Shown: positions 1 through 64,000 of the stretch, in pieces
Position numbering within the stretch: position 1 is the stretch's first letter
Layout of the letters: every line of letters begins with the position of its first letter
Source: an uncultured SAR86 cluster bacterium
Lineage (GTDB): Bacteria > Pseudomonadota > Gammaproteobacteria > Magnimaribacterales > D2472
Direction of reading: 5' to 3'
Assembly (NCBI GenBank): GCA_902558095.1
Contig: CACECP010000003.1
Coordinates: forward strand, 1 to 64,000
Length of the DNA: 64,000 bases
Notes under the pieces: model-generated
Told to the model about the DNA's origin: nothing
Databases searched by the model: none
The model's input: only the letters and a program-made list of their open reading frames with translations
Made by a program: the position numbers and the translations under genes

Positions 1-76
1 AAAAAAATTAAGTTTTTTTAAAAAAATAAAAAAGAAGTTATTTTTATCACTTTAAACGTTTAAAATAATATCTATC

Positions 77-1219
77 ATGCATACTTTTTTACCAAAAACT
101 CCTCCGCTTAAAAAATATAAAACCAACTCAAAGTCTCTGAGGAACCTTGAGAATATTTCATCACTTCTTCCAAAGTTGCTCCTAACAAATAAAGTTCAAT
201 CGACAATTAAATCATTAGACAAAAATAGTTTCTCTGTTGATATACTTTTAAAAAGCAAAAGTACAAAAGAAATAAATCTTGCAATGGCACATCTAAGCTT
301 TATTGCACATGCTTATATTTGGGGTGGCGATAAACCGCAAAAACTTCTTCCAGAAGTAATTTCAAAACCATGGGTAAAGCTATCAAATTTTTTAGGTAGG
401 CCTCCTATATTAAGTTATGCAAGTTACTGTTTGGATAATTGGTTCAAAATTAATAATAATCAACCAATCTCATTAGAAAACGTTGCATTAATTAATAATT
501 TTCTTGGAGGGGTTGATGAAGACTGGTTTGTTACGATTCATGTTTGTATTGAAGATGCTGCAGGAGAGGCTATTGACGCTGCTTATAATCTTTCCAATTT
601 GAATGAGTTAAATAAAGTAAATGATTTCTCATTTGAACTCAGAAGAATTATTAAATCATTGAAGTCTGTAAATCATATCTTTTCTAAGATGCCTGAAAAG
701 TGCGATCCGTATGTTTATTATCATAGGGTTAGGCCTTATATTTTTGGCACCAAAGATAATCCAGATTTAAAACATGGGCTTATATATGAAAATCAATTTA
801 ATAATAAACCACAATTTTTCAGAGGAGAGACAGGCGCACAAAGCAGCATCATTCCACTTTTAGATGGAGCACTTGGCATTAAACATACAAATGATAATTT
901 AAGACATTATTTAAATGAGATGAGGGATTACATGCCTCCTAAACACAGAAAAATGATTGAATATGTTGAAAATAAATCCCAAGCTAAAAAATTTATTGAT
1001 AAATCTAAGAAATTAACAAAAGAATATAATGGCTGCCTTGAAGAAATCCGAAAGTTTAGAGCAATGCATCTGGAATATGCTGCATCTTACATTCATAAAC
1101 AAGCTCAAGTAAATAATACTTTTGGTACTGGTGGTTCAACAATCAGGGGGACTGGGGGTACTCCTTTTATGAAGTATTTAAAGAAACATAGGGACGAGAC
1201 ACAGAAACAAAAAGTTTAA
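77..1219 (+). CDS. Indoleamine 2,3-dioxygenase family haem protein
   Basis: Likely opens the indole ring of tryptophan with O2 to give N-formylkynurenine in the cytoplasm. Its 380 residues fit the family (about 400). Family blocks visible are FRGETGAQSS near residue 249, PPKHRKMIE near 287, RAMHLEYA with the presumed proximal haem ligand His331, and the C-terminal GTGGS...GTGGTPFMKYLK loop near 352-366. There is no signal peptide. The ATG start has no good in-frame competitor. It is a single gene on the plus strand whose last 4 bases overlap the convergent DUF1330 gene. No other kynurenine-pathway gene is recognisable nearby, so the pathway context is missing. The family is well supported; the substrate is inferred, since related enzymes act on other indoles. 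Confidence 0.85.
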   Translation: MHTFLPKTPPLKKYKTNSKSLRNLENISSLLPKLLLTNKVQSTIKSLDKNSFSVDILLKSKSTKEINLAMAHLSFIAHAYIWGGDKPQKLLPEVISKPWVKLSNFLGRPPILSYASYCLDNWFKINNNQPISLENVALINNFLGGVDEDWFVTIHVCIEDAAGEAIDAAYNLSNLNELNKVNDFSFELRRIIKSLKSVNHIFSKMPEKCDPYVYYHRVRPYIFGTKDNPDLKHGLIYENQFNNKPQFFRGETGAQSSIIPLLDGALGIKHTNDNLRHYLNEMRDYMPPKHRKMIEYVENKSQAKKFIDKSKKLTKEYNGCLEEIRKFRAMHLEYAASYIHKQAQVNNTFGTGGSTIRGTGGTPFMKYLKKHRDETQKQKV

Positions 1220-1503
1220 ACACCCTTTACTATCGAAACATATCTTTTTGATGAATTCTTTGCAAATTTAAGAGCAGACTGATATTCACTTGATTTATAA
1301 CAATTCAATGCATCTTCAAATGAATTAAACTCAACCACCACAGTTCTTTCATAACCTGATTCTTCAAATTCAACCTGATTTCCTCCTCTTATCAAAAAAT
1401 GTCCATTATGTTTATCAATAATATCAGTAGCTAATTGGACATATTTTGAATATTCTTCAGGATTATTAATATTAGCTCTTACAACCCAATATGCTTTAGA
1501 CAT
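1216..1503 (-). CDS. DUF1330 family protein
   Basis: Small cytoplasmic protein of 95 residues with the DUF1330 pattern: MSKAYWVVRANI at the start, a central HFLIRGG, then RTVVVEFNSFEDALNCYKS and a final strand YVSIVKGV. The family has a dimeric ferredoxin-like alpha+beta barrel fold. No reaction is firmly established for it. It starts 1 base after the stop of the minus-strand frame order, directly downstream of malate synthase, and is probably co-transcribed with it. Several other proteins in this window appear to share this general fold, but they carry signal peptides and this one does not. Confidence 0.8.
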   Translation of the reverse strand: MSKAYWVVRANINNPEEYSKYVQLATDIIDKHNGHFLIRGGNQVEFEESGYERTVVVEFNSFEDALNCYKSSEYQSALKFAKNSSKRYVSIVKGV

Positions 1504-1504
1504 A

Positions 1505-3703
1505 CTATTTTCTTTTTAACCTCATTTCATGAAGAATTGGTTCAGTATAACCACTAGGTTGATCCTTTCCTTTAATTGCTAAGTCGCATGCGGCTTTAAA
1601 AGCAATACCATCAAAAGATGGTGCCATATTTTTATAATTAACATCGTTTTTATTTTGTCCATCAACAACTTTTGCCATCTTTTTCATAATTTCAATAACC
1701 TGTTCTTCTGAACAAAGTCCATGATGTAACCAGTTTGAAATATGTTGGCTTGAAATCCTGCATGTTGCCCTATCTTCCATCAATCCAACATTATTGATAT
1801 CAGGCACTTTAGAGCATCCTATTCCTTGATCAACCCATCTCACTACATACCCCAAGATGCCTTGAGCATTATTTTCTAATTCATCATTAATTTCTTCATT
1901 TGTAAGTGAGTTACTTGTTAGAAGAGGAATATCTAATAAATCATTTAAATTTGCATTTTCTCTTTCAAGTATCTTTTCTTGTTCAGATTGAACATTTATT
2001 TGGTGATAATGAATTGAATGAATTACCGCCGCAGTTGGTGAAGGAACCCATGCACAATTTGCGCCAGATTTAGGATGGATTGTTTTAGTTTTATACATCT
2101 CTAACATTTCATCAGGCATTGGCCACATTCCTTTTCCAATCTGGGCATTACCCTTGAAGCCAGTTTCAAGACCAACATCAACATTCCAGTTTTCATAAGC
2201 TTGAATCCATTTTTGGTTTTTCATTTCTGCTTTTGTAACCATTGGACCGGCCTCCATACTGGTATGAATTTCATCACCAGTTCTGTCTAAAAATCCAGTG
2301 TTTATAAAAATCACTCTATCTTTAGCTACCTCAATACATTCTTTTAAATTCAAAGTGGTTCTTCGTTCTTCATCCATAATTCCAATTTTGATTGTATTTT
2401 TAGGTAGTTTAAAAACATTTTCAATTTCTGAGAATAAATCACATGAAAATTGAACCTCTTCAGGTCCATGCATCTTGGGTTTAACAATATAAATACTTTT
2501 AGTTTTTGAATTTTTATATTTTCCGTTTCCAATAATGTCATGTATAGCAATGCATGAGGTAAAAAATGCATCCATGATTCCCTCGGGTATTTCATTGTCA
2601 TTTTGATCCTTAATTGCTGGGTTTTTCATTAAATGGCCAACGTTTCTGACGAGCATCAAACTTCTACCAGGAAGTAATATCATTTTTCCATCCTTTAAAA
2701 GGTATTTTCTATCTTCACTAAGCTCTCTAGTAATAAATTTTCCACTCTTATCAAACGATCTCTTTAAATCACCTTTCATTAGGCCAAGCCAGTTTCTGTA
2801 AACAATTATCTTGTCTTCTGCATCAACAGCTGCAACTGAATCTTCACAATCTTGAATAGTTGTAATTGCAGACTCCATAAGAATATCTTTAATACCAGCT
2901 AAGTCATCTTGACCAATGGGATGAGATCGATCAATCTCTATCTCAAAATGAAGATTGTTATTTTTGAATAATAGGCCATATGCACCCTCACCCTTATCCA
3001 TATAACCAATATATTTATCTTTATTAGTTAAAGTAGTTTTCGAATTATCTTTTAAAGTTACTAATAACTCACTATCAACAAACTCAAAATTGGTTACATC
3101 CTGATAAGTTCCATTTTCGAGAGGAATAGTTTCATCAAGGAAATTTTTTGAGAACTCTATAACTTTATTACCTCTAATAGGATTATATCCGCCCTCTCTT
3201 GTAGCTCCATTATCTTCACTTATTATGTCTGTACCATACAAAGCATCATAAAGACTACCCCATCTTGCGTTTGCTGCATTAAGGGCAAACCTAGCATTCA
3301 TTACTGGAACAACAAGTTGAGGACCGGCAATTTTTCTAATTTCTGGATCAACATCCCATGTATTAATAGAGAAATTTTCACTTCTTGGATACAAGTAACC
3401 AATTTCAACTAAGAAGTTTTTATACTCCTTGATGTCGAATTCTTTATTTCTTCTATCAATATGCCAATTATCGATCTTGTTTTGTAAATACTTTCTTTTA
3501 TCTAACAACTCTTCGTTTATTTTAGAAAATTTATTTAAAATATTTTGTAATGAGGTCCAAAAATAATTTTCAGAAATATTTAATCCTGGCAACATCTCAT
3601 TTCTAACAAAATCTTGCAGAGGTGGAGATATCTTTAATGACATTTCTATTGTTTTATCATCAGATGATTTAAATAAACGAAAAATACTTTTTAAAAATTT
3701 CAT
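1505..3703 (-). CDS. glcB: Malate synthase G
   Basis: Condenses glyoxylate with acetyl-CoA to malate in the cytoplasm, closing the glyoxylate bypass or glycolate use. It has 732 residues, as expected for the large monomeric G isoform (about 720). Recognisable blocks: NARFALNAANARWGSLYDAL near 136, IYIVKPKMHGPEEV near 408, GKGMWPMPDEM near 530, and MEDRATCRISSQHISNWLHHG near 648, which contains the presumed catalytic Asp. The first 20 residues have no counterpart in E. coli GlcB. An in-frame ATG at 3643 (MSLKISPP) would match family N-termini better, and neither start has a good Shine-Dalgarno. Isocitrate lyase and glycolate oxidase genes are not in the window. Confidence 0.95.
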   Translation of the reverse strand: MKFLKSIFRLFKSSDDKTIEMSLKISPPLQDFVRNEMLPGLNISENYFWTSLQNILNKFSKINEELLDKRKYLQNKIDNWHIDRRNKEFDIKEYKNFLVEIGYLYPRSENFSINTWDVDPEIRKIAGPQLVVPVMNARFALNAANARWGSLYDALYGTDIISEDNGATREGGYNPIRGNKVIEFSKNFLDETIPLENGTYQDVTNFEFVDSELLVTLKDNSKTTLTNKDKYIGYMDKGEGAYGLLFKNNNLHFEIEIDRSHPIGQDDLAGIKDILMESAITTIQDCEDSVAAVDAEDKIIVYRNWLGLMKGDLKRSFDKSGKFITRELSEDRKYLLKDGKMILLPGRSLMLVRNVGHLMKNPAIKDQNDNEIPEGIMDAFFTSCIAIHDIIGNGKYKNSKTKSIYIVKPKMHGPEEVQFSCDLFSEIENVFKLPKNTIKIGIMDEERRTTLNLKECIEVAKDRVIFINTGFLDRTGDEIHTSMEAGPMVTKAEMKNQKWIQAYENWNVDVGLETGFKGNAQIGKGMWPMPDEMLEMYKTKTIHPKSGANCAWVPSPTAAVIHSIHYHQINVQSEQEKILERENANLNDLLDIPLLTSNSLTNEEINDELENNAQGILGYVVRWVDQGIGCSKVPDINNVGLMEDRATCRISSQHISNWLHHGLCSEEQVIEIMKKMAKVVDGQNKNDVNYKNMAPSFDGIAFKAACDLAIKGKDQPSGYTEPILHEMRLKRK

Positions 3704-3737
3704 TATTAAATTATATCAATATAGAGTTATTAATATG

Positions 3738-4868
3738 TTATAAATCTTTTTCCTCAGTAACATCATAAGACCATACTGATCTAGTTCGAATAGAGATAAT
3801 ATTTGTATATTTCATTAACAAATTTCTTAAAAAGACAAAAAATGGATTACTGAAATGATTTAGTTTACCTTGGTTTAAAGATTTCTTATAAATGGATCTA
3901 ATTCTTTTAATTCGTAATTTCTTATATTTAATTTGTGCTAAAGATAAATCATTTTTATGCTTGTCTAATAAATTGCCTAAAATAAATGCGTCTTCTAGAG
4001 CAAGACAAGCTCCTTGACCAAGAAATGGAACAATAGGATGTGCAGCGTCACCTAAGTAGGAAATATTTTTATCAAATAAAGTTTTAACATTAGGTCTAAG
4101 GAATATACCCCATTTATAAACCCCGTAATTGTTATGAATTGAGGGGTAGTTATCTGTTATTGATTGTGGTATTTCTGATAATAAATTTTGAATTGAACCC
4201 TCTTGCTTCCATGATTCACTTTGTTTGTTTCTGCTTTTAATTGAAGCCACCAAACTGACTCTTTTTTTATCTACAGGGTAAGTTACAACATGGAAGTTTG
4301 AGCCAAGATGGAAATGAATATTAGTTTGCTTAGATGGGAATATTGTTCGCCATACATAATATCCACTATATTTAGGTTCATTAAATTTAGATGATACTAT
4401 TTCCTGACAGGATGATTTAATACCATCACATGCAGCGATATGTTTTACACTAATTGACTTGCCATCTTTAAAAGTTATTGTTTGATTTTCTATCTCAATA
4501 TCCACCACCTCATTACCAAAATGAATTTCTCCATCTAAGTTATGATATTTATCTAGTAAGCTCTTAAAAAGAGTCCTTCTTGTTGAAGTAGTAACGTTTG
4601 CAGAAATTTTTTTAATTTTTTTATTGCTTGAAAAAAATATAGCGTTATGAGGTTGCCTTGATTGCAAATTAAATTCATTATGAAGGTCAAGGTTTTTTAA
4701 TACTTTCAACCCGTTTTGAGAGATTGATATACCAGCCCCATGTTCACCAATCTTTTGTGATTTTTCAAAAATAACGCATGGAATTTGTTTCTTTTGTAAA
4801 ATAATTCCCAGGGCAAGTCCTGATATACCTGCTCCAATAATTGCGATAAAGTTTGTGTAATCTTTCAT
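3738..4868 (-). CDS. FAD-dependent aromatic-type monooxygenase
   Basis: Flavoprotein hydroxylase of the UbiH/salicylate hydroxylase group, expected to use NAD(P)H and O2. The N-terminal dinucleotide fold IIGAGISGLALG and the second FAD motif YLGDAAHPIVPFLGQGACLALEDA are clear. SGYYVWRTIFP in the middle is typical of salicylate- or hydroxynicotinate-hydroxylase-like members. I chose the ATG at 4868 (MKDYTNF). The longer reading begins at a TTG (4892) next to the terminator hairpin of the upstream gene, which is unlikely. Substrate is unknown. Kynurenine 3-monooxygenase was considered because of the nearby dioxygenase, but its signature is not apparent. Family sure, substrate not. Confidence 0.8.
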   Translation of the reverse strand: MKDYTNFIAIIGAGISGLALGIILQKKQIPCVIFEKSQKIGEHGAGISISQNGLKVLKNLDLHNEFNLQSRQPHNAIFFSSNKKIKKISANVTTSTRRTLFKSLLDKYHNLDGEIHFGNEVVDIEIENQTITFKDGKSISVKHIAACDGIKSSCQEIVSSKFNEPKYSGYYVWRTIFPSKQTNIHFHLGSNFHVVTYPVDKKRVSLVASIKSRNKQSESWKQEGSIQNLLSEIPQSITDNYPSIHNNYGVYKWGIFLRPNVKTLFDKNISYLGDAAHPIVPFLGQGACLALEDAFILGNLLDKHKNDLSLAQIKYKKLRIKRIRSIYKKSLNQGKLNHFSNPFFVFLRNLLMKYTNIISIRTRSVWSYDVTEEKDL

Positions 4869-4893
4869 TAAATTATTATGAACTATAAACAAA

Positions 4894-4914
4894 AAGGGAG
4901 CTAAAAGCTCCCTT
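4894..4914 (-). terminator. Rho-independent terminator of the 4933-5685 gene
   Basis: A 9-bp stem (AAGGGAGCT with AGCTCCCTT) and 3-base loop lie 19 bases past the stop of the secreted protein gene. On the minus strand the stem is followed by TTTTTGTTTAT. The GGGAGC/GCTCCC core recurs in the terminator at 7188-7212. Confidence 0.85.
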
Positions 4915-4932
4915 ATATTTATTTAAAATAGC

Positions 4933-5685
4933 TTAATTTCGAACTGGGACAATTCCATATGTTCTTTCATTTTCACATGAGCCACCTAAATCACTTAATG
5001 CCTTTAATTCAGGCATGCTTTCAGCTGTTGCATTGCTCCAAAAATTAGTCCAATTTTTTCCATAATCAGCAATCGTTTCAGTAGAAACTAACTGAACGAA
5101 GTCGTAGTTCCATGAAGACGGTACTCCAGATTGAGGAAAAATCATTTTTCTACCAGCAACATCTCCCATATCTTTTGCAGCTTTAGCGTATGCTACATAG
5201 GCCTCATAAAAATCATCAGCTGTGACGCCTTCACCTAACTTGCAATCTGAATAGACTGCATAGGAAGCCTGTCCACTTGGTGTTTCTGATACTACCCTCT
5301 GCCAAGTGTATGTAGTTTGATTTCCTTGCTCGAGAATCTTGTTTAACTCAGCTAAAAGTTTTGTGCCATTGTTAAACCAATGATCGTTACCTTTATAATG
5401 AGCTTCCGGATTAGGGCTTATACCAACCCAAACAAAATCATGAGGTTGCTCACCGCTATGATAATAAGGTACAAGCATTGCTGAACGATAGTCTTTTAGA
5501 TCGTCAGTTTCATTTGCCCAACTATTCCACTTTGTAGCCCATCTCATCATATCATCCATGTCTTTACCCTCTTTAAAGACACTTACGTAATATTCTGCAA
5601 CATTCCATTCTGATTCTTGCGAATCATGATCATCAGAAAATAAATTAAAGCTAAAAAGCAAACTTAAACTTAATAAATATTTCAT
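4933..5685 (-). CDS. Secreted protein with two probable alpha/beta-barrel repeats
   Basis: No function recognised. Its 250 residues start with a signal peptide (MKYLLSLSLLFSFNLFS, cut near residue 17), so it is periplasmic or exported. Two halves have a similar layout. Each opens with a strand followed by a helix rich in Trp/Ala (VAEYYVSVFKEGKDMDD and ADDFYEAYVAYAKAAKD) and ends in a hydrophobic strand and a Trp-rich helix (FVWVGISPNPEAHYKG, FVQLVSTETIADYGKNWTNFW). This resembles a tandem dimeric alpha/beta-barrel arrangement. The lipoprotein at 19966-20811 has the same two-part design. AGGAGATATAT precedes the ATG. It begins 9 bases after the upstream small secreted gene ends and is probably co-transcribed. 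Confidence 0.7.
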   Translation of the reverse strand: MKYLLSLSLLFSFNLFSDDHDSQESEWNVAEYYVSVFKEGKDMDDMMRWATKWNSWANETDDLKDYRSAMLVPYYHSGEQPHDFVWVGISPNPEAHYKGNDHWFNNGTKLLAELNKILEQGNQTTYTWQRVVSETPSGQASYAVYSDCKLGEGVTADDFYEAYVAYAKAAKDMGDVAGRKMIFPQSGVPSSWNYDFVQLVSTETIADYGKNWTNFWSNATAESMPELKALSDLGGSCENERTYGIVPVRN

Positions 5686-5694
5686 ATATATCTC

Positions 5695-6123
5695 CTATTT
5701 AAAAATAATTTGATTAATCATTTCAACTCTAACAATTTCACGAATATCCTCGTAAGATTGTGCAGTTGAGGTTTGTTCATCTTGTGAAATTATTTCTCTA
5801 AATTTCTTTTGAAATTCCTCTTGTTCTTCTTCAGACCAATAAGATGGATCCATAGACGCATAACTTTCATGTTGAACTGTTAAATAAACATAATTATTAT
5901 TTCCAACATAAACTCCATAATCAACAATCTTGCCCATATCTTTAGCTATTTGGTTAGAAGCAACCCATGTTTTTTCAATGCCATCCATATAGTTACCCAT
6001 ATAATTAGCTTTGACTTTTATTACAGTTAGCTCAGTTACACCTGGTGCAGGCTCCCTTGATGATTCTTCTTGAGTAAATGCAGATACAGAAAATACCAAC
6101 ATTGAAACTAATAAAAATCTCAT
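5695..6123 (-). CDS. Small secreted protein, probable alpha/beta-barrel fold
   Basis: Not recognised. It has 142 residues with a signal peptide (MRFLLVSMLVFSVSAFTQ) and one copy of the strand-helix-strand pattern of its neighbours: TELTVIKVKANYMGNYMDGIEKTWV, then YGVYVGNNNYVYLTVQ. It contains no cysteine. GAGGAGAGAATT stands just before the ATG, a strong ribosome binding site. It is first in a two-gene unit with the larger secreted protein immediately downstream. The pairing suggests a common envelope role, perhaps binding a small hydrophobic ligand, but nothing in the sequence proves this. Confidence 0.65.
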   Translation of the reverse strand: MRFLLVSMLVFSVSAFTQEESSREPAPGVTELTVIKVKANYMGNYMDGIEKTWVASNQIAKDMGKIVDYGVYVGNNNYVYLTVQHESYASMDPSYWSEEEQEEFQKKFREIISQDEQTSTAQSYEDIREIVRVEMINQIIFK

Positions 6124-6208
6124 AATTCTCTCCTCTATTAATAATATAATTAATTAATATAACACTTTGATATTATTTTTAAGATAGAAATATGTATATT
6201 TTTTATAA

Positions 6209-7159
6209 CTAATTTCTGAGGCCGTATAGATCATACTTTGATACAAAATCCCAAATTTCTTGACTTGCATCTATATTATAATTTTGAATATATGGCCAAT
6301 TATGTCCCATTTCAGGATGAAGAATTAATTTAACATTAACATTATTTAGGCAGCCACTATATGTATCAAAATTTATTAACCCCATTTGGTTAGAGTACTT
6401 AATTAATCTTTCTGGCTCATTATTGCAGGAGTTATAACTAACCCAATAATCAATAACATCGCTAATACTTTTTGACCAACCACTTCCAAAATATGGAACA
6501 GTTGTATCTTGAATTCCATGAATTTGCATTGCTGCAGTTGGATGTGATGGTGAGCAATTATCATAAGTATCACTAGTCATCGATCCAGTAACAGAAACCA
6601 CTGCAGCAAATGTATTGTCGAGATTACAAGCCAAGTGATAACTCATATAACCACCATTAGACATCCCTGAAGAGTATATTCTTGTTTCATCAATTGAAAT
6701 TTTTTCTTTAAGATAGTCAATAACAGTATCAATAAATTCAATATCTTTAGCTGTGCTTTTAGAAGTCCAACCACCATTATTCCAATGAGTATTTAAACCA
6801 TTACTAGTTGTTCCTTGAGGATAAACAACTATAAAATTATTTGCATCAGCGATTGGTTCATAATTTGTATAGTTATAGTGAGTTATTGCCGAAGATCCAT
6901 ATCCATGGAGTGCAAACAAAACGGCTATACTGGAATTAGAATCAAGATTAGATGGCTCATAGATATAGTAAAATCTTTCAATGCTGTTATGAATAAGGTC
7001 GCATCTTTTAAGATTTTGAACCTGAGTGTTTTCACATGTTTCATTTGATAAGTTTGGTGGTTGAATAATTGGTGAATTTGTTTGATTATCTGAGCTAGAG
7101 GATCCTCCTCCGCATGATGAAAGCATAAGTAGAAGCAGTAAAGCTTTATAAAAATACAT
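6209..7159 (-). CDS. Lipoprotein esterase, PHB depolymerase/feruloyl esterase family
   Basis: Extracellular or outer-membrane alpha/beta-hydrolase that should cut ester bonds in polyhydroxyalkanoate-like polymers or aromatic acid esters. The lipobox LMLSSC at residues 12-17 is followed by GGGSSSS. Catalytic parts seen: oxyanion region LFALHGYGSS, nucleophile elbow GMSNGG, an Asp in IHGIQDTTVPY, and a His in HPEMGHNWP near the C-terminus. NGGWTS fits the family's conserved block. The 316 residues match the single-domain esterases, with no separate polymer-binding domain. Cys pairs in the mature part suggest disulphides. Substrate is not determinable from sequence. Confidence 0.85.
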   Translation of the reverse strand: MYFYKALLLLLMLSSCGGGSSSSDNQTNSPIIQPPNLSNETCENTQVQNLKRCDLIHNSIERFYYIYEPSNLDSNSSIAVLFALHGYGSSAITHYNYTNYEPIADANNFIVVYPQGTTSNGLNTHWNNGGWTSKSTAKDIEFIDTVIDYLKEKISIDETRIYSSGMSNGGYMSYHLACNLDNTFAAVVSVTGSMTSDTYDNCSPSHPTAAMQIHGIQDTTVPYFGSGWSKSISDVIDYWVSYNSCNNEPERLIKYSNQMGLINFDTYSGCLNNVNVKLILHPEMGHNWPYIQNYNIDASQEIWDFVSKYDLYGLRN

Positions 7160-7187
7160 GAAGTTATTATAAGTTAGCTAAAAATGA

Positions 7188-7212
7188 AAAAGGGAGCATT
7201 TTGCTCCCTTTT
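7188..7212 (-). terminator. Rho-independent terminator of the 7229-7936 gene
   Basis: An 11-bp stem (AAAAGGGAGCA with TGCTCCCTTTT) and 3-base loop stand 16 bases past the stop. On the minus strand the stem runs into TTTTTCATTTTT. The stem core matches that of the terminator at 4894-4914. Confidence 0.85.
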
Positions 7213-7228
7213 GTATAGATAATTTTTA

Positions 7229-7936
7229 TTAATTACCGTTATAGGTAACTACATTAGATAATATTGAAATATTCATGAGCTCTCTGTCGTCGCCAATTGA
7301 TTTAGAAAACTTTGCGAAAGAATCACTTGCATATAATACCTCAGTTGATGCCATTGCTTGAGCAATACTTCCTGCGCTTGTATATGCATAATGTGAATAA
7401 TAATTTACGCTTCCTGCGACCTGTTGACGAAGACCATAACTTCCAACAATATTACCGGCCTCTTCTTGTGCTTCAATAAGTTTAGAATATTGTTTTGCAT
7501 AACTGCTAGGATCTGCAACCTGCATTCTATAAATTGTATAAACTTGGTTGTTTTCTGAATCTTGATTTCCACCACTTATGAGCTTCATATTAAGTGATTG
7601 TTCAACTGGTTCTGCCATTGATGATGTCTTGGCAAAAAAAGATTGAAATACTGGATCTGAAAAGGAATCAGTACCTGCTCCAACACTTGTTGTGTCATCA
7701 TAGTTTAGAACAACAACATGTGTTGCATCATCATATCCATTGAACGCATATTGATGAAGTGAAACTACTGCTGGAAATGACTTGCCCCAATTAGTTCCCA
7801 TCAAATCATCTAAAGCTTTAACATAACCTGCAGGATCTGAAACTTTGATTGAATAAGTTGCTAAATATCCTGCTGCAACAATAGATTGTGATGATATTAA
7901 AACAAAAGCAAATATGCTATAAAAAAATTTCTTCAT
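7229..7936 (-). CDS. Secreted protein with two probable alpha/beta-barrel repeats
   Basis: No function recognised. It has 235 residues with a signal peptide (MKKFFYSIFAFVLISSQSIVAAG, cut near residue 22). The mature part holds two similar units: YLATYSIKVSDPAGYVKALDDLM at 24-46 and YTIYRMQVADPSSYAKQYSKLIE near 132-154. Both begin with a strand, then V(S/A)DP and a helix, so an internal duplication is visible by eye. The pattern resembles dimeric alpha/beta-barrel proteins. It is monocistronic: the tRNA-Gly gene lies upstream and a strong terminator follows. AGGAGAGATAATT before the ATG is a good ribosome binding site, suggesting strong expression. Confidence 0.7.
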   Translation of the reverse strand: MKKFFYSIFAFVLISSQSIVAAGYLATYSIKVSDPAGYVKALDDLMGTNWGKSFPAVVSLHQYAFNGYDDATHVVVLNYDDTTSVGAGTDSFSDPVFQSFFAKTSSMAEPVEQSLNMKLISGGNQDSENNQVYTIYRMQVADPSSYAKQYSKLIEAQEEAGNIVGSYGLRQQVAGSVNYYSHYAYTSAGSIAQAMASTEVLYASDSFAKFSKSIGDDRELMNISILSNVVTYNGN

Positions 7937-8019
7937 AATTATCTCTCCTAATGTGAGTATTAATAATACATTATTAGCTTTGTTAAGAATTAATAATTAT
8001 GTAAATATTTTAAATATAA

Positions 8020-8095
8020 TGGTGCGGTACGCCGGTCTCGAACCGGCGGCCTTCTGCTTGGCAAGCAGACGCTCTACCAACTGAGCTAGTACCGC
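8020..8095 (-). tRNA. tRNA-Gly(GCC)
   Basis: Read on the minus strand, all arms form: acceptor GCGGTAC/GTACCGC (7 bp), D-arm GCTC...GAGC, anticodon stem TCTGC/GCAGA with loop TTGCCAA (anticodon GCC), and T-arm GCCGG/CCGGC with loop TTCGAGA. CCA is encoded. The 76 bases include CCA. Confidence 0.95.
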
Positions 8096-8153
8096 ATTGG
8101 TTCGTTAATATACTCTTTTAGTGTGTTGCTTTCAAGAAGATTATATTTCGGTT

Positions 8154-8621
8154 TTAGGGCACTAATATTTCTTGTAGATCATTAAATTTACCTACGCTGT
8201 CTCTCTTAGAAATTATAAATACAGCGGGCTTGAACTCTAAAGGAATAGCGATCTCAATATCTGCAGAAGTAACAGGTCCACCCATATATTTTCTATCTTC
8301 ATATCCAATATGTTCGTAAGTTGCAAAAAAGGGATTTCCTATACCGATAGCTATCATCTCAGTTCCATTTTTATCAAAAACCCTTATTGCATACTCATCG
8401 TCATCATTAATAAACCTGAGTTTCTTTAAATTTCTTGTTTTAGGTTTTTTAATTTTTACTTCTTTTAAAATAAATGAATTTGCACTTGCTTTAAAAGAAG
8501 CAACATACGCATCTTCATTAGGGCCAACATGAAGTTTATTAATTTGAAAATCTTTTTTTGTCTCTTCGGTATAAGCCAAGGATACAAATAGTGATAATAT
8601 TATTATGTTTATTTTCTTCAT
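8154..8621 (-). CDS. Secreted companion of the M64 peptidase; resembles an M64 N-terminal domain
   Basis: A 155-residue protein with a signal peptide (MKKINIIILSLFVSLAYT). The mature part resembles, from memory, the beta-sandwich domain at the N-terminus of M64 peptidases: YAIRVFDKNGTEMIAIGIGN, then a conserved-looking EHIGYEDRKYMGGP, a strand pair IEIAIPLEFKPAVFIISKRD and a short tail. I chose the ATG at 8621, preceded by AAGGTGG at suitable distance; the longer reading uses a TTG and overlaps the upstream gene. It starts 5 bases after the peptidase stop, so the two are surely co-translated. It may bind or present substrate to the peptidase. The domain match needs a profile search. Confidence 0.6.
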   Translation of the reverse strand: MKKINIIILSLFVSLAYTEETKKDFQINKLHVGPNEDAYVASFKASANSFILKEVKIKKPKTRNLKKLRFINDDDEYAIRVFDKNGTEMIAIGIGNPFFATYEHIGYEDRKYMGGPVTSADIEIAIPLEFKPAVFIISKRDSVGKFNDLQEILVP

Positions 8622-8626
8622 TATGA

Positions 8627-10678
8627 TTACCACCTTGCCCAATTAATGCCCCATGTTCCTCCCATGGGTCCGTTTATATATCCATAATGATATTGTGTTC
8701 TATCAGATGGATTATATCCCCACTGACATGAACCGCTAGACCTATCACACCAATAAAAGTCTGAATTGAAAAGTCCCTCATAGAAATCTTCTGTATCTGT
8801 AACATCATCTGGAGCTGACACGGTACCTGTTAAATCCTCTACTCGCCATGTATAAACCTTTACACCGTTATCAGAAGGCCTATTAAATACAATGGTGGTT
8901 TGATTGTCTTTTGAAGGATCTAATACTCCGTCTATATACCACTGTAGCTTTAATTTTGAGGTGTCATAAACTACATCTATATCTATCTCAAAACCAGTAT
9001 AGTTTCCAGATGCATCTTCAACAAATCCTACATCATCTCCATCAACAAAACCTTGATTGTGAATAGAGCCTATTGCAAAACCCTCAGTATTTACTTCTCC
9101 ATAACTTAATATACCGCCTTCCATAATTGTCCAATATTTAGGTCGATAATTATCAAATTCACCATAATAATTACCTTCAAATAGACCAACACTATTACAT
9201 TCAGGATTTCTTCCAGTTCTATTTCCATTCGCATCATAAAGGTTAAATAAACAATCACATGTTGTAATATCTTCTCCATCATCAAAGATAGTGCCATCAG
9301 CATAGTTGTAACATACTTTAAAATCTTTACCGGGAACATTCATTAAATCACTAATGTGATGTTTCCATTTAACGAGCGCAGGGTCTGATTGTGTAGTTGT
9401 ATTAACATTTCTGTCCGCCCATTGACTAACATCTCTATCATCTGTTGTTATATATTCATCACCCATCTCTCCGTGAGCATGTCCTAATTCGTGCATGAGG
9501 GTGTACTCAGTTCTGGGTTTAATCTCTTGAATATTTGTATTACCTAGATTTACACCTCTTCCATCAATCATGGTTAAAACTGAAACTAAATCATGTTCTG
9601 AAAAAAGATCGTCAAATACTGAATCATTGATATCTCCAGAGCCAATACAAAAAACATCTTCATCCCAATCGTAACAACCGGTTTCTATAGAAGCTAAAGA
9701 TGTTCCATCAGGGTTTACTGGTTCGGCAACAACGATGTCAAAATACCCAGAAAAGAATTCTGAAGCATCTGAGTCATTTAATGCATTAATAGACTTTAAT
9801 AAAGCCTCTCTAAAGAGATCTAAATCTGGAGTTGAGCCATCGCCAAGATCTTCTTTTAGAGAATCAGCAACAAATAGATAGTCAGTTCTCCCGAATGTAT
9901 TTCCACCTCCAACTAGATAATAAACATAATAATCTTTATTAGTTGTTGTTCCTGCATTAAAACCATCGCTTTTATCATCATCTTGTGCAACTGTTATGAT
10001 TTGTTTATTAGAAATAAACCAGGTATTAAAAAAGTCTCTATCTGTATCAATACCATCTGAAACTATAATCTCAGCATCAAATAAACCTGCCTTAGATAGC
10101 AGGGATAAGTCTAAAATAACATCGCCCGTACCTTCACCAGTTGATGTAAATGTCGTTGGAACAGACTCATCATTTACCTTTGCACTGAAGGTTAGATCAG
10201 CATCGCTATTATCAATATCAGAAAATGTAACTGAAAAACTTGGATTAGAATTAAAAATCAAATGATTCTTATCAAGATCTAATTTAGAATCCATGGATAT
10301 TGTTGGTAAATCATTTACTGGGTTAATTATTATCGTTACCGTGCTATTTCTTGTTACACTTTTTTCTACTGCCGTAACTGAATATGAAAACTGATCCTGG
10401 CCATTGAAATTTTCATTTGGACTGTAAGTAATAGCGCCTGTTTCAGAAAAGGTTAAAACTCCATTAGTTGTTGTTGCAGTTAGTTCATATTCAAGCGTTA
10501 CTGGCTCGTTGGCAGTTGCAGTCACATTTCCTGTGTATGTTGTGTCTTCATCAATTGAAATAGAGCTGCTAGATGCTAGAGTTATTGCAAATGGAACTGG
10601 CGGAGCGCTCCCTCCTCCTCCGCCTCCTCCGCAGGAAGCAATAAAAGTTAACAAGACAAATAATCTAAGTATTTTCAC
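8627..10678 (-). CDS. Lipoprotein zinc metallopeptidase, M64 (IgA peptidase) type
   Basis: Surface or periplasmic metallopeptidase of 683 residues. It starts at a GTG with lipobox FIASC, then a Gly run. Residues about 30-125 form cadherin-like or bacterial Ig-like repeats (ISIDEDTTYTGNV, ending INPVNDLPTI), probably a spacer or adhesive part. The catalytic motif HELGHAHGEMGDEY near residue 394 has two zinc His and the downstream Asp-Glu of the M64 type. A Cys-rich stretch (CYNYADG, TTCDCLFN) and a Met-turn-like YWTIMEGG follow. The C-terminal 150 residues look like another beta domain with two more Cys pairs. A companion gene follows within 5 bases. Upstream promoter not obvious. Confidence 0.8.
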   Translation of the reverse strand: MKILRLFVLLTFIASCGGGGGGGSAPPVPFAITLASSSSISIDEDTTYTGNVTATANEPVTLEYELTATTTNGVLTFSETGAITYSPNENFNGQDQFSYSVTAVEKSVTRNSTVTIIINPVNDLPTISMDSKLDLDKNHLIFNSNPSFSVTFSDIDNSDADLTFSAKVNDESVPTTFTSTGEGTGDVILDLSLLSKAGLFDAEIIVSDGIDTDRDFFNTWFISNKQIITVAQDDDKSDGFNAGTTTNKDYYVYYLVGGGNTFGRTDYLFVADSLKEDLGDGSTPDLDLFREALLKSINALNDSDASEFFSGYFDIVVAEPVNPDGTSLASIETGCYDWDEDVFCIGSGDINDSVFDDLFSEHDLVSVLTMIDGRGVNLGNTNIQEIKPRTEYTLMHELGHAHGEMGDEYITTDDRDVSQWADRNVNTTTQSDPALVKWKHHISDLMNVPGKDFKVCYNYADGTIFDDGEDITTCDCLFNLYDANGNRTGRNPECNSVGLFEGNYYGEFDNYRPKYWTIMEGGILSYGEVNTEGFAIGSIHNQGFVDGDDVGFVEDASGNYTGFEIDIDVVYDTSKLKLQWYIDGVLDPSKDNQTTIVFNRPSDNGVKVYTWRVEDLTGTVSAPDDVTDTEDFYEGLFNSDFYWCDRSSGSCQWGYNPSDRTQYHYGYINGPMGGTWGINWARW

Positions 10679-10703
10679 AAATAAATTATATCTTAATGAA
10701 AAA

Positions 10704-10728
10704 AAAGAGGGCCAAAAAAGCCCTCTTT
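10704..10728 (-). terminator. Rho-independent terminator of the TonB receptor gene
   Basis: The 9-bp stem AAAGAGGGC/GCCCTCTTT with a 7-base loop lies 18 bases beyond the receptor stop. On the minus strand it is followed by an unbroken T run. It also sits just upstream of the M64 gene, insulating it from receptor transcription. Confidence 0.9.
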
Positions 10729-10745
10729 TATTTAATTAAATTATA

Positions 10746-13700
10746 TTAAAATTTAACTCTAAACCCGGCCTTATAGATAGGTCCATGGTCTTGATATAAA
10801 AATGTCATTTCTTCATATCTTGAGTAAAGTTCAACCTCGGAATCTGTAATATTTATTGCCTCAAAAAATAGTTGAGTATTATCTGCTACATTATATGTAG
10901 CATTAAAATCAACTTGAGCTCTCTCAACGATATATAAAGGATTATATTGATCCATTCCGGCGTATGTTTCACCTTTTAGATTGTAAGAAAGTCTTGCTGA
11001 CATTTTATCATCTTCATAGAAGACAGATAAATTTGCTGCATCACCAAATCCAGGAAGTGCAAACTGTTCGCCCAAGACTGCTCTATCGGCATCAGTATCA
11101 CCTCCAATAAATGTCATATTAGCTAAAACACCAAAATTGTTATCAAATAAATGTTGAACTGCTACTTCAAATCCATCTAACACACCATCATATTTATTAA
11201 CAGGTTGAGCTAGATTAAACACATAGAATGGATCATCTGAATTGCCAATAAATACAGCATTTCCATTATTTGCATCTGCGATACAGTCAGTGGCACCGTT
11301 ACATCCAAAAGTGAAACCGGTATTGACTAACCATGCCCAGTCGTATGCATTTGACCATCCGCATGCCCAGTAACCTTGACTAGCTGTCCATTGACATAAA
11401 GCATCGTCGTTCTCAGGAACAATTAATGCACCTCTAGGTCCACGTGTAACATCTCTTACTCCATTAAATGGTCCACTTCTTAAACCAGCACCATGATAAT
11501 CTGAGATATCTTTTCTGAAGTAATTAACAGCAAAATAGCTACCTTCAGCATAATAATACTCATATGCTAAATCTAGATTTACTGACTCGTATGGTTGTAA
11601 ATCAGGATTACCAGTGCCCAATGTTAACGGATATCTTGAATCAAATGCTCCAACGCTTACTGTTGAATCTAATTGTTCTAAACTAGGTCTTGCAATAGTT
11701 TTACTTACTGCAAACTTTACAACTCTTTTATCGTCAAGATCAAAAGTCATGTTTAGGTTTGGTAAGAAATAATCTGAACTACCTGTTCCGGTATATGTAG
11801 TTGGAGCAGTTATAACACCAACTTTGTCACCGTACATAAATGCACCTAAGCTCCATGCGGTATTTGTTGGAACAGTTGTGTCAGCAGTTGATGATCTTTC
11901 TTCTTCCTCATATCTGAGACCAAGTTGTGCTCTAACAGGAATTCCATTCATTTCTGTATCAAAATTAAAATTAACAAATACAGAATTTAGCTCTTCAACA
12001 ATAATTCCATTTGAATCTCTGCTTCCATAACATCCATCAACAACACCTCTTGTTGAAGATCTATTGCCATCATATCCTACATTTGAGCCTAACCCATTAG
12101 GATTACCATCAGCGTCAAATGCATCATTTGCAATACACTCTGCTGGCCATTGATATGGAGTATTGTTATTATTCCACCAGCTACCATCAGATGAAGAAAA
12201 GTCTCCAACAAAGCCTGCAGCTCCAAACCAATACAAAGCATCTGCTTTAGAAATATTTAAATAATAAAAGGGTGTTCCTGATCCAAGATATCCAGGTGCA
12301 TTTACTTTTGTCCAAACATTATCAGGCATAAATGCATATGTCATCATGACAGGGTCTCCATCAGCAAGCTTTCCATTTACTAATTGATTAAACCATTTTT
12401 GATTTGTGAAAGTTGTTTCCATTTGGGACATACCAAATTCAACAGAAGTTAAAGACTCCATGATAATCCCATCATTATTATCCCAAGTACCAATCAGTTG
12501 AAGCTGGTCTAATTCACTTTGTCTATCTTGATAATTTAAGAACGCCTGCCTTGGGCCCATGTCACTTCCATCAAATTCAGTAGCGCCTGTATCAGCACCT
12601 TGGAAGTTTTTGTCCATATTCCATGTAAGTGCGCCTACCTTATTATTAAAATCAAAAGATCTAGCTCTCAAGAAACCTGATGCCTCTTGAACTGGCCACC
12701 ATCCCCATCCTGGCCATGCTCCGTTTGAAAAGGAAAGTATGTTATTTTGAGTTCCACCAGGTGTACCTTTAAACTTAGCAGATGAATCATGATAATCTAA
12801 AGTTAAATTTAAATTATCGTTAACTTGATAATCAAAATTAATACCTACTGATTTATTATTATTAGATGAGTTTCCATACTCAAAATCATTTTGCCAACTG
12901 TCACCATTTCCGGCAGCTTCAGCAGTTCCCTGAATTACAGCACCTCTTTCATTGACAGTCATTTGAGTTGTATTCCATCCAGCAAAATAAGAACCTGTGG
13001 TAATACCAGTAAAGTCAAAACTTGTGCTAGATACTGTGTAATCTATTGTCGTTACCATTTTTCCAAATTCATACTGAAATGTTGTTTGAAGATTATCTCT
13101 TTCACTTTGATTATCTTTAAATTTATAAGCTAATGATTCTGGATAAAAATAAACGCCATCTGCTCTTTGATTAGAAGAATTTATTACAGCTGTTGCAGGA
13201 ACAGTGCCTCCTCTAACATCACTTGGTAACCACGTAATTTCATTAGTTCCCTCTTCTCTATTGTGTCTTTCTTGATGAGATCCAGATATTGCAAAACCCC
13301 ATGAACCATCAAGATATTCACCGTTAGTAATGTAAATAAAATCCAATTCTGGTGTTGCATCATCGCCTGTCTCATTTTTCGTATGGCTATTTAGCCTCAT
13401 GCTGACAGCTCCACCTTTGTTAGCTCCAATTGGTTTTGCTGTAACCATATTTATAGTTGAGCCAAGTCCACCAGTTGGTAGAACAGCATTTGCAGATTTA
13501 TATACCTCAACTGCAGCCACACCATGAGATGATATGTCACCAAAATTAAAAGACCTTCCGCCTCCGTATTGAGGAGGAACAGTTGGCATTGTTCTGCCAT
13601 TTAATGTTACTAGATTAAATTCAGGACCTAGCCCCCTAACAGTAACTTTGGTTCCCTCATCATTACTTCTTTCAGTGGTAACACCCACCAACCTTGAAAG

Positions 13701-13919
13701 AGCTTCAGCGAGATTACCATCCGGAAATTTACCTAAATCTTGTGCAGTTAGAGCATCGACAACTCCAACATTCTTTCTTTTTATGTCAATAGCATCTTTA
13801 AGACTGGATTTAACACCACTTACAATAACTTCTTCGACTTCTTCTTGCTCATTTTCTTGAGCATTTATAACAGTTGATACTGGTAATAAGATTACCAGTG
13901 ATAATAAATATCTGTTCAC
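10746..13919 (-). CDS. TonB-dependent outer-membrane receptor
   Basis: Outer-membrane active transporter of 1057 residues. It has a signal peptide (MNRYLLSLVILLPVSTVINAQ) and a TonB box in EEVEEVIVSG near residues 27-36. The plug begins SLKDAIDIKRKNVGVVDALTAQDLGKFPDGNLAEAL and has VRGLGPEFNLVTLNGRTMPT. A long beta-barrel follows with a typical C-terminus ending KAGFRVKF. The plug matches the large Caulobacter/Xanthomonas-type receptors often tied to carbohydrate or complex organic uptake. No transport partner sits beside it, so the substrate is unknown. The start is GTG behind AGGGGG, spacing 5. A consensus-like promoter lies 41-69 bases upstream and a terminator follows, so it is a single-gene unit. 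Confidence 0.93.
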   Translation of the reverse strand: MNRYLLSLVILLPVSTVINAQENEQEEVEEVIVSGVKSSLKDAIDIKRKNVGVVDALTAQDLGKFPDGNLAEALSRLVGVTTERSNDEGTKVTVRGLGPEFNLVTLNGRTMPTVPPQYGGGRSFNFGDISSHGVAAVEVYKSANAVLPTGGLGSTINMVTAKPIGANKGGAVSMRLNSHTKNETGDDATPELDFIYITNGEYLDGSWGFAISGSHQERHNREEGTNEITWLPSDVRGGTVPATAVINSSNQRADGVYFYPESLAYKFKDNQSERDNLQTTFQYEFGKMVTTIDYTVSSTSFDFTGITTGSYFAGWNTTQMTVNERGAVIQGTAEAAGNGDSWQNDFEYGNSSNNNKSVGINFDYQVNDNLNLTLDYHDSSAKFKGTPGGTQNNILSFSNGAWPGWGWWPVQEASGFLRARSFDFNNKVGALTWNMDKNFQGADTGATEFDGSDMGPRQAFLNYQDRQSELDQLQLIGTWDNNDGIIMESLTSVEFGMSQMETTFTNQKWFNQLVNGKLADGDPVMMTYAFMPDNVWTKVNAPGYLGSGTPFYYLNISKADALYWFGAAGFVGDFSSSDGSWWNNNNTPYQWPAECIANDAFDADGNPNGLGSNVGYDGNRSSTRGVVDGCYGSRDSNGIIVEELNSVFVNFNFDTEMNGIPVRAQLGLRYEEEERSSTADTTVPTNTAWSLGAFMYGDKVGVITAPTTYTGTGSSDYFLPNLNMTFDLDDKRVVKFAVSKTIARPSLEQLDSTVSVGAFDSRYPLTLGTGNPDLQPYESVNLDLAYEYYYAEGSYFAVNYFRKDISDYHGAGLRSGPFNGVRDVTRGPRGALIVPENDDALCQWTASQGYWACGWSNAYDWAWLVNTGFTFGCNGATDCIADANNGNAVFIGNSDDPFYVFNLAQPVNKYDGVLDGFEVAVQHLFDNNFGVLANMTFIGGDTDADRAVLGEQFALPGFGDAANLSVFYEDDKMSARLSYNLKGETYAGMDQYNPLYIVERAQVDFNATYNVADNTQLFFEAINITDSEVELYSRYEEMTFLYQDHGPIYKAGFRVKF

Positions 13920-13959
13920 GTTAACCCCCTAGGTTAGTATTGTGTAATTGATGAGATGT

Positions 13960-13988
13960 ATTAAACTTTTTTGAATAATTTATGTCAA
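13960..13988 (-). promoter_or_regulatory. Sigma-70 promoter of the TonB receptor gene
   Basis: On the minus strand, TTGACA (13983-13988) is separated by exactly 17 bases from TTTAAT (13960-13965). This predicts a short leader of roughly 35 bases before the GTG start. The -35 is perfect. Confidence 0.75.
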
Positions 13989-14022
13989 GTTAATATCTAA
14001 TATTTATATACAAAATAAATAA

Positions 14023-14946
14023 TTAATCATCAATAAATTCAAGAGCTTTATCGCCAAACTTTGACCACCATTCCATACCCATAAGGTGAATTTTTTCAAG
14101 ATTTTCATCTGAATCATCATCCAAATATTTATTTATTTCTCCTCGTGAAGAATTAACCCTGAAATAGTTTTCTTTAAATATATCCATTGAAATATCATTA
14201 TGAATCTCAGAATCTAGCAACATTCCCATAATATCATTTCTTAGCCAGCCTACACCTCCCCATTTAGCTGAACTTGGACCATGTATTTTATTCTTATTTT
14301 GACCTGAACCAATGCTAAAAACCTTAATATTTTCTGTTTCAAGTATCCTTTTTGCATAAGAATAGCCAATCAAAGTTGGATTATTTGTAACAATGCTTCC
14401 ATCAATCATCCATGAATTATTTTGCATTTGATAAGTTGGAAAGTACATTGGTGCAGCACTCGATGATGCAATTGCATCTATAAAAGTAATATCCGGAGTA
14501 TTCAACGAATCAAATACAACATGTTCTCTTTTTTCAATATCGTATGCGAATGATAAAAAAGGCTTGTTAGAATCTTTTAAAGTGCTTTCACCAAAAATTT
14601 CTTTTAAAACTTTGATTCTACCCTCGCTTTCGTATCTGGGTCTTGCCTGAATTAGTGATGCTTTATCCCAAAAAAAAGAACTTTTCATTATTTTATCTAA
14701 ATAACTTTTTGACCAATATCTTTTTACTTTATCAGCAGTAAAGCCTCCATAAGCAAAACATGCTGCATTAAATGCTCCAGCACTTGTGCCAATGAACATA
14801 TCAAAAATATCTGAAACTTTCTTTCCGCTTTCTGCTTCAAGTTTTTTTAAAAAAACTATTGAAGCAATAGTTCTTACTCCACCACCATCAAAAGATATAA
14901 TCTTTTTATTAGAAAATCTTGATAAAAAACTAAAAAAATTTTTCAT
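14023..14946 (-). CDS. Patatin-like phospholipase
   Basis: Serine acyl hydrolase of the patatin family (307 residues), expected to deacylate phospholipids or other lipid esters using a Ser-Asp dyad. Visible: oxyanion loop DGGGVR at 20-25, nucleophile elbow GTSAG with Ser55, and DGS near residue 180 carrying the catalytic Asp. IASSSAAPMYFPTYQ is a typical block before it. There is no signal peptide and no POTRA or barrel, so this is the simple cytosolic or type-exported class rather than an autotransporter. The rhodanese gene ends 8 bases before the patatin start, and together with the GMC gene upstream they probably form one unit. Confidence 0.88.
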   Translation of the reverse strand: MKNFFSFLSRFSNKKIISFDGGGVRTIASIVFLKKLEAESGKKVSDIFDMFIGTSAGAFNAACFAYGGFTADKVKRYWSKSYLDKIMKSSFFWDKASLIQARPRYESEGRIKVLKEIFGESTLKDSNKPFLSFAYDIEKREHVVFDSLNTPDITFIDAIASSSAAPMYFPTYQMQNNSWMIDGSIVTNNPTLIGYSYAKRILETENIKVFSIGSGQNKNKIHGPSSAKWGGVGWLRNDIMGMLLDSEIHNDISMDIFKENYFRVNSSRGEINKYLDDDSDENLEKIHLMGMEWWSKFGDKALEFIDD

Positions 14947-14954
14947 TTAATATT

Positions 14955-15269
14955 TTAATTAATAATTCTTAATTTAAGATAATCAGCTGCATCAGAGATG
15001 CTTCCAAGATTTTCTACATTTTTATACCCAAGCTTGATTAATATATCCGTTGACTTTTGTGATCTATTCCCACTTCTGCAATAAAGATAAATTTTTTGTT
15101 CTTTTGTTAAAGTATTATCTACTTCTTTAATATCTTGCCACTCAATATTGATTGAGTTTTCAATGTGACCAGATTCATACTCTTGAGGAGTTCTTACATC
15201 AATAATTATTGCATCAACCGCATACAGTTGAATATTGAATGCAATGATAATTGCTATTAGCTTTTTCAT
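14955..15269 (-). CDS. Periplasmic single-domain rhodanese
   Basis: Sulfurtransferase domain of 104 residues with a signal peptide (MKKLIAIIIAFNIQLYAVDA). IIDVRTPQEYESGHIENSINI and the active loop CRSGNRS (Cys64) are complete, so it should be able to form a persulfide. The end of the domain is typical (GYKNVENLGS). It ends 8 bases before the patatin start and begins 3 bases after the GMC oxidoreductase stop, hence an operon. Its physiological sulfur donor and acceptor are unknown. Confidence 0.87.
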   Translation of the reverse strand: MKKLIAIIIAFNIQLYAVDAIIIDVRTPQEYESGHIENSINIEWQDIKEVDNTLTKEQKIYLYCRSGNRSQKSTDILIKLGYKNVENLGSISDAADYLKLRIIN

Positions 15270-15272
15270 GGC

Positions 15273-16952
15273 CTAGGACCAGTCATTTATAATCATATCA
15301 GACGCTTTTTCGCCAATCATAATAGTGGGAGCGTTGGTATTACCTCCAATCAAAGTTGGCATTATGGATGCATCTACTACTCTTAATCCATCAAGACCGT
15401 ATACTTTTAATGAATCATCTACAACGGACATTTCATCGTTTCCCATTTTACATGTTCCAACTGGATGATAGACGGTATCTGCATCTTCACGGATAGCCTG
15501 TTCTATATCTTTATCATTATTTATATCAACTGGTCTTTGAACATGACTGCTTGTATATTTAGAAACAGCTCCAGAATTGAGAATATTCATCATTTTCTTA
15601 TACCCAGCAATCATATCTCTCATATCATCAGGATGAGATAAAAATTTAGGATCTATTTTTGGGTCTTCAAATGGGTCAGCAGAATTAAGTGTTACTTCGC
15701 CTCTTGATTTTGGCCTTAGCAAACACACATGACAACTTAATCCATGACCCCAAACAGAGGTTCTTCCATGATCTATAACCATTGCAGGAGCAAAATGCAA
15801 TTGAAGATCAGGAATTCTTAAATCATCTCTGGATTTAATAAAACCACCTGCTTCTGCAACAGTAGATGTAAACATACCAACTTTTGCAAAGACATATTTA
15901 ATTATCTCCAATGGAAATTTGTAAAAAATCGATTTTAATGAAAAACCAATGAGCTCCATTGAGTTATATTTATGAACAGATAAATAATCGATATGATCTT
16001 GCAAGTTCTTTCCTACGCCTGGAAGCTCATGCTGTAATTCAATTCCATGTTTTGAAATTTCCTCAATAGGACCCACTCCTGATCTTAAAAGAATTTGGGG
16101 AGAACCAAATGCACCAGAAGATAATAGAACTTCTTTTTCTGAATGAATTTCAAAAGAATTTCCTTTATCGTCAATACACTCCACTCCTACAGCTTTTTTA
16201 TTTTCAATGATAATTTTATTTACATTTGTATCAGTCATAACCGTTAGATTTTCTCTATCTAGCACTGGGACTAAATAAGCCTTAGCTGCACTACATCTTT
16301 TTCCATTTTTTTGAGTGGTTTGATAGAATCCAATTCCTTCTTGATCCGATCCATTAAAATCTTTGTTATAACCATAAATCTTTGATGCCGTTTCTACAAA
16401 ATCTTTTGTTGGTTTATTTTCATGTCTTATTTTGGAAACATTTAAAGGTCCATTCTGACCGTGAAATTCATCATCAAACATTTCGTTATGTTCAGCTTTT
16501 TTGAAATATGGTAGTACTTCTGAATAGGACCATCCTTTATTTCCTAGTTCTGACCAGTGGTCGTAGTCCCATTTGTGGCCTCTTACATAAAGCATTGCAT
16601 TTATAGCGCTCGAGCCACCTAAAGTTTTACCCCTAGGTTGATATCCTCTTCTGTGTTCCATACTCTCAGATTCAACGTTATGAACACCTCCAGCTGAATC
16701 TACAACAGCAGTTTCTGGTTGAGTAACTGCTACTTTTTCAAACTCTTTTTGGGGTTCAGTATTATATGCCCAACTGTATTTACTTTTATCTCCTAAAAAA
16801 GCAAAACCTAAAGGTATATGCAGTCTTGGGTCATTATCTCTTGAACCCGCCTCAATTAAACAAACACTTAATTCTGGGTTTTCACTGATTCTGTTTGCTA
16901 GAACACATCCAGCTGAACCCGCTCCTAAAATTATAAAATCATATTTTTTCAT
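15273..16952 (-). CDS. GMC family FAD oxidoreductase (choline dehydrogenase-like)
   Basis: Flavin-dependent alcohol dehydrogenase or oxidase (559 residues) that oxidises an alcohol to aldehyde or ketone. N-terminal FAD fold FIILGAGSAGCVLANRL-type sequence at 5-20, GMC signature GKTLGGSSAINAMLYVRG near 108-125, and C-terminal active-site YHPVGTCKMG near 492 plus GGNTNAPTIMIGEKAS are all clear. Between YSWAYNTEPQ and RRGYQPRGK it has about 25 residues more than choline dehydrogenase. Choline-transport and betaine aldehyde genes are absent, so betaine synthesis is not implied. A sterol or aliphatic alcohol is equally possible. It is first gene of a probable unit with rhodanese and patatin. Confidence 0.88.
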   Translation of the reverse strand: MKKYDFIILGAGSAGCVLANRISENPELSVCLIEAGSRDNDPRLHIPLGFAFLGDKSKYSWAYNTEPQKEFEKVAVTQPETAVVDSAGGVHNVESESMEHRRGYQPRGKTLGGSSAINAMLYVRGHKWDYDHWSELGNKGWSYSEVLPYFKKAEHNEMFDDEFHGQNGPLNVSKIRHENKPTKDFVETASKIYGYNKDFNGSDQEGIGFYQTTQKNGKRCSAAKAYLVPVLDRENLTVMTDTNVNKIIIENKKAVGVECIDDKGNSFEIHSEKEVLLSSGAFGSPQILLRSGVGPIEEISKHGIELQHELPGVGKNLQDHIDYLSVHKYNSMELIGFSLKSIFYKFPLEIIKYVFAKVGMFTSTVAEAGGFIKSRDDLRIPDLQLHFAPAMVIDHGRTSVWGHGLSCHVCLLRPKSRGEVTLNSADPFEDPKIDPKFLSHPDDMRDMIAGYKKMMNILNSGAVSKYTSSHVQRPVDINNDKDIEQAIREDADTVYHPVGTCKMGNDEMSVVDDSLKVYGLDGLRVVDASIMPTLIGGNTNAPTIMIGEKASDMIINDWS

Positions 16953-17034
16953 AATTAAATTACCCTATAAATAAACAATACAATAAGTTTATGATTTAGA
17001 ATCAAAACTGTAAACTTTGTTTTATAAATAAATC

Positions 17035-17784
17035 ATGAATGCTTTTTATATCTTTTTAACATTGTGGGTTCTTGTTGCAATATGCACCTTTATATATTTG
17101 TTTTATCAAAGCGCACCTTATGGCAGACATATGAAAAAAGGATGGGGAGTCAGCATACCCTCAAGACTAGGATGGGTCATTATGGAATCTCCATGTGTTC
17201 TTTTAATGATAGCCTATGGATTAATTGCAAGAAACCAATTAGATATTATTCATGAAATCTTTCTATTATTATGGTTAACTCATTATATTCATAGAACTTT
17301 TATATTCCCATTTGCTGTAAAAATGACAAATCCAAAGATGCCAATCTCGATAGCATTTTCTGCATTCTTTTTTAATATTGTTAATGTAAGCATCCAAGCA
17401 TTTGGTATTTTTTATTTTACTGAATATGCTTCAGATTGGATTTCAAGTCCAACTTTTATTATTGGACTATGCTTATTTTTAATCGGAATGTTTATAAATA
17501 TAAAATCTGACTACTTCATAGCGTCTATGAAAAAAAGAAAAGGTCCTGGATATCACATTCCAAATGGATTTTTATACAAATATATTTCTGCACCAAACTA
17601 TTTCGGTGAGATCATAGAATGGATTGGTTGGGCAATATTGACTTGGAGTATTTCTGGAATAGTCTTTTTGATATGGGTAATAGCAAATTTATTTCCTAGG
17701 GCAATTTCTCACCATAAATGGTATCAAAACAAATTTGAAAATTATCCTAAAAATAGAAAAGCAATTATCCCAGGAATTATTTAA
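17035..17784 (+). CDS. Steroid 5-alpha-reductase family membrane protein
   Basis: Integral membrane NADPH reductase of the 3-oxo-5-alpha-steroid 4-dehydrogenase family (249 residues, about seven hydrophobic helices). Known members reduce a C=C bond conjugated to a ketone or an enoyl double bond. The C-terminal half is strikingly like animal SRD5A1/2: YISAPNYFGEIIEWIGWA near 182-199 and HHKWYQNKFENYPKNRKAIIP near 226-246, the latter a cofactor-binding block. SIPSRLGWVIMESP near 41-54 also fits. Its 3' end overlaps the convergent SDR gene by 8 bases. It is divergent from the GMC gene (82 bases apart). Substrate unknown: a sterol-like ketone or a polyprenoid is possible. Confidence 0.88.
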   Translation: MNAFYIFLTLWVLVAICTFIYLFYQSAPYGRHMKKGWGVSIPSRLGWVIMESPCVLLMIAYGLIARNQLDIIHEIFLLLWLTHYIHRTFIFPFAVKMTNPKMPISIAFSAFFFNIVNVSIQAFGIFYFTEYASDWISSPTFIIGLCLFLIGMFINIKSDYFIASMKKRKGPGYHIPNGFLYKYISAPNYFGEIIEWIGWAILTWSISGIVFLIWVIANLFPRAISHHKWYQNKFENYPKNRKAIIPGII

Positions 17785-18784
17785 TTAAACCCATATCCTG
17801 AATTTGCTGTGCAATTTCTACAATAGATTCTTCTGCAGGTCTAGGCTTCCAACCAAGAATATCTTTAGCTTTTGAAGTATTTTTAACACTTCTTAATCTT
17901 CCAAGATAAGGTAATGTTAATTTTAATTCCTTGCTAAAGTTAGCAAGTATTTTTGCAAGCCAAACAGGAACAGCAAAAGTTGGAGCTTTATCAAATCCAT
18001 TGGCTCTAAGAACTTTAGCAACATCTTTATACCATAAATCTTTTTCAGCTAGAGCAAACCTTTCACCGTTACTTGCAGGATTTTGCATTGCTAAAATATG
18101 TGCTGCTGCTACATCTCTGACATCTACATACCCAAACTGTAGTGGGACAGCTACTGGCATTTTACCTGTTGCAACCATCACAATAGCTTTGTTTGACTCA
18201 CCTAAGTCTCCAGATAAAGTTGGCCCTATTACTAATGCGGGGTTTATTACAGCTAATTCAAAAGGATGATTTTCCGTCTCAACATATTCCCATGCAGCCC
18301 TCTCAGCTAATGTTTTACTTTTGGAATAGTGACTAATTGCAGGATTGTCTGGGTCGGACCAATCCGTTTCATCATAATAACTTTTTGTTTCCATCGTTTC
18401 GAAAATTGCAGCTACTGATGATGTTAAAACTACCTTCTTAACATTATGTTTTTTTGCAAATTTCATAGCACGTTTTACACCTGCTACAGCAGGTTTCACA
18501 AAAAAGTCCTCATCATGGTTCTCTAATGCAATTGGTGAGGCAACATGAAGTAAATAGTCGCACCCTTCCATGCCTTCATCCCATCCCTCATCATCATTTA
18601 AATCAAATGTGAAAATATTGAGGTTTTCAGTAGAGGTATTATGATTTTTTAATGCTTCAAAGATCTCATCTTTTCTTTCAGGAGACCGAACTGAGCCATT
18701 TACAGCATATCCTTGATTTAAAAGTTGATGAATACAATGAAGTCCAATATATCCTGTTGCGCCAGTTACTAAAACTTTTTCCAT
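17777..18784 (-). CDS. Extended SDR, NAD-dependent epimerase/dihydroflavonol reductase type
   Basis: NAD(P)-dependent oxidoreductase of 335 residues acting on a carbonyl or hydroxyl group, close to dihydroflavonol 4-reductase/3-beta-HSD-like enzymes. Motifs: VLVTGATGYIGLHCIHQLL at the N-terminus, LLHVASPIALEN, the Ser of VVLTSSVAAIF and the YSKSKTLAERAAW active-site Tyr-xxx-Lys, then NPALVIGPTLSGD and GWKPRP near the end. I chose the ATG at 18784, preceded by AAGGAG at spacing 6; the longer reading would overlap ald. It begins 13 bases after the ald stop, so it is co-transcribed with alanine dehydrogenase. Substrate unknown. Confidence 0.88.
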   Translation of the reverse strand: MEKVLVTGATGYIGLHCIHQLLNQGYAVNGSVRSPERKDEIFEALKNHNTSTENLNIFTFDLNDDEGWDEGMEGCDYLLHVASPIALENHDEDFFVKPAVAGVKRAMKFAKKHNVKKVVLTSSVAAIFETMETKSYYDETDWSDPDNPAISHYSKSKTLAERAAWEYVETENHPFELAVINPALVIGPTLSGDLGESNKAIVMVATGKMPVAVPLQFGYVDVRDVAAAHILAMQNPASNGERFALAEKDLWYKDVAKVLRANGFDKAPTFAVPVWLAKILANFSKELKLTLPYLGRLRSVKNTSKAKDILGWKPRPAEESIVEIAQQIQDMGLIK

Positions 18785-18797
18785 ATTTTTCTCCTTC

Positions 18798-19889
18798 TTA
18801 TAGTCTATCCAATGCGTCTTTAACACCCGGATGGGTAATACTTCCTTTTTGTATATTAAGTCCGTTTCTTAAATGCTCATCATCAGCAAGTGCTTTATCA
18901 ACTCCTTTTTTAGCTAAATTCTCTATGTATGAGAGAGTTACTTTATTTAAAGCTTGAGTTGCAGTTAAAGGTACAGCACCAGGCATATTAGTTACACAAT
19001 AATGAACAATATCATTCTCAATGAATGTAGGATTGTCGTGAGTTGTTGGTCTGCTAGTTTCAAAACATCCTCCTTGATCAATTGAAACATCTACCATAAC
19101 AGTTCCTGGTTTCATTGATACAAGCATTTCTTTTGTTACTACTTTTGGAGCTTCTTTTCCAACCACATAAACACTCCCAACAACTAAGTCAGATTCATTG
19201 ATTGCAGATTGAACAGAATCACTTGTTGATAAAATATATTCAATATTTTTCGAGCCAAACTCAGATTCTAACTTCTGCAACTTTGATTTTGATGTGTCGA
19301 GAACTTTTACTAATGCATGGTTATCAAGAGCTTTTGATATTGACTGAGTTCCTGCTACTCCTGCCCCTATAACTGAAACAACTCTTGGTTCAATATTATT
19401 AAGCTTTCCTATCATCACACCTTTTCCTTTGTTGTGCTTTAAAAGATGATATGAACCTACAACAATTGCTAATTGTCCTGCAATAGTACTCATTGGAGCC
19501 AAGAGTGGCATTGAACCGTCTGCAGCAGTGACTGTTTCGTATGCAATTCCTGTAACTCCGGTATCTATTAGTTTTTTTGCATTTTCTGGGTCTCCAGCTA
19601 AATGAAGATATGTAAATAATGTTAAGTCCTCTCTCAAAAAACAATATTCATCGGGAATTGGCTCTTTGACTTTAACAATCATTTCAGAAGACTTATAAAC
19701 ATCTTCTGCAGAATCTAGAATTTTTGCACCAGCACTAATATATAAATCATTAGTGAGGCCTATGTTTGTGCCAGCGCCATCTTGAACTAAAATTTCATTT
19801 CCAATATTTGTTAAATGCTTTACAGAATCTGGAGTAAGTCCAACCCTATTTTCATTATTTTTTACTTCTGCTGGTACGCCGATTATCAT
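18798..19889 (-). CDS. ald: Alanine dehydrogenase
   Basis: NAD-dependent interconversion of L-alanine and pyruvate plus ammonium in the cytoplasm. Its 363 residues are close to the usual 370. Seen: MIIGVPAEVKNNENRVGLTP at the start (substrate-binding Arg), VKVKEPI with the Lys near 74, YLHLAGD with the catalytic His near 95, and the NAD fold VVSVIGAGVAGTQSI near 170. NMPGAVPLTATQALN is diagnostic of Ald against the related transhydrogenase alpha subunit. ATG start. It is first of a two-gene unit with the SDR. It likely serves alanine use as a carbon and nitrogen source. Confidence 0.94.
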   Translation of the reverse strand: MIIGVPAEVKNNENRVGLTPDSVKHLTNIGNEILVQDGAGTNIGLTNDLYISAGAKILDSAEDVYKSSEMIVKVKEPIPDEYCFLREDLTLFTYLHLAGDPENAKKLIDTGVTGIAYETVTAADGSMPLLAPMSTIAGQLAIVVGSYHLLKHNKGKGVMIGKLNNIEPRVVSVIGAGVAGTQSISKALDNHALVKVLDTSKSKLQKLESEFGSKNIEYILSTSDSVQSAINESDLVVGSVYVVGKEAPKVVTKEMLVSMKPGTVMVDVSIDQGGCFETSRPTTHDNPTFIENDIVHYCVTNMPGAVPLTATQALNKVTLSYIENLAKKGVDKALADDEHLRNGLNIQKGSITHPGVKDALDRL

Positions 19890-19921
19890 AAATTTTTCAA
19901 AATTTGGATTAATTTAACACA

Positions 19922-19948
19922 AATGAAGCTGTCAATGACAGCTTCATT
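19922..19948. terminator. Hairpin, probable terminator of the 19966-20811 lipoprotein gene
   Basis: A perfect 13-bp inverted repeat (AATGAAGCTGTCA and complement) around one base lies 18 bases past the lipoprotein stop and 33 bases upstream of ald. The minus-strand T tract is weak, so termination strength is uncertain. Confidence 0.6.
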
Positions 19949-19965
19949 AATTATTTTAGAATAGA

Positions 19966-20811
19966 TTATTCGTCAGCAGGAAATGTAGGCAAGAAATCTT
20001 TTTCATCAGCATCGTATAAAGTCCATCCATGATATACGTCTGGATTATCTCCACATGAAGCAAATTCACTAAATAATGGAAACATTTTTTCCCTTACTTC
20101 TGCTTCAAATGAAGCATTTGCTTTGTCATTCATTTCCTTAGTCTTTGTAAAATTTGCCCAGAGAAAATCAGCGCTCTCACCATTTGGATTAGTTGCTGAT
20201 AAATCATACGCAAAATAATTACCATAATGATATCCAGTCTCAGAATAATCAGCTTCTGCAACTGCATTATTAAAGCCCTCTACAAAAGCCTCTGCATTCT
20301 CACGACTGGATCCTTCGTTATAACTGCAACCATAAAATTCACTATAGAAATATCCATTTGGATTTTTTTCTCCATATGTTTCAAATGCAATTGGGAATAT
20401 TCCATCAAATTTAAACCTTCCTGGGCCATCGCACTGCATAACACCAGAATGCTTTTCAGCCCATGCTGTTGCTGCTTCATTAGATTCCCAATCAGCCCAT
20501 GCAGAGTCAGCAGCTTCTTTTGATGTCCATTCAAGCTCCCACCAGCCCACTTCACCCCATGCATTTTGAACTGATGCTGGTGCATATCCCCATGCACCTA
20601 TTAGGTCTTCTGATGAAATAAGTTCCTGCCATTCAGAAATCATAGCGGTTAGGTTATCTGAAGACATTTCAGAACCAAATTCACATGCCATAAATTCATT
20701 ATAGCGTGCTGTCGAATTTACAGATTGATCCTTATTTGTAGTTTCCTCCATTGAACAACTAACAATTAGAAAAAATGCAAATAAGCCTACAAAATTGTTT
20801 TTATTAATCAT
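19966..20811 (-). CDS. Lipoprotein with two probable alpha/beta-barrel repeats
   Basis: Not recognised. It has 281 residues with lipobox FLIVSC near residue 19, so it is lipid-anchored. The mature part is acidic and rich in Trp, Ala and Glu. It looks like two repeats: the first spans about 40-140 with WWELEWTSKEAADSAWADWES, the second about 155-260 with AEAFVEGFNNAVAEADY and FLWANFTKTKEMNDKA. The layout and the FLWANF...REKMFPLF end match the secreted protein at 4933-5685, so the two seem to be distant paralogues. Cys residues occur once or twice per repeat. It precedes a hairpin and starts 32 bases after the NTF2-like gene. Confidence 0.65.
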   Translation of the reverse strand: MINKNNFVGLFAFFLIVSCSMEETTNKDQSVNSTARYNEFMACEFGSEMSSDNLTAMISEWQELISSEDLIGAWGYAPASVQNAWGEVGWWELEWTSKEAADSAWADWESNEAATAWAEKHSGVMQCDGPGRFKFDGIFPIAFETYGEKNPNGYFYSEFYGCSYNEGSSRENAEAFVEGFNNAVAEADYSETGYHYGNYFAYDLSATNPNGESADFLWANFTKTKEMNDKANASFEAEVREKMFPLFSEFASCGDNPDVYHGWTLYDADEKDFLPTFPADE

Positions 20812-20842
20812 AATTTTCTCCTAGTTTAATTAATAATAATAT

Positions 20843-21208
20843 TTACGATTCAACATGAAATAATTTTGTATATATCCTCCATGTGTCATCTTTTCTTAAA
20901 AAAGAGAACGAATCAATAAATATCATCCCCAAGTATGCCTCTTTTATTTTGACTAAAGCGGTTTCACCAAGTATCTCACAGGACAGAATTTCTAAAAATG
21001 GTTTATCGCCCTTTTCTTTAGGTGAGGGTTGTTGTGCATCAACAAATCCTGCAAATTCATCTAAATTCATTTCATGTAAACCATCTGGAAGATATCCGCT
21101 GATCATTGCGTTTTCATCAAATGCTTTCTTTATTTTTGAAGAATCTGATTCGCAACATCCTTCATAATACAAATCTATACAACTCTTAATTTGATCTATA
21201 TCACTCAT
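20843..21208 (-). CDS. NTF2-like protein, putative lumazine-binding type
   Basis: Cytoplasmic cone-shaped NTF2-like fold protein of 121 residues. The pattern is IDQIKSCIDLYYEGCCESDSSKIKKAFDENAMISGY, then the long strands FLEILSCEILGETALVKIKEAYLG and IFIDSFSFLRKDDTWRIYTKLFHVES. This matches the lumazine-binding-like NTF2 group whose members bind small ligands; no enzyme activity is established. The start ATG overlaps the stop of the upstream secreted gene by 4 bases, so the two are translationally coupled. This implies that the cytoplasmic and exported partners are made together. Confidence 0.75.
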   Translation of the reverse strand: MSDIDQIKSCIDLYYEGCCESDSSKIKKAFDENAMISGYLPDGLHEMNLDEFAGFVDAQQPSPKEKGDKPFLEILSCEILGETALVKIKEAYLGMIFIDSFSFLRKDDTWRIYTKLFHVES

Positions 21209-21633
21209 TTCTTTCTCTTAAAGCCGTTAACAAGTGTTCTATGATCTCTTGTATACTCAGCCATAACTTCTTTGAGTTCTGCATTTGTATTACCGAGCAC
21301 CTGAAAATTAGTAACAATGAATGTTTCTAAAAACTTATCTCGATGAGGGGCCTCAGCAAAAGCATTCATATGAAAAATTGCATCTTCATTTGAATGATAC
21401 ATCTCTATAAGTGAAACTTTCTTTTTGTCTTCTGAAATCCAATACTTGTAATACATTGTTTTTGGTTCAGTTTCTTTTACGGCAGCAACTAAATAATCTA
21501 CAAACTCATCAACGCCCTCAGACTTACCCTCAGCAACATCCAAATCTAAATAAAAGATAATTGGATTAGTTTTATGATGCATTCCAAAAATTAAAGATGG
21601 TAATAGCAGTGTTAAAAATAAAAAGTGCTTCAT
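21205..21633 (-). CDS. Secreted ABM-like (monooxygenase-fold) protein
   Basis: A 142-residue protein with a signal peptide (MKHFLFLTLLLPSLIFG) followed by an antibiotic-biosynthesis-monooxygenase-like alpha/beta-barrel. IIFYLDLDVAEGKSEGVDEFVDYLVAAVKETEP, then YYKYWISEDKKKVSLIEMYHSNEDAIFHMNA and a strand near 105 give the usual order. The conserved MYHSNEDAIFHM resembles the E-x-W/Y...DA..H block of that group. Whether it is an enzyme or a binder is unknown. AGGAGACAAAATT precedes the ATG. It is coupled by a 4-base overlap to the NTF2-like gene. Confidence 0.75.
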   Translation of the reverse strand: MKHFLFLTLLLPSLIFGMHHKTNPIIFYLDLDVAEGKSEGVDEFVDYLVAAVKETEPKTMYYKYWISEDKKKVSLIEMYHSNEDAIFHMNAFAEAPHRDKFLETFIVTNFQVLGNTNAELKEVMAEYTRDHRTLVNGFKRKK

Positions 21634-21702
21634 AATTTTGTCTCCTATATATAAGATACTACTATATTTTCAACATATCGATAAACTTAAATTTTAAAAA
21701 AT

Positions 21703-22098
21703 ATGGCACAAGCAAAAGATCTTATTAATAAATGGCATGAAGTTGTTGATGCTGATGATTTAAATGCTTTAGATAGCATTATTGCAGATGATGCAGTATT
21801 TTCATCACCAGTTGTTTTTACTCCGATGGAAGGTAAAGAGATTACCATGATGTATCTTCATGCTGCTGGACAATCTTTTAACATGCAGAAGTTTAAATAC
21901 ACCAGAGAAATCCATGATGGCATGAATTCTGTGCTGGAGTTTGAAACTTACATTGACGATATTTCAGTCAACGGAGTTGACATGATTGAATGGAATAAAG
22001 AAGGAAAGATAACAAACTTCAAAGTTATGATCAGACCGTTTAAGGCTGTACAAAAAGTACAGGAAAAAATGGTAGAAGCTCTAGAAAGTTTAGGTTAG
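21703..22098 (+). CDS. SnoaL/ketosteroid-isomerase-like protein
   Basis: A cytoplasmic NTF2-like fold protein of 131 residues of the SnoaL type. Visible: LINKWHEVVDADDLNALDSIIADDAVFSSPVVFTPMEGKE at the N-terminus, a helix YLHAAGQSF, then VLEFETYIDDISVNGVDMIEWNKEGKITNFKVMIRPF, which is the classic end of this fold. Members include polyketide cyclases and ketosteroid isomerases, but most are uncharacterised. It stands alone on the plus strand; its last 4 bases overlap the convergent RRM gene. Catalytic residues cannot be assigned by eye. Confidence 0.78.
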   Translation: MAQAKDLINKWHEVVDADDLNALDSIIADDAVFSSPVVFTPMEGKEITMMYLHAAGQSFNMQKFKYTREIHDGMNSVLEFETYIDDISVNGVDMIEWNKEGKITNFKVMIRPFKAVQKVQEKMVEALESLG

Positions 22099-22340
22099 CT
22101 TTTTTCTTTAGGTCTTGATTCGTTTACAACCAACTCCCTTCCATCAACTTCGGTTCCGTTTAATGCCTCGATGGCTGCTTCAGCGCCATCACTCATTTCA
22201 ACAAAACCAAAACCTCTAGATCGGTTAGTCATTCTGTCAGTGATAATTTTTGCAGATGTTACAGTTCCGTATTCAGCAAAAACATTTTCTAAATCTTGGT
22301 CATTTAATCCCCAAGAAATATTACCTACGTATATATTCAT
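22095..22340 (-). CDS. RNA-binding protein, single RRM domain
   Basis: An 81-residue protein that is one RNA-recognition motif. RNP2 is IYVGNI at 3-8, and RNP1 is RGFGFVEM near 43-50. The two helices and the last strand (GRELVVNESRPKEKS) complete the fold. Such small glycine-poor RRM proteins are common in marine proteobacteria and cyanobacteria, where they are linked with cold response or mRNA binding. Here no target is visible. It is a monocistronic gene with about 150 bases upstream that contain no other gene. Confidence 0.93.
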   Translation of the reverse strand: MNIYVGNISWGLNDQDLENVFAEYGTVTSAKIITDRMTNRSRGFGFVEMSDGAEAAIEALNGTEVDGRELVVNESRPKEKS

Positions 22341-22489
22341 TTAATATCCTTAATTAAAAAATGCATCTTACATTAAATATCACAATAATAGTTAAAAAAC
22401 TTATAACTTTATTTTTTGTTAACAATCTAAATCTAATTAATATAGCTATGATTGTATTAATAAATGAAATTAAATAAGATAATTTGGTT

Positions 22490-22903
22490 ATGAAAAAATA
22501 CCAACTTATATTCTTATCTTTGCTGCTAGTTGGTTGCTCTGACCTGATTGAAGATTTTAGTCAAGGTTTTGTTGAGGGTTTTAATGAGAGCTTTGATAAG
22601 GGTTTTAAAAATTCTTACACAAATTCATGTACTTCAGCTATTCGGTCAAAAATAGATTTTGTAGAACTAGATTATCAGTTAGAAAGAGATGACATAAACG
22701 AAGCCACTAAGTCGCTCATGTCATTAGTGAGTTCTGTTTATTATATTGAAAACTACTGCTCATGTAAGGCAGATATTCTTAATGACAGATATTCTCCGAA
22801 AGAACTTGCAACAATCGCAGAAACTCAAACAGATTACTTAACTGAAAAAGACTATAACGATTGCGGGGTATCGTTAATAAGAACATTACCATTTAAAAAA
22901 TAA
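22490..22903 (+). CDS. Small lipoprotein of unknown function
   Basis: A 137-residue lipoprotein with lipobox LLLVGC (Cys16). The start is the ATG at 22490, since the 2-codon longer reading uses TTG. The next part, DLIEDFSQGFVEGFNESFDKGFKNSY, repeats a G-F period (QGF, EGF, KGF) and is probably an amphipathic helix. Two Cys in NYCSCKAD and one in YNDCG may form disulphides. It resembles no family I know. It lies alone between the RRM gene and the convergent membrane protein gene. Confidence 0.65.
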   Translation: MKKYQLIFLSLLLVGCSDLIEDFSQGFVEGFNESFDKGFKNSYTNSCTSAIRSKIDFVELDYQLERDDINEATKSLMSLVSSVYYIENYCSCKADILNDRYSPKELATIAETQTDYLTEKDYNDCGVSLIRTLPFKK

Positions 22904-22923
22904 TTTTTTAGATTTTAAATGTA

Positions 22924-23340
22924 TTATTTATTTATTGATGTATTTTTATTAAACGGAAATCTATAATCAGATATATCTATTAATATTTTACTCTGCCTAA
23001 TATCGTTTTCTTTTAATAATACCTCATAAGTATGAGGATTTACTTTTGGGGGTTCTGGAGGCTCAGGCTGATTCCACCATGCAAAAAAATATTTTATGGA
23101 ACCTATGATAATTAATATAAAAATAAAAAATGCTGCTAATGCACCTAAAATAGTTGTTCCAATATCTTCTAAAAGTGCATAAATAAGTAACTTTGTTTTT
23201 TCAAATCCCAACACTATAAGACAAAATAATAAAGACCATGGAAAAAATAAGATTATTGCAGTAGATAATGCAAAAAACTTGAAAAAATTTAATTTAAGAT
23301 ATGGATTCTCTGATCGTTTGTAGGGTTTTGAAGGACTCAT
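22924..23340 (-). CDS. Small membrane protein of unknown function
   Basis: A 138-residue inner-membrane protein not recognised as a family. Hydrophobic stretches lie near residues 23-45 (FALSTAIILFFPWSLLFCLI) and 60-88 (GTTILGALAAFFIFILIIIG), followed by a proline-rich link NQPEPPEPPKVNP and a soluble tail. The ATG at 23340 has GGAG at spacing 6, whereas the longer reading starts at a TTG. It lies 35 bases downstream of the periplasmic protein at 23376-23750, so they may be co-transcribed. Confidence 0.6.
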   Translation of the reverse strand: MSPSKPYKRSENPYLKLNFFKFFALSTAIILFFPWSLLFCLIVLGFEKTKLLIYALLEDIGTTILGALAAFFIFILIIIGSIKYFFAWWNQPEPPEPPKVNPHTYEVLLKENDIRQSKILIDISDYRFPFNKNTSINK

Positions 23341-23375
23341 TAATTTCTCCAAAGTAATTTGAAAGAATTAGTTAG

Positions 23376-23750
23376 CTAACATTCGTCCATTGTGAATCTA
23401 AGTTCGCCCAAATATGTATTATTGATATCCCTATATTTATATTTAACTCCACTAACCCTTTCTAAAAGATATATTTGGTTTGGATCGGTGCACCACGCAG
23501 TAAGTATTGAATTCTTTAAGATATTGAAATTAATATCGCTTGGTCTTGCTGTAATAGTAAGATTGTAGTTATATACAATTTCAGCTGGATAGGTGCAAAC
23601 AACACTTTGCATTACAGTAACTTCATCAACATTCATAGGAGTTGATTGATTAATTATTGATGCCATTGCATTGCACTCGGCAAGTGTGATGTCTTCTGAG
23701 TAAACAAATGAAGGTATAAATATTATTAATGAAAGAAGTAATTTTTTCAT
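23376..23750 (-). CDS. Small periplasmic protein of unknown function
   Basis: A 124-residue protein with a signal peptide (MKKLLLSLIIFIPSFVYSE). Four Cys remain in the mature form (LAECNAM, SVVCTYP, TAWCTDP, final DEC), suggesting two disulphide bonds. The middle is beta-rich (VYNYNLTITA, YLLERVSGVKYKYRD). No family is recognised. It sits between the PhoD-like gene and the small membrane protein, all on the minus strand with short gaps of about 35 bases, so it may belong to that unit. Confidence 0.6.
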   Translation of the reverse strand: MKKLLLSLIIFIPSFVYSEDITLAECNAMASIINQSTPMNVDEVTVMQSVVCTYPAEIVYNYNLTITARPSDINFNILKNSILTAWCTDPNQIYLLERVSGVKYKYRDINNTYLGELRFTMDEC

Positions 23751-23785
23751 ATTTAAATTATGCCAGATTTAATTTATTTAATACA

Positions 23786-24793
23786 TTAAAGGTTATAAGT
23801 GAATACTTCATTTCCTCTAATGTCATTTAGCGAAATTTCAATATTTTGGGTTTTAGTGTTAATTTTAATCAAACCAAAATTTTCATAATTATATATCTTG
23901 TTTTGTAATAATTTGTCATCTTCTATTAACTGATTTTTTATTGTATTTGGAACAATTGAAAGATTTCTGCTGATTCTTGCCGCTGCAGTTGGCTTGTTTA
24001 ATGATGAGGAGGTTAGTTCAATTAAATCTCCTTTTTTATACAAACCTCCTTTATGTCTATCACCGCTCATGATTAGGGTTTTAGTCTCTTGAGCATCTAA
24101 GATTTTTATCATTTTTAGCCTTTCATGAGGGAACAAGTCCCACCTTTCAAAAACATGTTCTGTTGCTAAGATTTGAATTGAAGATAGAACCAATATTAGA
24201 TCAGAATCTCTACTTATTACCTCTTCAAACCAATTCCATTGCTCATCTCCAAGAATAGTTGTATCTGTATTATTCGTTGGAACATATGGTGATTTAGCTG
24301 AGGTTAATTTTGATCTAAAGAATCTTGTATCTAAAACTATAAGATTTATCTTGAAATCATCTATTTCTATTAGCTCATTAAAGTAAAGTCCATCTCTCTT
24401 ATGCCTAAGATCATCTTCAGGTATTTTCCAAAAATCTAAAAATAATTTCTGAGATTCTCTTTTATTTTTAAAGTCACCGCCACCATCATTGATACCATAG
24501 TCATGATCATCCCAAATACTAATCACTTTCTTTTTATTTAACCATTTTGGTAACTTGGTAGATTGAGTTATGTAACTTTTTTTCAGCTTATCAAGTTTCC
24601 CACTTGGATGATCGCCATAAACGTTATCTCCAAGAAACATAAATGTATCAACATTTTTTGCTTCAATTGCTTGCCATATGGGTTGAGGAAGATCTTGATC
24701 AATACATGAGCCAAAACCAATTACATATTCTTTTACTAAGGCTGAATTTGAAATAAATATAAAAAAAATAAAAATTAATTTTTTAATTTGCAT
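23786..24793 (-). CDS. PhoD-like metallophosphoesterase (alkaline phosphatase D family)
   Basis: Secreted phosphodiesterase or phosphatase of 335 residues. The N-terminus MQIKKLIFIFFIFISNSALV is a Sec signal. It keeps the PhoD order: IGFGSC at 25-30, MFLGDNVYGDHP near 52, SIWDDHDYGINDGGGDF near 91 and LIMSGDRHKGGLY near 243. The Asp/Asn/His of these motifs would bind the metal pair. Shorter than Bacillus PhoD, it lacks the N-terminal domain. It could release phosphate from phosphodiesters in phosphate-poor seawater; no Pho box was identified. Confidence 0.87.
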   Translation of the reverse strand: MQIKKLIFIFFIFISNSALVKEYVIGFGSCIDQDLPQPIWQAIEAKNVDTFMFLGDNVYGDHPSGKLDKLKKSYITQSTKLPKWLNKKKVISIWDDHDYGINDGGGDFKNKRESQKLFLDFWKIPEDDLRHKRDGLYFNELIEIDDFKINLIVLDTRFFRSKLTSAKSPYVPTNNTDTTILGDEQWNWFEEVISRDSDLILVLSSIQILATEHVFERWDLFPHERLKMIKILDAQETKTLIMSGDRHKGGLYKKGDLIELTSSSLNKPTAAARISRNLSIVPNTIKNQLIEDDKLLQNKIYNYENFGLIKINTKTQNIEISLNDIRGNEVFTYNL

Positions 24794-24946
24794 TTTAAGA
24801 TTATAACCATTTATCGATTTCCTAAAAAAATTTGTTTCAGCGAAAATAATCTTTCGGTGCCTTAGGTAGAAGATGTCAGAATATAGTTTTTAAATATAAA
24901 AATACTCTATTTAAACTATCTGTTGTATAGTTAATAAACAATATTT

Positions 24947-27900
24947 ATGTTTTTTAATCAATCATATATTAAATTTTTTAACTCTATTCTAATTGCTCTT
25001 TTTGTAGTTTCTTGCGGAGGTGGTGGTAGTGGAGGATCTTCTGATAGTAATGAAATAATTGCTCCCTCATTGCCAACAGCGCAAATATCATCAAGTGTGA
25101 GTAGTATTGAGATAAATAATGAATTTACTCTCACGTGGTCTTCAACTAATGCAGCCTCATGCAGCGCTTCAGGAGATTGGTCTAATACAATTGGAACTTC
25201 AGGAAGTGTTGCTATAACTGAAACCACGCCCGGAACTAAAACATATAATATAAGTTGCTCAGGCAATGGCAATACAGCAACTGATAGTGTAAGTGTTGAA
25301 GTTACAAGCCCTCCAGTTCCGACTGTTTCAATTGAAACTTCAGTGACTTCTATTGTTGTAAATAATTCTTTTACCATATCTTGGAGTTCAACAAATGCTG
25401 ATTCATGTTCAGCTTCCGGTGATTGGAATGACTCAATTGGGCTATCAGGCTCTAAAACTATCACAGGTTCAGAAACAGGAATTAAGACTTATACAGTAGT
25501 TTGTACACACTCTAATGGGTCTACAGCTGAAGATTCTGTATTGGTAAGAATTGTTCCTGAAGAGTCTGATACTGCTTTCTATGGTTATGTAATAGATGGA
25601 TATATTTCTGGTGCGAATGTCTTTATTGATCAAAACTACAATTTCCAACAAGATTCTGGTGAATATACTGCTGTTACAGCTACAGATGGCTCTTTTGTTA
25701 TTGAAACAAATGATGCCAATTTAAATGAATGCCTCAGCAAGAGACCAATAGTTGCAAATGTTCCTGTAGGTGCGGTAGATTCAACCCTTGGAGGAGTAAC
25801 TGAAGCATATCAAATGATACTTCCTTCAATAAGTGATGCGGGCACCAACACTATAGTCATATCCCCCTTTACTTCTTTGTTTGAACAGGCAATTATTGAT
25901 GCAACAACAAATCAGTCAACCAGCCTAACTGTTGCTGAGGGCTGTCAGGCTGAAGGAAATGCAATTTCAGCTGGGGTAACTCAAGAAATAAATAATTTAA
26001 AAACAGCCATAGAAAATAATTTTGATATTACATATGATGAATTGCTTTCTGATTTTGTGGTAAATCCAGGAGAAGTGGTAAACGAAACAGCTGCACAGAA
26101 CATTGCTAAACTTTTTCCATACCTAAAAATTATTGATACCCAAATTTCTGCATCTTTATCATCTATTTTTAATAAAGATATAGTGGCTAATGTAGCGTTG
26201 TCTGAAGATGCTTTATCAATAATTTTTGGAGGAAATAGTTATGATCAACTTCCGCTAAATTTTTATAGCATTTATCGAACTGAGCCCAACGATGAGGGGT
26301 GGTACCGCTCAGAGTCTATTCAAGCAAGTGGTGCTTTAATATCTAATGATGGAAAATTATCTCGAGCAGACTGTTCAGAAAATGATACAGCTTTATGCGA
26401 GCTTTCTGATCTAACCCTTAAAAATATTGCAAATACATCTACTATATATCAAAAAATTTCAAGTTTTTTAAAAGATGGGGATATAGACTTTACCAGTCTT
26501 GGAATTGATGTAGGGTCTCTTGATGTAAATGCACAGAACTGGAATGCATGGAGAAATAACTCTTCAGATTGGCAGACAGGTGGAAATAGAAATAGAGAAT
26601 GTCAAAAACAAGAAACCATTTCTTTCAGGAACTCTTCTGCTTCAAACACTATAGTTGATATAAATTACAGCACATATTCACAAGGTTTTGAAAAAGCTGA
26701 TTGTGATACTGTTAGACATTACTATACTCCAATATTAACTGCTACGACTCAATATACCAACAATAGCAACAGCCTAGAAGCGAGATACTACATATTTGAT
26801 ATTTTAAAATCTGGTATCTCTACAAACCTACCATATGATTTTATATCTGGAGACACAGTAACTATATATCCTGAAGCAGTAGTGCAAGATATTGCTACTC
26901 TTCCAAGAATGTATAAAGATCTGGATTCAATAAGAAATTTATTCACTGGTGATGATTATATATATTTTGCATATCATGACGATAATTCTGAGGTAGCTAG
27001 ATTCGAGGCTGGAACGAATCCAAGAAATGATATGTTTGAAGATTTATCTAATCCACACGTAAGAGTCTATGGACAAGCTGCAAGAGATTCTTTTTATAAT
27101 AAGCTTGTTTCTAACTCATCTTTTAATTCAGATCTTTATGGATTTAGCGCACCAACCAATTCTTCTATCATAGGCAGAATAGCAAATTCATATATTGAGA
27201 TAAGTGATTATGTAGGAAATACTGAGCTTAAAATTAGAGTAACGCCAACATTCAATAAAGCGACTTCAACCTTAGATTATTCATATGCTGGTTCATTAAA
27301 CTTAGCAAATATTAGAGACTTTGTAGCTAATGGAATTGATGGAAATCCAGTTTTTGCAAAGATATGGTTTAATCCAGATAGCTCAATTTCAAAAGTAGTT
27401 CCTGTAAAGTTATATTTATATGAAGGTAATGATGCTGTAGCAGACGCTGGTGAGGGATATTTTTTAATTGAATTTCTTCTAACTGTAAGTTCATCAGAAA
27501 CAGGTTCAGATATTGGCTCTAATGCAACACAAATTTGGGAGGTGCCTGCATCTACAGTTATTACCGCAAGTTATACTCAAAATGGTACAACTATATCAAC
27601 ACAAGTGCTTAATGCTGAAGTAGATAGAATATCATTAACTGATGTAAGTGAGAGTGATATAGAAAATAGCTTTATTCCCAAGCCTGCTAGCTTAGATCTT
27701 AAGTTATTAAATCTAATAAGTAGCGTTTCAAATAATATCGCTGACATTCAATCTTTCTTTGTAGACAATGGAGTATATACCCTCAAATTAGATTTAGGTT
27801 CTGGAGGTAATTCAATAATAGGATTTGATAGAAATATTGTTAAATATATAACTGGAACATTTAAGACTGCGACAAGTCCTATATACCCTATTAATGTCGA

Positions 27901-28252
27901 TGATTATATTATTAATGAGGGTGATGCTACTGACATTTGTTTTACTAGACCAGCTGAGGCTAATTTAGTTCAAACTAGTTTTGATTTAAGCTTTACACAA
28001 AGGGATAGACCTGGCAAAGGAGGATTTGCAGATGACTTTACTTTGTCAGATACAACAGTTAATTTTGCTGCAGGGGATACTCAATCATGTGTAACTTTTA
28101 CAGCTGTTGAGGATACACACTTTGATTGGGCGCATGATATTTTTATAGATATTTCTACCCCTTCAAATGATCAAATAATATCGAGATCTAGGTTCAAGGT
28201 TACCATTCTTGATAGATACTATCCTAACCGAATTAGTTGGAAAAGAAGATAG
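24947..28252 (+). CDS. Large lipoprotein with Ig-like repeats and Calx-beta-like C-terminus
   Basis: A 1101-residue surface lipoprotein with lipobox FVVSC near residue 23, then GGGGSGGSS. Two near-identical Ig-like repeats follow at about 45-118 and 126-202; both read SFTISWSSTNADSCSASGDW-like with a Cys pair. Residues 212-330 contain YGYVIDGYISGANVFIDQNYN and a TDGSF pattern of carboxypeptidase-regulatory-like domains, also present in the lipoprotein at 40204. A long central part is unrecognised. The last 115 residues look like a Calx-beta domain (YIINEGDATDICFTR). Its partner is the barrel protein 18 bases downstream. Likely surface adhesion or binding; function not known. Confidence 0.72.
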   Translation: MFFNQSYIKFFNSILIALFVVSCGGGGSGGSSDSNEIIAPSLPTAQISSSVSSIEINNEFTLTWSSTNAASCSASGDWSNTIGTSGSVAITETTPGTKTYNISCSGNGNTATDSVSVEVTSPPVPTVSIETSVTSIVVNNSFTISWSSTNADSCSASGDWNDSIGLSGSKTITGSETGIKTYTVVCTHSNGSTAEDSVLVRIVPEESDTAFYGYVIDGYISGANVFIDQNYNFQQDSGEYTAVTATDGSFVIETNDANLNECLSKRPIVANVPVGAVDSTLGGVTEAYQMILPSISDAGTNTIVISPFTSLFEQAIIDATTNQSTSLTVAEGCQAEGNAISAGVTQEINNLKTAIENNFDITYDELLSDFVVNPGEVVNETAAQNIAKLFPYLKIIDTQISASLSSIFNKDIVANVALSEDALSIIFGGNSYDQLPLNFYSIYRTEPNDEGWYRSESIQASGALISNDGKLSRADCSENDTALCELSDLTLKNIANTSTIYQKISSFLKDGDIDFTSLGIDVGSLDVNAQNWNAWRNNSSDWQTGGNRNRECQKQETISFRNSSASNTIVDINYSTYSQGFEKADCDTVRHYYTPILTATTQYTNNSNSLEARYYIFDILKSGISTNLPYDFISGDTVTIYPEAVVQDIATLPRMYKDLDSIRNLFTGDDYIYFAYHDDNSEVARFEAGTNPRNDMFEDLSNPHVRVYGQAARDSFYNKLVSNSSFNSDLYGFSAPTNSSIIGRIANSYIEISDYVGNTELKIRVTPTFNKATSTLDYSYAGSLNLANIRDFVANGIDGNPVFAKIWFNPDSSISKVVPVKLYLYEGNDAVADAGEGYFLIEFLLTVSSSETGSDIGSNATQIWEVPASTVITASYTQNGTTISTQVLNAEVDRISLTDVSESDIENSFIPKPASLDLKLLNLISSVSNNIADIQSFFVDNGVYTLKLDLGSGGNSIIGFDRNIVKYITGTFKTATSPIYPINVDDYIINEGDATDICFTRPAEANLVQTSFDLSFTQRDRPGKGGFADDFTLSDTTVNFAAGDTQSCVTFTAVEDTHFDWAHDIFIDISTPSNDQIISRSRFKVTILDRYYPNRISWKRR

Positions 28253-28270
28253 GCGCTTATTACAAATTCA

Positions 28271-29281
28271 ATGAATAAAAAATCATTAATATTAAGTTAC
28301 TTCTTTTTATTATCTTGTCTTCAAATTAATGCCAATGACAATTATTTAAAAATAGAAACAAAACTTATGAAAAGTAGTTGGGGCTTTCTTCCTGAAATAC
28401 CTCCATCATTTAAAAAAAAAGATTCGATTGATATTGAAGGTGGCTATAACTTTGATAAGTTTTTTATTCAAGGATACTTTAGTGACCTCAATTTAAATCT
28501 TGAAAGAAGCTCTGAACCAAAAATAGTTGAGCTTGATGCTGAGAAAAAATCTATAACTTTTGGTTATATTTATAATGATGATCATACATTTTCATTCTCA
28601 TCTTCAAGACAGACAGCCAGTAACCAATTTTTTAATTGCATTACTTTTGCATCCACTACTTTAGGTTCATGCAATCAAGCAAATTTTAATGTGAGTTCAA
28701 CAAAACCTGAGTATGACCAGCTCAAAGATAATGTGATTAAAATTAGCGGTTTTAATTCAATTAAATCTTTGGATTATAAAAAAGCATTAAAAGATTCATG
28801 GCTTAATTCAATTTCCTTTAGTTTTAAACGAACCAAATATAATTATGACTGGATGACTCCTTTAGAGGATATAACATCACCTCTTTTTTTAAATATTAAT
28901 CTAAATGGAAATTCATTAGGAAATATTTTAGAAAGCGGGTTTAAAGCCCTTCCTCAAAGAACACCCTGGTATTCAGATCAATTAAATTTTCAAGTTACGC
29001 AGAGTTTTAATTTAAACAAAAATCTTAATTTAATTTCTGAATTAGATATTGTGGCAATAGACTTGAAGGATTATGAGGAATACCAGCTAAAGCCTGAGAC
29101 AAATCTTAAGCTCCGAGTTGGACTAGAACGTGAATTTAAAAATATAAATCTTCTTCTTTTTGCAGATTATTATAAAAATAATCTTATCGGTTTTGAATCT
29201 ATAACTTTTAATAGAAGAACGGAGTCATATTTTGATAAGCCTTATGGTGAACTAGGTCTTTCATTGAAAGTTAAGTTTTAG
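28271..29281 (+). CDS. Probable outer-membrane beta-barrel protein
   Basis: A 336-residue protein with a signal peptide (MNKKSLILSYFFLLSCLQINA). The mature part alternates polar and hydrophobic residues in about 12 strands (for example SIDIEGGYNFDKFFIQGYF, KSITFGYIYNDDHTFSFSS, GELGLSLKVKF). The C-terminal Phe after alternating hydrophobics is the usual BAM signal. Two Cys (NCITF, GSCNQ) may be in a loop. No family recognised. It follows the large lipoprotein by 18 bases, so the pair may act together, for example as surface lipoprotein and its barrel partner. Function unknown. Confidence 0.65.
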   Translation: MNKKSLILSYFFLLSCLQINANDNYLKIETKLMKSSWGFLPEIPPSFKKKDSIDIEGGYNFDKFFIQGYFSDLNLNLERSSEPKIVELDAEKKSITFGYIYNDDHTFSFSSSRQTASNQFFNCITFASTTLGSCNQANFNVSSTKPEYDQLKDNVIKISGFNSIKSLDYKKALKDSWLNSISFSFKRTKYNYDWMTPLEDITSPLFLNINLNGNSLGNILESGFKALPQRTPWYSDQLNFQVTQSFNLNKNLNLISELDIVAIDLKDYEEYQLKPETNLKLRVGLEREFKNINLLLFADYYKNNLIGFESITFNRRTESYFDKPYGELGLSLKVKF

Positions 29282-29313
29282 ATCAAGAAGTTTTTTATTT
29301 ATTAAGAAGGATT

Positions 29314-29817
29314 TTAACCATCTAACATACAAACAAGATTAGAACCCCTATCTATTCCTTTAAGATAATTCATCTTCCAACCTTTATCTGGAACATTAAT
29401 CCATTGATATTCAGCTCGCCCCTCAAATAAAACTTCTTTTTGTTTATTAAACCTTGTGAAATCAGCACAAAGTAAATACGAGTCATCACTTTGTCTTTTT
29501 ATAGTTACATCGCCAGTAACACTATAAGCATACCCTTCTTGAATGGTTGCCTTCATAACTTTATACCTTTCTACTACATCTTTTTCTGTTTCAGCGATTA
29601 TCCCATTAGATGCAAAATTAACGGGCGCTTCAAAATGACTAGCAATTCTAGGAAAATCATTTTTTATAAATGCGGTGTTGTAATCGGTATATAAAGTTTT
29701 GATCAAACCTATATTTGCTGCCTCTAATTCTTCATTTAATTTGTCATTTTGAATGATAAACATTGTGATAGATATTGCGAAACAGACATTGATTATGGTT
29801 TGTATGTGCTTTTTCAT
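29314..29817 (-). CDS. Membrane-anchored or exported NTF2-like protein
   Basis: A 167-residue protein starting with a hydrophobic N-terminus (IINVCFAISITMFII at about 8-22), then an NTF2-like domain. LIKTLYTDYNTAFIKNDFPRIASHFEAPVNFAS is the usual first helix pair, and the later strands YSVTGDVTIKRQSDDSYLLCADFTRFNKQKEVLFEGRAEYQWI and KGWKMNYLKGID complete the fold. No clear cleavage site, so it may stay anchored. It follows a stretch containing TTGACA but no good -10. Function unknown; convergent with the barrel gene. Confidence 0.68.
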   Translation of the reverse strand: MKKHIQTIINVCFAISITMFIIQNDKLNEELEAANIGLIKTLYTDYNTAFIKNDFPRIASHFEAPVNFASNGIIAETEKDVVERYKVMKATIQEGYAYSVTGDVTIKRQSDDSYLLCADFTRFNKQKEVLFEGRAEYQWINVPDKGWKMNYLKGIDRGSNLVCMLDG

Positions 29818-29916
29818 ACCTCAATAATGCCATAACAATTTGTCAAAATAAAACACATTGTTTATGTCTAGTTAACACTCCAAAGCCTCTCAAAACTCAC
29901 AACCACTAGATATATA

Positions 29917-29952
29917 TCTACCCCACCCGGCTGGCACTCCTGCCCTGCCTAG
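29917..29952. other. Short G+C-rich patch beside the GIY-YIG gene
   Basis: About 35 bases with a run of C/G (CCCCACCCGG, CTGGCACTCCTGCC) stand between two AT-rich stretches, immediately after the GIY-YIG gene stop. GGCAGGAGTGCC can form a small hairpin. Base composition is unlike the surrounding 70% A+T. Confidence 0.5.
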
Positions 29953-30872
29953 TTTTCGTTTAGACCAAATGCTCGAGAACCAAGTTTATTTTTAAGCAAT
30001 GACTCATATCTCAAGACATCATTCCTGCTTACTGTCCTTGGAAAAACATGATGAAGAGAATAAGTGAAGTTGTTTGCGAAATCTGAGTTCTTTCTTGCAA
30101 GAGCTTTTAAGGCTTTATTTCCATTGTGACCAGTCCTTGCATACCCTTCCCATCTAGTCCAAATTCCATTTCCTCCATATGCTGAGCCAACATATTGCAT
30201 ACCAGAAGAAGAATCAAAAATTACATATACACCTGAGTGTCTGGATAGATATTCATACCAATCTTTGTTTCCATCTGGATTGTTAATTATTTCAGTTAAC
30301 TCCTTATGAGAAATATGAACTTTGTCCCATCCCGGAAAAATAGATACAAATCCTTTTGGATATATTTCGGTTACTTCTTTATCAAGTTTTTTTTGAATAT
30401 AAGTCTGTGACTTACCCCAATCTATAACAAGTCTATTTCTATAAGACTTAAGTAAATCTGATTGTTCAAATCCATAGAAAAGTTGTTTGCTAAGTAACGG
30501 AGGTTTAATATATTTTTCTCCACCAAAATAAACATCTCTTAGTGACTTAAGATAGTTATTGTATTTTTCATATCCCGCATAATGAGTTTTAGCTTTTCGT
30601 GCTGAAATTCTTCCATTATTTTTAAATGCTGACCTGAATAGTGCTTTTGAACTTGGTAACGCAACAAAGGTTAAAACAATTTCAGCATCTTTGTATCTGT
30701 CCTCAGACATATTTCCTGCAAAAATTGTAAGTAAGTCATCATCAAACCTTATTAACTCATCAAAGCCGTCCCAGCCTCTTCCTTTCATAACATGACGAGC
30801 AATTCTAAATTTAATGTTGTCTACATTAGGTTCTTCTAATCTTATTAAATCTTGTAATGTTAAGTCTGACAT
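29949..30872 (-). CDS. GIY-YIG domain nuclease
   Basis: A 307-residue protein with a GIY-YIG nuclease domain in the C-terminal third: SGVYVIFDSSSGMQYVGSAYG near 216-236 gives the GVYV/QYVG pair, and GIWTRWEGYARTG carries the catalytic Arg. A Glu (YESLLKNKLGSRAFG) near residue 291 fits the conserved Glu position. The first 200 residues are unrecognised and probably bind DNA or a partner. Members act in mobile elements, restriction or repair. The gene sits between the 3' side of tRNA-Glu with a TGTTTCCA repeat cluster on one side and a G+C-rich patch on the other, so horizontal arrival is plausible. No partner genes are present. Confidence 0.82.
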   Translation of the reverse strand: MSDLTLQDLIRLEEPNVDNIKFRIARHVMKGRGWDGFDELIRFDDDLLTIFAGNMSEDRYKDAEIVLTFVALPSSKALFRSAFKNNGRISARKAKTHYAGYEKYNNYLKSLRDVYFGGEKYIKPPLLSKQLFYGFEQSDLLKSYRNRLVIDWGKSQTYIQKKLDKEVTEIYPKGFVSIFPGWDKVHISHKELTEIINNPDGNKDWYEYLSRHSGVYVIFDSSSGMQYVGSAYGGNGIWTRWEGYARTGHNGNKALKALARKNSDFANNFTYSLHHVFPRTVSRNDVLRYESLLKNKLGSRAFGLNEN

Positions 30873-30911
30873 ACAAATATTTTAATCTAGTCTCTGAAAA
30901 AATGTTTATTG

Positions 30912-31010
30912 TGGAAACAAATTAATATTCTATGGAAACATTTTTGGAAACATGCGTTTTATAGAAATGCTTAATCTATCAAGGTGGTGCATGGAAACAC
31001 TATGGAAACA
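30912..31010 (-). repeat. Cluster of five TGTTTCCA repeats upstream of the GIY-YIG gene
   Basis: On the minus strand TGTTTCCA occurs five times, always in the same orientation, at 30912-30919, 30933-30940, 30945-30952, 30992-30999 and 31003-31010. Four have an extra match to TGTTTCCAT or longer (TGTTTCCATA at 30931 and 31001). Start spacings are 21, 12, 47 and 11 bases. It lies between the tRNA-Glu terminator and the GIY-YIG start. It may be a set of protein-binding sites, such as integrase arm sites or operators. Confidence 0.6.
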
Positions 31011-31017
31011 TAGCCTA

Positions 31018-31045
31018 TAAAAAAAGCCCACTAGTGTGGGCTTTA
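31018..31045 (-). terminator. Rho-independent terminator after tRNA-Glu
   Basis: A stem AAAGCCCAC/GTGGGCTTT with a TAGT loop lies about 10 bases after the CCA end of tRNA-Glu. On the minus strand the T run TTTTTTTAT follows the stem, so it should end the tRNA transcript. Confidence 0.8.
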
Positions 31046-31053
31046 TAGTAAAT

Positions 31054-31129
<76 letters not shown>

Positions 31130-31178
31130 AGGATAAGTTGTGTATTATATGGAATGAATAAAGATTATCAAAGGGTAT

Positions 31179-31904
31179 TTATTTTAATTTCTTCTTAATT
31201 CCTGATAAAAATCCTCTCATGAAACTTGCTTCCATCTCATCGGGTTGAAGTCTTGTAAACATTCTTTTTATTCTAGAAATAATTTTTTTGGGATTATCCG
31301 GGTCTATCACATCAATCTCAACAGCGGTTTCAATAAAATGATCAATAAGCATTTGTAATTGTTCTGAATTAACTTCTGGGTAGTCCCTCCATTCTTTTAA
31401 ATTATTATCTGAAGCAGCCTTAAAAATCTCATAAGAGATAATTTGAACTGACATGGCTAAATTTAATACTGGATATTGAGGATTTGCAGGTATCTCAATT
31501 AATCTATTAGCATATTCTAATTCATCGTTGGTAAGTCCCCTATCCTCTTTACCAAATATTATTGAGATTTCTTTGTTATTGGTTGTCTCATTTTGAATAT
31601 CTTTCGCTGCTGAAACAGCATCTGTGATAGGCCATTGAATTGATCTATCTCTTGAAGAGGTTGCATAAACGAAAGTGCTATCTTTGATAGCTTCTCTTAT
31701 TGAAGTATAAATTTGTGCATTCTCCAAAACATCGGTGGCATTTCCTGATAAGGCATTTGCATCTCCCGATGGAAAGACTCTAGGATTGACTAAGGAAAGT
31801 CTGGATAGGCCCATTGTCTTCATAGCTCTTGCAACAGAACCAATATTTCCAGGATGAATGGTGTCAACTAAAACGATATTAATTAAATTACTTTGTAAAC
31901 TCAT
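31179..31904 (-). CDS. trmJ: tRNA (cytidine/uridine-32-2'-O)-methyltransferase TrmJ
   Basis: SPOUT-fold methyltransferase (241 residues) that 2'-O-methylates residue 32 in the anticodon loop of several tRNAs using S-adenosylmethionine. Motifs: INIVLVDTIHPGNIGSVARAMKTMG near the start (motif 1 with catalytic Arg), IIFGKEDRGLTNDEL and IPANPQYPVLNLAMSVQIISYEI (knot motifs 2 and 3). Length matches E. coli TrmJ (246). I start at the ATG 31904 (MSLQSNL), because the longer form would overlap the divergent gene. It is a lone gene, divergent from the SuhB homologue (35 bases). Confidence 0.93.
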   Translation of the reverse strand: MSLQSNLINIVLVDTIHPGNIGSVARAMKTMGLSRLSLVNPRVFPSGDANALSGNATDVLENAQIYTSIREAIKDSTFVYATSSRDRSIQWPITDAVSAAKDIQNETTNNKEISIIFGKEDRGLTNDELEYANRLIEIPANPQYPVLNLAMSVQIISYEIFKAASDNNLKEWRDYPEVNSEQLQMLIDHFIETAVEIDVIDPDNPKKIISRIKRMFTRLQPDEMEASFMRGFLSGIKKKLK

Positions 31905-31939
31905 ATAACTATTATCCTTATTTCTATTACAATAGCGAC

Positions 31940-32728
31940 ATGTCAAAACAAGCATTATTAAATGTAAATCAATTGGCGGCTAGAAAAGGAGCTGCTGAGT
32001 TAGAGTTTGCAGTTAAAAAAGTCCATAGCCTTGATGCTTCTAAAGGCGGGCCTGATGGATATCTTAAAGCAATTGAAAGAAGGGTTGAGGATATAGTTTT
32101 TGAGGAAATACAAAAATTTCACAAAGAAGATAACTTTTTAAGTACCCAGCAAGGACATGTTATAAATAATTCGAATATTACATGGGTACTAAAACCTATT
32201 GATGGCGCTGAGAATTTTATTAATGGTTACCCTCATTTTTCATTGTCCTTATGTTCAATAATAGATAATGTCGTTACTAGTTCCGTTGTTATCGATCCAA
32301 TTAGAAGAGAAGAGTTTTCTGCATACATCGGTGGTGGCGCAAATCTAAATAATAATAAGATTAGATCTAGTAAACAAAATAATCTTGAAGGCTCAATGTT
32401 GTCTTATAAAAAGTCATTCAAAAATAATGAATACAACTTTGATATGACCTTTAAAGAACTTTCTAATCAAAATTTGAATATGCGTGAAAGTGGTTGCCTG
32501 TCCCTTGATCTTTCATATGTTGGAACTGGAAGACTTGATGGTGTTTGGGCTTACGATGTTAATCTAATTGATATAGCAGCTGGTTCTTTAATTGCACAAG
32601 AAGGAGGAGCATTAGTAAGTAATTTTAGCGGGGATCCCAAATTTATAAACGGAAATAACATAGTTACCTCAACATCTAAAGTTTATAAATCAATTTTAAA
32701 ATCTATTAAGCCTTATTTAGAGGTTTAA
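31940..32728 (+). CDS. suhB: SuhB/inositol monophosphatase homologue with degenerate active site
   Basis: Inositol-monophosphatase-fold protein of 262 residues, aligned by eye with E. coli SuhB (which acts in rRNA antitermination with NusA as well as being a phosphatase). The fold is kept: YPHFSLSLCSI, SGCLSLDLSYVGTGRLDGVWA and DIAAGSLIAQEGGALVSNFSG. Active-site residues have changed: EESG became STQQG near residue 70, and DPLDGTTNF became KPIDGAENF near residue 90, so two of the four metal-ligand positions are lost, while Asp93 and the DIAAG Asp remain. It is plausible that catalysis is lost while the RNA-polymerase role is kept. It overlaps the end of secF by 4 bases. Confidence 0.82.
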   Translation: MSKQALLNVNQLAARKGAAELEFAVKKVHSLDASKGGPDGYLKAIERRVEDIVFEEIQKFHKEDNFLSTQQGHVINNSNITWVLKPIDGAENFINGYPHFSLSLCSIIDNVVTSSVVIDPIRREEFSAYIGGGANLNNNKIRSSKQNNLEGSMLSYKKSFKNNEYNFDMTFKELSNQNLNMRESGCLSLDLSYVGTGRLDGVWAYDVNLIDIAAGSLIAQEGGALVSNFSGDPKFINGNNIVTSTSKVYKSILKSIKPYLEV

Positions 32729-33639
32729 GGCATGCCATCAAAATCAGTACCCTCTGGTTCAGGAATAGCTAAATCTTCTTGAGTAAGAGTCAAAGTCATC
32801 AACATATTAGCAACTACATATATTGAAGAATATGTACCAATCAAAACTCCCAAAATTAAAGCCAAACTAAATCCCCTTATCAACTCACCACCAAAAATAA
32901 AAAGTGCAAATAAAACCAACAAAGTAGTTAAAGACGTAACAATTGTTCTTCCAAGAGTTTGGTTAAGTGATAGGTCTATCATGTCTATTGGCTCAAGGAT
33001 GCGCTCAGTTCTAAAGTTTTCCCTAATTCTGTCAGATACTACAATTGTGTCATTTAAAGAATACCCAATAACAGCCAATAAAGCTGCTAATACGGTCAAA
33101 TCAAAATCCCAACCAAACATCGAAAATAAGCCTAAAACTATGACCACATCATGGCCTAGAGCTGTAACAGCACCCAGTGCAAACTTATATTGAAATCTAA
33201 ATGCGACATAAAAAAGAATCATGAATAACGCTATCAACATTCCAAGTCCACCTTGGTCTCTCAATTCATCTCCAACCTGTGGTCCTACAAACCCAACTCT
33301 TTTAAGTTCTATTGTAGTATCTTGATTATTTAATATATTAAAAATATCTTCTGCAATCGTGCTATCGCCACTTTGATCTGCAACTTTTATCCTTACATCT
33401 AAATTAGTATCAAGGTTGCTTACTTGAAAATCAGCATAACCATTATCTTCAAGAGTTTTTCTTATGTTCTCCAATTCAACTGGTTCTTCATATGAAACTT
33501 CTATCTGTGTTCCGCCACTAAAATCAAGCCCAAAACTTAAACCTCTCAGGCCTAATGAGAGCAATGAAACAATAAATAACATAATAGATAAAACTCCAGC
33601 AATCTTTCTGAATTTCATAAATCTAAATCTAATATCCAT
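32725..33639 (-). CDS. secF: Protein translocase subunit SecF
   Basis: Inner-membrane subunit of the SecDF complex that helps pull proteins across using proton-motive force. It has 304 residues with six hydrophobic helices. Family blocks: GLDFSGGTQIEVSYEE near 33, VGPQVGDELRDQGG near 120, VTALGHDVVIVLGLFSMFGWDFDLTVLAALLAVIGYSLNDTIVVSDRIREN near 155-205 (ALGHD and YSLNDT are the SecF signatures). It starts on the secD stop (1-base overlap), the last gene of the queA-tgt-yajC-secD-secF unit. Confidence 0.96.
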   Translation of the reverse strand: MDIRFRFMKFRKIAGVLSIMLFIVSLLSLGLRGLSFGLDFSGGTQIEVSYEEPVELENIRKTLEDNGYADFQVSNLDTNLDVRIKVADQSGDSTIAEDIFNILNNQDTTIELKRVGFVGPQVGDELRDQGGLGMLIALFMILFYVAFRFQYKFALGAVTALGHDVVIVLGLFSMFGWDFDLTVLAALLAVIGYSLNDTIVVSDRIRENFRTERILEPIDMIDLSLNQTLGRTIVTSLTTLLVLFALFIFGGELIRGFSLALILGVLIGTYSSIYVVANMLMTLTLTQEDLAIPEPEGTDFDGMP

Positions 33640-35570
33640 TATATTTTCAATGCCTTTATATTTTTATTGCCATAAATCAAATTAACCATTGCTCTTGTGC
33701 ACATTATTGCTGTAAACATTGAGGTAATAATTCCTACTGATAAAGTTATTGCAAAACCTTTTACTGGTCCAGTTCCAATGAAATACAAAATTAATGCTGT
33801 TATTAAAGTTGTTACATTAGCGTCAAATATGGTTATAAATGCTCTTGAAAAGCCATCTCGTATGGCCCTTTGCGGGTCTTTATTTTTTAATTCTTCCCTT
33901 ATCCTGGAAAATATTAGAACATTCGCATCTACCGCCATGCCAACAGTTAAAACAATCCCTGCCATACCAGGAAGTGTTAAAGAGGCTCCTAATATAGACA
34001 TTATGCCTGTAATCAATATCAAATTAATGATTAGAGATATATTAGCTACTAATCCAAATACTCTGTAGTATAGAGCCATAAAAAGAATTACAAGACAGAA
34101 TCCAATTAATATTGATTTCATGCCTCTCTCAACACTATCTTTACCCAAGCTTGGTCCTACTGTTCTTTCTTCAACGAATTTCATTGGTGCAGCTAAAGCC
34201 CCAGCTCTTAAAAGTAACGCAAGTTCTCTTGCATCTGCTGATGAGCCAACTCCAGTAATTTGAAACCTTGTTCCTAAGACAGCCTGTAGTGTTGCTAAGC
34301 TAATAATATTTTTTTCAATATATGTTGTTTGTTCAATAACTGACTCACCCAAATCATTCATCACAAGTTCTGATTTTGCTTTTTGCTCTATAAATAAAAC
34401 ACCAAGCCTTCTACCAACATTTCCTGAAGTTGCTTTTTGTATAGCTTTGCCTCCTTGCATATCCAAGCTGATAAGAACTATGGGTAATCCAGTTTCTGTA
34501 TCAAAGTCAGCATTGGCTTTTGTTACTCTATCGCCAGTAATGATTACAGCTTTTTCTAAATAAGCCGTTTGAAATTCATTTTCTTTAAAATTAAACTGTT
34601 CTTTTCTTAGTGGTGAAGTTCTAGAGTTTGCCTCTAGTCTAAATTCTAGGTTTGCTGTTTTACCAATAATTTTTTTTGCTGCTGTAGGATCTTGAACTCC
34701 TGGTAACTCAACAACAATCCTGTTTGCACCTTGTCTTTGCACTATTGGCTCAGATACACCAAGCTCATTTGTTCTATTTTTTAAAGTTGTTAAATTTTGA
34801 CCAACAGCATAATCTCTAATTTCTCTTAAAGCAAAATCTGAGTATTTTAATATCAAAACATTAGAACTTGGTCTTTCGGTAATAATATATTGAACTCCAC
34901 CAAGTGCTGGACTATCTTCTCTATATTTTTTTAAAGCTTTGTTGTAACTATCTTTATTTGCGAATTCAAAATAAAGTGCAAGATCTTTTATTGAAGAACT
35001 ATTAACTTTAATTTTTTCCTCTCTAAATGTATTTCTATATGAATCTAATAACTGCTCAAGTCTTCCTTGTTGGGCGGTATCAATATCAACTTCAAGTAAA
35101 AAATGAACTCCGCCTGATAAATCAAGACCAAGTTTGACAGGATCTGCTCCTATATTTTTAAGCCACTTAGGTGTTGAAGGTTCAAGAAAAAGAGCAATTA
35201 CAACCTCATCCAATAAGTTATTCTGCAAAACAGTTTTTGAGCTTAATTGAGTATCTACATCGTTAAATTTAATTACAATTTTATTATCTCGTAAAAAAAT
35301 TTCATCATAAGCATTTTCTTGAACCATTTTTATTTTTGTCTCTTCGTTCGCTTCGACATAAGCAGAATCATTTTGAATATTATCTTCTGAGAATTTATAA
35401 AGAATATCTTTAAGTTCAGTTAGCAGCTCTTGATCAGCAGATTTTCCAGAATCAGTATAGGCAACTTGAATTGATGGTTGGGTTGGATAAAGATTTGGTA
35501 ATGCATAAACAAAACCAATAACCAATACCACTAGAATTGTTAAATATTGATATATGGAAAATTTATTCAC
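33639..35570 (-). CDS. secD: Protein translocase subunit SecD
   Basis: Inner-membrane SecD (643 residues, near E. coli 615). Signatures: GLDLSGGVHFLLEVD near 147, the long periplasmic P1 domain with VVELPGVQDPTAAKKIIGKTA, and a C-terminal bundle of six helices with GMAVDANVLIFSRIREELKN near 560. The DANVLIF Asp is the proton-relay residue in this family. N-terminal TM helix at about 8-27. Lies between yajC (6 bases away) and secF in the classic order. Confidence 0.96.
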   Translation of the reverse strand: MNKFSIYQYLTILVVLVIGFVYALPNLYPTQPSIQVAYTDSGKSADQELLTELKDILYKFSEDNIQNDSAYVEANEETKIKMVQENAYDEIFLRDNKIVIKFNDVDTQLSSKTVLQNNLLDEVVIALFLEPSTPKWLKNIGADPVKLGLDLSGGVHFLLEVDIDTAQQGRLEQLLDSYRNTFREEKIKVNSSSIKDLALYFEFANKDSYNKALKKYREDSPALGGVQYIITERPSSNVLILKYSDFALREIRDYAVGQNLTTLKNRTNELGVSEPIVQRQGANRIVVELPGVQDPTAAKKIIGKTANLEFRLEANSRTSPLRKEQFNFKENEFQTAYLEKAVIITGDRVTKANADFDTETGLPIVLISLDMQGGKAIQKATSGNVGRRLGVLFIEQKAKSELVMNDLGESVIEQTTYIEKNIISLATLQAVLGTRFQITGVGSSADARELALLLRAGALAAPMKFVEERTVGPSLGKDSVERGMKSILIGFCLVILFMALYYRVFGLVANISLIINLILITGIMSILGASLTLPGMAGIVLTVGMAVDANVLIFSRIREELKNKDPQRAIRDGFSRAFITIFDANVTTLITALILYFIGTGPVKGFAITLSVGIITSMFTAIMCTRAMVNLIYGNKNIKALKI

Positions 35571-35576
35571 TTTAAA

Positions 35577-35858
35577 TTAGTTAATAGAATCTATAGTGCC
35601 TTTTGGAAGTATGCTAGCAATTGCTGATTTTTGAAGCTTAAATATGACATTTTCACTAACTTCTATTGAAATGTATTCCCCTTTAATAGCCTTTACCTTT
35701 CCAATAATACCGCTGGCTGCAATGATCTCGGCACCAACATCGAGATTGGACAGCATTGCATTGATTTCTTTATTTCTTTTGTTTTGTGGCCTTATAATGA
35801 TGAAATACATAAACAATAACAAAAAACCGAAGAATATTAAGGTTGAAAATAAATCCAT
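35577..35858 (-). CDS. yajC: Preprotein translocase subunit YajC
   Basis: Small single-span membrane protein (93 residues) associated with SecDF. N-terminal helix IFFGFLLLFMYFIIIRPQNKR with the diagnostic IRPQNKR, then LDVGAEIIAASGIIGKVKAIKGEYISIEVSENVIFKLQKSAI. It lies 8 bases after tgt and 6 before secD. Confidence 0.95.
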   Translation of the reverse strand: MDLFSTLIFFGFLLLFMYFIIIRPQNKRNKEINAMLSNLDVGAEIIAASGIIGKVKAIKGEYISIEVSENVIFKLQKSAIASILPKGTIDSIN

Positions 35859-35866
35859 AATTAATC

Positions 35867-36982
35867 CTATATTGGCCCATCGGGCATATCTAAATTTCGT
35901 CTATTATAAAAGTCTTTTAAGAACTTCGCGAATAAATTATCATTTATTGCATTTCTAATGTCTTTCATTAAGGATTGATAGTAATAAATGTTATGGTATG
36001 TAGCTAGCATAGACCCCAGCATTTCATTAGTTCTCTGCAAATGATTAAGGTAAGCCCTGCTGTAATTTTGAGAAACTTTAGAGTCACAATTTTTATCAAT
36101 AGGCTCATCTGAGTTTTTATATTCTGCGTTTCTTATATTTATGACCCCCTCAGAGGTAAATAATTGCCCATTTCTTGCATTTCTTGTTGGAAGAACACAG
36201 TCGAACATATCAATTCCATACCTAACGGCTTCAACAATATCTTCTGGTGTTCCAACTCCCATTAAATATCTTGGTCTATCCTTAGGTAACTTATCAGACA
36301 TAAATTTTAATATTTCAGTTTTTTCTTCTTTTGATTCGCCAACGCTTAAGCCACCAAGTGCAATTCCGTCAAAGTCTATATCTATTAATTTATTTAAAGA
36401 ATCTTCTCTTAAATCTTTATACATTCCGCCTTGAACAATCCCAAACAATGCTGATTTTGATTTATGTGCAATCTTACATCTTTTTGCCCAGCGCATTGAT
36501 AGTTCCATGGATTGCTTAGCTTGTTCATAATCAGATGGATAGTCTGTGCACTCATCAAATACCATAATAATATCTGAACCTAGGTTTTCTTGAATCATTA
36601 TTGAATCTTCAGGTGTCATAAAAATTTTTTTTCCATCATAAGGAGAGCTAAACTTAACCCCTTCTTCGGATATTTTTGCTAAATCGCCCAAACTCCAAAC
36701 CTGAAAACCTCCTGAGTCTGTCAATATTGGCTTATTCCAATTAATAAATTTATGAAGGCCGCCTAGATTCTTAATGAGTTTATCTCCAGGTCGTAACATT
36801 AAGTGAAAAGTATTACCAAGAATAATTTCTGAGTTGGTTTCATTTAGGTCATTAGTTGTAAGTCCTTTAACAGTGCCATTAGTGCCAACAGGCATAAAAG
36901 CTGGAGTATGTATTACACCTCTGGATGTATGAATTTCAGAAACCCTTGCAAATTCTGAAGAATTTTTTACCTTAAATTTCAT
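35867..36982 (-). CDS. tgt: tRNA-guanine transglycosylase with degenerate zinc site
   Basis: Exchanges G34 of tRNA-Asp, Asn, His and Tyr for preQ1 in queuosine synthesis (371 residues, E. coli 375). The N-terminus and active-site pieces are intact: LTDSGGFQVWSL, GIVQGGMYKDLR, GLSVGE and the catalytic Asp in DMFDCVLPTRNARNG. The usual CDCYTC zinc motif reads CDSKVS near residue 305 (NCDSKVSQNYSRAYLNHL), so two of its three Cys ligands are gone; the fourth, His in TYHNIYYY, remains. The bases at 36077-36097 were checked. Zinc may not be needed here, or function is reduced. Lies directly after queA with an 11-base overlap. Confidence 0.94.
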   Translation of the reverse strand: MKFKVKNSSEFARVSEIHTSRGVIHTPAFMPVGTNGTVKGLTTNDLNETNSEIILGNTFHLMLRPGDKLIKNLGGLHKFINWNKPILTDSGGFQVWSLGDLAKISEEGVKFSSPYDGKKIFMTPEDSIMIQENLGSDIIMVFDECTDYPSDYEQAKQSMELSMRWAKRCKIAHKSKSALFGIVQGGMYKDLREDSLNKLIDIDFDGIALGGLSVGESKEEKTEILKFMSDKLPKDRPRYLMGVGTPEDIVEAVRYGIDMFDCVLPTRNARNGQLFTSEGVINIRNAEYKNSDEPIDKNCDSKVSQNYSRAYLNHLQRTNEMLGSMLATYHNIYYYQSLMKDIRNAINDNLFAKFLKDFYNRRNLDMPDGPI

Positions 36983-37988
36983 TTCTCTTTAAGAGCATAG
37001 CATCCCCATAAGACAAGAACCTATACTTTTCTATTACAGCTGCGTTATATATGTGTTTCATATTCTCAAAACCAATAAATGCTGAAACAAGCATTAGCAG
37101 TGAAGACTTTGGTAAATGAAAATTTGTAACTAGTAAATCAACAGCTTTGAATTTAAATCCAGGGTATATAAAAAGCTTTGTATAACCCTCAAAGCTATCT
37201 TTATTCTCTAAAAAGGCTGTCTCAAGAGCTCTTGTTGCTGTAGTCCCAACTGCAATAATTTTATTCCCCCTGGCTTTGGTTTCCCTAACTTTATTAATAG
37301 TGTTTGCTGTTACCTCAACATATTCTTCATGAATATCATGATCTTCTATATCTTCAACTTTGACAGGCTGAAAAGTTCCCGCTCCTACACTTAAATTAAT
37401 TTTGGCTATATTGATTCCTTTGATTTGAATTTTTTTTAATAAATTTTCATCAAAGTGAAGTCCAGCAGTAGGAGCAGCTACAGAATTTTGCAATTCTTTA
37501 TTTTCATATACAGTTGCATATCTTAATTTATCAATATCTTCATCTATTCTCTTTATGTAAGGTGGCAAAGGAATATGTCCAATCTTATTAAAAATGTCTA
37601 TTGGTGGATCATCAAATTGAAGGATAAAAAAATTATCCTTTCTATTTGTACATAAAGCCTCAAACTCATTTAAAAAAATTTTTGTACCTATTTTTGGGCT
37701 ATTGCCAGATCTTATTTGAACAAGCGCAGTATTGTTTTCCATTATTCTTTCAAGAAATACTTCAACCAACCCGCCAGTTTCTTTTTTTCCAAAAACTCTA
37801 GCTGGGATTACTGAGGTGTTATTTAAAACTAGTAAATCTCCTTGATTTAAGTAATCCAAAATATCTATAAAACTTTTATGTTGAATTTTATTTTCGTAAA
37901 CAAGAAGTCTACTTGCACTCCTTGATTTTAATGGATACTTAGCAATTAGCTCATCAGGTAAATTATAATTAAAATCAGAAGTTTTCAT
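36972..37988 (-). CDS. queA: S-adenosylmethionine:tRNA ribosyltransferase-isomerase
   Basis: Transfers and rearranges the ribosyl part of SAM onto 7-aminomethyl-deazaguanine in tRNA to form epoxyqueuosine. Its 338 residues are slightly below E. coli's 356. Family blocks: DFNYNLPDELIAKYPL at the start, AAPTAGLHFD near 172, LSVGAGTFQPVKVEDI near 202, and NFHLPKSSLLMLVSAFIG near 293. It is the first gene of the queA-tgt-yajC-secD-secF unit. The plus-strand tRNA-Leu gene is directly upstream in divergent orientation. Confidence 0.96.
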   Translation of the reverse strand: MKTSDFNYNLPDELIAKYPLKSRSASRLLVYENKIQHKSFIDILDYLNQGDLLVLNNTSVIPARVFGKKETGGLVEVFLERIMENNTALVQIRSGNSPKIGTKIFLNEFEALCTNRKDNFFILQFDDPPIDIFNKIGHIPLPPYIKRIDEDIDKLRYATVYENKELQNSVAAPTAGLHFDENLLKKIQIKGINIAKINLSVGAGTFQPVKVEDIEDHDIHEEYVEVTANTINKVRETKARGNKIIAVGTTATRALETAFLENKDSFEGYTKLFIYPGFKFKAVDLLVTNFHLPKSSLLMLVSAFIGFENMKHIYNAAVIEKYRFLSYGDAMLLKRNEI

Positions 37989-38035
37989 GAGTTCAGATTT
38001 TAAAATAGATAATACTTAGCTACAATGCTCCGCTA

Positions 38036-38120
38036 GCCCCATTGGCGGAATTGGTAGACGCGCGCGACTCAAAATCGCGTTCCTTCGGGAGTATCTGTTC
38101 GACTCAGATATGGGGCACCA
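38036..38120 (+). tRNA. tRNA-Leu(CAA)
   Basis: An 85-base class II tRNA with encoded CCA. Acceptor GCCCCAT/ATGGGGC, anticodon stem CGCGA/TCGCG with loop CTCAAAA (anticodon CAA), a long variable arm TTCCTTCGGGAG and T-arm ATCTG/CAGAT with TTCGACT. A TACAAT at 38021-38026 is a plausible -10, though its -35 is weak. Confidence 0.94.
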
Positions 38121-38124
38121 ACAA

Positions 38125-39969
38125 TTAAAAATTGCAATTTGTATTGATAACTGTGAAGAAATAATTACTAGTTTCGTTTTGATTATTTTCCCAGCCAGCA
38201 TCGGTAACTGAAATAAAGTCCAAACAAGCCTCATTGTCTGCATTGATTGGCAAAGCTTTCATTAAATAATCATAATTGTTATATCCAGGATCTGGCTTGT
38301 TTGGTAATTTTGAATTTTCAATAGATTTAAATTTTCCCATTCCATCATTAATAGCAATATGTGAGCCGTGATATCCGCTATTGTAGTCTCTGGTTGAATG
38401 CACAATATCAAGATTTCCATCAAGATTCATATCTCTTAAATATATATTTCCCTCTCCGTGATGTGAAGCGGACCGCGGTTGTTCAGAAAAGTTAGATTCG
38501 GTTATATCAATTAATTCTCCAGAGCCATTATTTAATAGAACCTGAATATAAGCTCCCTCGTAATAAGGTAGATCTCTGGTTATTGCAACAACAACATCCA
38601 TAAATCCATCATTGTTGATATCTCCAGCTGCCGCATGATTATATTTATTTCTGTCATAGCCAAATGGTCCAACAGGTAAAGGAATTTTTGACCAATTTTC
38701 AATATTAGGCGAGTTATCACTGAGAAGAATATATCCCTCATCTGCACTCGACCAGCTACTTCTATTGTCAAAGTTCCAAAAAATGATGTCATCAAATGAA
38801 TCATTATTTAGATCGGTCATTACCGACGACATTGGGTTGCCGTATTGGTTTTGTCTTTGCCAATCTAAATTAATAAATTCATGCGTAGTAAAGTTACCTT
38901 TCCCATCATTAATATTCAAAATATTGCATGCAAAAATATCTATATCGCCATCAGCATCAGGGTCACCTGCACTAGCATCATGGGCGAAACCGCATAACTG
39001 TCCATTCCCATTATTTTGATCTTCAATCTGATTTGATTTATCTTCAAACTTCCCATCAGCATTAGAGAGCAATAGTAAGTGCGGAAATGGATTTATAAAG
39101 TTTTCACTATAATCCTCAGACCTATATTGGATTCCCATTGAACCTGAAAAAATATCGTCTATACCATCATTATTCAAATCGGCAGCAATGGTTCTGTATG
39201 CAAAAGGATGTCTTGGAGCTTCTCCATTTAAGTAAATATCTAAGTCTTCTTCAAACCTACCTTCGCCATTGTTTAAAAATATATTTATTGGAGCATTAAC
39301 TTTTTGTGACGGTTCAATAGTATGAGGAAAAAATGCCCATGCTACTGCAAAATCTTCATGTCCATCACCATTAAAATCACCATGAACCATATTGTGAGCA
39401 TCTTGCCCAAATAATGTATTTTCATAAGTCTCACAATCATTTGGCGTTGGGTAGCAAATAGTTGCAGTAAAAGTATCTTTAATAATTATTCCACCAAAAC
39501 CAATATCAGCGATTTCATATATTTCAGTCTTTAAGTCATTAATATTTGTTGGTATAAGCTGATATTGAGTTGAATATCTATCAATTTTTAAATTGTAAAT
39601 TTTCTCTGTTTTTGGGCAATTCAAAGTTTCAATAGAAGTAATTTTAAATTCAAAATTTTCAGTTTCTGAATTAATCAAAGGATTTCTAAAAACAAAATTT
39701 TTGTTATCAATTGTTTTTACATGATGAATTTTATAAACATCTTGGTTATTAAGTGAAATATCAAAAGTACACTCATTAATGTTTGATGTGATTTCAATAT
39801 TTTGGTAATCATAACTTTTACTTGGAGTATTTAATCCAATCAAGTTTATGTTTAGATTAATGTTTTCAGATATTTTATTATCTGATGATCCTCCACAAGA
39901 TGATATGAAAAATAAAAACAAAGCATATCTAAAAATTGATGTATTAAAAAGTGATTTTTGCATTAGCAT
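38125..39969 (-). CDS. FG-GAP/VCBS repeat lipoprotein
   Basis: A 614-residue lipoprotein with lipobox FFISSC near residue 24, then GGSSDNK. After an unrecognised N-terminal domain it holds about seven FG-GAP-like repeats with calcium-binding loops: GDFNGDGHEDF near 187, ADLNNDGIDDI near 248, GDPDADGDIDI near 320, TDLNNDSFDDI near 375, GDINNDGFMDV near 440, RDMNLDGNLDI near 520. These probably build a beta-propeller that binds Ca2+ and may mediate surface contact or carbohydrate binding. Its stop is only 4 bases from the convergent tRNA-Leu. No enzymatic residues seen. Confidence 0.78.
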   Translation of the reverse strand: MLMQKSLFNTSIFRYALFLFFISSCGGSSDNKISENINLNINLIGLNTPSKSYDYQNIEITSNINECTFDISLNNQDVYKIHHVKTIDNKNFVFRNPLINSETENFEFKITSIETLNCPKTEKIYNLKIDRYSTQYQLIPTNINDLKTEIYEIADIGFGGIIIKDTFTATICYPTPNDCETYENTLFGQDAHNMVHGDFNGDGHEDFAVAWAFFPHTIEPSQKVNAPINIFLNNGEGRFEEDLDIYLNGEAPRHPFAYRTIAADLNNDGIDDIFSGSMGIQYRSEDYSENFINPFPHLLLLSNADGKFEDKSNQIEDQNNGNGQLCGFAHDASAGDPDADGDIDIFACNILNINDGKGNFTTHEFINLDWQRQNQYGNPMSSVMTDLNNDSFDDIIFWNFDNRSSWSSADEGYILLSDNSPNIENWSKIPLPVGPFGYDRNKYNHAAAGDINNDGFMDVVVAITRDLPYYEGAYIQVLLNNGSGELIDITESNFSEQPRSASHHGEGNIYLRDMNLDGNLDIVHSTRDYNSGYHGSHIAINDGMGKFKSIENSKLPNKPDPGYNNYDYLMKALPINADNEACLDFISVTDAGWENNQNETSNYFFTVINTNCNF

Positions 39970-40076
39970 GTTGATTATATGTTGCTTTAGGATTTACACC
40001 AAAAAGATTAATTTTAGTAGTATAACTACAAAAATATAGTTATTTATAACTTGATTTTAAAGGCTTTTTATAAAAT

Positions 40077-40105
40077 TTGACAAATATATACTTAAATTGT
40101 TAAAT
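40077..40105 (+). promoter_or_regulatory. Sigma-70 promoter of the cupredoxin-like lipoprotein gene
   Basis: TTGACA at 40077-40082, a 17-base spacer and TTAAAT at 40100-40105. The -35 is perfect. A start near 40112 would leave a leader of about 92 bases before the ATG at 40204. Confidence 0.7.
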
Positions 40106-40111
40106 GTCACT

Positions 40112-40203
40112 ACAAGTCGCCTTGCCGTAAACTTGTAAAATTTGGGCACAAATTTTTTCTTATATGTTACGGACGCCCGGCAAATGAACTAAAAGGAGAA
40201 AAT
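40112..40203 (+). promoter_or_regulatory. Possible structured mRNA leader
   Basis: In the leader, TTGCCGTAA (40122-40130) could pair either with GTTACGG (40166-40172) or with CGGCAA (40178-40183), and GGGC (40144-40147) could pair with GCCC (40175-40178). These alternatives are mutually exclusive. AAAAGGAGAAAAT forms a strong ribosome binding site at the end. Whether it is a sensor or only a stabilising structure is unknown. Confidence 0.35.
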
Positions 40204-42090
40204 ATGATTACTTTTAACAGGGTAGTTCTGTTAGTTGGTTTAGTTTCTATTACTGCCTGTGGAGGCGGTGGTGGAGGTGGAGGTGATTCTTACACTGCAC
40301 CAGTTGCTCCAACTAACAACGCACCAATGATAACAAATTCAACATCGAATTATTCGGTTGTTGAAAATCAGACATCTGCATTTACCATAACAGCTACTGA
40401 TGCAGATGGTGACACACTTACATATTCAATTGGAGGAACTGACGCTTCTCTATTTAGCGTTTCCTCATCTGGAGTAGTTACTTTCAATACTGCACCAGAT
40501 TATGAAAATCCCTCTGATGCTGACGCAAATAATGTTTATGACCTAATGGCATCAGTTTCAGACGGTTCGTTGTCTGATTCTAAAGATTTTATGGTAACTG
40601 TAACAAACGATACATCTGATGATGTTACAACAGAAGGTTACGATGGAACATACTTAGGCGCTGGACCAATTCAAGGGGCCACGGTTTGTATCGAAGTAAC
40701 TGCTGGAACGTGCGCAGGGGCACAATATACAGCAACCACCACTACGGATGGTTCTTTCTCAATAACAGTTGACTCAGGCGTTACTGGAGTTCTAAGAGGC
40801 GAAGGTGGATTTGACCCTGTTACTAATCTTCAACTTAGCTCGAACTCAAGTTTTGCTCTGGGTCAACCTGTTACCGATCAGAATTTCGTTGTAACACCTT
40901 TAAGTACAATCATGAATGAATTTAACAGTTCTGATTATGAAACTTTTAAAACAAAATTGGGACTAGATTCAAACTACATGATCAGATACAACAATCCATT
41001 TACTGGTCTCGATACTGCCTCTCTAAATAAAGCAGCTGTAGTTAATACGCAAATTCTTGTAATGCATGAAGTCATAAATGCTATTCATACATTTAGTGGC
41101 GACAGTGCAGCAAATAAAATTGCTTCAGCAATTTACAACAGATCTGGGAATGAAACTTCCTTGGGTGATACAACTTTTATGAAAGATATGCTAACTAATT
41201 TAGATTCTGATTTCTCCCCTACCAGTGATCAGTTAGTTGACCTTTCTGCTGGAATATCAGCTTTTATGCAAAAAATAAATGCAAACTCCTCTGATTCTCA
41301 TGCACATTTTGCAAAAGCTGGTGTTTCAGAACTCAAAGATCTAATGGTCTCCGTAATGAATGATACATCAAGTAACACAGAAATCGATAAATTAGTATTT
41401 AACACAATTAATTGGATAAATGAAAATACTTCATGGGATGGTGGCTCTATATCTGACAATGAAGAAGACATTAACACAACAACATATTCTTTATCAAACA
41501 ATGGAAGTACTAATTATATAGTTGATAATGTAAACACAAGAGATACTGAGTTCATTATCTATGTCCGAGAAGGCGATACTATTAAATTTGAAGCAACAAG
41601 TTCTGTAACTTCAGCCCACCCATTTCTGATGTCAACAGAAGCAAATGATATGGACAGCAGTAATGATATTGGAGCAATGGAAGGTTGGAATAAGGACTCA
41701 TTGACACTAACAGTTAATTCCAATACACCTGATACCATATATCCACATTGCCAATTTCATAATGGTATGTACGCAAATAGTAAAATAGTTAAAGTCGCGC
41801 AATTTGATCAAAATCTTATCGACGTTGATAGCAGTTCATCTGCTCTTCAAGTCAAAGGAACTGTTGCCTCAGGTCCTTTTAAGGGTGCATCTGGTTATAC
41901 ATATAAGGTATATCTCACCTCTCAAGGTGGATCTGAGCATACTCATACTTTCCATGAGTATCCAGGTTTGACATTTTATATGCCAGGTGGCCAAGGCTAT
42001 CATGGTGCTGAATCTGTATCATCAGATCAAAAATTCAAGCCAAAATCACACTATGTGGCAGGAAGTGATGATAGTAACGATAGTTATTAA
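40204..42090 (+). CDS. Lipoprotein with cadherin-like repeat and cupredoxin-like domain
   Basis: A 628-residue lipoprotein with lipobox SITAC near residue 19 followed by nine Gly codons. A cadherin-like repeat (NAPMITNSTSNYSVVENQTSAFTITATDADGDTLTYSIGG) spans about 38-130. Residues 145-200 read GPIQGATVCIEVTAGTCAG and resemble the carboxypeptidase-regulatory-like domain of the lipoprotein at 24947. Near 440-540 the block VREGDTIKFEATSSVTSAHPFLMS...YPHCQFHNGMYANSKIVKV has the H...C-x2-H-x2-M order of a blue-copper site. The His-rich HTHTFHEYPGLTFYMPGG is near the end. Promoter TTGACA-17-TTAAAT, a strong Shine-Dalgarno and a terminator frame it. Likely metal-binding surface protein; function inferred. 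Confidence 0.72.
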   Translation: MITFNRVVLLVGLVSITACGGGGGGGGDSYTAPVAPTNNAPMITNSTSNYSVVENQTSAFTITATDADGDTLTYSIGGTDASLFSVSSSGVVTFNTAPDYENPSDADANNVYDLMASVSDGSLSDSKDFMVTVTNDTSDDVTTEGYDGTYLGAGPIQGATVCIEVTAGTCAGAQYTATTTTDGSFSITVDSGVTGVLRGEGGFDPVTNLQLSSNSSFALGQPVTDQNFVVTPLSTIMNEFNSSDYETFKTKLGLDSNYMIRYNNPFTGLDTASLNKAAVVNTQILVMHEVINAIHTFSGDSAANKIASAIYNRSGNETSLGDTTFMKDMLTNLDSDFSPTSDQLVDLSAGISAFMQKINANSSDSHAHFAKAGVSELKDLMVSVMNDTSSNTEIDKLVFNTINWINENTSWDGGSISDNEEDINTTTYSLSNNGSTNYIVDNVNTRDTEFIIYVREGDTIKFEATSSVTSAHPFLMSTEANDMDSSNDIGAMEGWNKDSLTLTVNSNTPDTIYPHCQFHNGMYANSKIVKVAQFDQNLIDVDSSSSALQVKGTVASGPFKGASGYTYKVYLTSQGGSEHTHTFHEYPGLTFYMPGGQGYHGAESVSSDQKFKPKSHYVAGSDDSNDSY

Positions 42091-42115
42091 TTAACTGCAC
42101 ACTTTATCGCAAATC

Positions 42116-42142
42116 AAATGCGGCTTTAATAGCCGCATTTTT
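42116..42142. terminator. Bidirectional rho-independent terminator
   Basis: Stem AAATGCGGCT/AGCCGCATTT with a 5-base loop and a T run on the plus strand, 26 bases past the lipoprotein stop. Its minus-strand copy also ends the convergent 42141-42443 unit. Confidence 0.87.
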
Positions 42143-42443
42143 AATATTTACTTAAGATTCTAGCTAACTTTTTAGAAAACTTTTTAAACTGCAGTAATGC
42201 GATTTCATAATTTTCAATAGTAAATTTATCAGCTAAAGAATAACCATCCCAATAATATACTTCATATAACTGGCCCTTTACTCTTAACTCAACACATGCT
42301 GGATCAGAGTTTTTCTTAGAATTATCATAAATAATTACATTACTATCAGAAATATCACATGAAGTATCTTTTAACTCAGAAAAAAAAGATTTATGAAGAT
42401 TAGAAAATTTTATTTTATCTTTATTTATGTTTGTTTTGGTCAT
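42141..42443 (-). CDS. Small protein of unknown function
   Basis: A 100-residue soluble protein starting at the ATG 42443 (MTKTNINKDK); a TTG at 42461 gives 6 more residues and overlaps the upstream gene more. It is lysine- and aspartate-rich, with one recognisable stretch VELRVKGQLYEVYYWDGYSL that reads like a beta-hairpin. Two Cys are present. No family recognised. It is last in the minus-strand run, overlapping the TIGR03643-type gene. Confidence 0.5.
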   Translation of the reverse strand: MTKTNINKDKIKFSNLHKSFFSELKDTSCDISDSNVIIYDNSKKNSDPACVELRVKGQLYEVYYWDGYSLADKFTIENYEIALLQFKKFSKKLARILSKY

Positions 42444-42672
42444 ATGAATGATGTCTACCAACTTTAAAATCTCTTAACTCAGAATGCTTAGTTTTTCTTC
42501 CTCTTACCCTTTCTCTCCATAAATTAAAACTCTTTTTTTTAAGATTTTTTCTCATAAGAGCTACCACATCATCATGTGATAGATTGAACTGAGCCTCAAT
42601 TGCATCAAAAGGAGTTCTATCCTCCCATGCCATTTCGATTATTCTTGAAATGTCACTATTTGATAAATTCAC
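42421..42672 (-). CDS. TIGR03643/DUF2805-type small protein
   Basis: An 83-residue basic protein whose sequence resembles the TIGR03643 family: ISRIIEMAWEDRTPFDAIEAQFNLSHDDVVALMRKNLKKKSFNLWRERVRGRKTKH. The order WEDRTPFDAI...QFGL...V...MR..LK..SF..WR.RV.GR is diagnostic. The function is unknown; the short predicted helix-turn-helix with an Arg/Lys-rich end suggests nucleic acid contact. It starts at a GTG next to the stop of the dioxygenase gene and overlaps the small gene downstream. Confidence 0.82.
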   Translation of the reverse strand: MNLSNSDISRIIEMAWEDRTPFDAIEAQFNLSHDDVVALMRKNLKKKSFNLWRERVRGRKTKHSELRDFKVGRHHSYDQNKHK

Positions 42673-43740
42673 TTAATTGGATAGTAAAACTAAATTATTT
42701 GCGACATTGTCATATACAAAATATGCATCCTGTAAATGCCTTTTTCCATTTGGAGTAAATGGCTCTCGAGCATGCAGAACTCTATGGCTTGCTACTATAA
42801 GGACCTCTCCTCCATTTAATCTAAACGTTGATCGATATTTTGGATTATGAATTCTTGTTGTTAGTTCATGATAAGCCATGTAAAAATCTTTGACGCCATG
42901 TTTTGTAGGATTAATCATTTGCATTAACTGATTGGAATATCTAAAGCTTTCTATAGATCCATCATTAGAGCATTTGATTATAGGGGCCTCAGCAAACGTT
43001 TCATTTTCCTCATCAAATTCCCTAAATGGCACATCAAAGTCTTGAAGGGTCTTAAAAAAATCCGGACGATCGTATCTTAAATCTTCTAATAACCTCCATC
43101 CATCTACAATAATTGACTCCCCTCCTTCACATTCATTTTCAAGCATGTGAAGAGCTTGAATGCTTGGTTGTGATTTATAGCTTGCAAAGTCATTATGAGG
43201 AGGAAGACCTTTGGATGTGTGTGCAACGTTATAAACATGGCCAGTTATAGAAACATTGTGAATTCTTTCAAATAAGGTTTCATGAATAGGTCCTAACCTT
43301 TTGGATAACATTTCTAAAGAATTTAATTCCTTGGGAGCTTCTTTTAGAATAATAACGCCATAAGACACTAAATCTTTTAAGGCCTCTATTGAGGTTGAAA
43401 CATCATCAAGAAAATCTTTCCAACTAAATCTGTTAGGAGTGAATTTTTTTGACCAAAATTTATAATCAGGATACCTAGACGCTCCACACTCCAAAATTTT
43501 ACTTGTAGGTATTATAGAGTCATGTCCATCAGGCCATTTGATTAAGAGCATATCACCGTCCATATCAACTTTATCAGGGGATATATCAATAGGAACTGTA
43601 TGCAATAAAAATTGTTTCTCTTGAGTTTCTGTTATTCGGCATTCATCACATTGACAGTTATCTCTAAGCCATAAAAAAGGTAAATCAAATTTTTTATCTT
43701 CTATTAAAACTTCAACTGATTCATTATTAACAGTAATCAT
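42673..43740 (-). CDS. Gamma-butyrobetaine dioxygenase-like oxygenase
   Basis: Fe(II)/2-oxoglutarate oxygenase of 355 residues resembling gamma-butyrobetaine hydroxylase (last step of carnitine synthesis) and trimethyllysine dioxygenase. It has the N-terminal DUF971-like zinc domain (LWLRDNCQCDECR near 24-36) and the catalytic double-stranded helix with His-x-Asp in PPHNDFASY near 181, and the distal His/Arg in SHRVLHAREPF near 324. The 2-oxoglutarate Arg is probably in HAREPF. The neighbouring genes give no carnitine context, so the true substrate (a betaine, taurine-like or another compound) is unknown. It starts 4 bases inside the rsmJ end. Confidence 0.87.
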   Translation of the reverse strand: MITVNNESVEVLIEDKKFDLPFLWLRDNCQCDECRITETQEKQFLLHTVPIDISPDKVDMDGDMLLIKWPDGHDSIIPTSKILECGASRYPDYKFWSKKFTPNRFSWKDFLDDVSTSIEALKDLVSYGVIILKEAPKELNSLEMLSKRLGPIHETLFERIHNVSITGHVYNVAHTSKGLPPHNDFASYKSQPSIQALHMLENECEGGESIIVDGWRLLEDLRYDRPDFFKTLQDFDVPFREFDEENETFAEAPIIKCSNDGSIESFRYSNQLMQMINPTKHGVKDFYMAYHELTTRIHNPKYRSTFRLNGGEVLIVASHRVLHAREPFTPNGKRHLQDAYFVYDNVANNLVLLSN

Positions 43741-44468
43741 AAATAAATATCAAATCTTGTTGTTCTTCCTTTTACTTGATAATTTATATTACTATAAATT
43801 TTTTTAGATTTTAAAGGTCTTTTTAAAATTATCTTCTTATAATCGAGGCGCATAAAATCATTTATCATTAAGTCTTCGTCATTGCTTAAATTTTCTATTT
43901 CTAATATTGATCTAATAGCGTTAAGTTCTCCTGATTTTTTTATATTATGTTTTAGAATTGGGTACATAGGATCCAAATAAATAACATCAAATAAGGCATC
44001 TAATTGTTTGATAACATCAAAAGAATTTCCATTTATTAGTTTTATATTACTTAAAAAAGGCATTGAATCTTTAGCTCTTCTAATTGCGTCCTCAAGAAGC
44101 AAATATATGATTTTGCTTTGCTCAACCGCAACAACGTTATGTCCAAGTGACAAAAAAATCATAGAGTCAGATAGAAGTCCTGCTGTTGCATCAAATATAT
44201 TAAGAGGAGTTTTTGCTTTTCCTAATGCCTTTTTTAATTTAGTTTCGTGATTTACTCTTTTAAGTCTCCAGCCCAACTTACCTTTTAAAAAATTAATATT
44301 CAGTTTCTCCTTTGGGTTCTTAGAGTCCCTAATAAATGAAAGACCATTTTTATCATAAATAAAATAGTATTTTGAAAGCGGACTAGCGTTAGTAATATCC
44401 AAATTAAAATTATTTGAAATATTATGTATGTTTTTATCTAAGAAAGATTTCTCAACATATATCTGCAT
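43737..44468 (-). CDS. rsmJ: 16S rRNA (guanine-1516-N2)-methyltransferase RsmJ
   Basis: Cytoplasmic Rossmann-fold methyltransferase that adds a methyl group at the N2 of G1516 in 16S rRNA. Family blocks: LGWRLKRV before the fold, IFDATAGLLSDSMIFLSLGH near 90, VVAVEQS, DVIYLDPMYP near 155, IILKRPLKS near 215 and the C-terminal VKGRTTRFDIYL. Length 243 is close to E. coli's 250. Its stop overlaps the dioxygenase start by 4 bases, and it follows uppP without a gap. Confidence 0.92.
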   Translation of the reverse strand: MQIYVEKSFLDKNIHNISNNFNLDITNASPLSKYYFIYDKNGLSFIRDSKNPKEKLNINFLKGKLGWRLKRVNHETKLKKALGKAKTPLNIFDATAGLLSDSMIFLSLGHNVVAVEQSKIIYLLLEDAIRRAKDSMPFLSNIKLINGNSFDVIKQLDALFDVIYLDPMYPILKHNIKKSGELNAIRSILEIENLSNDEDLMINDFMRLDYKKIILKRPLKSKKIYSNINYQVKGRTTRFDIYL

Positions 44469-45263
44469 TTAAAGTAATAATAATAGAAATATGCCCAAAA
44501 ATATCCTATAAATAACGAATGGAATCATTCCTATTCTTTCAACAAAGTCTAAAAATAATTTAATTGTGAAAAATGCAAAAATCATTGAAACAAAAAATCC
44601 AATTGTTAAATGAATTAAATTGAAATTAATCTCTGAAGCTTGCATCTTTATAATCAACAGAACTAGAGAGCCTAGTATTGTAGGTATACTCAACATGAAA
44701 GAAAATTTTGATGCATCTTTGAGATTCATGCCAATCAATAGCGCTGCTGTTATAGCGGTCCCTGAGCGAGATGCCCCTGGTATTAAAGCAAAGCATTGAA
44801 AGAGTCCAATTAATAAAGCACCAAAAATAGTTATTTCAAATAAATTTTTATTTGCTTTTCTTTTCATAAATGCAATTAAGAGAACTCCAGCAAAGAGTAA
44901 ATTTGAAACCGCTATTGTAAATTTTTCACTGAATACCCTTTGCTCTAAGAGATCAGCCAAAACAAAACCTATAAATATGATTGGTAAAGTTGCAATAATT
45001 AAATTAAAAGATAATTGCTTATATTTGTCATTAATACTCTCATTTATAAAAACCGATTTAGTCATAAGAGCAAGTTCTGATCTAAAAAAATATATTACTG
45101 CCATAAGAGTTCCAGCATGAACAGCGATATCAAATGAAAGCCCTAAATCATTAGAACTAAAAATTAATCCGGGGAGAATTAAGTGAGCAGAACTTGAGAC
45201 TGGTAAAAATTCTGTGAGACCCTGAATTAGACCAAGAAGCAAACTTAAAAGTATGTCACTCAT
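44469..45263 (-). CDS. uppP: Undecaprenyl-diphosphatase UppP/BacA
   Basis: Membrane enzyme (264 residues, about eight helices) that dephosphorylates undecaprenyl diphosphate, recycling the carrier for peptidoglycan and O-antigen synthesis. Motifs: IQGLTEFLPVSSSAHLILPGL near 13-32 with the catalytic Glu/Ser and PGASRSGTAITAALLIG near 165-180. The sequence is near the Pseudomonas type. Its start overlaps the tsaB end by 8 bases. Confidence 0.95.
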   Translation of the reverse strand: MSDILLSLLLGLIQGLTEFLPVSSSAHLILPGLIFSSNDLGLSFDIAVHAGTLMAVIYFFRSELALMTKSVFINESINDKYKQLSFNLIIATLPIIFIGFVLADLLEQRVFSEKFTIAVSNLLFAGVLLIAFMKRKANKNLFEITIFGALLIGLFQCFALIPGASRSGTAITAALLIGMNLKDASKFSFMLSIPTILGSLVLLIIKMQASEINFNLIHLTIGFFVSMIFAFFTIKLFLDFVERIGMIPFVIYRIFLGIFLLLLL

Positions 45264-45681
45264 CTATTTTTTTAAAATTAGTTTCATGGTAAGTCGGATT
45301 TGCAAGATTAGGATCAAATTTCTTATGGTCTGAGCCTGAGTCTAAAAAATTTTGTTTAGCTTCTTTGGCCACTTCTCCTGCATCAAATGCTTCTCCTTTA
45401 TCGGTTATTACAATCAAAGGTTTATCTATACCTACAGCAATACCTTTCATAAAAGTAGCTATAGTTCTAGTCGCGGTATAAGAATGTTGGGAATTTGCAA
45501 AAGCAAACAAATCAATATCTTTAAGTATAAAAGTTTTTTTATGACCAATATTTGATAGAAAAAGGTCCCAATCTGGTCTTTCTTTTCTTTCATGACTCAT
45601 TGAAAAGGTATTTATCTCTTCATTAAGAATAACACTTATGGATGTATGATCTCCTGAACTTTTAATAGCTAGGATGTTCAT
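45256..45681 (-). CDS. tsaB: Shortened TsaB-like protein
   Basis: TsaB is the pseudo-ASKHA scaffold of the t6A37 tRNA-modification complex, partner of TsaD and TsaE. This copy has 141 residues against about 230. The first half matches: MNILAIKSSGDHTSISVIL, FANSQHSYTATRTIATFMKGIAVGIDKPLI (E. coli has GPGSFTGVRIG...GLALG). Then nearly the whole second subdomain is absent and a tail ANPTYHETNFKKIDE resembles the family's PVYLRN...W end. The D-T of LAIDTA is K-S here. It is framed by adk and uppP. Identity as TsaB is inference from these parts and position. Confidence 0.65.
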   Translation of the reverse strand: MNILAIKSSGDHTSISVILNEEINTFSMSHERKERPDWDLFLSNIGHKKTFILKDIDLFAFANSQHSYTATRTIATFMKGIAVGIDKPLIVITDKGEAFDAGEVAKEAKQNFLDSGSDHKKFDPNLANPTYHETNFKKIDE

Positions 45682-45684
45682 AAT

Positions 45685-46329
45685 TTATAACTGAATTGAA
45701 ATTTGTTGAAAAACACTTTCGACAGACTTAGAGCCATCAATTGTAAAAAATTTTAAATTGCCGGCATTTGAAAGATTTATATAAAAATCTGTGAGTGGTT
45801 TTGTTTGTTCATGGTAAACATGCAATCTTTTTAATACCGTTTCAGGTTTATCATCTTCTCTTTGAATAAGAGGATCACCTGTTTCATTATCAACCCCCTC
45901 CTTATCTGGCGGATTAAAGTCAATATGATAATTCCTACCTGATTTTGGATGTACTCTTCTTCCTGACATTCTATCGACTATAATTTGATCTTCTACGTGA
46001 ATTTCAATTACGTGTGTGAAGTCAATATTCATTTTAGCCAATTGCTCTGCTTGACCAATAGTTCTTGGAACCCCATCAAATAAAGAGCCATTTATACAAT
46101 CTGGTTTCGTAAGTCTGTCTTTTATCAAAGAACCAATAATGTCGTCTGAAACTAATCTTCCACTATCTAAGATATTTGATACCTCAAGACCTAATTCACT
46201 TCCAGATGCAACAGCTTCTCTTAGCATATCTCCTGTGCTGATCTTTGGTATTTTAAAGAGATCACATATAAGATCAGCCTGAGTTCCTTTTCCAGCGCCT
46301 GGCGGACCTAATAAGATTATATTCTTCAT
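45685..46329 (-). CDS. adk: Adenylate kinase
   Basis: Balances AMP, ADP and ATP (AMP + ATP to 2 ADP). Exactly 214 residues like E. coli Adk. P-loop GPPGAGKGTQ at 7-16, AMP-binding TGDMLREAV and DGVPRT, LID RMSGRRVHPKSGRNYHIDFNPP. LID has no zinc Cys. Starts with a 4-base overlap on acpS. Confidence 0.97.
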   Translation of the reverse strand: MKNIILLGPPGAGKGTQADLICDLFKIPKISTGDMLREAVASGSELGLEVSNILDSGRLVSDDIIGSLIKDRLTKPDCINGSLFDGVPRTIGQAEQLAKMNIDFTHVIEIHVEDQIIVDRMSGRRVHPKSGRNYHIDFNPPDKEGVDNETGDPLIQREDDKPETVLKRLHVYHEQTKPLTDFYINLSNAGNLKFFTIDGSKSVESVFQQISIQL

Positions 46330-46706
46330 TTTTTTTCTAATACAGCAAAAGCTATTGCATATTCCTTTTCGTCTGAAAGACTAACATGTGTTTTGGTAAT
46401 TCCCAAATCATCCATGTATTTTTTAAGACTTCCAACAGGTTCAAAGAAAGGTTTTCCATTTGAATCTCTTAAAATTTTAATTTCACTAAATTTTATAGTT
46501 TTAGTAATGCCTGTACCAAACGCTTTAGCTATAGCCTCTTTACCAGCAAACTGTTTAGCAAGATATTTAGCCTTATGAATTTCTTTCAAGTTTTCAAAAA
46601 ATTTCTTTTCATTCTTTGAAAGGATTTTTTTTGCAAAGTTATCTAAAGAATCTATTTCATTGATTCTATTAATATCTACTATGTCTGTACCAATTCCAAA
46701 TATCAT
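46326..46706 (-). CDS. acpS: Holo-[acyl-carrier-protein] synthase
   Basis: Transfers the 4'-phosphopantetheine of CoA to ACP in fatty-acid synthesis. 126 residues, as in E. coli. IFGIGTDIVDINRI (metal Asp8), AKYLAKQFAGKEAIAKAFGTGI with the Glu and Lys, and THVSLSDEKEYAIAFAVLE are intact. It overlaps adk and recO by 4 bases each. Confidence 0.97.
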   Translation of the reverse strand: MIFGIGTDIVDINRINEIDSLDNFAKKILSKNEKKFFENLKEIHKAKYLAKQFAGKEAIAKAFGTGITKTIKFSEIKILRDSNGKPFFEPVGSLKKYMDDLGITKTHVSLSDEKEYAIAFAVLEKK

Positions 46707-47398
46707 TGTCTAATTTTTTTAAAAATCTGTCTGCTTGCAAGATCTTTACCATCTAAACAAGCACTTATTGCTTCTGTAGTGATATGCTTTAGATGTTTTC
46801 TTGATACTTTATCAAGCTTTCTATTTTTAATATTAATAATATCTTTACCAAAAAAAGTTGAGTTATCTGATTTTCTAAAACCTTTTTCTGCAACAAATGA
46901 ATAGCTTTTATTGGGATCAATTAAGTTATTTGTATCAATATCTATGTCGTAATCAAATCCATAACCAAGCATATCAAGAAGATCTAGTTCAAAATGCCTA
47001 AGAGTAATTTCAAGATCTTCATTCGAACTAACCTTATTTAAAAATATTTCATATAGATCAAATAAATCCTCTTGCTTGGCATCTTTTGGAAGTAACTTCA
47101 TTAGCAGTTCATTTATATATAACAAACTATAACTTGTTTTAGTTAAAGTATTTTCCGATCTTGCAAGATTTGTATCTATGCTAGTTAGAGTCTTTAGTTC
47201 AGATTTACCAGAATAGCTTATGCTTAGCTTATTAAATGGGGCCAAATAACCAAAAAATTTTGATTTAGGCTTCTTTGCACCTTTTGCTATTACAGACATT
47301 CTGCCATTTTTCTTTGTAAATACCTCTGCAATTATGCTTGTTTCTCCATATGATCTCTGATGAAGTAGGAAACACTCATCACAATCACTCTGACTCAT
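46703..47398 (-). CDS. recO: DNA repair protein RecO
   Basis: Helps load RecA on SSB-coated gapped DNA. 231 residues from ATG 47398 with GGAGG at spacing 5; the longer reading starts at a TTG. N-terminal OB-fold: CFLLHQRSYGETSIIAEVFTKKNGRMSVIAKGAKKPKS, then LKTLTSID, and the helical part TLRHFELDLLDMLGYGFDYD. The C-terminal Cys4 zinc site of other RecO proteins is not seen. It starts 14 bases inside the end of era. Confidence 0.93.
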   Translation of the reverse strand: MSQSDCDECFLLHQRSYGETSIIAEVFTKKNGRMSVIAKGAKKPKSKFFGYLAPFNKLSISYSGKSELKTLTSIDTNLARSENTLTKTSYSLLYINELLMKLLPKDAKQEDLFDLYEIFLNKVSSNEDLEITLRHFELDLLDMLGYGFDYDIDIDTNNLIDPNKSYSFVAEKGFRKSDNSTFFGKDIINIKNRKLDKVSRKHLKHITTEAISACLDGKDLASRQIFKKIRQ

Positions 47399-48293
47399 AG
47401 TTGCCTCCAACTCCTAAGCTCTGAATAAAGCTTGAATCAGTATTCCAATTTTTTTTAACTTTGACCCAAGTTTTTAAAAAAACTTTTTTATTTAGATATT
47501 TTTCAATTTCTAGTCGAGCTTGTTTTCCAATTTGTTTTAAAACCTCTCCCTTGGAGCCAATAACAATTTGTTTTTGAGATTGTCGACTCACATAAATAAT
47601 TGCATTAACCTCAATGATGTCTTCCTTTTCTTTAATTAAATCAATTTCAACAAAAGTATCATGAGGTAACTCATCACCCAGTTTTCTTATAATCTTTTCT
47701 CTTATCAGTTCTGAAAACATAAAAGAATCTTCTTTAGCTTGCAGCTTAAAGCTGTCATCATATATATGATTATTTTCAGGTAGGTGATTTTCTATAGTGT
47801 TAATTAAATTATCTATTCCGTCATTATGTTTTGCTGAAATCATATGAATTTCTTCAAATGCATATTCTTTCGATAATCTTGCGATAAAAGGAAGTAGCTT
47901 GTTTTTATCTTCAACCTGATCAACCTTATTAATTACGCAAATAATTTTAGAATCGATATTATCTAATTTTTCTAAAATTAACTTATCTTGTTGATCTAAA
48001 CTTAATCTTTGCAAGACGAATAAAATAATATCAGAGTCCTCAATTATTCCCTGAGCAGATTTATTTAAAATCCTATTCATTGTTTTTTCAGATTTAATAT
48101 GCATCCCAGGCGTGTCTATAAAAATCATTTGTTTATTTTTAATATTCTTAATACCAAGAATATTATTTCTAGTTGTTTGAGACTTTCTTGATGTAATTGA
48201 TATTTTTTTATCGAGAATTGTATTTATAATCGTTGATTTGCCTACATTTGGCTTTCCAATTATTGAAACATACCCGCAGTAATTCTTACCCAT
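47385..48293 (-). CDS. era: GTPase Era
   Basis: Essential GTPase that binds 16S rRNA's 3' end during 30S maturation. 302 residues from ATG 48293 (MGKNYCGYVSIIGKPN), matching E. coli 301. G1 GKPNVGKSTI, G2 TSRKSQTTRNN, G3 DTPGMH, G4 NKVD, and a C-terminal KH domain (VIGSKGEVLKQIGKQARLEIEKYL). A longer reading to 48386 would lie inside rnc. Overlaps rnc by 8 bases. Confidence 0.97.
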   Translation of the reverse strand: MGKNYCGYVSIIGKPNVGKSTIINTILDKKISITSRKSQTTRNNILGIKNIKNKQMIFIDTPGMHIKSEKTMNRILNKSAQGIIEDSDIILFVLQRLSLDQQDKLILEKLDNIDSKIICVINKVDQVEDKNKLLPFIARLSKEYAFEEIHMISAKHNDGIDNLINTIENHLPENNHIYDDSFKLQAKEDSFMFSELIREKIIRKLGDELPHDTFVEIDLIKEKEDIIEVNAIIYVSRQSQKQIVIGSKGEVLKQIGKQARLEIEKYLNKKVFLKTWVKVKKNWNTDSSFIQSLGVGGNYESE

Positions 48294-48945
48294 TTTTAGA
48301 TTTGAGATACTTAAGAGCTTCTTTTGCGACTGCGATTTCTGAATGCCTCTTTGAATTGCCTGAGCCTGTAAATTTTTGATTGTCAATTAAAATTTTACAG
48401 TCAAATCCTGTATTTGATTCAGTAGTAATATATTTTGGCAATTCAAGTTTTTTGGATTGAAGTAGTTCTTGTAATTCTGTTTTTGAGTCTCGAAATTCCT
48501 GATCAACTTCAATGTTAGCTAACTCTTGTTTAAAAAGATTTTTTATAAATTTTTTTGTTTGCTTCCAATTGCTATCAAGAAATACAGCTCCGATTATAGA
48601 TTCAACAGAACCTTCAAGAATTGAATGTTTTCTGGTTTCTGAAAGTAAGGCGGTTCCTTTTGAAAGTTTAATAAATTTAATGATATCAATTTCAATTGCT
48701 TTTTTTGACAAGGTTTCGCCTTTTACTAAATGAGACCGCATCCGAGTCAAAAGTCCTTCTTTTTCATTTGGAAATTTTACAAAGAGGTATTCAGAAATAA
48801 TTGTATTTAAGATCGTATCTCCTAAAAACTCAAGCCTTTCATTATTTGAGATATTATTTGAGCTCTTATGTATCAATGCTAACTCTAGTAGCTTTTGATT
48901 TTTGAATACATATCCTAGCTTTTCTTCAAGAGCTTTAAATTGCAT
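48286..48945 (-). CDS. rnc: Ribonuclease III with altered active-site residue
   Basis: Double-strand-specific RNase, processing rRNA and mRNA (219 residues, E. coli 226). N-terminal catalytic NERLEFLGDTILNTIISEYLF has the Glu and Asp. The second signature reads HSILEGSVESIIGAVFLDS near 107-125, while most members have SILADxxEALIG; so the Asp corresponding to E. coli Asp114 is Gly here, though Glu117 is kept. Checked in the bases at 48601-48630. The dsRNA-binding domain is normal (DSKTELQELLQSKKLELP, GSGNSKRHSEIAVAKEALKYL). It may be slower or use the Glu one residue earlier. One-base overlap with lepB. Confidence 0.94.
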   Translation of the reverse strand: MQFKALEEKLGYVFKNQKLLELALIHKSSNNISNNERLEFLGDTILNTIISEYLFVKFPNEKEGLLTRMRSHLVKGETLSKKAIEIDIIKFIKLSKGTALLSETRKHSILEGSVESIIGAVFLDSNWKQTKKFIKNLFKQELANIEVDQEFRDSKTELQELLQSKKLELPKYITTESNTGFDCKILIDNQKFTGSGNSKRHSEIAVAKEALKYLKSKNG

Positions 48946-49895
48946 TAATTAACCCTTCCAACTTTCTTAAAAGACGGCAAACATGCCCAACACTCCCAGG
49001 TCATCCATATATAATCAGCTCTTCCAAAAAAATTTTCTCTTGGAACAAAGCCCACATCCTTGGTGCTATCATTTGAATTATCTCGATTGTCTCCCATTAC
49101 AAAATAATGGCCATTAGGAACTTTCCATTCTTGAGGATACTGCTGATTTTCACCTTCGGTAGTTCTAATTATATATTTTGACTCACCGTGATACTCATAA
49201 TATAGCTCACCCTTAGCCTCAATCTCTTTTGTAAAAACCTCACCATCTGGACTATATTTAAAGCGTCTTTGAAGAATTATATCTTCAGAATCAATATATT
49301 CTCTGTCTAATAACTTTCCATTAACAAATAATTGTTTATTGGTTATTCTTATGACATCACCGGGCTTGCCTATTAGTCTTTTAATATATGGCACTGGATT
49401 ATGCGGAGGAATTATTACTACAGGATCTCCATACTCTGGGTCAGATTTTAAAAAGCTTGGCATCCCAATTCTATTAACCTTGATACCATATGCAAATTTA
49501 TTAACTAATAAGAAGTCACCCTTTTTTAACTGTGGCTCCATTGAGCCTGATGGAATTTGATATGGTTCATATAAGAAAGTTCTTAATATAAATATTGCTA
49601 AAATTGGAATTAGATATCCTCTTGAGGTTGATACTATTTCAGCATTTTTTAAAAAGTATCCTAAAATCATAACAACAAAAGCAATAATAGAGCCAGCCAA
49701 TAAGACTATTCCTAGGTCACCAGAGTTATAAAAGATACTTAGCAAGAGTGCTATCGCTGATATAAAACTTATTGTTGATAAATATTTTATGAAAAAAGGT
49801 TCTGATTTTTGGTCATCAATGTTAAATCGAATCCATGCTATCAAGCATAACAACATTCCTGAAATTCCAACTATAAATAAAGGATCAGTAATCAT
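48945..49895 (-). CDS. lepB: Signal peptidase I
   Basis: Cuts signal peptides off secreted proteins in the inner membrane. 316 residues, near E. coli 324. It has hydrophobic helices near 5-21, 36-57, 62-85 and 96-110, catalytic Ser in PSGSMEPQLKKGDFLLVNKF near 118, and Lys in YIKRLIGKPGDVI near 172. The late GHYFVMGDNRDNSNDSTKDVGFVP block is complete. Lies between lepA (1 base away) and rnc. Confidence 0.96.
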   Translation of the reverse strand: MITDPLFIVGISGMLLCLIAWIRFNIDDQKSEPFFIKYLSTISFISAIALLLSIFYNSGDLGIVLLAGSIIAFVVMILGYFLKNAEIVSTSRGYLIPILAIFILRTFLYEPYQIPSGSMEPQLKKGDFLLVNKFAYGIKVNRIGMPSFLKSDPEYGDPVVIIPPHNPVPYIKRLIGKPGDVIRITNKQLFVNGKLLDREYIDSEDIILQRRFKYSPDGEVFTKEIEAKGELYYEYHGESKYIIRTTEGENQQYPQEWKVPNGHYFVMGDNRDNSNDSTKDVGFVPRENFFGRADYIWMTWECWACLPSFKKVGRVN

Positions 49896-49896
49896 A

Positions 49897-51684
49897 TTAT
49901 TCCTCTGAACTAAAGTAATTTAAAAATGCATCTTGAGGAATTGAAACCTTTCCAAGTTGCTTCATTTTCTTTTTGCCTTGTTTTTGTTTTTCCAGTAGTT
50001 TCATTTTTCTAGTTACATCACCGCCGTATAATTTTGCCGTAACATTTTTTCTATAAGCCTTAACGGTTTCTCTAGAAATAATTTTAGCACCAAGTGCTAC
50101 CTGAATAGGCACATCAAACATTTGTCTTGGAATTAGTTTTTGTAGATTCTTTGCAATCTCTCTAGCTTTTGATGTGGAAAAAGATTTATGTACTATCATA
50201 GATAAGGCATCAATTTTATTATTATTTATGAGCACATCTATTTTTGTTAGATCTGACTTTTGAAAACCTATTAAGGTATATTCTATAGAAGCAAAGCCTT
50301 TTGTTGATGATTTTATTTGATCAAAGAAATCGATAATAACTGATGACAATGGCATTTCAAAAATTATTGAAACTTGATTGCCAAAATATTTCATATCTTT
50401 TTGAATGCCTCTTTTTGCGGTACACAAGGTGATAATATTACCAATATACTCATTAGGAGAAATAATTGTTGTGCTAACTACAGGCTCTCTAATCTCATCT
50501 ATTTCATTTGGTAAGGGTAATTGAGATGGGTTATCGCATTTTATTAAAGTACCATCAGTCTTTAAGACTTCATATTCAACAGATGGAGCAGTTGAAATTA
50601 GGTCTAGGTCATATTCTCTTTCTAGTCTTTCTCTAACAACTTCCATGTGCAATGTTCCTAAAAACCCACATCTAAAACCAAAACCTAGGGCATCAGAAAC
50701 TTCTGGTTCATAGATTAGCGAAGAATCATTTAAAACAAGTTTTGATAGTGCGTCCCTAAATTTTTCATAATCATCTGAATTGAGAGTAAATATTGATGCG
50801 AATACCTTTGGATTTACTTTTTTAAAACCAGAAAGTGCTTCTGTTTCGTTGTCATTAGATTCAATAACAGTATCGCCAACAGGAGCGCCTTTAATGTCCT
50901 TAATGCCCGCAACTAAGTAACCAACCTCTCCTGCAGATAATTCATCTTTAGAAATCTTTTTTGGGGAAAATATACCAATATCATCAACAATGTATGATTG
51001 GCCAGTAGAATGTATTTGGAACTTTTGTCCAGATTTTATGGTTCCATTTTTTATTCTAATAAGTGATACAACACCTAAATATGAATCAAACCAGGAATCA
51101 ATAATTAATGCTTGAAGACTTGCATTTGGGTCTCCTTTTGGACTTGGTATGTTTGAAACTAATTTATCTAATAGGTCTTCAATCCCTTCACCTGTTTTTG
51201 CACTTACTAGTGGAGCTTCAATAGCATTTATACCAACCATTTCTTCTATTTCTAATATAACTCTTTCGGGTTCAGCTTGGGGTAAATCAATTTTGTTAAT
51301 AACTGGGAGTACTTCAAGCCCTTCCTCTACAGCTGTATAACAGTTTGCTAGAGTTTGAGCTTCGACTCCCTGTGACCCATCAACTACCAATAAAGCACCT
51401 TCGCATGCTGACAGAGATCTTGAGACTTCATATGAAAAATCAACATGGCCAGGAGTATCAATAAAATTTAAAAGATACTCTTCTCCATTTTTTATATAAT
51501 TAAGTGATACGGCCTGCGCCTTGATAGTTATTCCTCGTTCTTTTTCAATGTCCATTGAATCAAGTATTTGATCCGCCATTTCACGAGAGGATAAACCTCC
51601 ACAAAACTCAATCAACCTATCCGACAAAGTCGATTTACCATGATCAATATGAGCTATAACTGAGAAATTTCTAATGTTCTTCAT
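49897..51684 (-). CDS. lepA: Elongation factor 4 (LepA)
   Basis: Ribosomal GTPase acting in translation and ribosome assembly, 595 residues. G1 [15 protein letters not shown]2 [15 protein letters not shown]3 DTPGHVDF, G4 [10 protein letters not shown], and the C-terminal LepA domain ([29 protein letters not shown]). Lies between degQ and lepB. Confidence 0.97.
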
Positions 51685-51738
51685 AATTTGCTGCTATTTT
51701 ACTAGCAAAACAATGAAATAAATATCAAATAATATTTT

Positions 51739-53133
51739 CTAGTTAAGAGTTATAGAGCGAATAAATCTGTTGCCACCTCTTATGAGATGAACTGCAACCT
51801 TATCACCAGATGTAAAGCTTTCTATTGCATTATTGAAAGATACAACATCGTTTACTTGAAATTTTTGACCTTTGAATTGAATCATTGTAACTATATCACC
51901 TCTGTTTACTTTTCCAGAAGCATTGGAATTAGGATTAACTCTTGAAACAATCACCCCATCAGGCATGTTTGTCATAGAAGGGTTTTCTCTATCAATATTG
52001 GCTACCTTAAATCCAATTGGATCTGAGGAAGTTTGAGCTTTAGCAGGAATAAATGTTTCATTGTTTACAGGTAGTTCACCCAAAATGAAATCAATAATAA
52101 CTTCCTGTCCATCTCTGATAACTTTTGCAGAAGCCTGAGAGTCTGGTTTAATTTGACCAACAACATGAGGCAGATCTGAACTAAATTTGATTTGCTTGTT
52201 ATCAAACTCAATAATTACATCTCCTGGTAATAATCCAGCTAAATCTGCTGACTCACCTTCTTCAACATCATTGATTAATGCTCCATAGGGCTTTTGCATT
52301 CCTAGTGCATCAGCAAGGTCGCTATCAACCTCACTCATTCTTACACCAAGGTATCCTCTTGAAACTTCTCCGTTGGTAATTATTTGATTAGCAACATCAA
52401 TAGCTACATTTATAGGTATTGCAAATGCAAGACCTTGATAGCCTCCACTTCTAGAATAAATTTGAGAATTAATTCCAACAACCTCACCATTTAAATTAAA
52501 TAAAGGTCCTCCAGAGTTACCTGGATTGATAGCGACGTCAGTTTGAAGAAAAGGAACATAGTTTCCAATATTATTATTTTGAATACTTCTTCCTTTAGCG
52601 CTTACAATTCCTGCAGTTACCGAAAAATCAAAGCTAAATGGCGAGCCGATAGCAACTACCCAGTCACCTACATTCAAAGCATCACTATCACCAACATTAA
52701 CTGATGGCAGATTACTTCCTTTTACCTCTAATACTGCAAGATCTGATAAAGGATCAACTCCAATGAGCTCAGCTACAAATTCTCTTCTGTCTGATAATGA
52801 GACAGTTACTTTGCTTGCATCTTCTACAACATGAAAATTCGTCATAATATAGTTATCTTTAAGAATAAATCCAGATCCATAAGAAATTGCTTCTCTTTTT
52901 TGTTGTGGCATATCTCGAAATTCTCTTGGAATTCCAAACCTTTCAAGCATTTCATCAGGAATTCCGCCGTATCCATATGAAGATCTTGATGTAACTTCTT
53001 TTTTAGCAGTTATGTTAACAACTGCAGGTGCGGATTCCTCTACGAGTTCTGATATATTTCCTGGCAGTGCAGAGGCAATATACGAGGAACTAAATATAAA
53101 TAATGTAAGGTAAAAGTTTTTTAGTTTTAACAT
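51739..53133 (-). CDS. degQ: Periplasmic serine protease, DegQ/MucD type
   Basis: HtrA-type envelope chaperone-protease with a signal peptide (MLKLKNFYLTLFIFSSSYIASA). Catalytic triad: NFHVVEDA (His), DPLSDLAVLEV (Asp) and INPGNSGGPLFN (Ser). Two PDZ domains follow (GYLGVRMSEV..., and a second near 375-455). 464 residues. Position next to the sigma-E-type regulator matches mucD in Pseudomonas, so it should respond to envelope stress. Confidence 0.94.
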   Translation of the reverse strand: MLKLKNFYLTLFIFSSSYIASALPGNISELVEESAPAVVNITAKKEVTSRSSYGYGGIPDEMLERFGIPREFRDMPQQKREAISYGSGFILKDNYIMTNFHVVEDASKVTVSLSDRREFVAELIGVDPLSDLAVLEVKGSNLPSVNVGDSDALNVGDWVVAIGSPFSFDFSVTAGIVSAKGRSIQNNNIGNYVPFLQTDVAINPGNSGGPLFNLNGEVVGINSQIYSRSGGYQGLAFAIPINVAIDVANQIITNGEVSRGYLGVRMSEVDSDLADALGMQKPYGALINDVEEGESADLAGLLPGDVIIEFDNKQIKFSSDLPHVVGQIKPDSQASAKVIRDGQEVIIDFILGELPVNNETFIPAKAQTSSDPIGFKVANIDRENPSMTNMPDGVIVSRVNPNSNASGKVNRGDIVTMIQFKGQKFQVNDVVSFNNAIESFTSGDKVAVHLIRGGNRFIRSITLN

Positions 53134-53141
53134 ATTAATGT

Positions 53142-53825
53142 TTAAGTAATTGATTTTGCTATTGATATCGCTGTTGTTAAGGATATGTTGCCGTAAATAG
53201 TAACAGTCCTGCCATTAGTTATGGGTATAAGATAAATTTTCTTATTACCATGATTCCAATATCTTATTTTCTTAAGACCAAAATTATTTTTTTCAATACG
53301 TATTTTAAAATTTTCCTGTCCTTTTGAGTAAATATCTCCTTTGGGAGATTTTAATGAAAAGCCTACATTCTTAAGGTCTACTGGCTGCTTAGAACTCATA
53401 AAATTTGGATCATTTATAACTCTTAGAACGTAATCAGTTAGTTTTTCTTCGGAATTAACTGCAACCTCTCTAGCCTCTTTGCTATTTATTGCTGATGAAA
53501 TTTGGTCTGTTGATGATGCGCTTATATCTAACCTTGAAAGATCAGTATTATTAACAATTGTAAGTGTTAGAAGTACCGATGCCGCCGCTGTTAAAGTGTT
53601 TGAAAACCATATATTCGCAAATAAATTTTTATTTGAATTACTTTTCGTAGTTATTGATACTGTTTCATTAGATTCTTCACGTGTCATATGAGTAATTAAG
53701 CCATATAGTGAGAGCTTTTCTTTATGTATTGAATCATTGCCAATAATTTCTAACAAATCAGCTATTTCAGATTGATCAAGTTCGCCATCATAAAGCGCTG
53801 AAATTTTTTCATTAATATCACTCAT
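53142..53825 (-). CDS. Anti-sigma factor RseA-like, possibly fused to RseB/MucB C-terminus
   Basis: Membrane anti-sigma protein of 227 residues. The N-terminal 60 residues (INEKISALYDGELDQSEIADLLEII...WALYGLI-like) match RseA/MucA sigma-binding domains. A TM helix is near 76-94 (LTAAASVLLTLTIV). The periplasmic half differs from RseA: LKNVGFSLKSPKGDIYSKGQENFKIRIE and GRTVTIYGNISLTTAISIAKSI read like the last domain of RseB/MucB (VxVVGEVPxxTAxxIA). No separate rseB/mucB gene exists in the locus. So sensing and restraint may be merged. It overlaps the rpoE end by 8 bases. Confidence 0.7.
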   Translation of the reverse strand: MSDINEKISALYDGELDQSEIADLLEIIGNDSIHKEKLSLYGLITHMTREESNETVSITTKSNSNKNLFANIWFSNTLTAAASVLLTLTIVNNTDLSRLDISASSTDQISSAINSKEAREVAVNSEEKLTDYVLRVINDPNFMSSKQPVDLKNVGFSLKSPKGDIYSKGQENFKIRIEKNNFGLKKIRYWNHGNKKIYLIPITNGRTVTIYGNISLTTAISIAKSIT

Positions 53826-54393
53826 TATTCATAAGCTCCTTTTGCATAAATTCAATTATAGATTCTCTAGCCCTAAAAATTCTAGAGCGAACTGTTCCAA
53901 TTGGTGTATTGGTAATAATGCTAATTTCTTCATAACTCTTGCCTTCTGATTCTCTTAGTGTAAATGCAGTTTTGAGGGATTCGGGCATTGTTTTTATAAA
54001 ATCTTTAATTTCTTGCATTGATTGATTGTGTGTTAATACAGATTCAATATTTTCATAGGAAGTGATTTCAATCGCAACATCTTGAATTGAAGTATTAGCT
54101 TTTTGCTTTTTATAGCTTGAACTTACAACAAAGTTTTTAGCAAGATTTATAGCAATTCTGTAAATCCAAGTAAAAAAAGCACTATCACCTCTAAAAGATT
54201 CAATTTGTTGCCAGGCTTTTATAAATGTTTGTTGAGCTAAGTCTTCAGAATCTTCTTTTGATTTAGTAAAAGAAAATAAAGAAGCATATACCCTTGGATA
54301 ATATTTATTCACTAAAAAATCAAACGCTCCTTTATTTCCTTTTTTTACTTTTTCAATCAAAACGGAATCAATATCATTTGAATTATTTTTCAT
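53818..54393 (-). CDS. rpoE: Sigma factor RpoE/AlgU
   Basis: ECF sigma factor (191 residues) for the envelope-stress response. Region 2: FDFLVNKYYPRVYASLFSFTKSKEDSEDLAQQTFIKAWQQIESFRGDSAFFTWIYRIAINLAKN; region 4: LKTAFTLRESEGKSYEEISIITNTPIGTVRSRIFRARESI. It heads the rpoE-anti-sigma-degQ-lepA-lepB-rnc-era-recO series, as in E. coli and Pseudomonas. Confidence 0.96.
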   Translation of the reverse strand: MKNNSNDIDSVLIEKVKKGNKGAFDFLVNKYYPRVYASLFSFTKSKEDSEDLAQQTFIKAWQQIESFRGDSAFFTWIYRIAINLAKNFVVSSSYKKQKANTSIQDVAIEITSYENIESVLTHNQSMQEIKDFIKTMPESLKTAFTLRESEGKSYEEISIITNTPIGTVRSRIFRARESIIEFMQKELMNNE

Positions 54394-54431
54394 ACAATTA
54401 TGTTTCCTATGAGTTCTGACAACAAATAAAC

Positions 54432-54689
54432 CTAAAAGTTTCCTTGATCAGTGAATGTTTTTAAAAATTTATTTATAAAATTTTCATGAATATTGTTATC
54501 AAGAGCATGATTTTTAAAGATAAAATCATATAATTTTTGATCATCATAACTTAATACTTGCTCAAATATTAGCAATTCCTCTTTTTTTAATTGCCCTAGC
54601 TTGGTTCGTGAGAATTCTCTTAAAAGAAGATCAATTTCTCTCATGCCTCTTCTACACTTCCATAATATTCTATTTATTTCACTGCTCAT
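54432..54689 (-). CDS. sdhE: FAD assembly factor SdhE
   Basis: Small protein that helps attach FAD covalently to succinate dehydrogenase. 85 residues. The family motif RGMRE is at 14-18, in WKCRRGMREIDLLLREFSRT. Helical bundle pattern LLIFEQVLSYDDQKLYDFIF follows. It is divergent from ygfZ, 35 bases apart, as in many gammaproteobacteria. Confidence 0.93.
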   Translation of the reverse strand: MSSEINRILWKCRRGMREIDLLLREFSRTKLGQLKKEELLIFEQVLSYDDQKLYDFIFKNHALDNNIHENFINKFLKTFTDQGNF

Positions 54690-54724
54690 TGGTTTAAAAT
54701 ATAATTTTATTACAAAGATTTTAC

Positions 54725-55513
54725 TTGAAAAAAGATATACATAATAACTTTATAAAAAATGGCTCTTTATGCATTAAAGAGCTAAAAGTTATTAAATTCA
54801 ATGGTGATAAAGAAAAAATAGACGAATTTCTTAATGGCCAAATCACATCGGATCACAAGCAATTGACCAATAATGCAGCCCAGCTATCATCGATCTGTAA
54901 TCACAAAGGGCAAGTAATTGCAGATTTTATTGTTAACAAAAGCAATGAAGAGTATAGATTAGTAATCAATGATACTCTTAAAGCCACTCTTATTAATGAA
55001 TTGAATCCATTCATAAAACTTCATAGATTAGAAATTGAAGAAACTAACAATATTGTTATTGGTAATATCTCAACAAAAGGTGATTTAGAATACCCATTCT
55101 GCTCAAATAAATATATCGAGGTTTCGATTTCTGTCGAAAGTCATGATTTTAAATATAAAAATTCAATAAGCATAGAAAATTGGCATGCTGCTAATAAAAT
55201 TTTAGGAAATTATTTTATGCAGCCTGAAGATATAGCTAGATTTAGACCTGTAGAAATTAATTATGACAATTTAAGAGTTTCATTTGATAAAGGTTGCTAT
55301 AGAGGTCAAGAAATTGTCGCCAGAATGAAGTATCTAGGTATTGATAGAAGAAGGTTCTGCACAATAATATCAAATGGTCAGTTTAAAAATGAAAGCATTA
55401 AAGTTATAGGACCAATAATTACTATAAATAATTTGAATATATTTAATGCAATTATTAAAAGAGATGAAATAGAACAAACTAAAACAACATCAGGAGTTCT
55501 AGAAATTATCTAA
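54725..55513 (+). CDS. ygfZ: tRNA-modifying protein YgfZ
   Basis: Folate-binding protein related to the glycine cleavage T-protein; needed for activity of some radical-SAM Fe-S enzymes such as MiaB. 262 residues. The signature KGCYRGQEIVARMKYLGIDRR near 205-225 contains the key Cys. N-terminal: FLNGQITSDHKQLTNNAAQLSSICNHKGQVIADFIV. The start is probably the TTG at 54725, because no internal Met occurs before residue 160. Divergent from sdhE, convergent with ung (3 bases apart). Confidence 0.92.
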   Translation: MKKDIHNNFIKNGSLCIKELKVIKFNGDKEKIDEFLNGQITSDHKQLTNNAAQLSSICNHKGQVIADFIVNKSNEEYRLVINDTLKATLINELNPFIKLHRLEIEETNNIVIGNISTKGDLEYPFCSNKYIEVSISVESHDFKYKNSISIENWHAANKILGNYFMQPEDIARFRPVEINYDNLRVSFDKGCYRGQEIVARMKYLGIDRRRFCTIISNGQFKNESIKVIGPIITINNLNIFNAIIKRDEIEQTKTTSGVLEII

Positions 55514-55516
55514 ATT

Positions 55517-56194
55517 TTACCAATCAATTTCCTTCAGATTATTCCTTATTAAATAATTATTACATTTTGAAAAGTGTTTTGATCCAAAAAATCCACGATA
55601 TGCAGAAAGAGGTGACGGGTGAGGTCCATACAAAATTAAATGATTTTTGTTATTAAGATATCTTATATATTTTTGTGCGTGATTTCCCCATAAAATAAAA
55701 ACCACGTTAGGCTTGTTATTAATAAGTTTGATAATGTCATAAATAAAATTATCCCATCCAATATTCGAGTGAGATCCCGGTTTAGAAACTTCTACAGTTA
55801 ATGCAGTATTTAATAAAAGCACTCCTTGCTTTGCCCAACTTTTTAAACAACCACTTTTATTTTTTGAGGGACCAATATCATCTTTTATTTCTTTATATAT
55901 ATTTTTTAATGATGCTGGTATTATTTGATCTTCATCAACAGAGAAAGCTAAGCCGTTGGCAATCCCACTTTGAAAATAAGGATCTTGTCCAAATATAACA
56001 ACTTTTGTAGATTCAAAATTACAATATTTAAAAGCATTAAATATATTTTCAATCGCAGGAGATATGTCTTTATTATCAAGAAGTTCTTTTTCTAAAAATG
56101 AAATTGGTTTATTGAGGCTATCAAAAAAACCATTATTATTGAGTTCAATTTTCCAATCATTAGGTATCGAGATTTTATTTAATAAATTAATCAT
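55517..56194 (-). CDS. ung: Uracil-DNA glycosylase
   Basis: Removes uracil from DNA, starting base-excision repair. 225 residues. Motifs: VVIFGQDPYFQSGIANGLAFSV (catalytic Asp) near 65, LLNTALTV near 125, and GPHPSPLSAYRGFFGSKHF near 190 (catalytic His). Upstream are DnaA-box-like sites and a palindrome. Confidence 0.96.
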   Translation of the reverse strand: MINLLNKISIPNDWKIELNNNGFFDSLNKPISFLEKELLDNKDISPAIENIFNAFKYCNFESTKVVIFGQDPYFQSGIANGLAFSVDEDQIIPASLKNIYKEIKDDIGPSKNKSGCLKSWAKQGVLLLNTALTVEVSKPGSHSNIGWDNFIYDIIKLINNKPNVVFILWGNHAQKYIRYLNNKNHLILYGPHPSPLSAYRGFFGSKHFSKCNNYLIRNNLKEIDW

Positions 56195-56208
56195 TTTTAA
56201 TATAAATT

Positions 56209-56243
56209 TTATCCACAGAAACTGTGGATAAAGTTATGGATAA
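56209..56243. promoter_or_regulatory. Inverted pair of DnaA boxes upstream of ung
   Basis: TTATCCACA at 56209-56217 and its exact complement TGTGGATAA at 56223-56231 form a 10-bp inverted repeat with 3 bases between. A third copy with one mismatch (TATGGATAA) is at 56235-56243. They lie 15-50 bases upstream of ung in AT-rich DNA. Confidence 0.6.
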
Positions 56244-56291
56244 CTTTATTTATACCACATAAATCTGCATTAAATAAGGCTTTTTTAAGAG

Positions 56292-56310
56292 TTGTATAAA
56301 TTTTATACAA
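56292..56310. promoter_or_regulatory. Perfect 19-bp palindrome, possible operator
   Basis: TTGTATAAA and TTTATACAA flank one central T. It lies 98-116 bases upstream of ung and about 180 bases downstream of the serA stop. It could be a repressor site or a symmetric AT-rich element. Confidence 0.4.
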
Positions 56311-56487
56311 ATTTACATAAAATAACCTTATATCAGTGGTTTAAGTAAAATAATGCACAAACAATGTATAGTTTCTTAATAAATAATATTGCTGCTTTTA
56401 ACACTAATATTTTCTGTTGACAAGTGTTTTTTTAATTAAAGTTTAATAAAGTTGTGTTTTGGACATATGTTCAAAAAAAACAGGGAA

Positions 56488-57663
56488 TTATTTGCAAATT
56501 CTTACATTAAGAACACTAGAAATATTTTTTAAACTATTTAATAAATTTTGACTTGGCTTCTCGTCTAAATCTATTACTGTTATAGCAATTTCATCCCTGC
56601 TTTTATTAATCATATCTGGAATATTGATATTATTTGAGGCGATTTCACCTGTAATGCTTCCAATAACGCCAGGCTCATCTTTGTGAATTATAACTAACCT
56701 ATGTTTAGTTGTTCTGCCGAGTTTTATTTTGGGAAAGTTCACTGAGTTAGTTATTTCTCCATCTTTTAAAAACCTAATTGCTTGCTCAGATGCCATAATG
56801 GCACAATTTACTTCAGCCTCTTTAGTGCTGGCACCAAGATGTGGAAGTAAAATTACATCTGAAAATTCATTAGACCTTTTTACTAATTCGGGTGTAGGAA
56901 AATCAGTTACAAAACAACTAATTTTATTAGCCTCAAGTGCATGCAGGACATCGCTATTATTAACAATTGCACCTCTCGATAAATTAATTAATTTTGCACC
57001 TTTTTTAATATATTTAATTGCATCTTTTGAAATAAGATTTTGAGTATCATCTAATAATGGCACATGAACAGATATATAATCAGAGTTTGATAGTAGATAT
57101 TTTAAATTTTCAGCTTTTTCAACTTCTTTAGGCAGTTGCCATGCAGCATCTATTGAGATATTTGGATCATATCCTATTATTTTCATTCCCAAGCTATCTA
57201 CAGATTGTGCTACTAAAGAACCAATTGAACCAAGTCCAATTATTCCAATTGTTTTTCCTTTAAGTTCCGTCCCTTTAAAATTTTTTTTATTTGTTTCTAC
57301 CAAATTTGCCAGTTCTGAAGGAACAGCAACATCTAAAGATTTTGTAAAAGAATGCCCTTGAATTATTCCTCTTGACGAAAGCAGTAAACCACATATAACT
57401 AGCTCTTTTACAGCGTTGGCATTTCCACCGGGTGTATTAAAAACAACTACACCTCTCTCCGTAGCATTTTTAATTGGTATATGGTTCACTCCAGCCCCTG
57501 CTCTACAAATGCATTTCAAAGATATATTAAAATCTTGATCCTTAAGCTCATGACTTCTCATTAACAAAGCATCAGGATTGGATTTGTTCTCTTTAAATCC
57601 ATAATTTTCAAGCTGGTCAATGCCTTCTTTGGCAATATTATTATAAGTTTTGTATGTATGCAT
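56488..57663 (-). CDS. serA: D-3-phosphoglycerate dehydrogenase
   Basis: Oxidises 3-phosphoglycerate to 3-phosphohydroxypyruvate, the first step of serine synthesis. 391 residues. Motifs: CRAGAGVNHIPIKNA, NAD fold IGIIGLGSIGSLVAQSV, INLSRGAIVNN (Arg), DFPTPEL (Glu) and LPHLGASTKEAEVNC (His). A C-terminal ACT domain (HRLVIIHKDEPGVIGSITGEIASNNINIPDM) suggests serine feedback. Divergent from the ABC ATPase gene (79 bases). Confidence 0.94.
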   Translation of the reverse strand: MHTYKTYNNIAKEGIDQLENYGFKENKSNPDALLMRSHELKDQDFNISLKCICRAGAGVNHIPIKNATERGVVVFNTPGGNANAVKELVICGLLLSSRGIIQGHSFTKSLDVAVPSELANLVETNKKNFKGTELKGKTIGIIGLGSIGSLVAQSVDSLGMKIIGYDPNISIDAAWQLPKEVEKAENLKYLLSNSDYISVHVPLLDDTQNLISKDAIKYIKKGAKLINLSRGAIVNNSDVLHALEANKISCFVTDFPTPELVKRSNEFSDVILLPHLGASTKEAEVNCAIMASEQAIRFLKDGEITNSVNFPKIKLGRTTKHRLVIIHKDEPGVIGSITGEIASNNINIPDMINKSRDEIAITVIDLDEKPSQNLLNSLKNISSVLNVRICK

Positions 57664-57742
57664 TGATGTTAAGATTAATTTAAATAGAGTTAAAAAAATA
57701 GAAGCATTATATATAAAATTGACATATATTAATCATATAAAT

Positions 57743-58363
57743 ATGAGCTTAAAAGTAAAAAATTTAGCTTTCTCGATAAATGAAAGTCTTCTATTTGAGA
57801 ATTTAGACTTTGAAATCGGGAAAAATAAAGTTGGTCTTATTACAGGCACTAGCGGTATTGGAAAATCATCACTTCTTAACGTTTTATCTGGATTACTTAA
57901 ACCAGATAATGGTTCAATTATTTGTAACGATATTATTTTAAATAATGAAAATGTTTTCGTAGAACCTGAAAACAGAAATATAGGATATGTTTTTCAGGAC
58001 TTTGCCCTTTTTCCTCACATAAATGCTGAAAAAAATATTAAATATGCTATATCTAAAGATCTTATAAATTTTTATAACGAAGTAATTATTAGTCTTAAAC
58101 TAAAAGATCATTTAAAAAAAATGCCTTTTGAGTTATCTGGCGGTCAAAAACAAAGAGTTTCAATTGCTAGAGCAATCCTAATGAAACCCTCCCTTCTTTT
58201 ATTGGATGAGCCTTTCTCAAATCTAGATTCTGAAAATATTAAATCTGCTCAAAATCTACTCTTGTTAGTTTTAGAAAAATTAAAAATCCCATGCATTCTT
58301 GTCTCGCACGACACAAGTAACCTAGAAGCTTTAGATATCGCACAAATAATTAATCTCAATTAA
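57743..58363 (+). CDS. ABC transporter ATP-binding protein (orphan)
   Basis: ATPase of 206 residues from the ATG at 57743 (MSLKVKN); the longer reading overlaps the serA start. Walker A GTSGIGKSS, Q-loop FQDFALFPH, signature LSGGQKQR, Walker B LLLLDEPFSNLD and H-switch SHDTSN are complete. FALFPH and VEPENRNIGYVFQDF resemble the iron/spermidine/molybdate importer group, but the usual C-terminal regulatory domain (about 130 residues) is absent. No permease or binding protein is adjacent, so the substrate is unknown. Its stop overlaps glpK by 4 bases. Confidence 0.9.
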   Translation: MSLKVKNLAFSINESLLFENLDFEIGKNKVGLITGTSGIGKSSLLNVLSGLLKPDNGSIICNDIILNNENVFVEPENRNIGYVFQDFALFPHINAEKNIKYAISKDLINFYNEVIISLKLKDHLKKMPFELSGGQKQRVSIARAILMKPSLLLLDEPFSNLDSENIKSAQNLLLLVLEKLKIPCILVSHDTSNLEALDIAQIINLN

Positions 58364-59811
58364 TTTTTTAGTGAATCTGTAATATATTCTTTCCAATTCT
58401 TATGATTAATTAAGTATTGCTCTTTTAAATCTTTATTGGGCCTAAAAGTTGATAGATTTTGGTTTGATATTTCTCTTAAATCCACCCCAGACCCAATCAT
58501 GGCAACTTTGCATGCTCCAAGAGCAGTTGATTCTACATTTGTAGGTTTAATAATTTCTTTCTGTAAAGCATCCGCTAGCAATTGGCAAAACGTTTTATTT
58601 TGAACCATTCCACCATCAACCAGAAGCTTACTTATTTCTATTTTGTATTTTTCTAGAATGGAGGTTATTTCTTTAGTTTGAAAAGCGATAGCCAAGAAAG
58701 AAGCTGTAGTCATGTCAGTAATGGTGGTATCTTGGGTAATGCCATAAAAGCCTCCTCTTATATCCGAATCCCAAAAAGGTGCACCAAGACCATTAAAGGC
58801 TGGTAAAAATAAAACATTATTTGAGTTACCTTCTTTATCAATAAAGCTTTCGCTCTCAATAGCAGAATTAAAAAATTTCATTTTATCCCTAAGCCATTTG
58901 ATAATATTTCCGCATGAATAAATACTACCTTCAATAGCGTAATGGACTCTGCCCTCTAATTTATAAGCGATTGTAGTTAAAAGTCCTTCTTTTATTGAAA
59001 CTGGATTATCTTCAGTATTAACCATTAAGAAGCAACCGGTTCCATAGGTTGATTTCATGTCACCATTACTAAAACAGCCCTGGCCAACCAAGGCTGCCTG
59101 CTGATCCCCAATAACCCCTCTAATAGGTATATTATTTCCATTTATAGAAATAGTTCCAAAATCTTCATCACATGCCAAAACTTTTGGCATCATTGGCTTA
59201 GGTATATCGAACAGTTCTAGCAACTCATCATCCCATTCCATTGTATTTATATTAAAAAGTAATGTCCTTGAAGCATTAGTTACATCTGTGAAATGGTTTT
59301 TCTCCTTAGAAAACTTATATATTAAGTATGTATCTATTGTCCCAAAAAGAAGATCGCCTTCTTCAGCCATTGATCTTGCCCCATCTACATTATCTAGGAT
59401 CCATTTTATTTTAGTTGCAGAGAAATAAGGATCTAATAATAATCCTGTCTTTTGTGATATCAGCTCTTCGTATCCATCTGATTTTAATTTACTACATATT
59501 TCATGGGTTCTTCTATCCTGCCAAACGATAGCAGAATATATCGGCTCCCCGGTTGATTTGGACCAAACTAATGTTGTTTCTCTCTGATTGGTAATACCGC
59601 ATGCTTCAATTTCTTCATTTTTATCTAAAACAGCTGTTATAGTTTCTTTGACAGTTTCAATTACATCTCTTGGATCTAGCTCTACCCAACCATCATTTGG
59701 ATAAACTAAGTCATATTCTTTTTGGGAGTCTCTTACCAATTCCAAATTTGAATTAAAAATAATTGCCCTTGAGCTTGTTGTGCCCTGATCTATAGATAAA
59801 TAATTTTTCAT
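58360..59811 (-). CDS. glpK: Glycerol kinase
   Basis: Phosphorylates glycerol to sn-glycerol 3-phosphate. 483 residues. Start ATG 59811 has GGAG at spacing 7; ATG 59817 sits too close to it. SIDQGTTSSRAIIF, GITNQRETTLVWSK, IVWQDRRTHEIC, GDQQAALVGQGCF and TYGTGCFLMVNTED are family blocks. No glpF, glpD or glpR is nearby. Divergent from nrdA with 256 bases between the starts. Confidence 0.95.
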   Translation of the reverse strand: MKNYLSIDQGTTSSRAIIFNSNLELVRDSQKEYDLVYPNDGWVELDPRDVIETVKETITAVLDKNEEIEACGITNQRETTLVWSKSTGEPIYSAIVWQDRRTHEICSKLKSDGYEELISQKTGLLLDPYFSATKIKWILDNVDGARSMAEEGDLLFGTIDTYLIYKFSKEKNHFTDVTNASRTLLFNINTMEWDDELLELFDIPKPMMPKVLACDEDFGTISINGNNIPIRGVIGDQQAALVGQGCFSNGDMKSTYGTGCFLMVNTEDNPVSIKEGLLTTIAYKLEGRVHYAIEGSIYSCGNIIKWLRDKMKFFNSAIESESFIDKEGNSNNVLFLPAFNGLGAPFWDSDIRGGFYGITQDTTITDMTTASFLAIAFQTKEITSILEKYKIEISKLLVDGGMVQNKTFCQLLADALQKEIIKPTNVESTALGACKVAMIGSGVDLREISNQNLSTFRPNKDLKEQYLINHKNWKEYITDSLKN

Positions 59812-59830
59812 AGTCATACTCCAATACTAA

Positions 59831-59950
59831 TTATCCACAATTTATTAACTTATTTCCAACAGCTAAAAAACACCATATATACACTATATTGTGTAAAAAA
59901 TTGAAATTGTCACAATATATTGTGTTTTTTTGCTTGATTCTTTGTCCACA
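59831..59950. promoter_or_regulatory. DnaA-box-like sites upstream of nrdA
   Basis: An exact TTATCCACA is at 59831-59839, and a variant TTGTCCACA is at 59942-59950. Both have the same orientation, 111 bases apart, and flank the NrdR boxes. In E. coli nrdAB is also under DnaA control. Confidence 0.5.
59879..59925. promoter_or_regulatory. nrdR box: Tandem NrdR boxes upstream of nrdA
   Basis: Two 16-bp sites resemble the NrdR consensus ACACWATATATWGTGT. Site 1 at 59879-59894 (ATACACTATATTGTGT) matches 14 of 16, and site 2 at 59910-59925 (TCACAATATATTGTGT) 15 of 16. Starts are 31 bases apart, about three helical turns, as usual for NrdR pairs. NrdR with ATP/dATP should repress nrdAB when nucleotides are plentiful. 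Confidence 0.75.
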
Positions 59951-59961
59951 ATTAGTATATT
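59934..59961 (+). promoter_or_regulatory. Probable nrdAB promoter
   Basis: TTGATT (59934-59939), a 16-base spacer and TATATT (59956-59961) lie just downstream of the second NrdR box and overlap the DnaA-like site at 59942. A bound NrdR or DnaA could block polymerase. The leader would be about 100 bases. Confidence 0.5.
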
Positions 59962-60067
59962 AGTGTTTAGGAGAAAAAGTTTTAGGTACTGCAGACATCA
60001 CTTAAATTTTTCCAAAAAAAAAATATTAAAAAAGACTCAAGCAAGTAAGGAAAATATTGGGGAAAAA

Positions 60068-62938
60068 ATGGAAATACAACAACAAGAAGAAAACAAAAAG
60101 CCAAATCAAGCAATAGCTGAAATAGAAAGCACTGCTCCGGGTAAACTAAGAGTCATAAAAAGAAATGGAAAAGTTGTTCCTTTTGAAGACGATAAAATTA
60201 AAGTCGCTATAACAAAAGCATTTTTGGCGATTGAGTCTGGTAATGCAGCTGCAAGTGAAAGAATTCATAAAAAAGTTTCAAAACTTACTGAAAATGTTAT
60301 AGAGGTCTTCAAAAGAAGAATGCCTTCAGGTGGAACCCTTCATATTGAAGAAATTCAAGATCAAGTAGAGCTTCAACTAATGAGATCAGAAGAATTAGAT
60401 GTTGCGAAATGTTACATCTTATATAGAGCAGAAAGGTCCCAAGAAAGAAAGAAAGACATGCCAGATATTGATATTTCTAACGCACCAAGTATTAATATAA
60501 CCAAAAATGATGGTTCTGTTGTGCCATTAGATGTTGAGAAGCTGGCTGGATTAATAAATGATGCATGCGAAAATCTAGAGGAAGTTGCAGTTAATGAGGT
60601 TCTAGATGAGGCACTGAAAAACTTATATGACGGTGTTTCAATTGCTGATATGAGAACAAGTTTGGTTATGTCTGCAAGAACAAAGGTTGAAAAAGAGCCA
60701 AATTACTCATTTGTCACAGCTAGAATATTAATGGATCAAATTAGAAGTGAAGCATTGAACTTTCTTGGTGTTGCAGAAGAGTCTACCTATCAAGAGATGG
60801 AATCAAACTATCCAAAAGCATTTAAAGCATATATAGATAAAGGCATTGAATTAGATATATTAGATCCAGAGCTCAAAAACTATGATCTTGATAAGCTATC
60901 TAAAGCGATTGATTACACAAGAGATAATCAGTTTACATACTTGGGATTACAAACGCTTTATGATAGATACTTCATTCATTGTGACGATGTAAGATATGAA
61001 TTGCCTCAGGTTTTCTTCATGAGGGTATCTATGGGTCTTGCTCTTGAAGAAGACAATAGAGAAGAAAGAGCAATTGAGTTCTATAAATTATTATCAAGTT
61101 TTGATTATATGAGCTCTACTCCAACATTATTTAATTCAGGTACTAAGAGGCCTCAACTCTCTTCATGTTATTTAACAACCATTCCTGATGATTTAGATGG
61201 AATTTTTTCTGCAATGAAGGATAACGCTTTGCTGTCAAAGTGGGCTGGTGGATTAGGCAACGACTGGACGCCTGTAAGAGCAATGAATTCCTATATCAAA
61301 GGAACAAATGGAAAAAGCCAGGGTGTTGTTCCGTTTTTAAAAGTTGCTAATGACACTGCTGTTGCAGTTAATCAGGGCGGAAAAAGAAAAGGAGCAATGT
61401 GTGGTTATCTTGAAACATGGCATCTGGATATAGAAGAGTTTTTAGATTTAAGAAAAAATACAGGAGATGAGAGAAGAAGAACTCACGATATGAACACAGC
61501 AAATTGGGTGCCTGACTTATTTATGAAAAGAGTTGAACAAGATAAGAATTGGACTCTCTTCTCCCCCGGAGAAGCTCCCGATCTTCATGACCTAGTTGGA
61601 AAAGCTTTTGAAGAAAAATACGAAGAATATGAAAGAAAGGCAGCTAATGGTGAAATGGATCAATTTAAATCAATTCCAGCAAAAGAATTATGGAGAAAGA
61701 TGTTAACAATGCTTTTTGAAACAGGACATCCGTGGATAACATTCAAGGATTCATGTAATTTAAGGTCACCGCAGCAGCATGCTGGGGTAATACATTCATC
61801 GAACCTATGTACTGAAATTACATTAAATACAAGTGCAGATAATGAAATTGCTGTATGTAATCTTGGTTCTGTAAATCTTGCTAACCACATGCATGATGGA
61901 AAACTGGATGAAGAAAAAGTCAAACAAACCGTTTCAACTGCGATTAGGATGCTTGATAACGTAATAAACATTAATTATTACTCTGTTGATACAGCAAAAA
62001 ATTCAAACTTTAAGCATAGACCTATCGGACTTGGTCTAATGGGGTTTCAAGATGCCTTATACCTTCAAAATATTCCATACTGCAGTGATGAAGCAATTCA
62101 ATTTGCTGATACAAGTATGGAATTAATAAGCTATAACGCTATTCTTGCGTCAACAGAATTGGCAAAAGAAAGAGGAGCCTACGAATCATTTGATGGATCT
62201 TTATGGAGCAAAGGAATACTCCCAAAAGACTCAATTCAGATTCTTGAAGATAATAGAGGAAAGGATTATTTAAATGTCGATAAGTCAGAAACTTTGGACT
62301 GGGAAGCTTTAAGAAAAAAAGTTATGAAAGATGGCATGAGAAACTCAAATGTTATGGCAATAGCACCAACAGCAACAATATCAAATATAACTGGTGTTAC
62401 TCAATCAATTGAACCGACCTATCAAAACCTTTATGTTAAATCGAACCTATCTGGAGAATTTACAATTGTGAATCCACATTTGGTTAGAAAACTAAAAGAG
62501 ATGGATCTTTGGGATGATGTAATGATAAATGACCTTAAATATTTTGAAGGTAGTCTTTCAGAAATATCAAGAATACCAGATGATATTAAAAAATTATTCT
62601 CTACAGCGTTTGAGGTTGAGCCAAGATATATTGTTGAATCAGCCAGCAGAAGGCAGAAGTGGATTGATCAAGCTCAATCATTAAATCTTTATATTGGAAA
62701 TGCTGATGGTAAAAAGCTCGATATTACTTATAGAATGGCCTGGTATTCAGGTTTAAAAACAACCTATTATCTAAGATCAATAGCTGCAACATCAACAGAG
62801 AAATCAACAGTACAACAGGGAAAACTTAATGCAGTAAGTTCTGATGCAAGTCAGGATTCAACTGAGGAATTAGGGGCACCAGCGCCTATTCCGGACGCGT
62901 GCTCACTGGATGATCCAGATTGTGAGGCATGTCAATAA
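60068..62938 (+). CDS. nrdA: Ribonucleotide reductase class Ia, alpha subunit
   Basis: Large subunit that reduces ribonucleoside diphosphates. 956 residues from ATG 60068 with GGGGA upstream; the longer reading starts inside the promoter. Two ATP-cone-like regions at the N-terminus ([23 protein letters not shown], then [24 protein letters not shown]) resemble P. aeruginosa NrdA, where one or both bind dATP. Active-site parts: [11 protein letters not shown] (Cys), SSNLCTEI (Asn/Cys/Glu), [11 protein letters not shown] (Cys), [16 protein letters not shown]. The tail DPDCEACQ carries the shuttle CxxC. 19 bases before nrdB. Confidence 0.96.
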
Positions 62939-62957
62939 ATTTTATGGAGAAATAAAT

Positions 62958-64000
62958 ATGTTAAATTGGGATGAATACGGAAAAGAAGAAAATTCAGCTC
63001 CACCGGTAACACCGGAAGTTAAAAAAGAAACAACTGCACCAAAAGCAGAAGCACAACAATCAGAACCTCCTCAGCCAGCTGAGACAGCAGTACCTACTAA
63101 GTCATCAGATATTAGTGAAGGATCTAGAGCAGCGGCGGCAAGAGAAGCTGTTAAAAATCTAGATGAAACAGCTGGCATGGAGGAACTTGATGAAATGATG
63201 GCAAACGCTGGTCGAGTTCAAGTTGATCAAAAAATGATGATCAATTGTAAAGCAGATCTTAATCAACTAGTGCCATTCAAATACGACTGGGCTTGGCAAA
63301 AGTATCTTGATGGGAGTGCTAATCACTGGATGCCACAAGAAATTAATATGACAAATGATATTGTTTTGTGGAAATCTGAAGATGGCTTAACTGAAGACGA
63401 AAGAGTTATTGTGAAAAGAAATCTTGGTTTTTTCTCAACTGCAGACTCGCTTGTTGCAAATAACCTTGTTCTTGCTTTGTATAGATTAATTACTAATCCA
63501 GAATGTAGACAATATATCCTAAGACAAAGTCTTGAAGAAGCTATACATACACATGCATATCAATACTGTATTGAATCGTTAGGCATGGATGAAGGTGAAA
63601 TATTTAATATGTATAGAGAAATTCCATGTGTTGCTAGAAAAGCCTCATGGGGTCTAAAGTATACGCAAGAGATATCAGATCCTGATTTCAAAACAGGAAC
63701 TGAGGAAACAGATAAGCAACTACTGAAGAATCTTATTGCATTCTATTGTGTGTTAGAGGGTATCTTCTTTTATTGTGGATTTACTCAGATACTATCAATG
63801 GGAAGAAGAAATAAAATGACAGGTACAGCAGAACAGTTCCAGTACATTTTAAGAGACGAATCCATGCATGTTAATTTTGGTATTGATGTTATTAATCAAA
63901 TTAAAATTGAAAATCCACATTTATGGGACGATGAAATGAAATCTGAAGCTGCGCAGATGATTTTAGAAGGCACCGAGCTAGAAATTCAATATGCAAGAGA
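62958..64000 (+). CDS. nrdB: Ribonucleotide reductase class Ia, beta subunit (3' end missing)
   Basis: The small subunit that carries the di-iron centre and tyrosyl radical. Reading from ATG 62958, preceded by GGAGAAATAA, 347 codons run to the end of the window with no stop. After a low-complexity, Pro/Ala/Glu-rich N-terminus of about 75 residues, the sequence is Nrd[32 protein letters not shown] (metal Asp), [11 protein letters not shown] (metal Glu and His, radical Tyr), [16 protein letters not shown] (Glu) and [15 protein letters not shown] (Glu, His). It closely resembles Pseudomonas NrdB. About 70 codons are missing. Confidence 0.95.

Follow-up and report, generated by a model that had tools for sequence, protein, structure and literature searches.

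The window, a 64,000-nucleotide stretch of DNA, carries on its minus strand an intact ATG-to-TGA frame of 141 codons (positions 45256 to 45681), flanked by adk and uppP. Judged from its named relatives, the window belongs to SAR86 (51 of the 60 carry SAR86 in the record title, and the others Gammaproteobacteria or Proteobacteria). A sequence-only reading had described the frame as a TsaB-like protein of 141 residues, which is confirmed here; the long TsaBs of SAR86 have 216 to 225 amino acids. The genes of the locus and the parts of the encoded protein are as follows.

44469 to 45263, minus strand: uppP/bacA (Pfam BacA), with an 8-base overlap between its start and the stop of tsaB
45256 to 45681, minus strand: short TsaB gene, 141 amino acids, stop codon included in the coordinates
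45259 to 45381, minus strand: last helix (101 to 114 in the model) and C-terminal tail, residues 101 to 141, ending in ANPxY...FKK (alignment, model, and superposition)
45382 to 45399, minus strand: junction, residues 95 to 100, where the C-subdomain of about 80 residues is missing (hhalign gap and models)
45400 to 45681, minus strand: N-terminal RNase-H-like subdomain, residues 1 to 94 (profile match to solved TsaBs, model, and superposition)
45466 to 45483, minus strand: SYTATR, residues 67 to 72, the kept half of GPGS(Y/F)TG(I/L/V)R; the preceding GPG is absent and Thr stands at residue 71
45685 to 46329, minus strand: adk, adenylate kinase (Pfam ADK), directly upstream of tsaB

The overlap between uppP and tsaB is like that of the window in most short loci. 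Elsewhere in the window, a frame of 628 amino acids on the plus strand (40204 to 42090) has a signal-like start followed by a Cys and eight consecutive Gly, and then apparent cadherin-type repeats; it is possibly a surface lipoprotein.

The NCBIfam TsaB model (TIGR03725) matches the short protein weakly, over residues 3 to 92 (19.2 bits, E value of 9e-4), which falls below the curated equivalog cut-off of 69.3 bits, and a Pfam search returned nothing over the cut-off. Because the score is so far below the cut-off, annotation with the standard model would likely miss tsaB here. A profile of the short family matches solved YeaZ/TsaB chains over residues 1 to 94 (best E value of 2e-6), and the gene shares its genomic place beside adk with the undisputed tsaB orthologues of the order. 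Compared profile to profile, the short and the full-length SAR86 TsaBs match along their whole length except for one long gap (hhalign probability of 100%, E value of 1e-41), and this bears out the earlier suggestion that the first subdomain and the C-terminal tail resemble TsaB. Residues 1 to about 95 of the short protein pair with the beginning of the long one and residues from about 98 to 141 with its end, and about 80 residues are missing. As aligned, the gap agrees with the subdomain borders given in published structural accounts, which assign residues 101 to 159 to the second domain of Thermotoga maritima YeaZ (PMC2954210) and residues 91 to 160 to the C-subdomain of Aquifex aeolicus TsaB (PMC11648230).

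Structure prediction gave the same division. The model of the short protein is confident except at the extreme tail (pLDDT of 89.6, pTM of 0.85), and the elements running from helix 93-102 to strand 160-163 in the model of a long form (L138; pLDDT of 87.0, pTM of 0.85) have no counterpart in it. The short model superposes on Pseudomonas aeruginosa YeaZ (4y0w_C, chain residues 2 to 215) over 128 residues at 2.0 Å (Z score of 18.4) and on the Escherichia coli TsaB of the TsaD-TsaB heterodimer (4ydu_C) over 136 residues at 3.5 Å (Z score of 17.7).

Motifs were compared between 41 short forms (40 loci and the window) and 20 long forms. The S(Y/F)T..R element at the start of helix 2, the (A/V)NPxY element, and the basic pair of the tail are kept in all 41 short and all long forms. 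None of the 41 short forms has the GPG loop or the GxGW element, and each of the 20 long forms has both. The 40 short loci all carry Thr at residue 71, where the 20 long loci carry Leu or Ile. The same motif pattern is seen in the 25 short forms of the genome set described below, which was collected without using these motifs, where the 21 longer TsaBs that were read out all have GPG. Judged by alignment and gene order, the short protein is a TsaB by descent and place. It lacks the C-subdomain and the GPG motif, two features that define the family, and in this respect is a derived half.

The distribution of the short form was followed in 60 genomes, comprising the window's own, 33 of the same genus, 2 of the same family, and 24 of the same order, which were searched by whole-protein comparison and not by motif patterns. 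The window's genome and 23 of the 33 other genus members carry a short TsaB of 140 to 143 amino acids, as does one genome of a sister genus (G034), and in all 25 of these genomes the gene lies directly after adk. Nine of the 10 genus members without the short form also lack an adk match, and in the tenth (G033) a contig end truncates adk; the absences thus follow missing sequence. The TsaB of another member of the window's family (G035) has 212 amino acids. Among the other families of the order, 20 of the 24 genomes were read out, and 18 of these have a TsaB of 189 to 227 amino acids; in the other two (G047 and G050, both of the family designated f4) the start was set too late to give a length.

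A second collection consisted of 60 named loci, with 39 complete short genes (141 to 143 amino acids), 1 short gene truncated at a contig end, and 20 long genes (216 to 225 amino acids). These loci were found with two short-form peptide patterns, one of them containing TATR, so that the TATR of this collection is partly there by construction and the 40:20 split of short to long is not a frequency; the scan also did not reach long forms that lack an H.RK.RP.W element. The two collections overlap: for 23 of the 25 short TsaBs from the genome set, an identical one is present among the named loci. Sequences of the short form range down to 42% identity with the window's TsaB. An assembly error or frameshift was rejected as its cause because the length recurs in 23 of the 33 genus members, the sister-genus genome, and the 39 complete named loci. 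The short gene is a clade-wide conserved form and not a lone decaying gene, as the reading from sequence had considered it might be.

Across the class, 131 of 140 genomes surveyed pass the TsaB cut-off, among the matches listed, which gives no support to the idea that short TsaBs are common there. Nine genomes fell below the cut-off. Two belong to the SAR86 order (the window's own and G038), and the other seven were searched again together with G147, whose apparent short form proved to be a contig end. Six of the seven showed a TsaD-sized frame only, apart from an additional 144-amino-acid frame in one of them (G224; E value of 0.04), and the seventh (G092) showed nothing credible. Within the order, TsaBs of family f4 (G038, G041, G044, G056, and G059) have 189 to 196 amino acids, with a reduced C-subdomain and GPGS(Y/F)TG kept, a milder and apparently separate reduction.

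A second TsaB was sought to establish whether the short form stands alone. TIGR03725 at an E value of 1 or less found no second TsaB-sized match in the window's genome, the 33 genus members, or the sister-genus genome (G034); the other matches in these 35 genomes are TsaD, in open frames of about 340 amino acids. Thirty of the 60 named genomes were also checked, and the TsaB cut-off was passed by 16 of 16 with the long form and by 0 of 14 with the short form, none of the latter 14 having a second full-length tsaB. The window's genome is 80% complete, and seven other short-form genomes are 90 to 96% complete. The missing subdomain might instead be encoded elsewhere, with the two halves assembling as separate proteins. 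Nothing positive speaks for such a split gene, and a C-subdomain profile had no match in the window's genome and a best E value of 0.036 in the 33 other genus members, although this profile, built from 11 of the 20 long forms, is insensitive (among the full-length TsaBs of the 60 genomes it found only that of G037 and missed that of G035). We regard a split gene as the least probable of the explanations considered.

The partners of TsaB are retained. TsaD is present in 55 and TsaE in 56 of the 60 genomes, the window's own included in both cases. TsaC (TIGR00057) is present in 54 of the 60 genomes and in 28 of the 33 other genus members; the TIGR00057 search did not find it in the window's genome (80% complete, as noted) or in its two closest relatives (G009 and G010). 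The gap may come from the incompleteness of these genomes, or TsaC may really have diverged or been lost in the subclade.

Rates of change show that the short gene is under purifying selection, weaker than that on adk. The median dN/dS over 297 pairs of short tsaB genes is 0.29 and the maximum is 0.52; comparison of the window with its two nearest relatives gives 0.07. In 245 of the same pairs adk has a median of 0.083; this control covers short pairs only, and dS is near saturation in many pairs. Within the short form, pN/pS is highest in the middle (0.74 at residues 96 to 121) and lower in the N part (0.40) and the tail (0.44). For the N part the value is 0.395 in short forms versus 0.161 in long forms (87 pairs). 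Because the short form changes faster than adk and than the N part of the long forms, the constraint on it may be relaxed. This faster change, the missing TsaC in three related genomes, and the family score far below the cut-off are the observations that speak for decay of tsaB, with the t6A pathway on its way out or TsaB unneeded and the short frame a remnant. A remnant is hard to reconcile with a length of 140 to 143 amino acids in every complete copy despite sequences of such low identity, with residues that stay invariant in the helical bundle and the tail, with a dN/dS that never exceeds 0.52, and with the retention of TsaD and TsaE and, in most other genus members, of TsaC. Decay is very improbable, and we rejected it as weakly supported, on the dN/dS evidence. 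Of the two alternatives that the sequence-only reading had left standing, a minimal TsaB that suffices or a decaying gene, the evidence favors the former, the gene being fixed in the clade with constant length and place.

Phylogenetic analyses bear on how often the shortening occurred. A tree of the N-subdomain, from which residues 61 to 72 were left out, places the 40 short genes in one group (support of 98/87, on 82 columns only). In the tree of Adk and UppP, two of the long forms (L138 and L140) are nested within the short group and the starred branches force two changes; a single change is found in 0 of 200 bootstrap trees, and a single short clade is not rejected by these data (AU test, P = 0.113). 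One ancestral deletion is the simplest reading of these trees and probably what happened, with two events possible. The tsaB orthologue of this SAR86 subclade has been cut down to the N-subdomain, the terminal helix, and the tail.

TsaD itself differs between the two clades. Thr occupies the position equivalent to E. coli Phe100 in 21 of the 30 TsaDs from the short clade, with Ser, Ala, Cys, Glu, Met, Ile, or Val in the remaining nine; these 30 genomes include five without an assembled tsaB (G001, G011, G025, G032, and G033), and one genome is counted twice. All 15 long-clade TsaDs have Leu, Ala, Val, or Phe at this position, and all 6 TsaDs of family f4, where TsaB is also shortened, have Asn, Lys, or Thr. 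Replacement of Phe100 by Glu in E. coli TsaD is reported to break both dimers (PMC4330362). The TsaD motif CTDN(A/G)AM reads CGDN in 30 of 30 short-clade sequences (e.g., L041) and in 1 of 15 from the long clade (L153), and its Thr is kept in the other 14 long-clade TsaDs and in 10 TsaDs of families f2 and f4. Most of the TsaD columns that differ between the short and long clades may simply follow phylogeny. The pattern at the Phe100 equivalent and at TsaB residue 71 fits a re-fitted interface between the two proteins, as a correlation resting on one or a few events.

A changed interface would also be expected if TsaD worked as a homodimer, as in mitochondrial Qri7, and the short TsaB had been recruited to another role. 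The shift at the Phe100 equivalent counts in favor of this explanation, yet adaptation of the interface to a shorter TsaB would account for it just as well. The clade also retains TsaE, which according to a review binds the TsaD-TsaB heterodimer and not homodimers (PMC9654439), and the residues of TsaB that would form the helical bundle and the tail stay conserved. We consider a TsaD homodimer improbable, if somewhat less so than decay.

We conclude that the short protein is very probably a minimal TsaB that still performs the essential function of the family, docking on TsaD and tRNA and dispensing with the C-subdomain and the interfacial nucleotide site. The N-subdomain of known TsaBs makes a helical bundle with TsaD, as the same review describes (PMC9654439), and the helices of the short TsaB would pack in the same way on the N-lobe of TsaD. 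The tail, which is described as promoting tRNA binding in other TsaBs (PMC11648230), would reach across the interface and help to hold the tRNA. Conservation of the tail is no proof of contact with TsaD, because E. coli TsaB without residues 220 to 231 is reported still to bind TsaD (PMC4330362, section 24). With TsaE, TsaD would then transfer the threonylcarbamoyl group to A37, and the short TsaB would in this manner support the synthesis of t6A.

The second subdomain would be dispensed with, and with it the part that makes the TsaB-TsaB contact of the T. maritima tetramer and supplies Arg118 to the interfacial ADP site of E. coli. The published E. coli structure places this ADP by GPGS(Y/F)TG(I/L/V)R and in contact with Arg118 (PMC4330362). 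Arg118 falls within the part missing from the short forms, and the GPG loop, the other half of the site, is likewise gone, so that interfacial nucleotide binding is presumably lost. That the site can be spared is suggested by E. coli YeaZ R118A, which is reported to be fully active in vitro (PMC4330362). In a fuller version of this proposal, the t6A synthesis of the clade runs on the docking half alone, with a TsaD interface re-fitted through Thr at the Phe100 equivalent and Thr at TsaB residue 71, as a natural minimal complex that converges architecturally on Kae1-Pcc1; we give it about an even chance.

If true, the C-subdomain and the interfacial nucleotide site are dispensable for bacterial t6A synthesis in this clade. 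In its treatment of the bacterial system, the review pairs TsaD with TsaB in every bacterial genome and presents TsaB as two-lobed (PMC9654439). Among openly licensed PMC papers listed in keyword searches, excluding preprints, we found no description of a short natural TsaB/YeaZ or of a SAR86 TsaB. A clade of ocean bacteria may reveal which half of TsaB is really needed. What the C-subdomain and the interfacial ADP site contribute becomes directly testable, with full-length relatives at hand for comparison, and the short TsaB offers structural work a natural minimal partner of TsaD.

Full-length TsaB/YeaZ proteins (E. coli 4ydu, P. aeruginosa 4y0w, T. maritima 6nak, and A. aeolicus 8iey) share with the short form the fold of the N-subdomain, the S(Y/F)T..R element, the last helix, and the PxY element with the tail, and in both cases TsaD and TsaE co-occur with the protein. 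In contrast to them, the short form is without the C-subdomain of about 80 residues and the GPG loop, has Thr at residue 71, and scores below the NCBIfam cut-off. Another comparison is with the long SAR86 TsaBs (SAR86E and others, 216 to 225 amino acids; L120 to L122 and L124 to L140), which are likewise orthologues adjacent to adk with the H.RK.RP element and the (A/V)NPxY tail, but which have the C-subdomain, the GPG loop, and GxGW.

Outside the TsaB family, the short form is most probably comparable in role to Pcc1 of the archaeal and eukaryotic KEOPS complex, as a module that docks on TsaD and contacts tRNA. Pcc1 is described as binding the N-lobe of TsaD/Kae1 via a helical bundle (PMC4330362), the same place as is proposed for the short TsaB. 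No Pcc1 chain is among the structural matches listed for the short model. Pcc1 is unrelated to TsaB, whereas the short TsaB is a trimmed TsaD paralogue and is proposed to act with TsaE, not with Bud32 and Cgi121. The mitochondrial TsaD Qri7/OSGEPL1 offers another parallel as a reduced t6A system, in the account of the review (PMC9654439). Qri7 is described there as a homodimer without a TsaB-like partner, whereas the SAR86 clade keeps its partner gene under selection.
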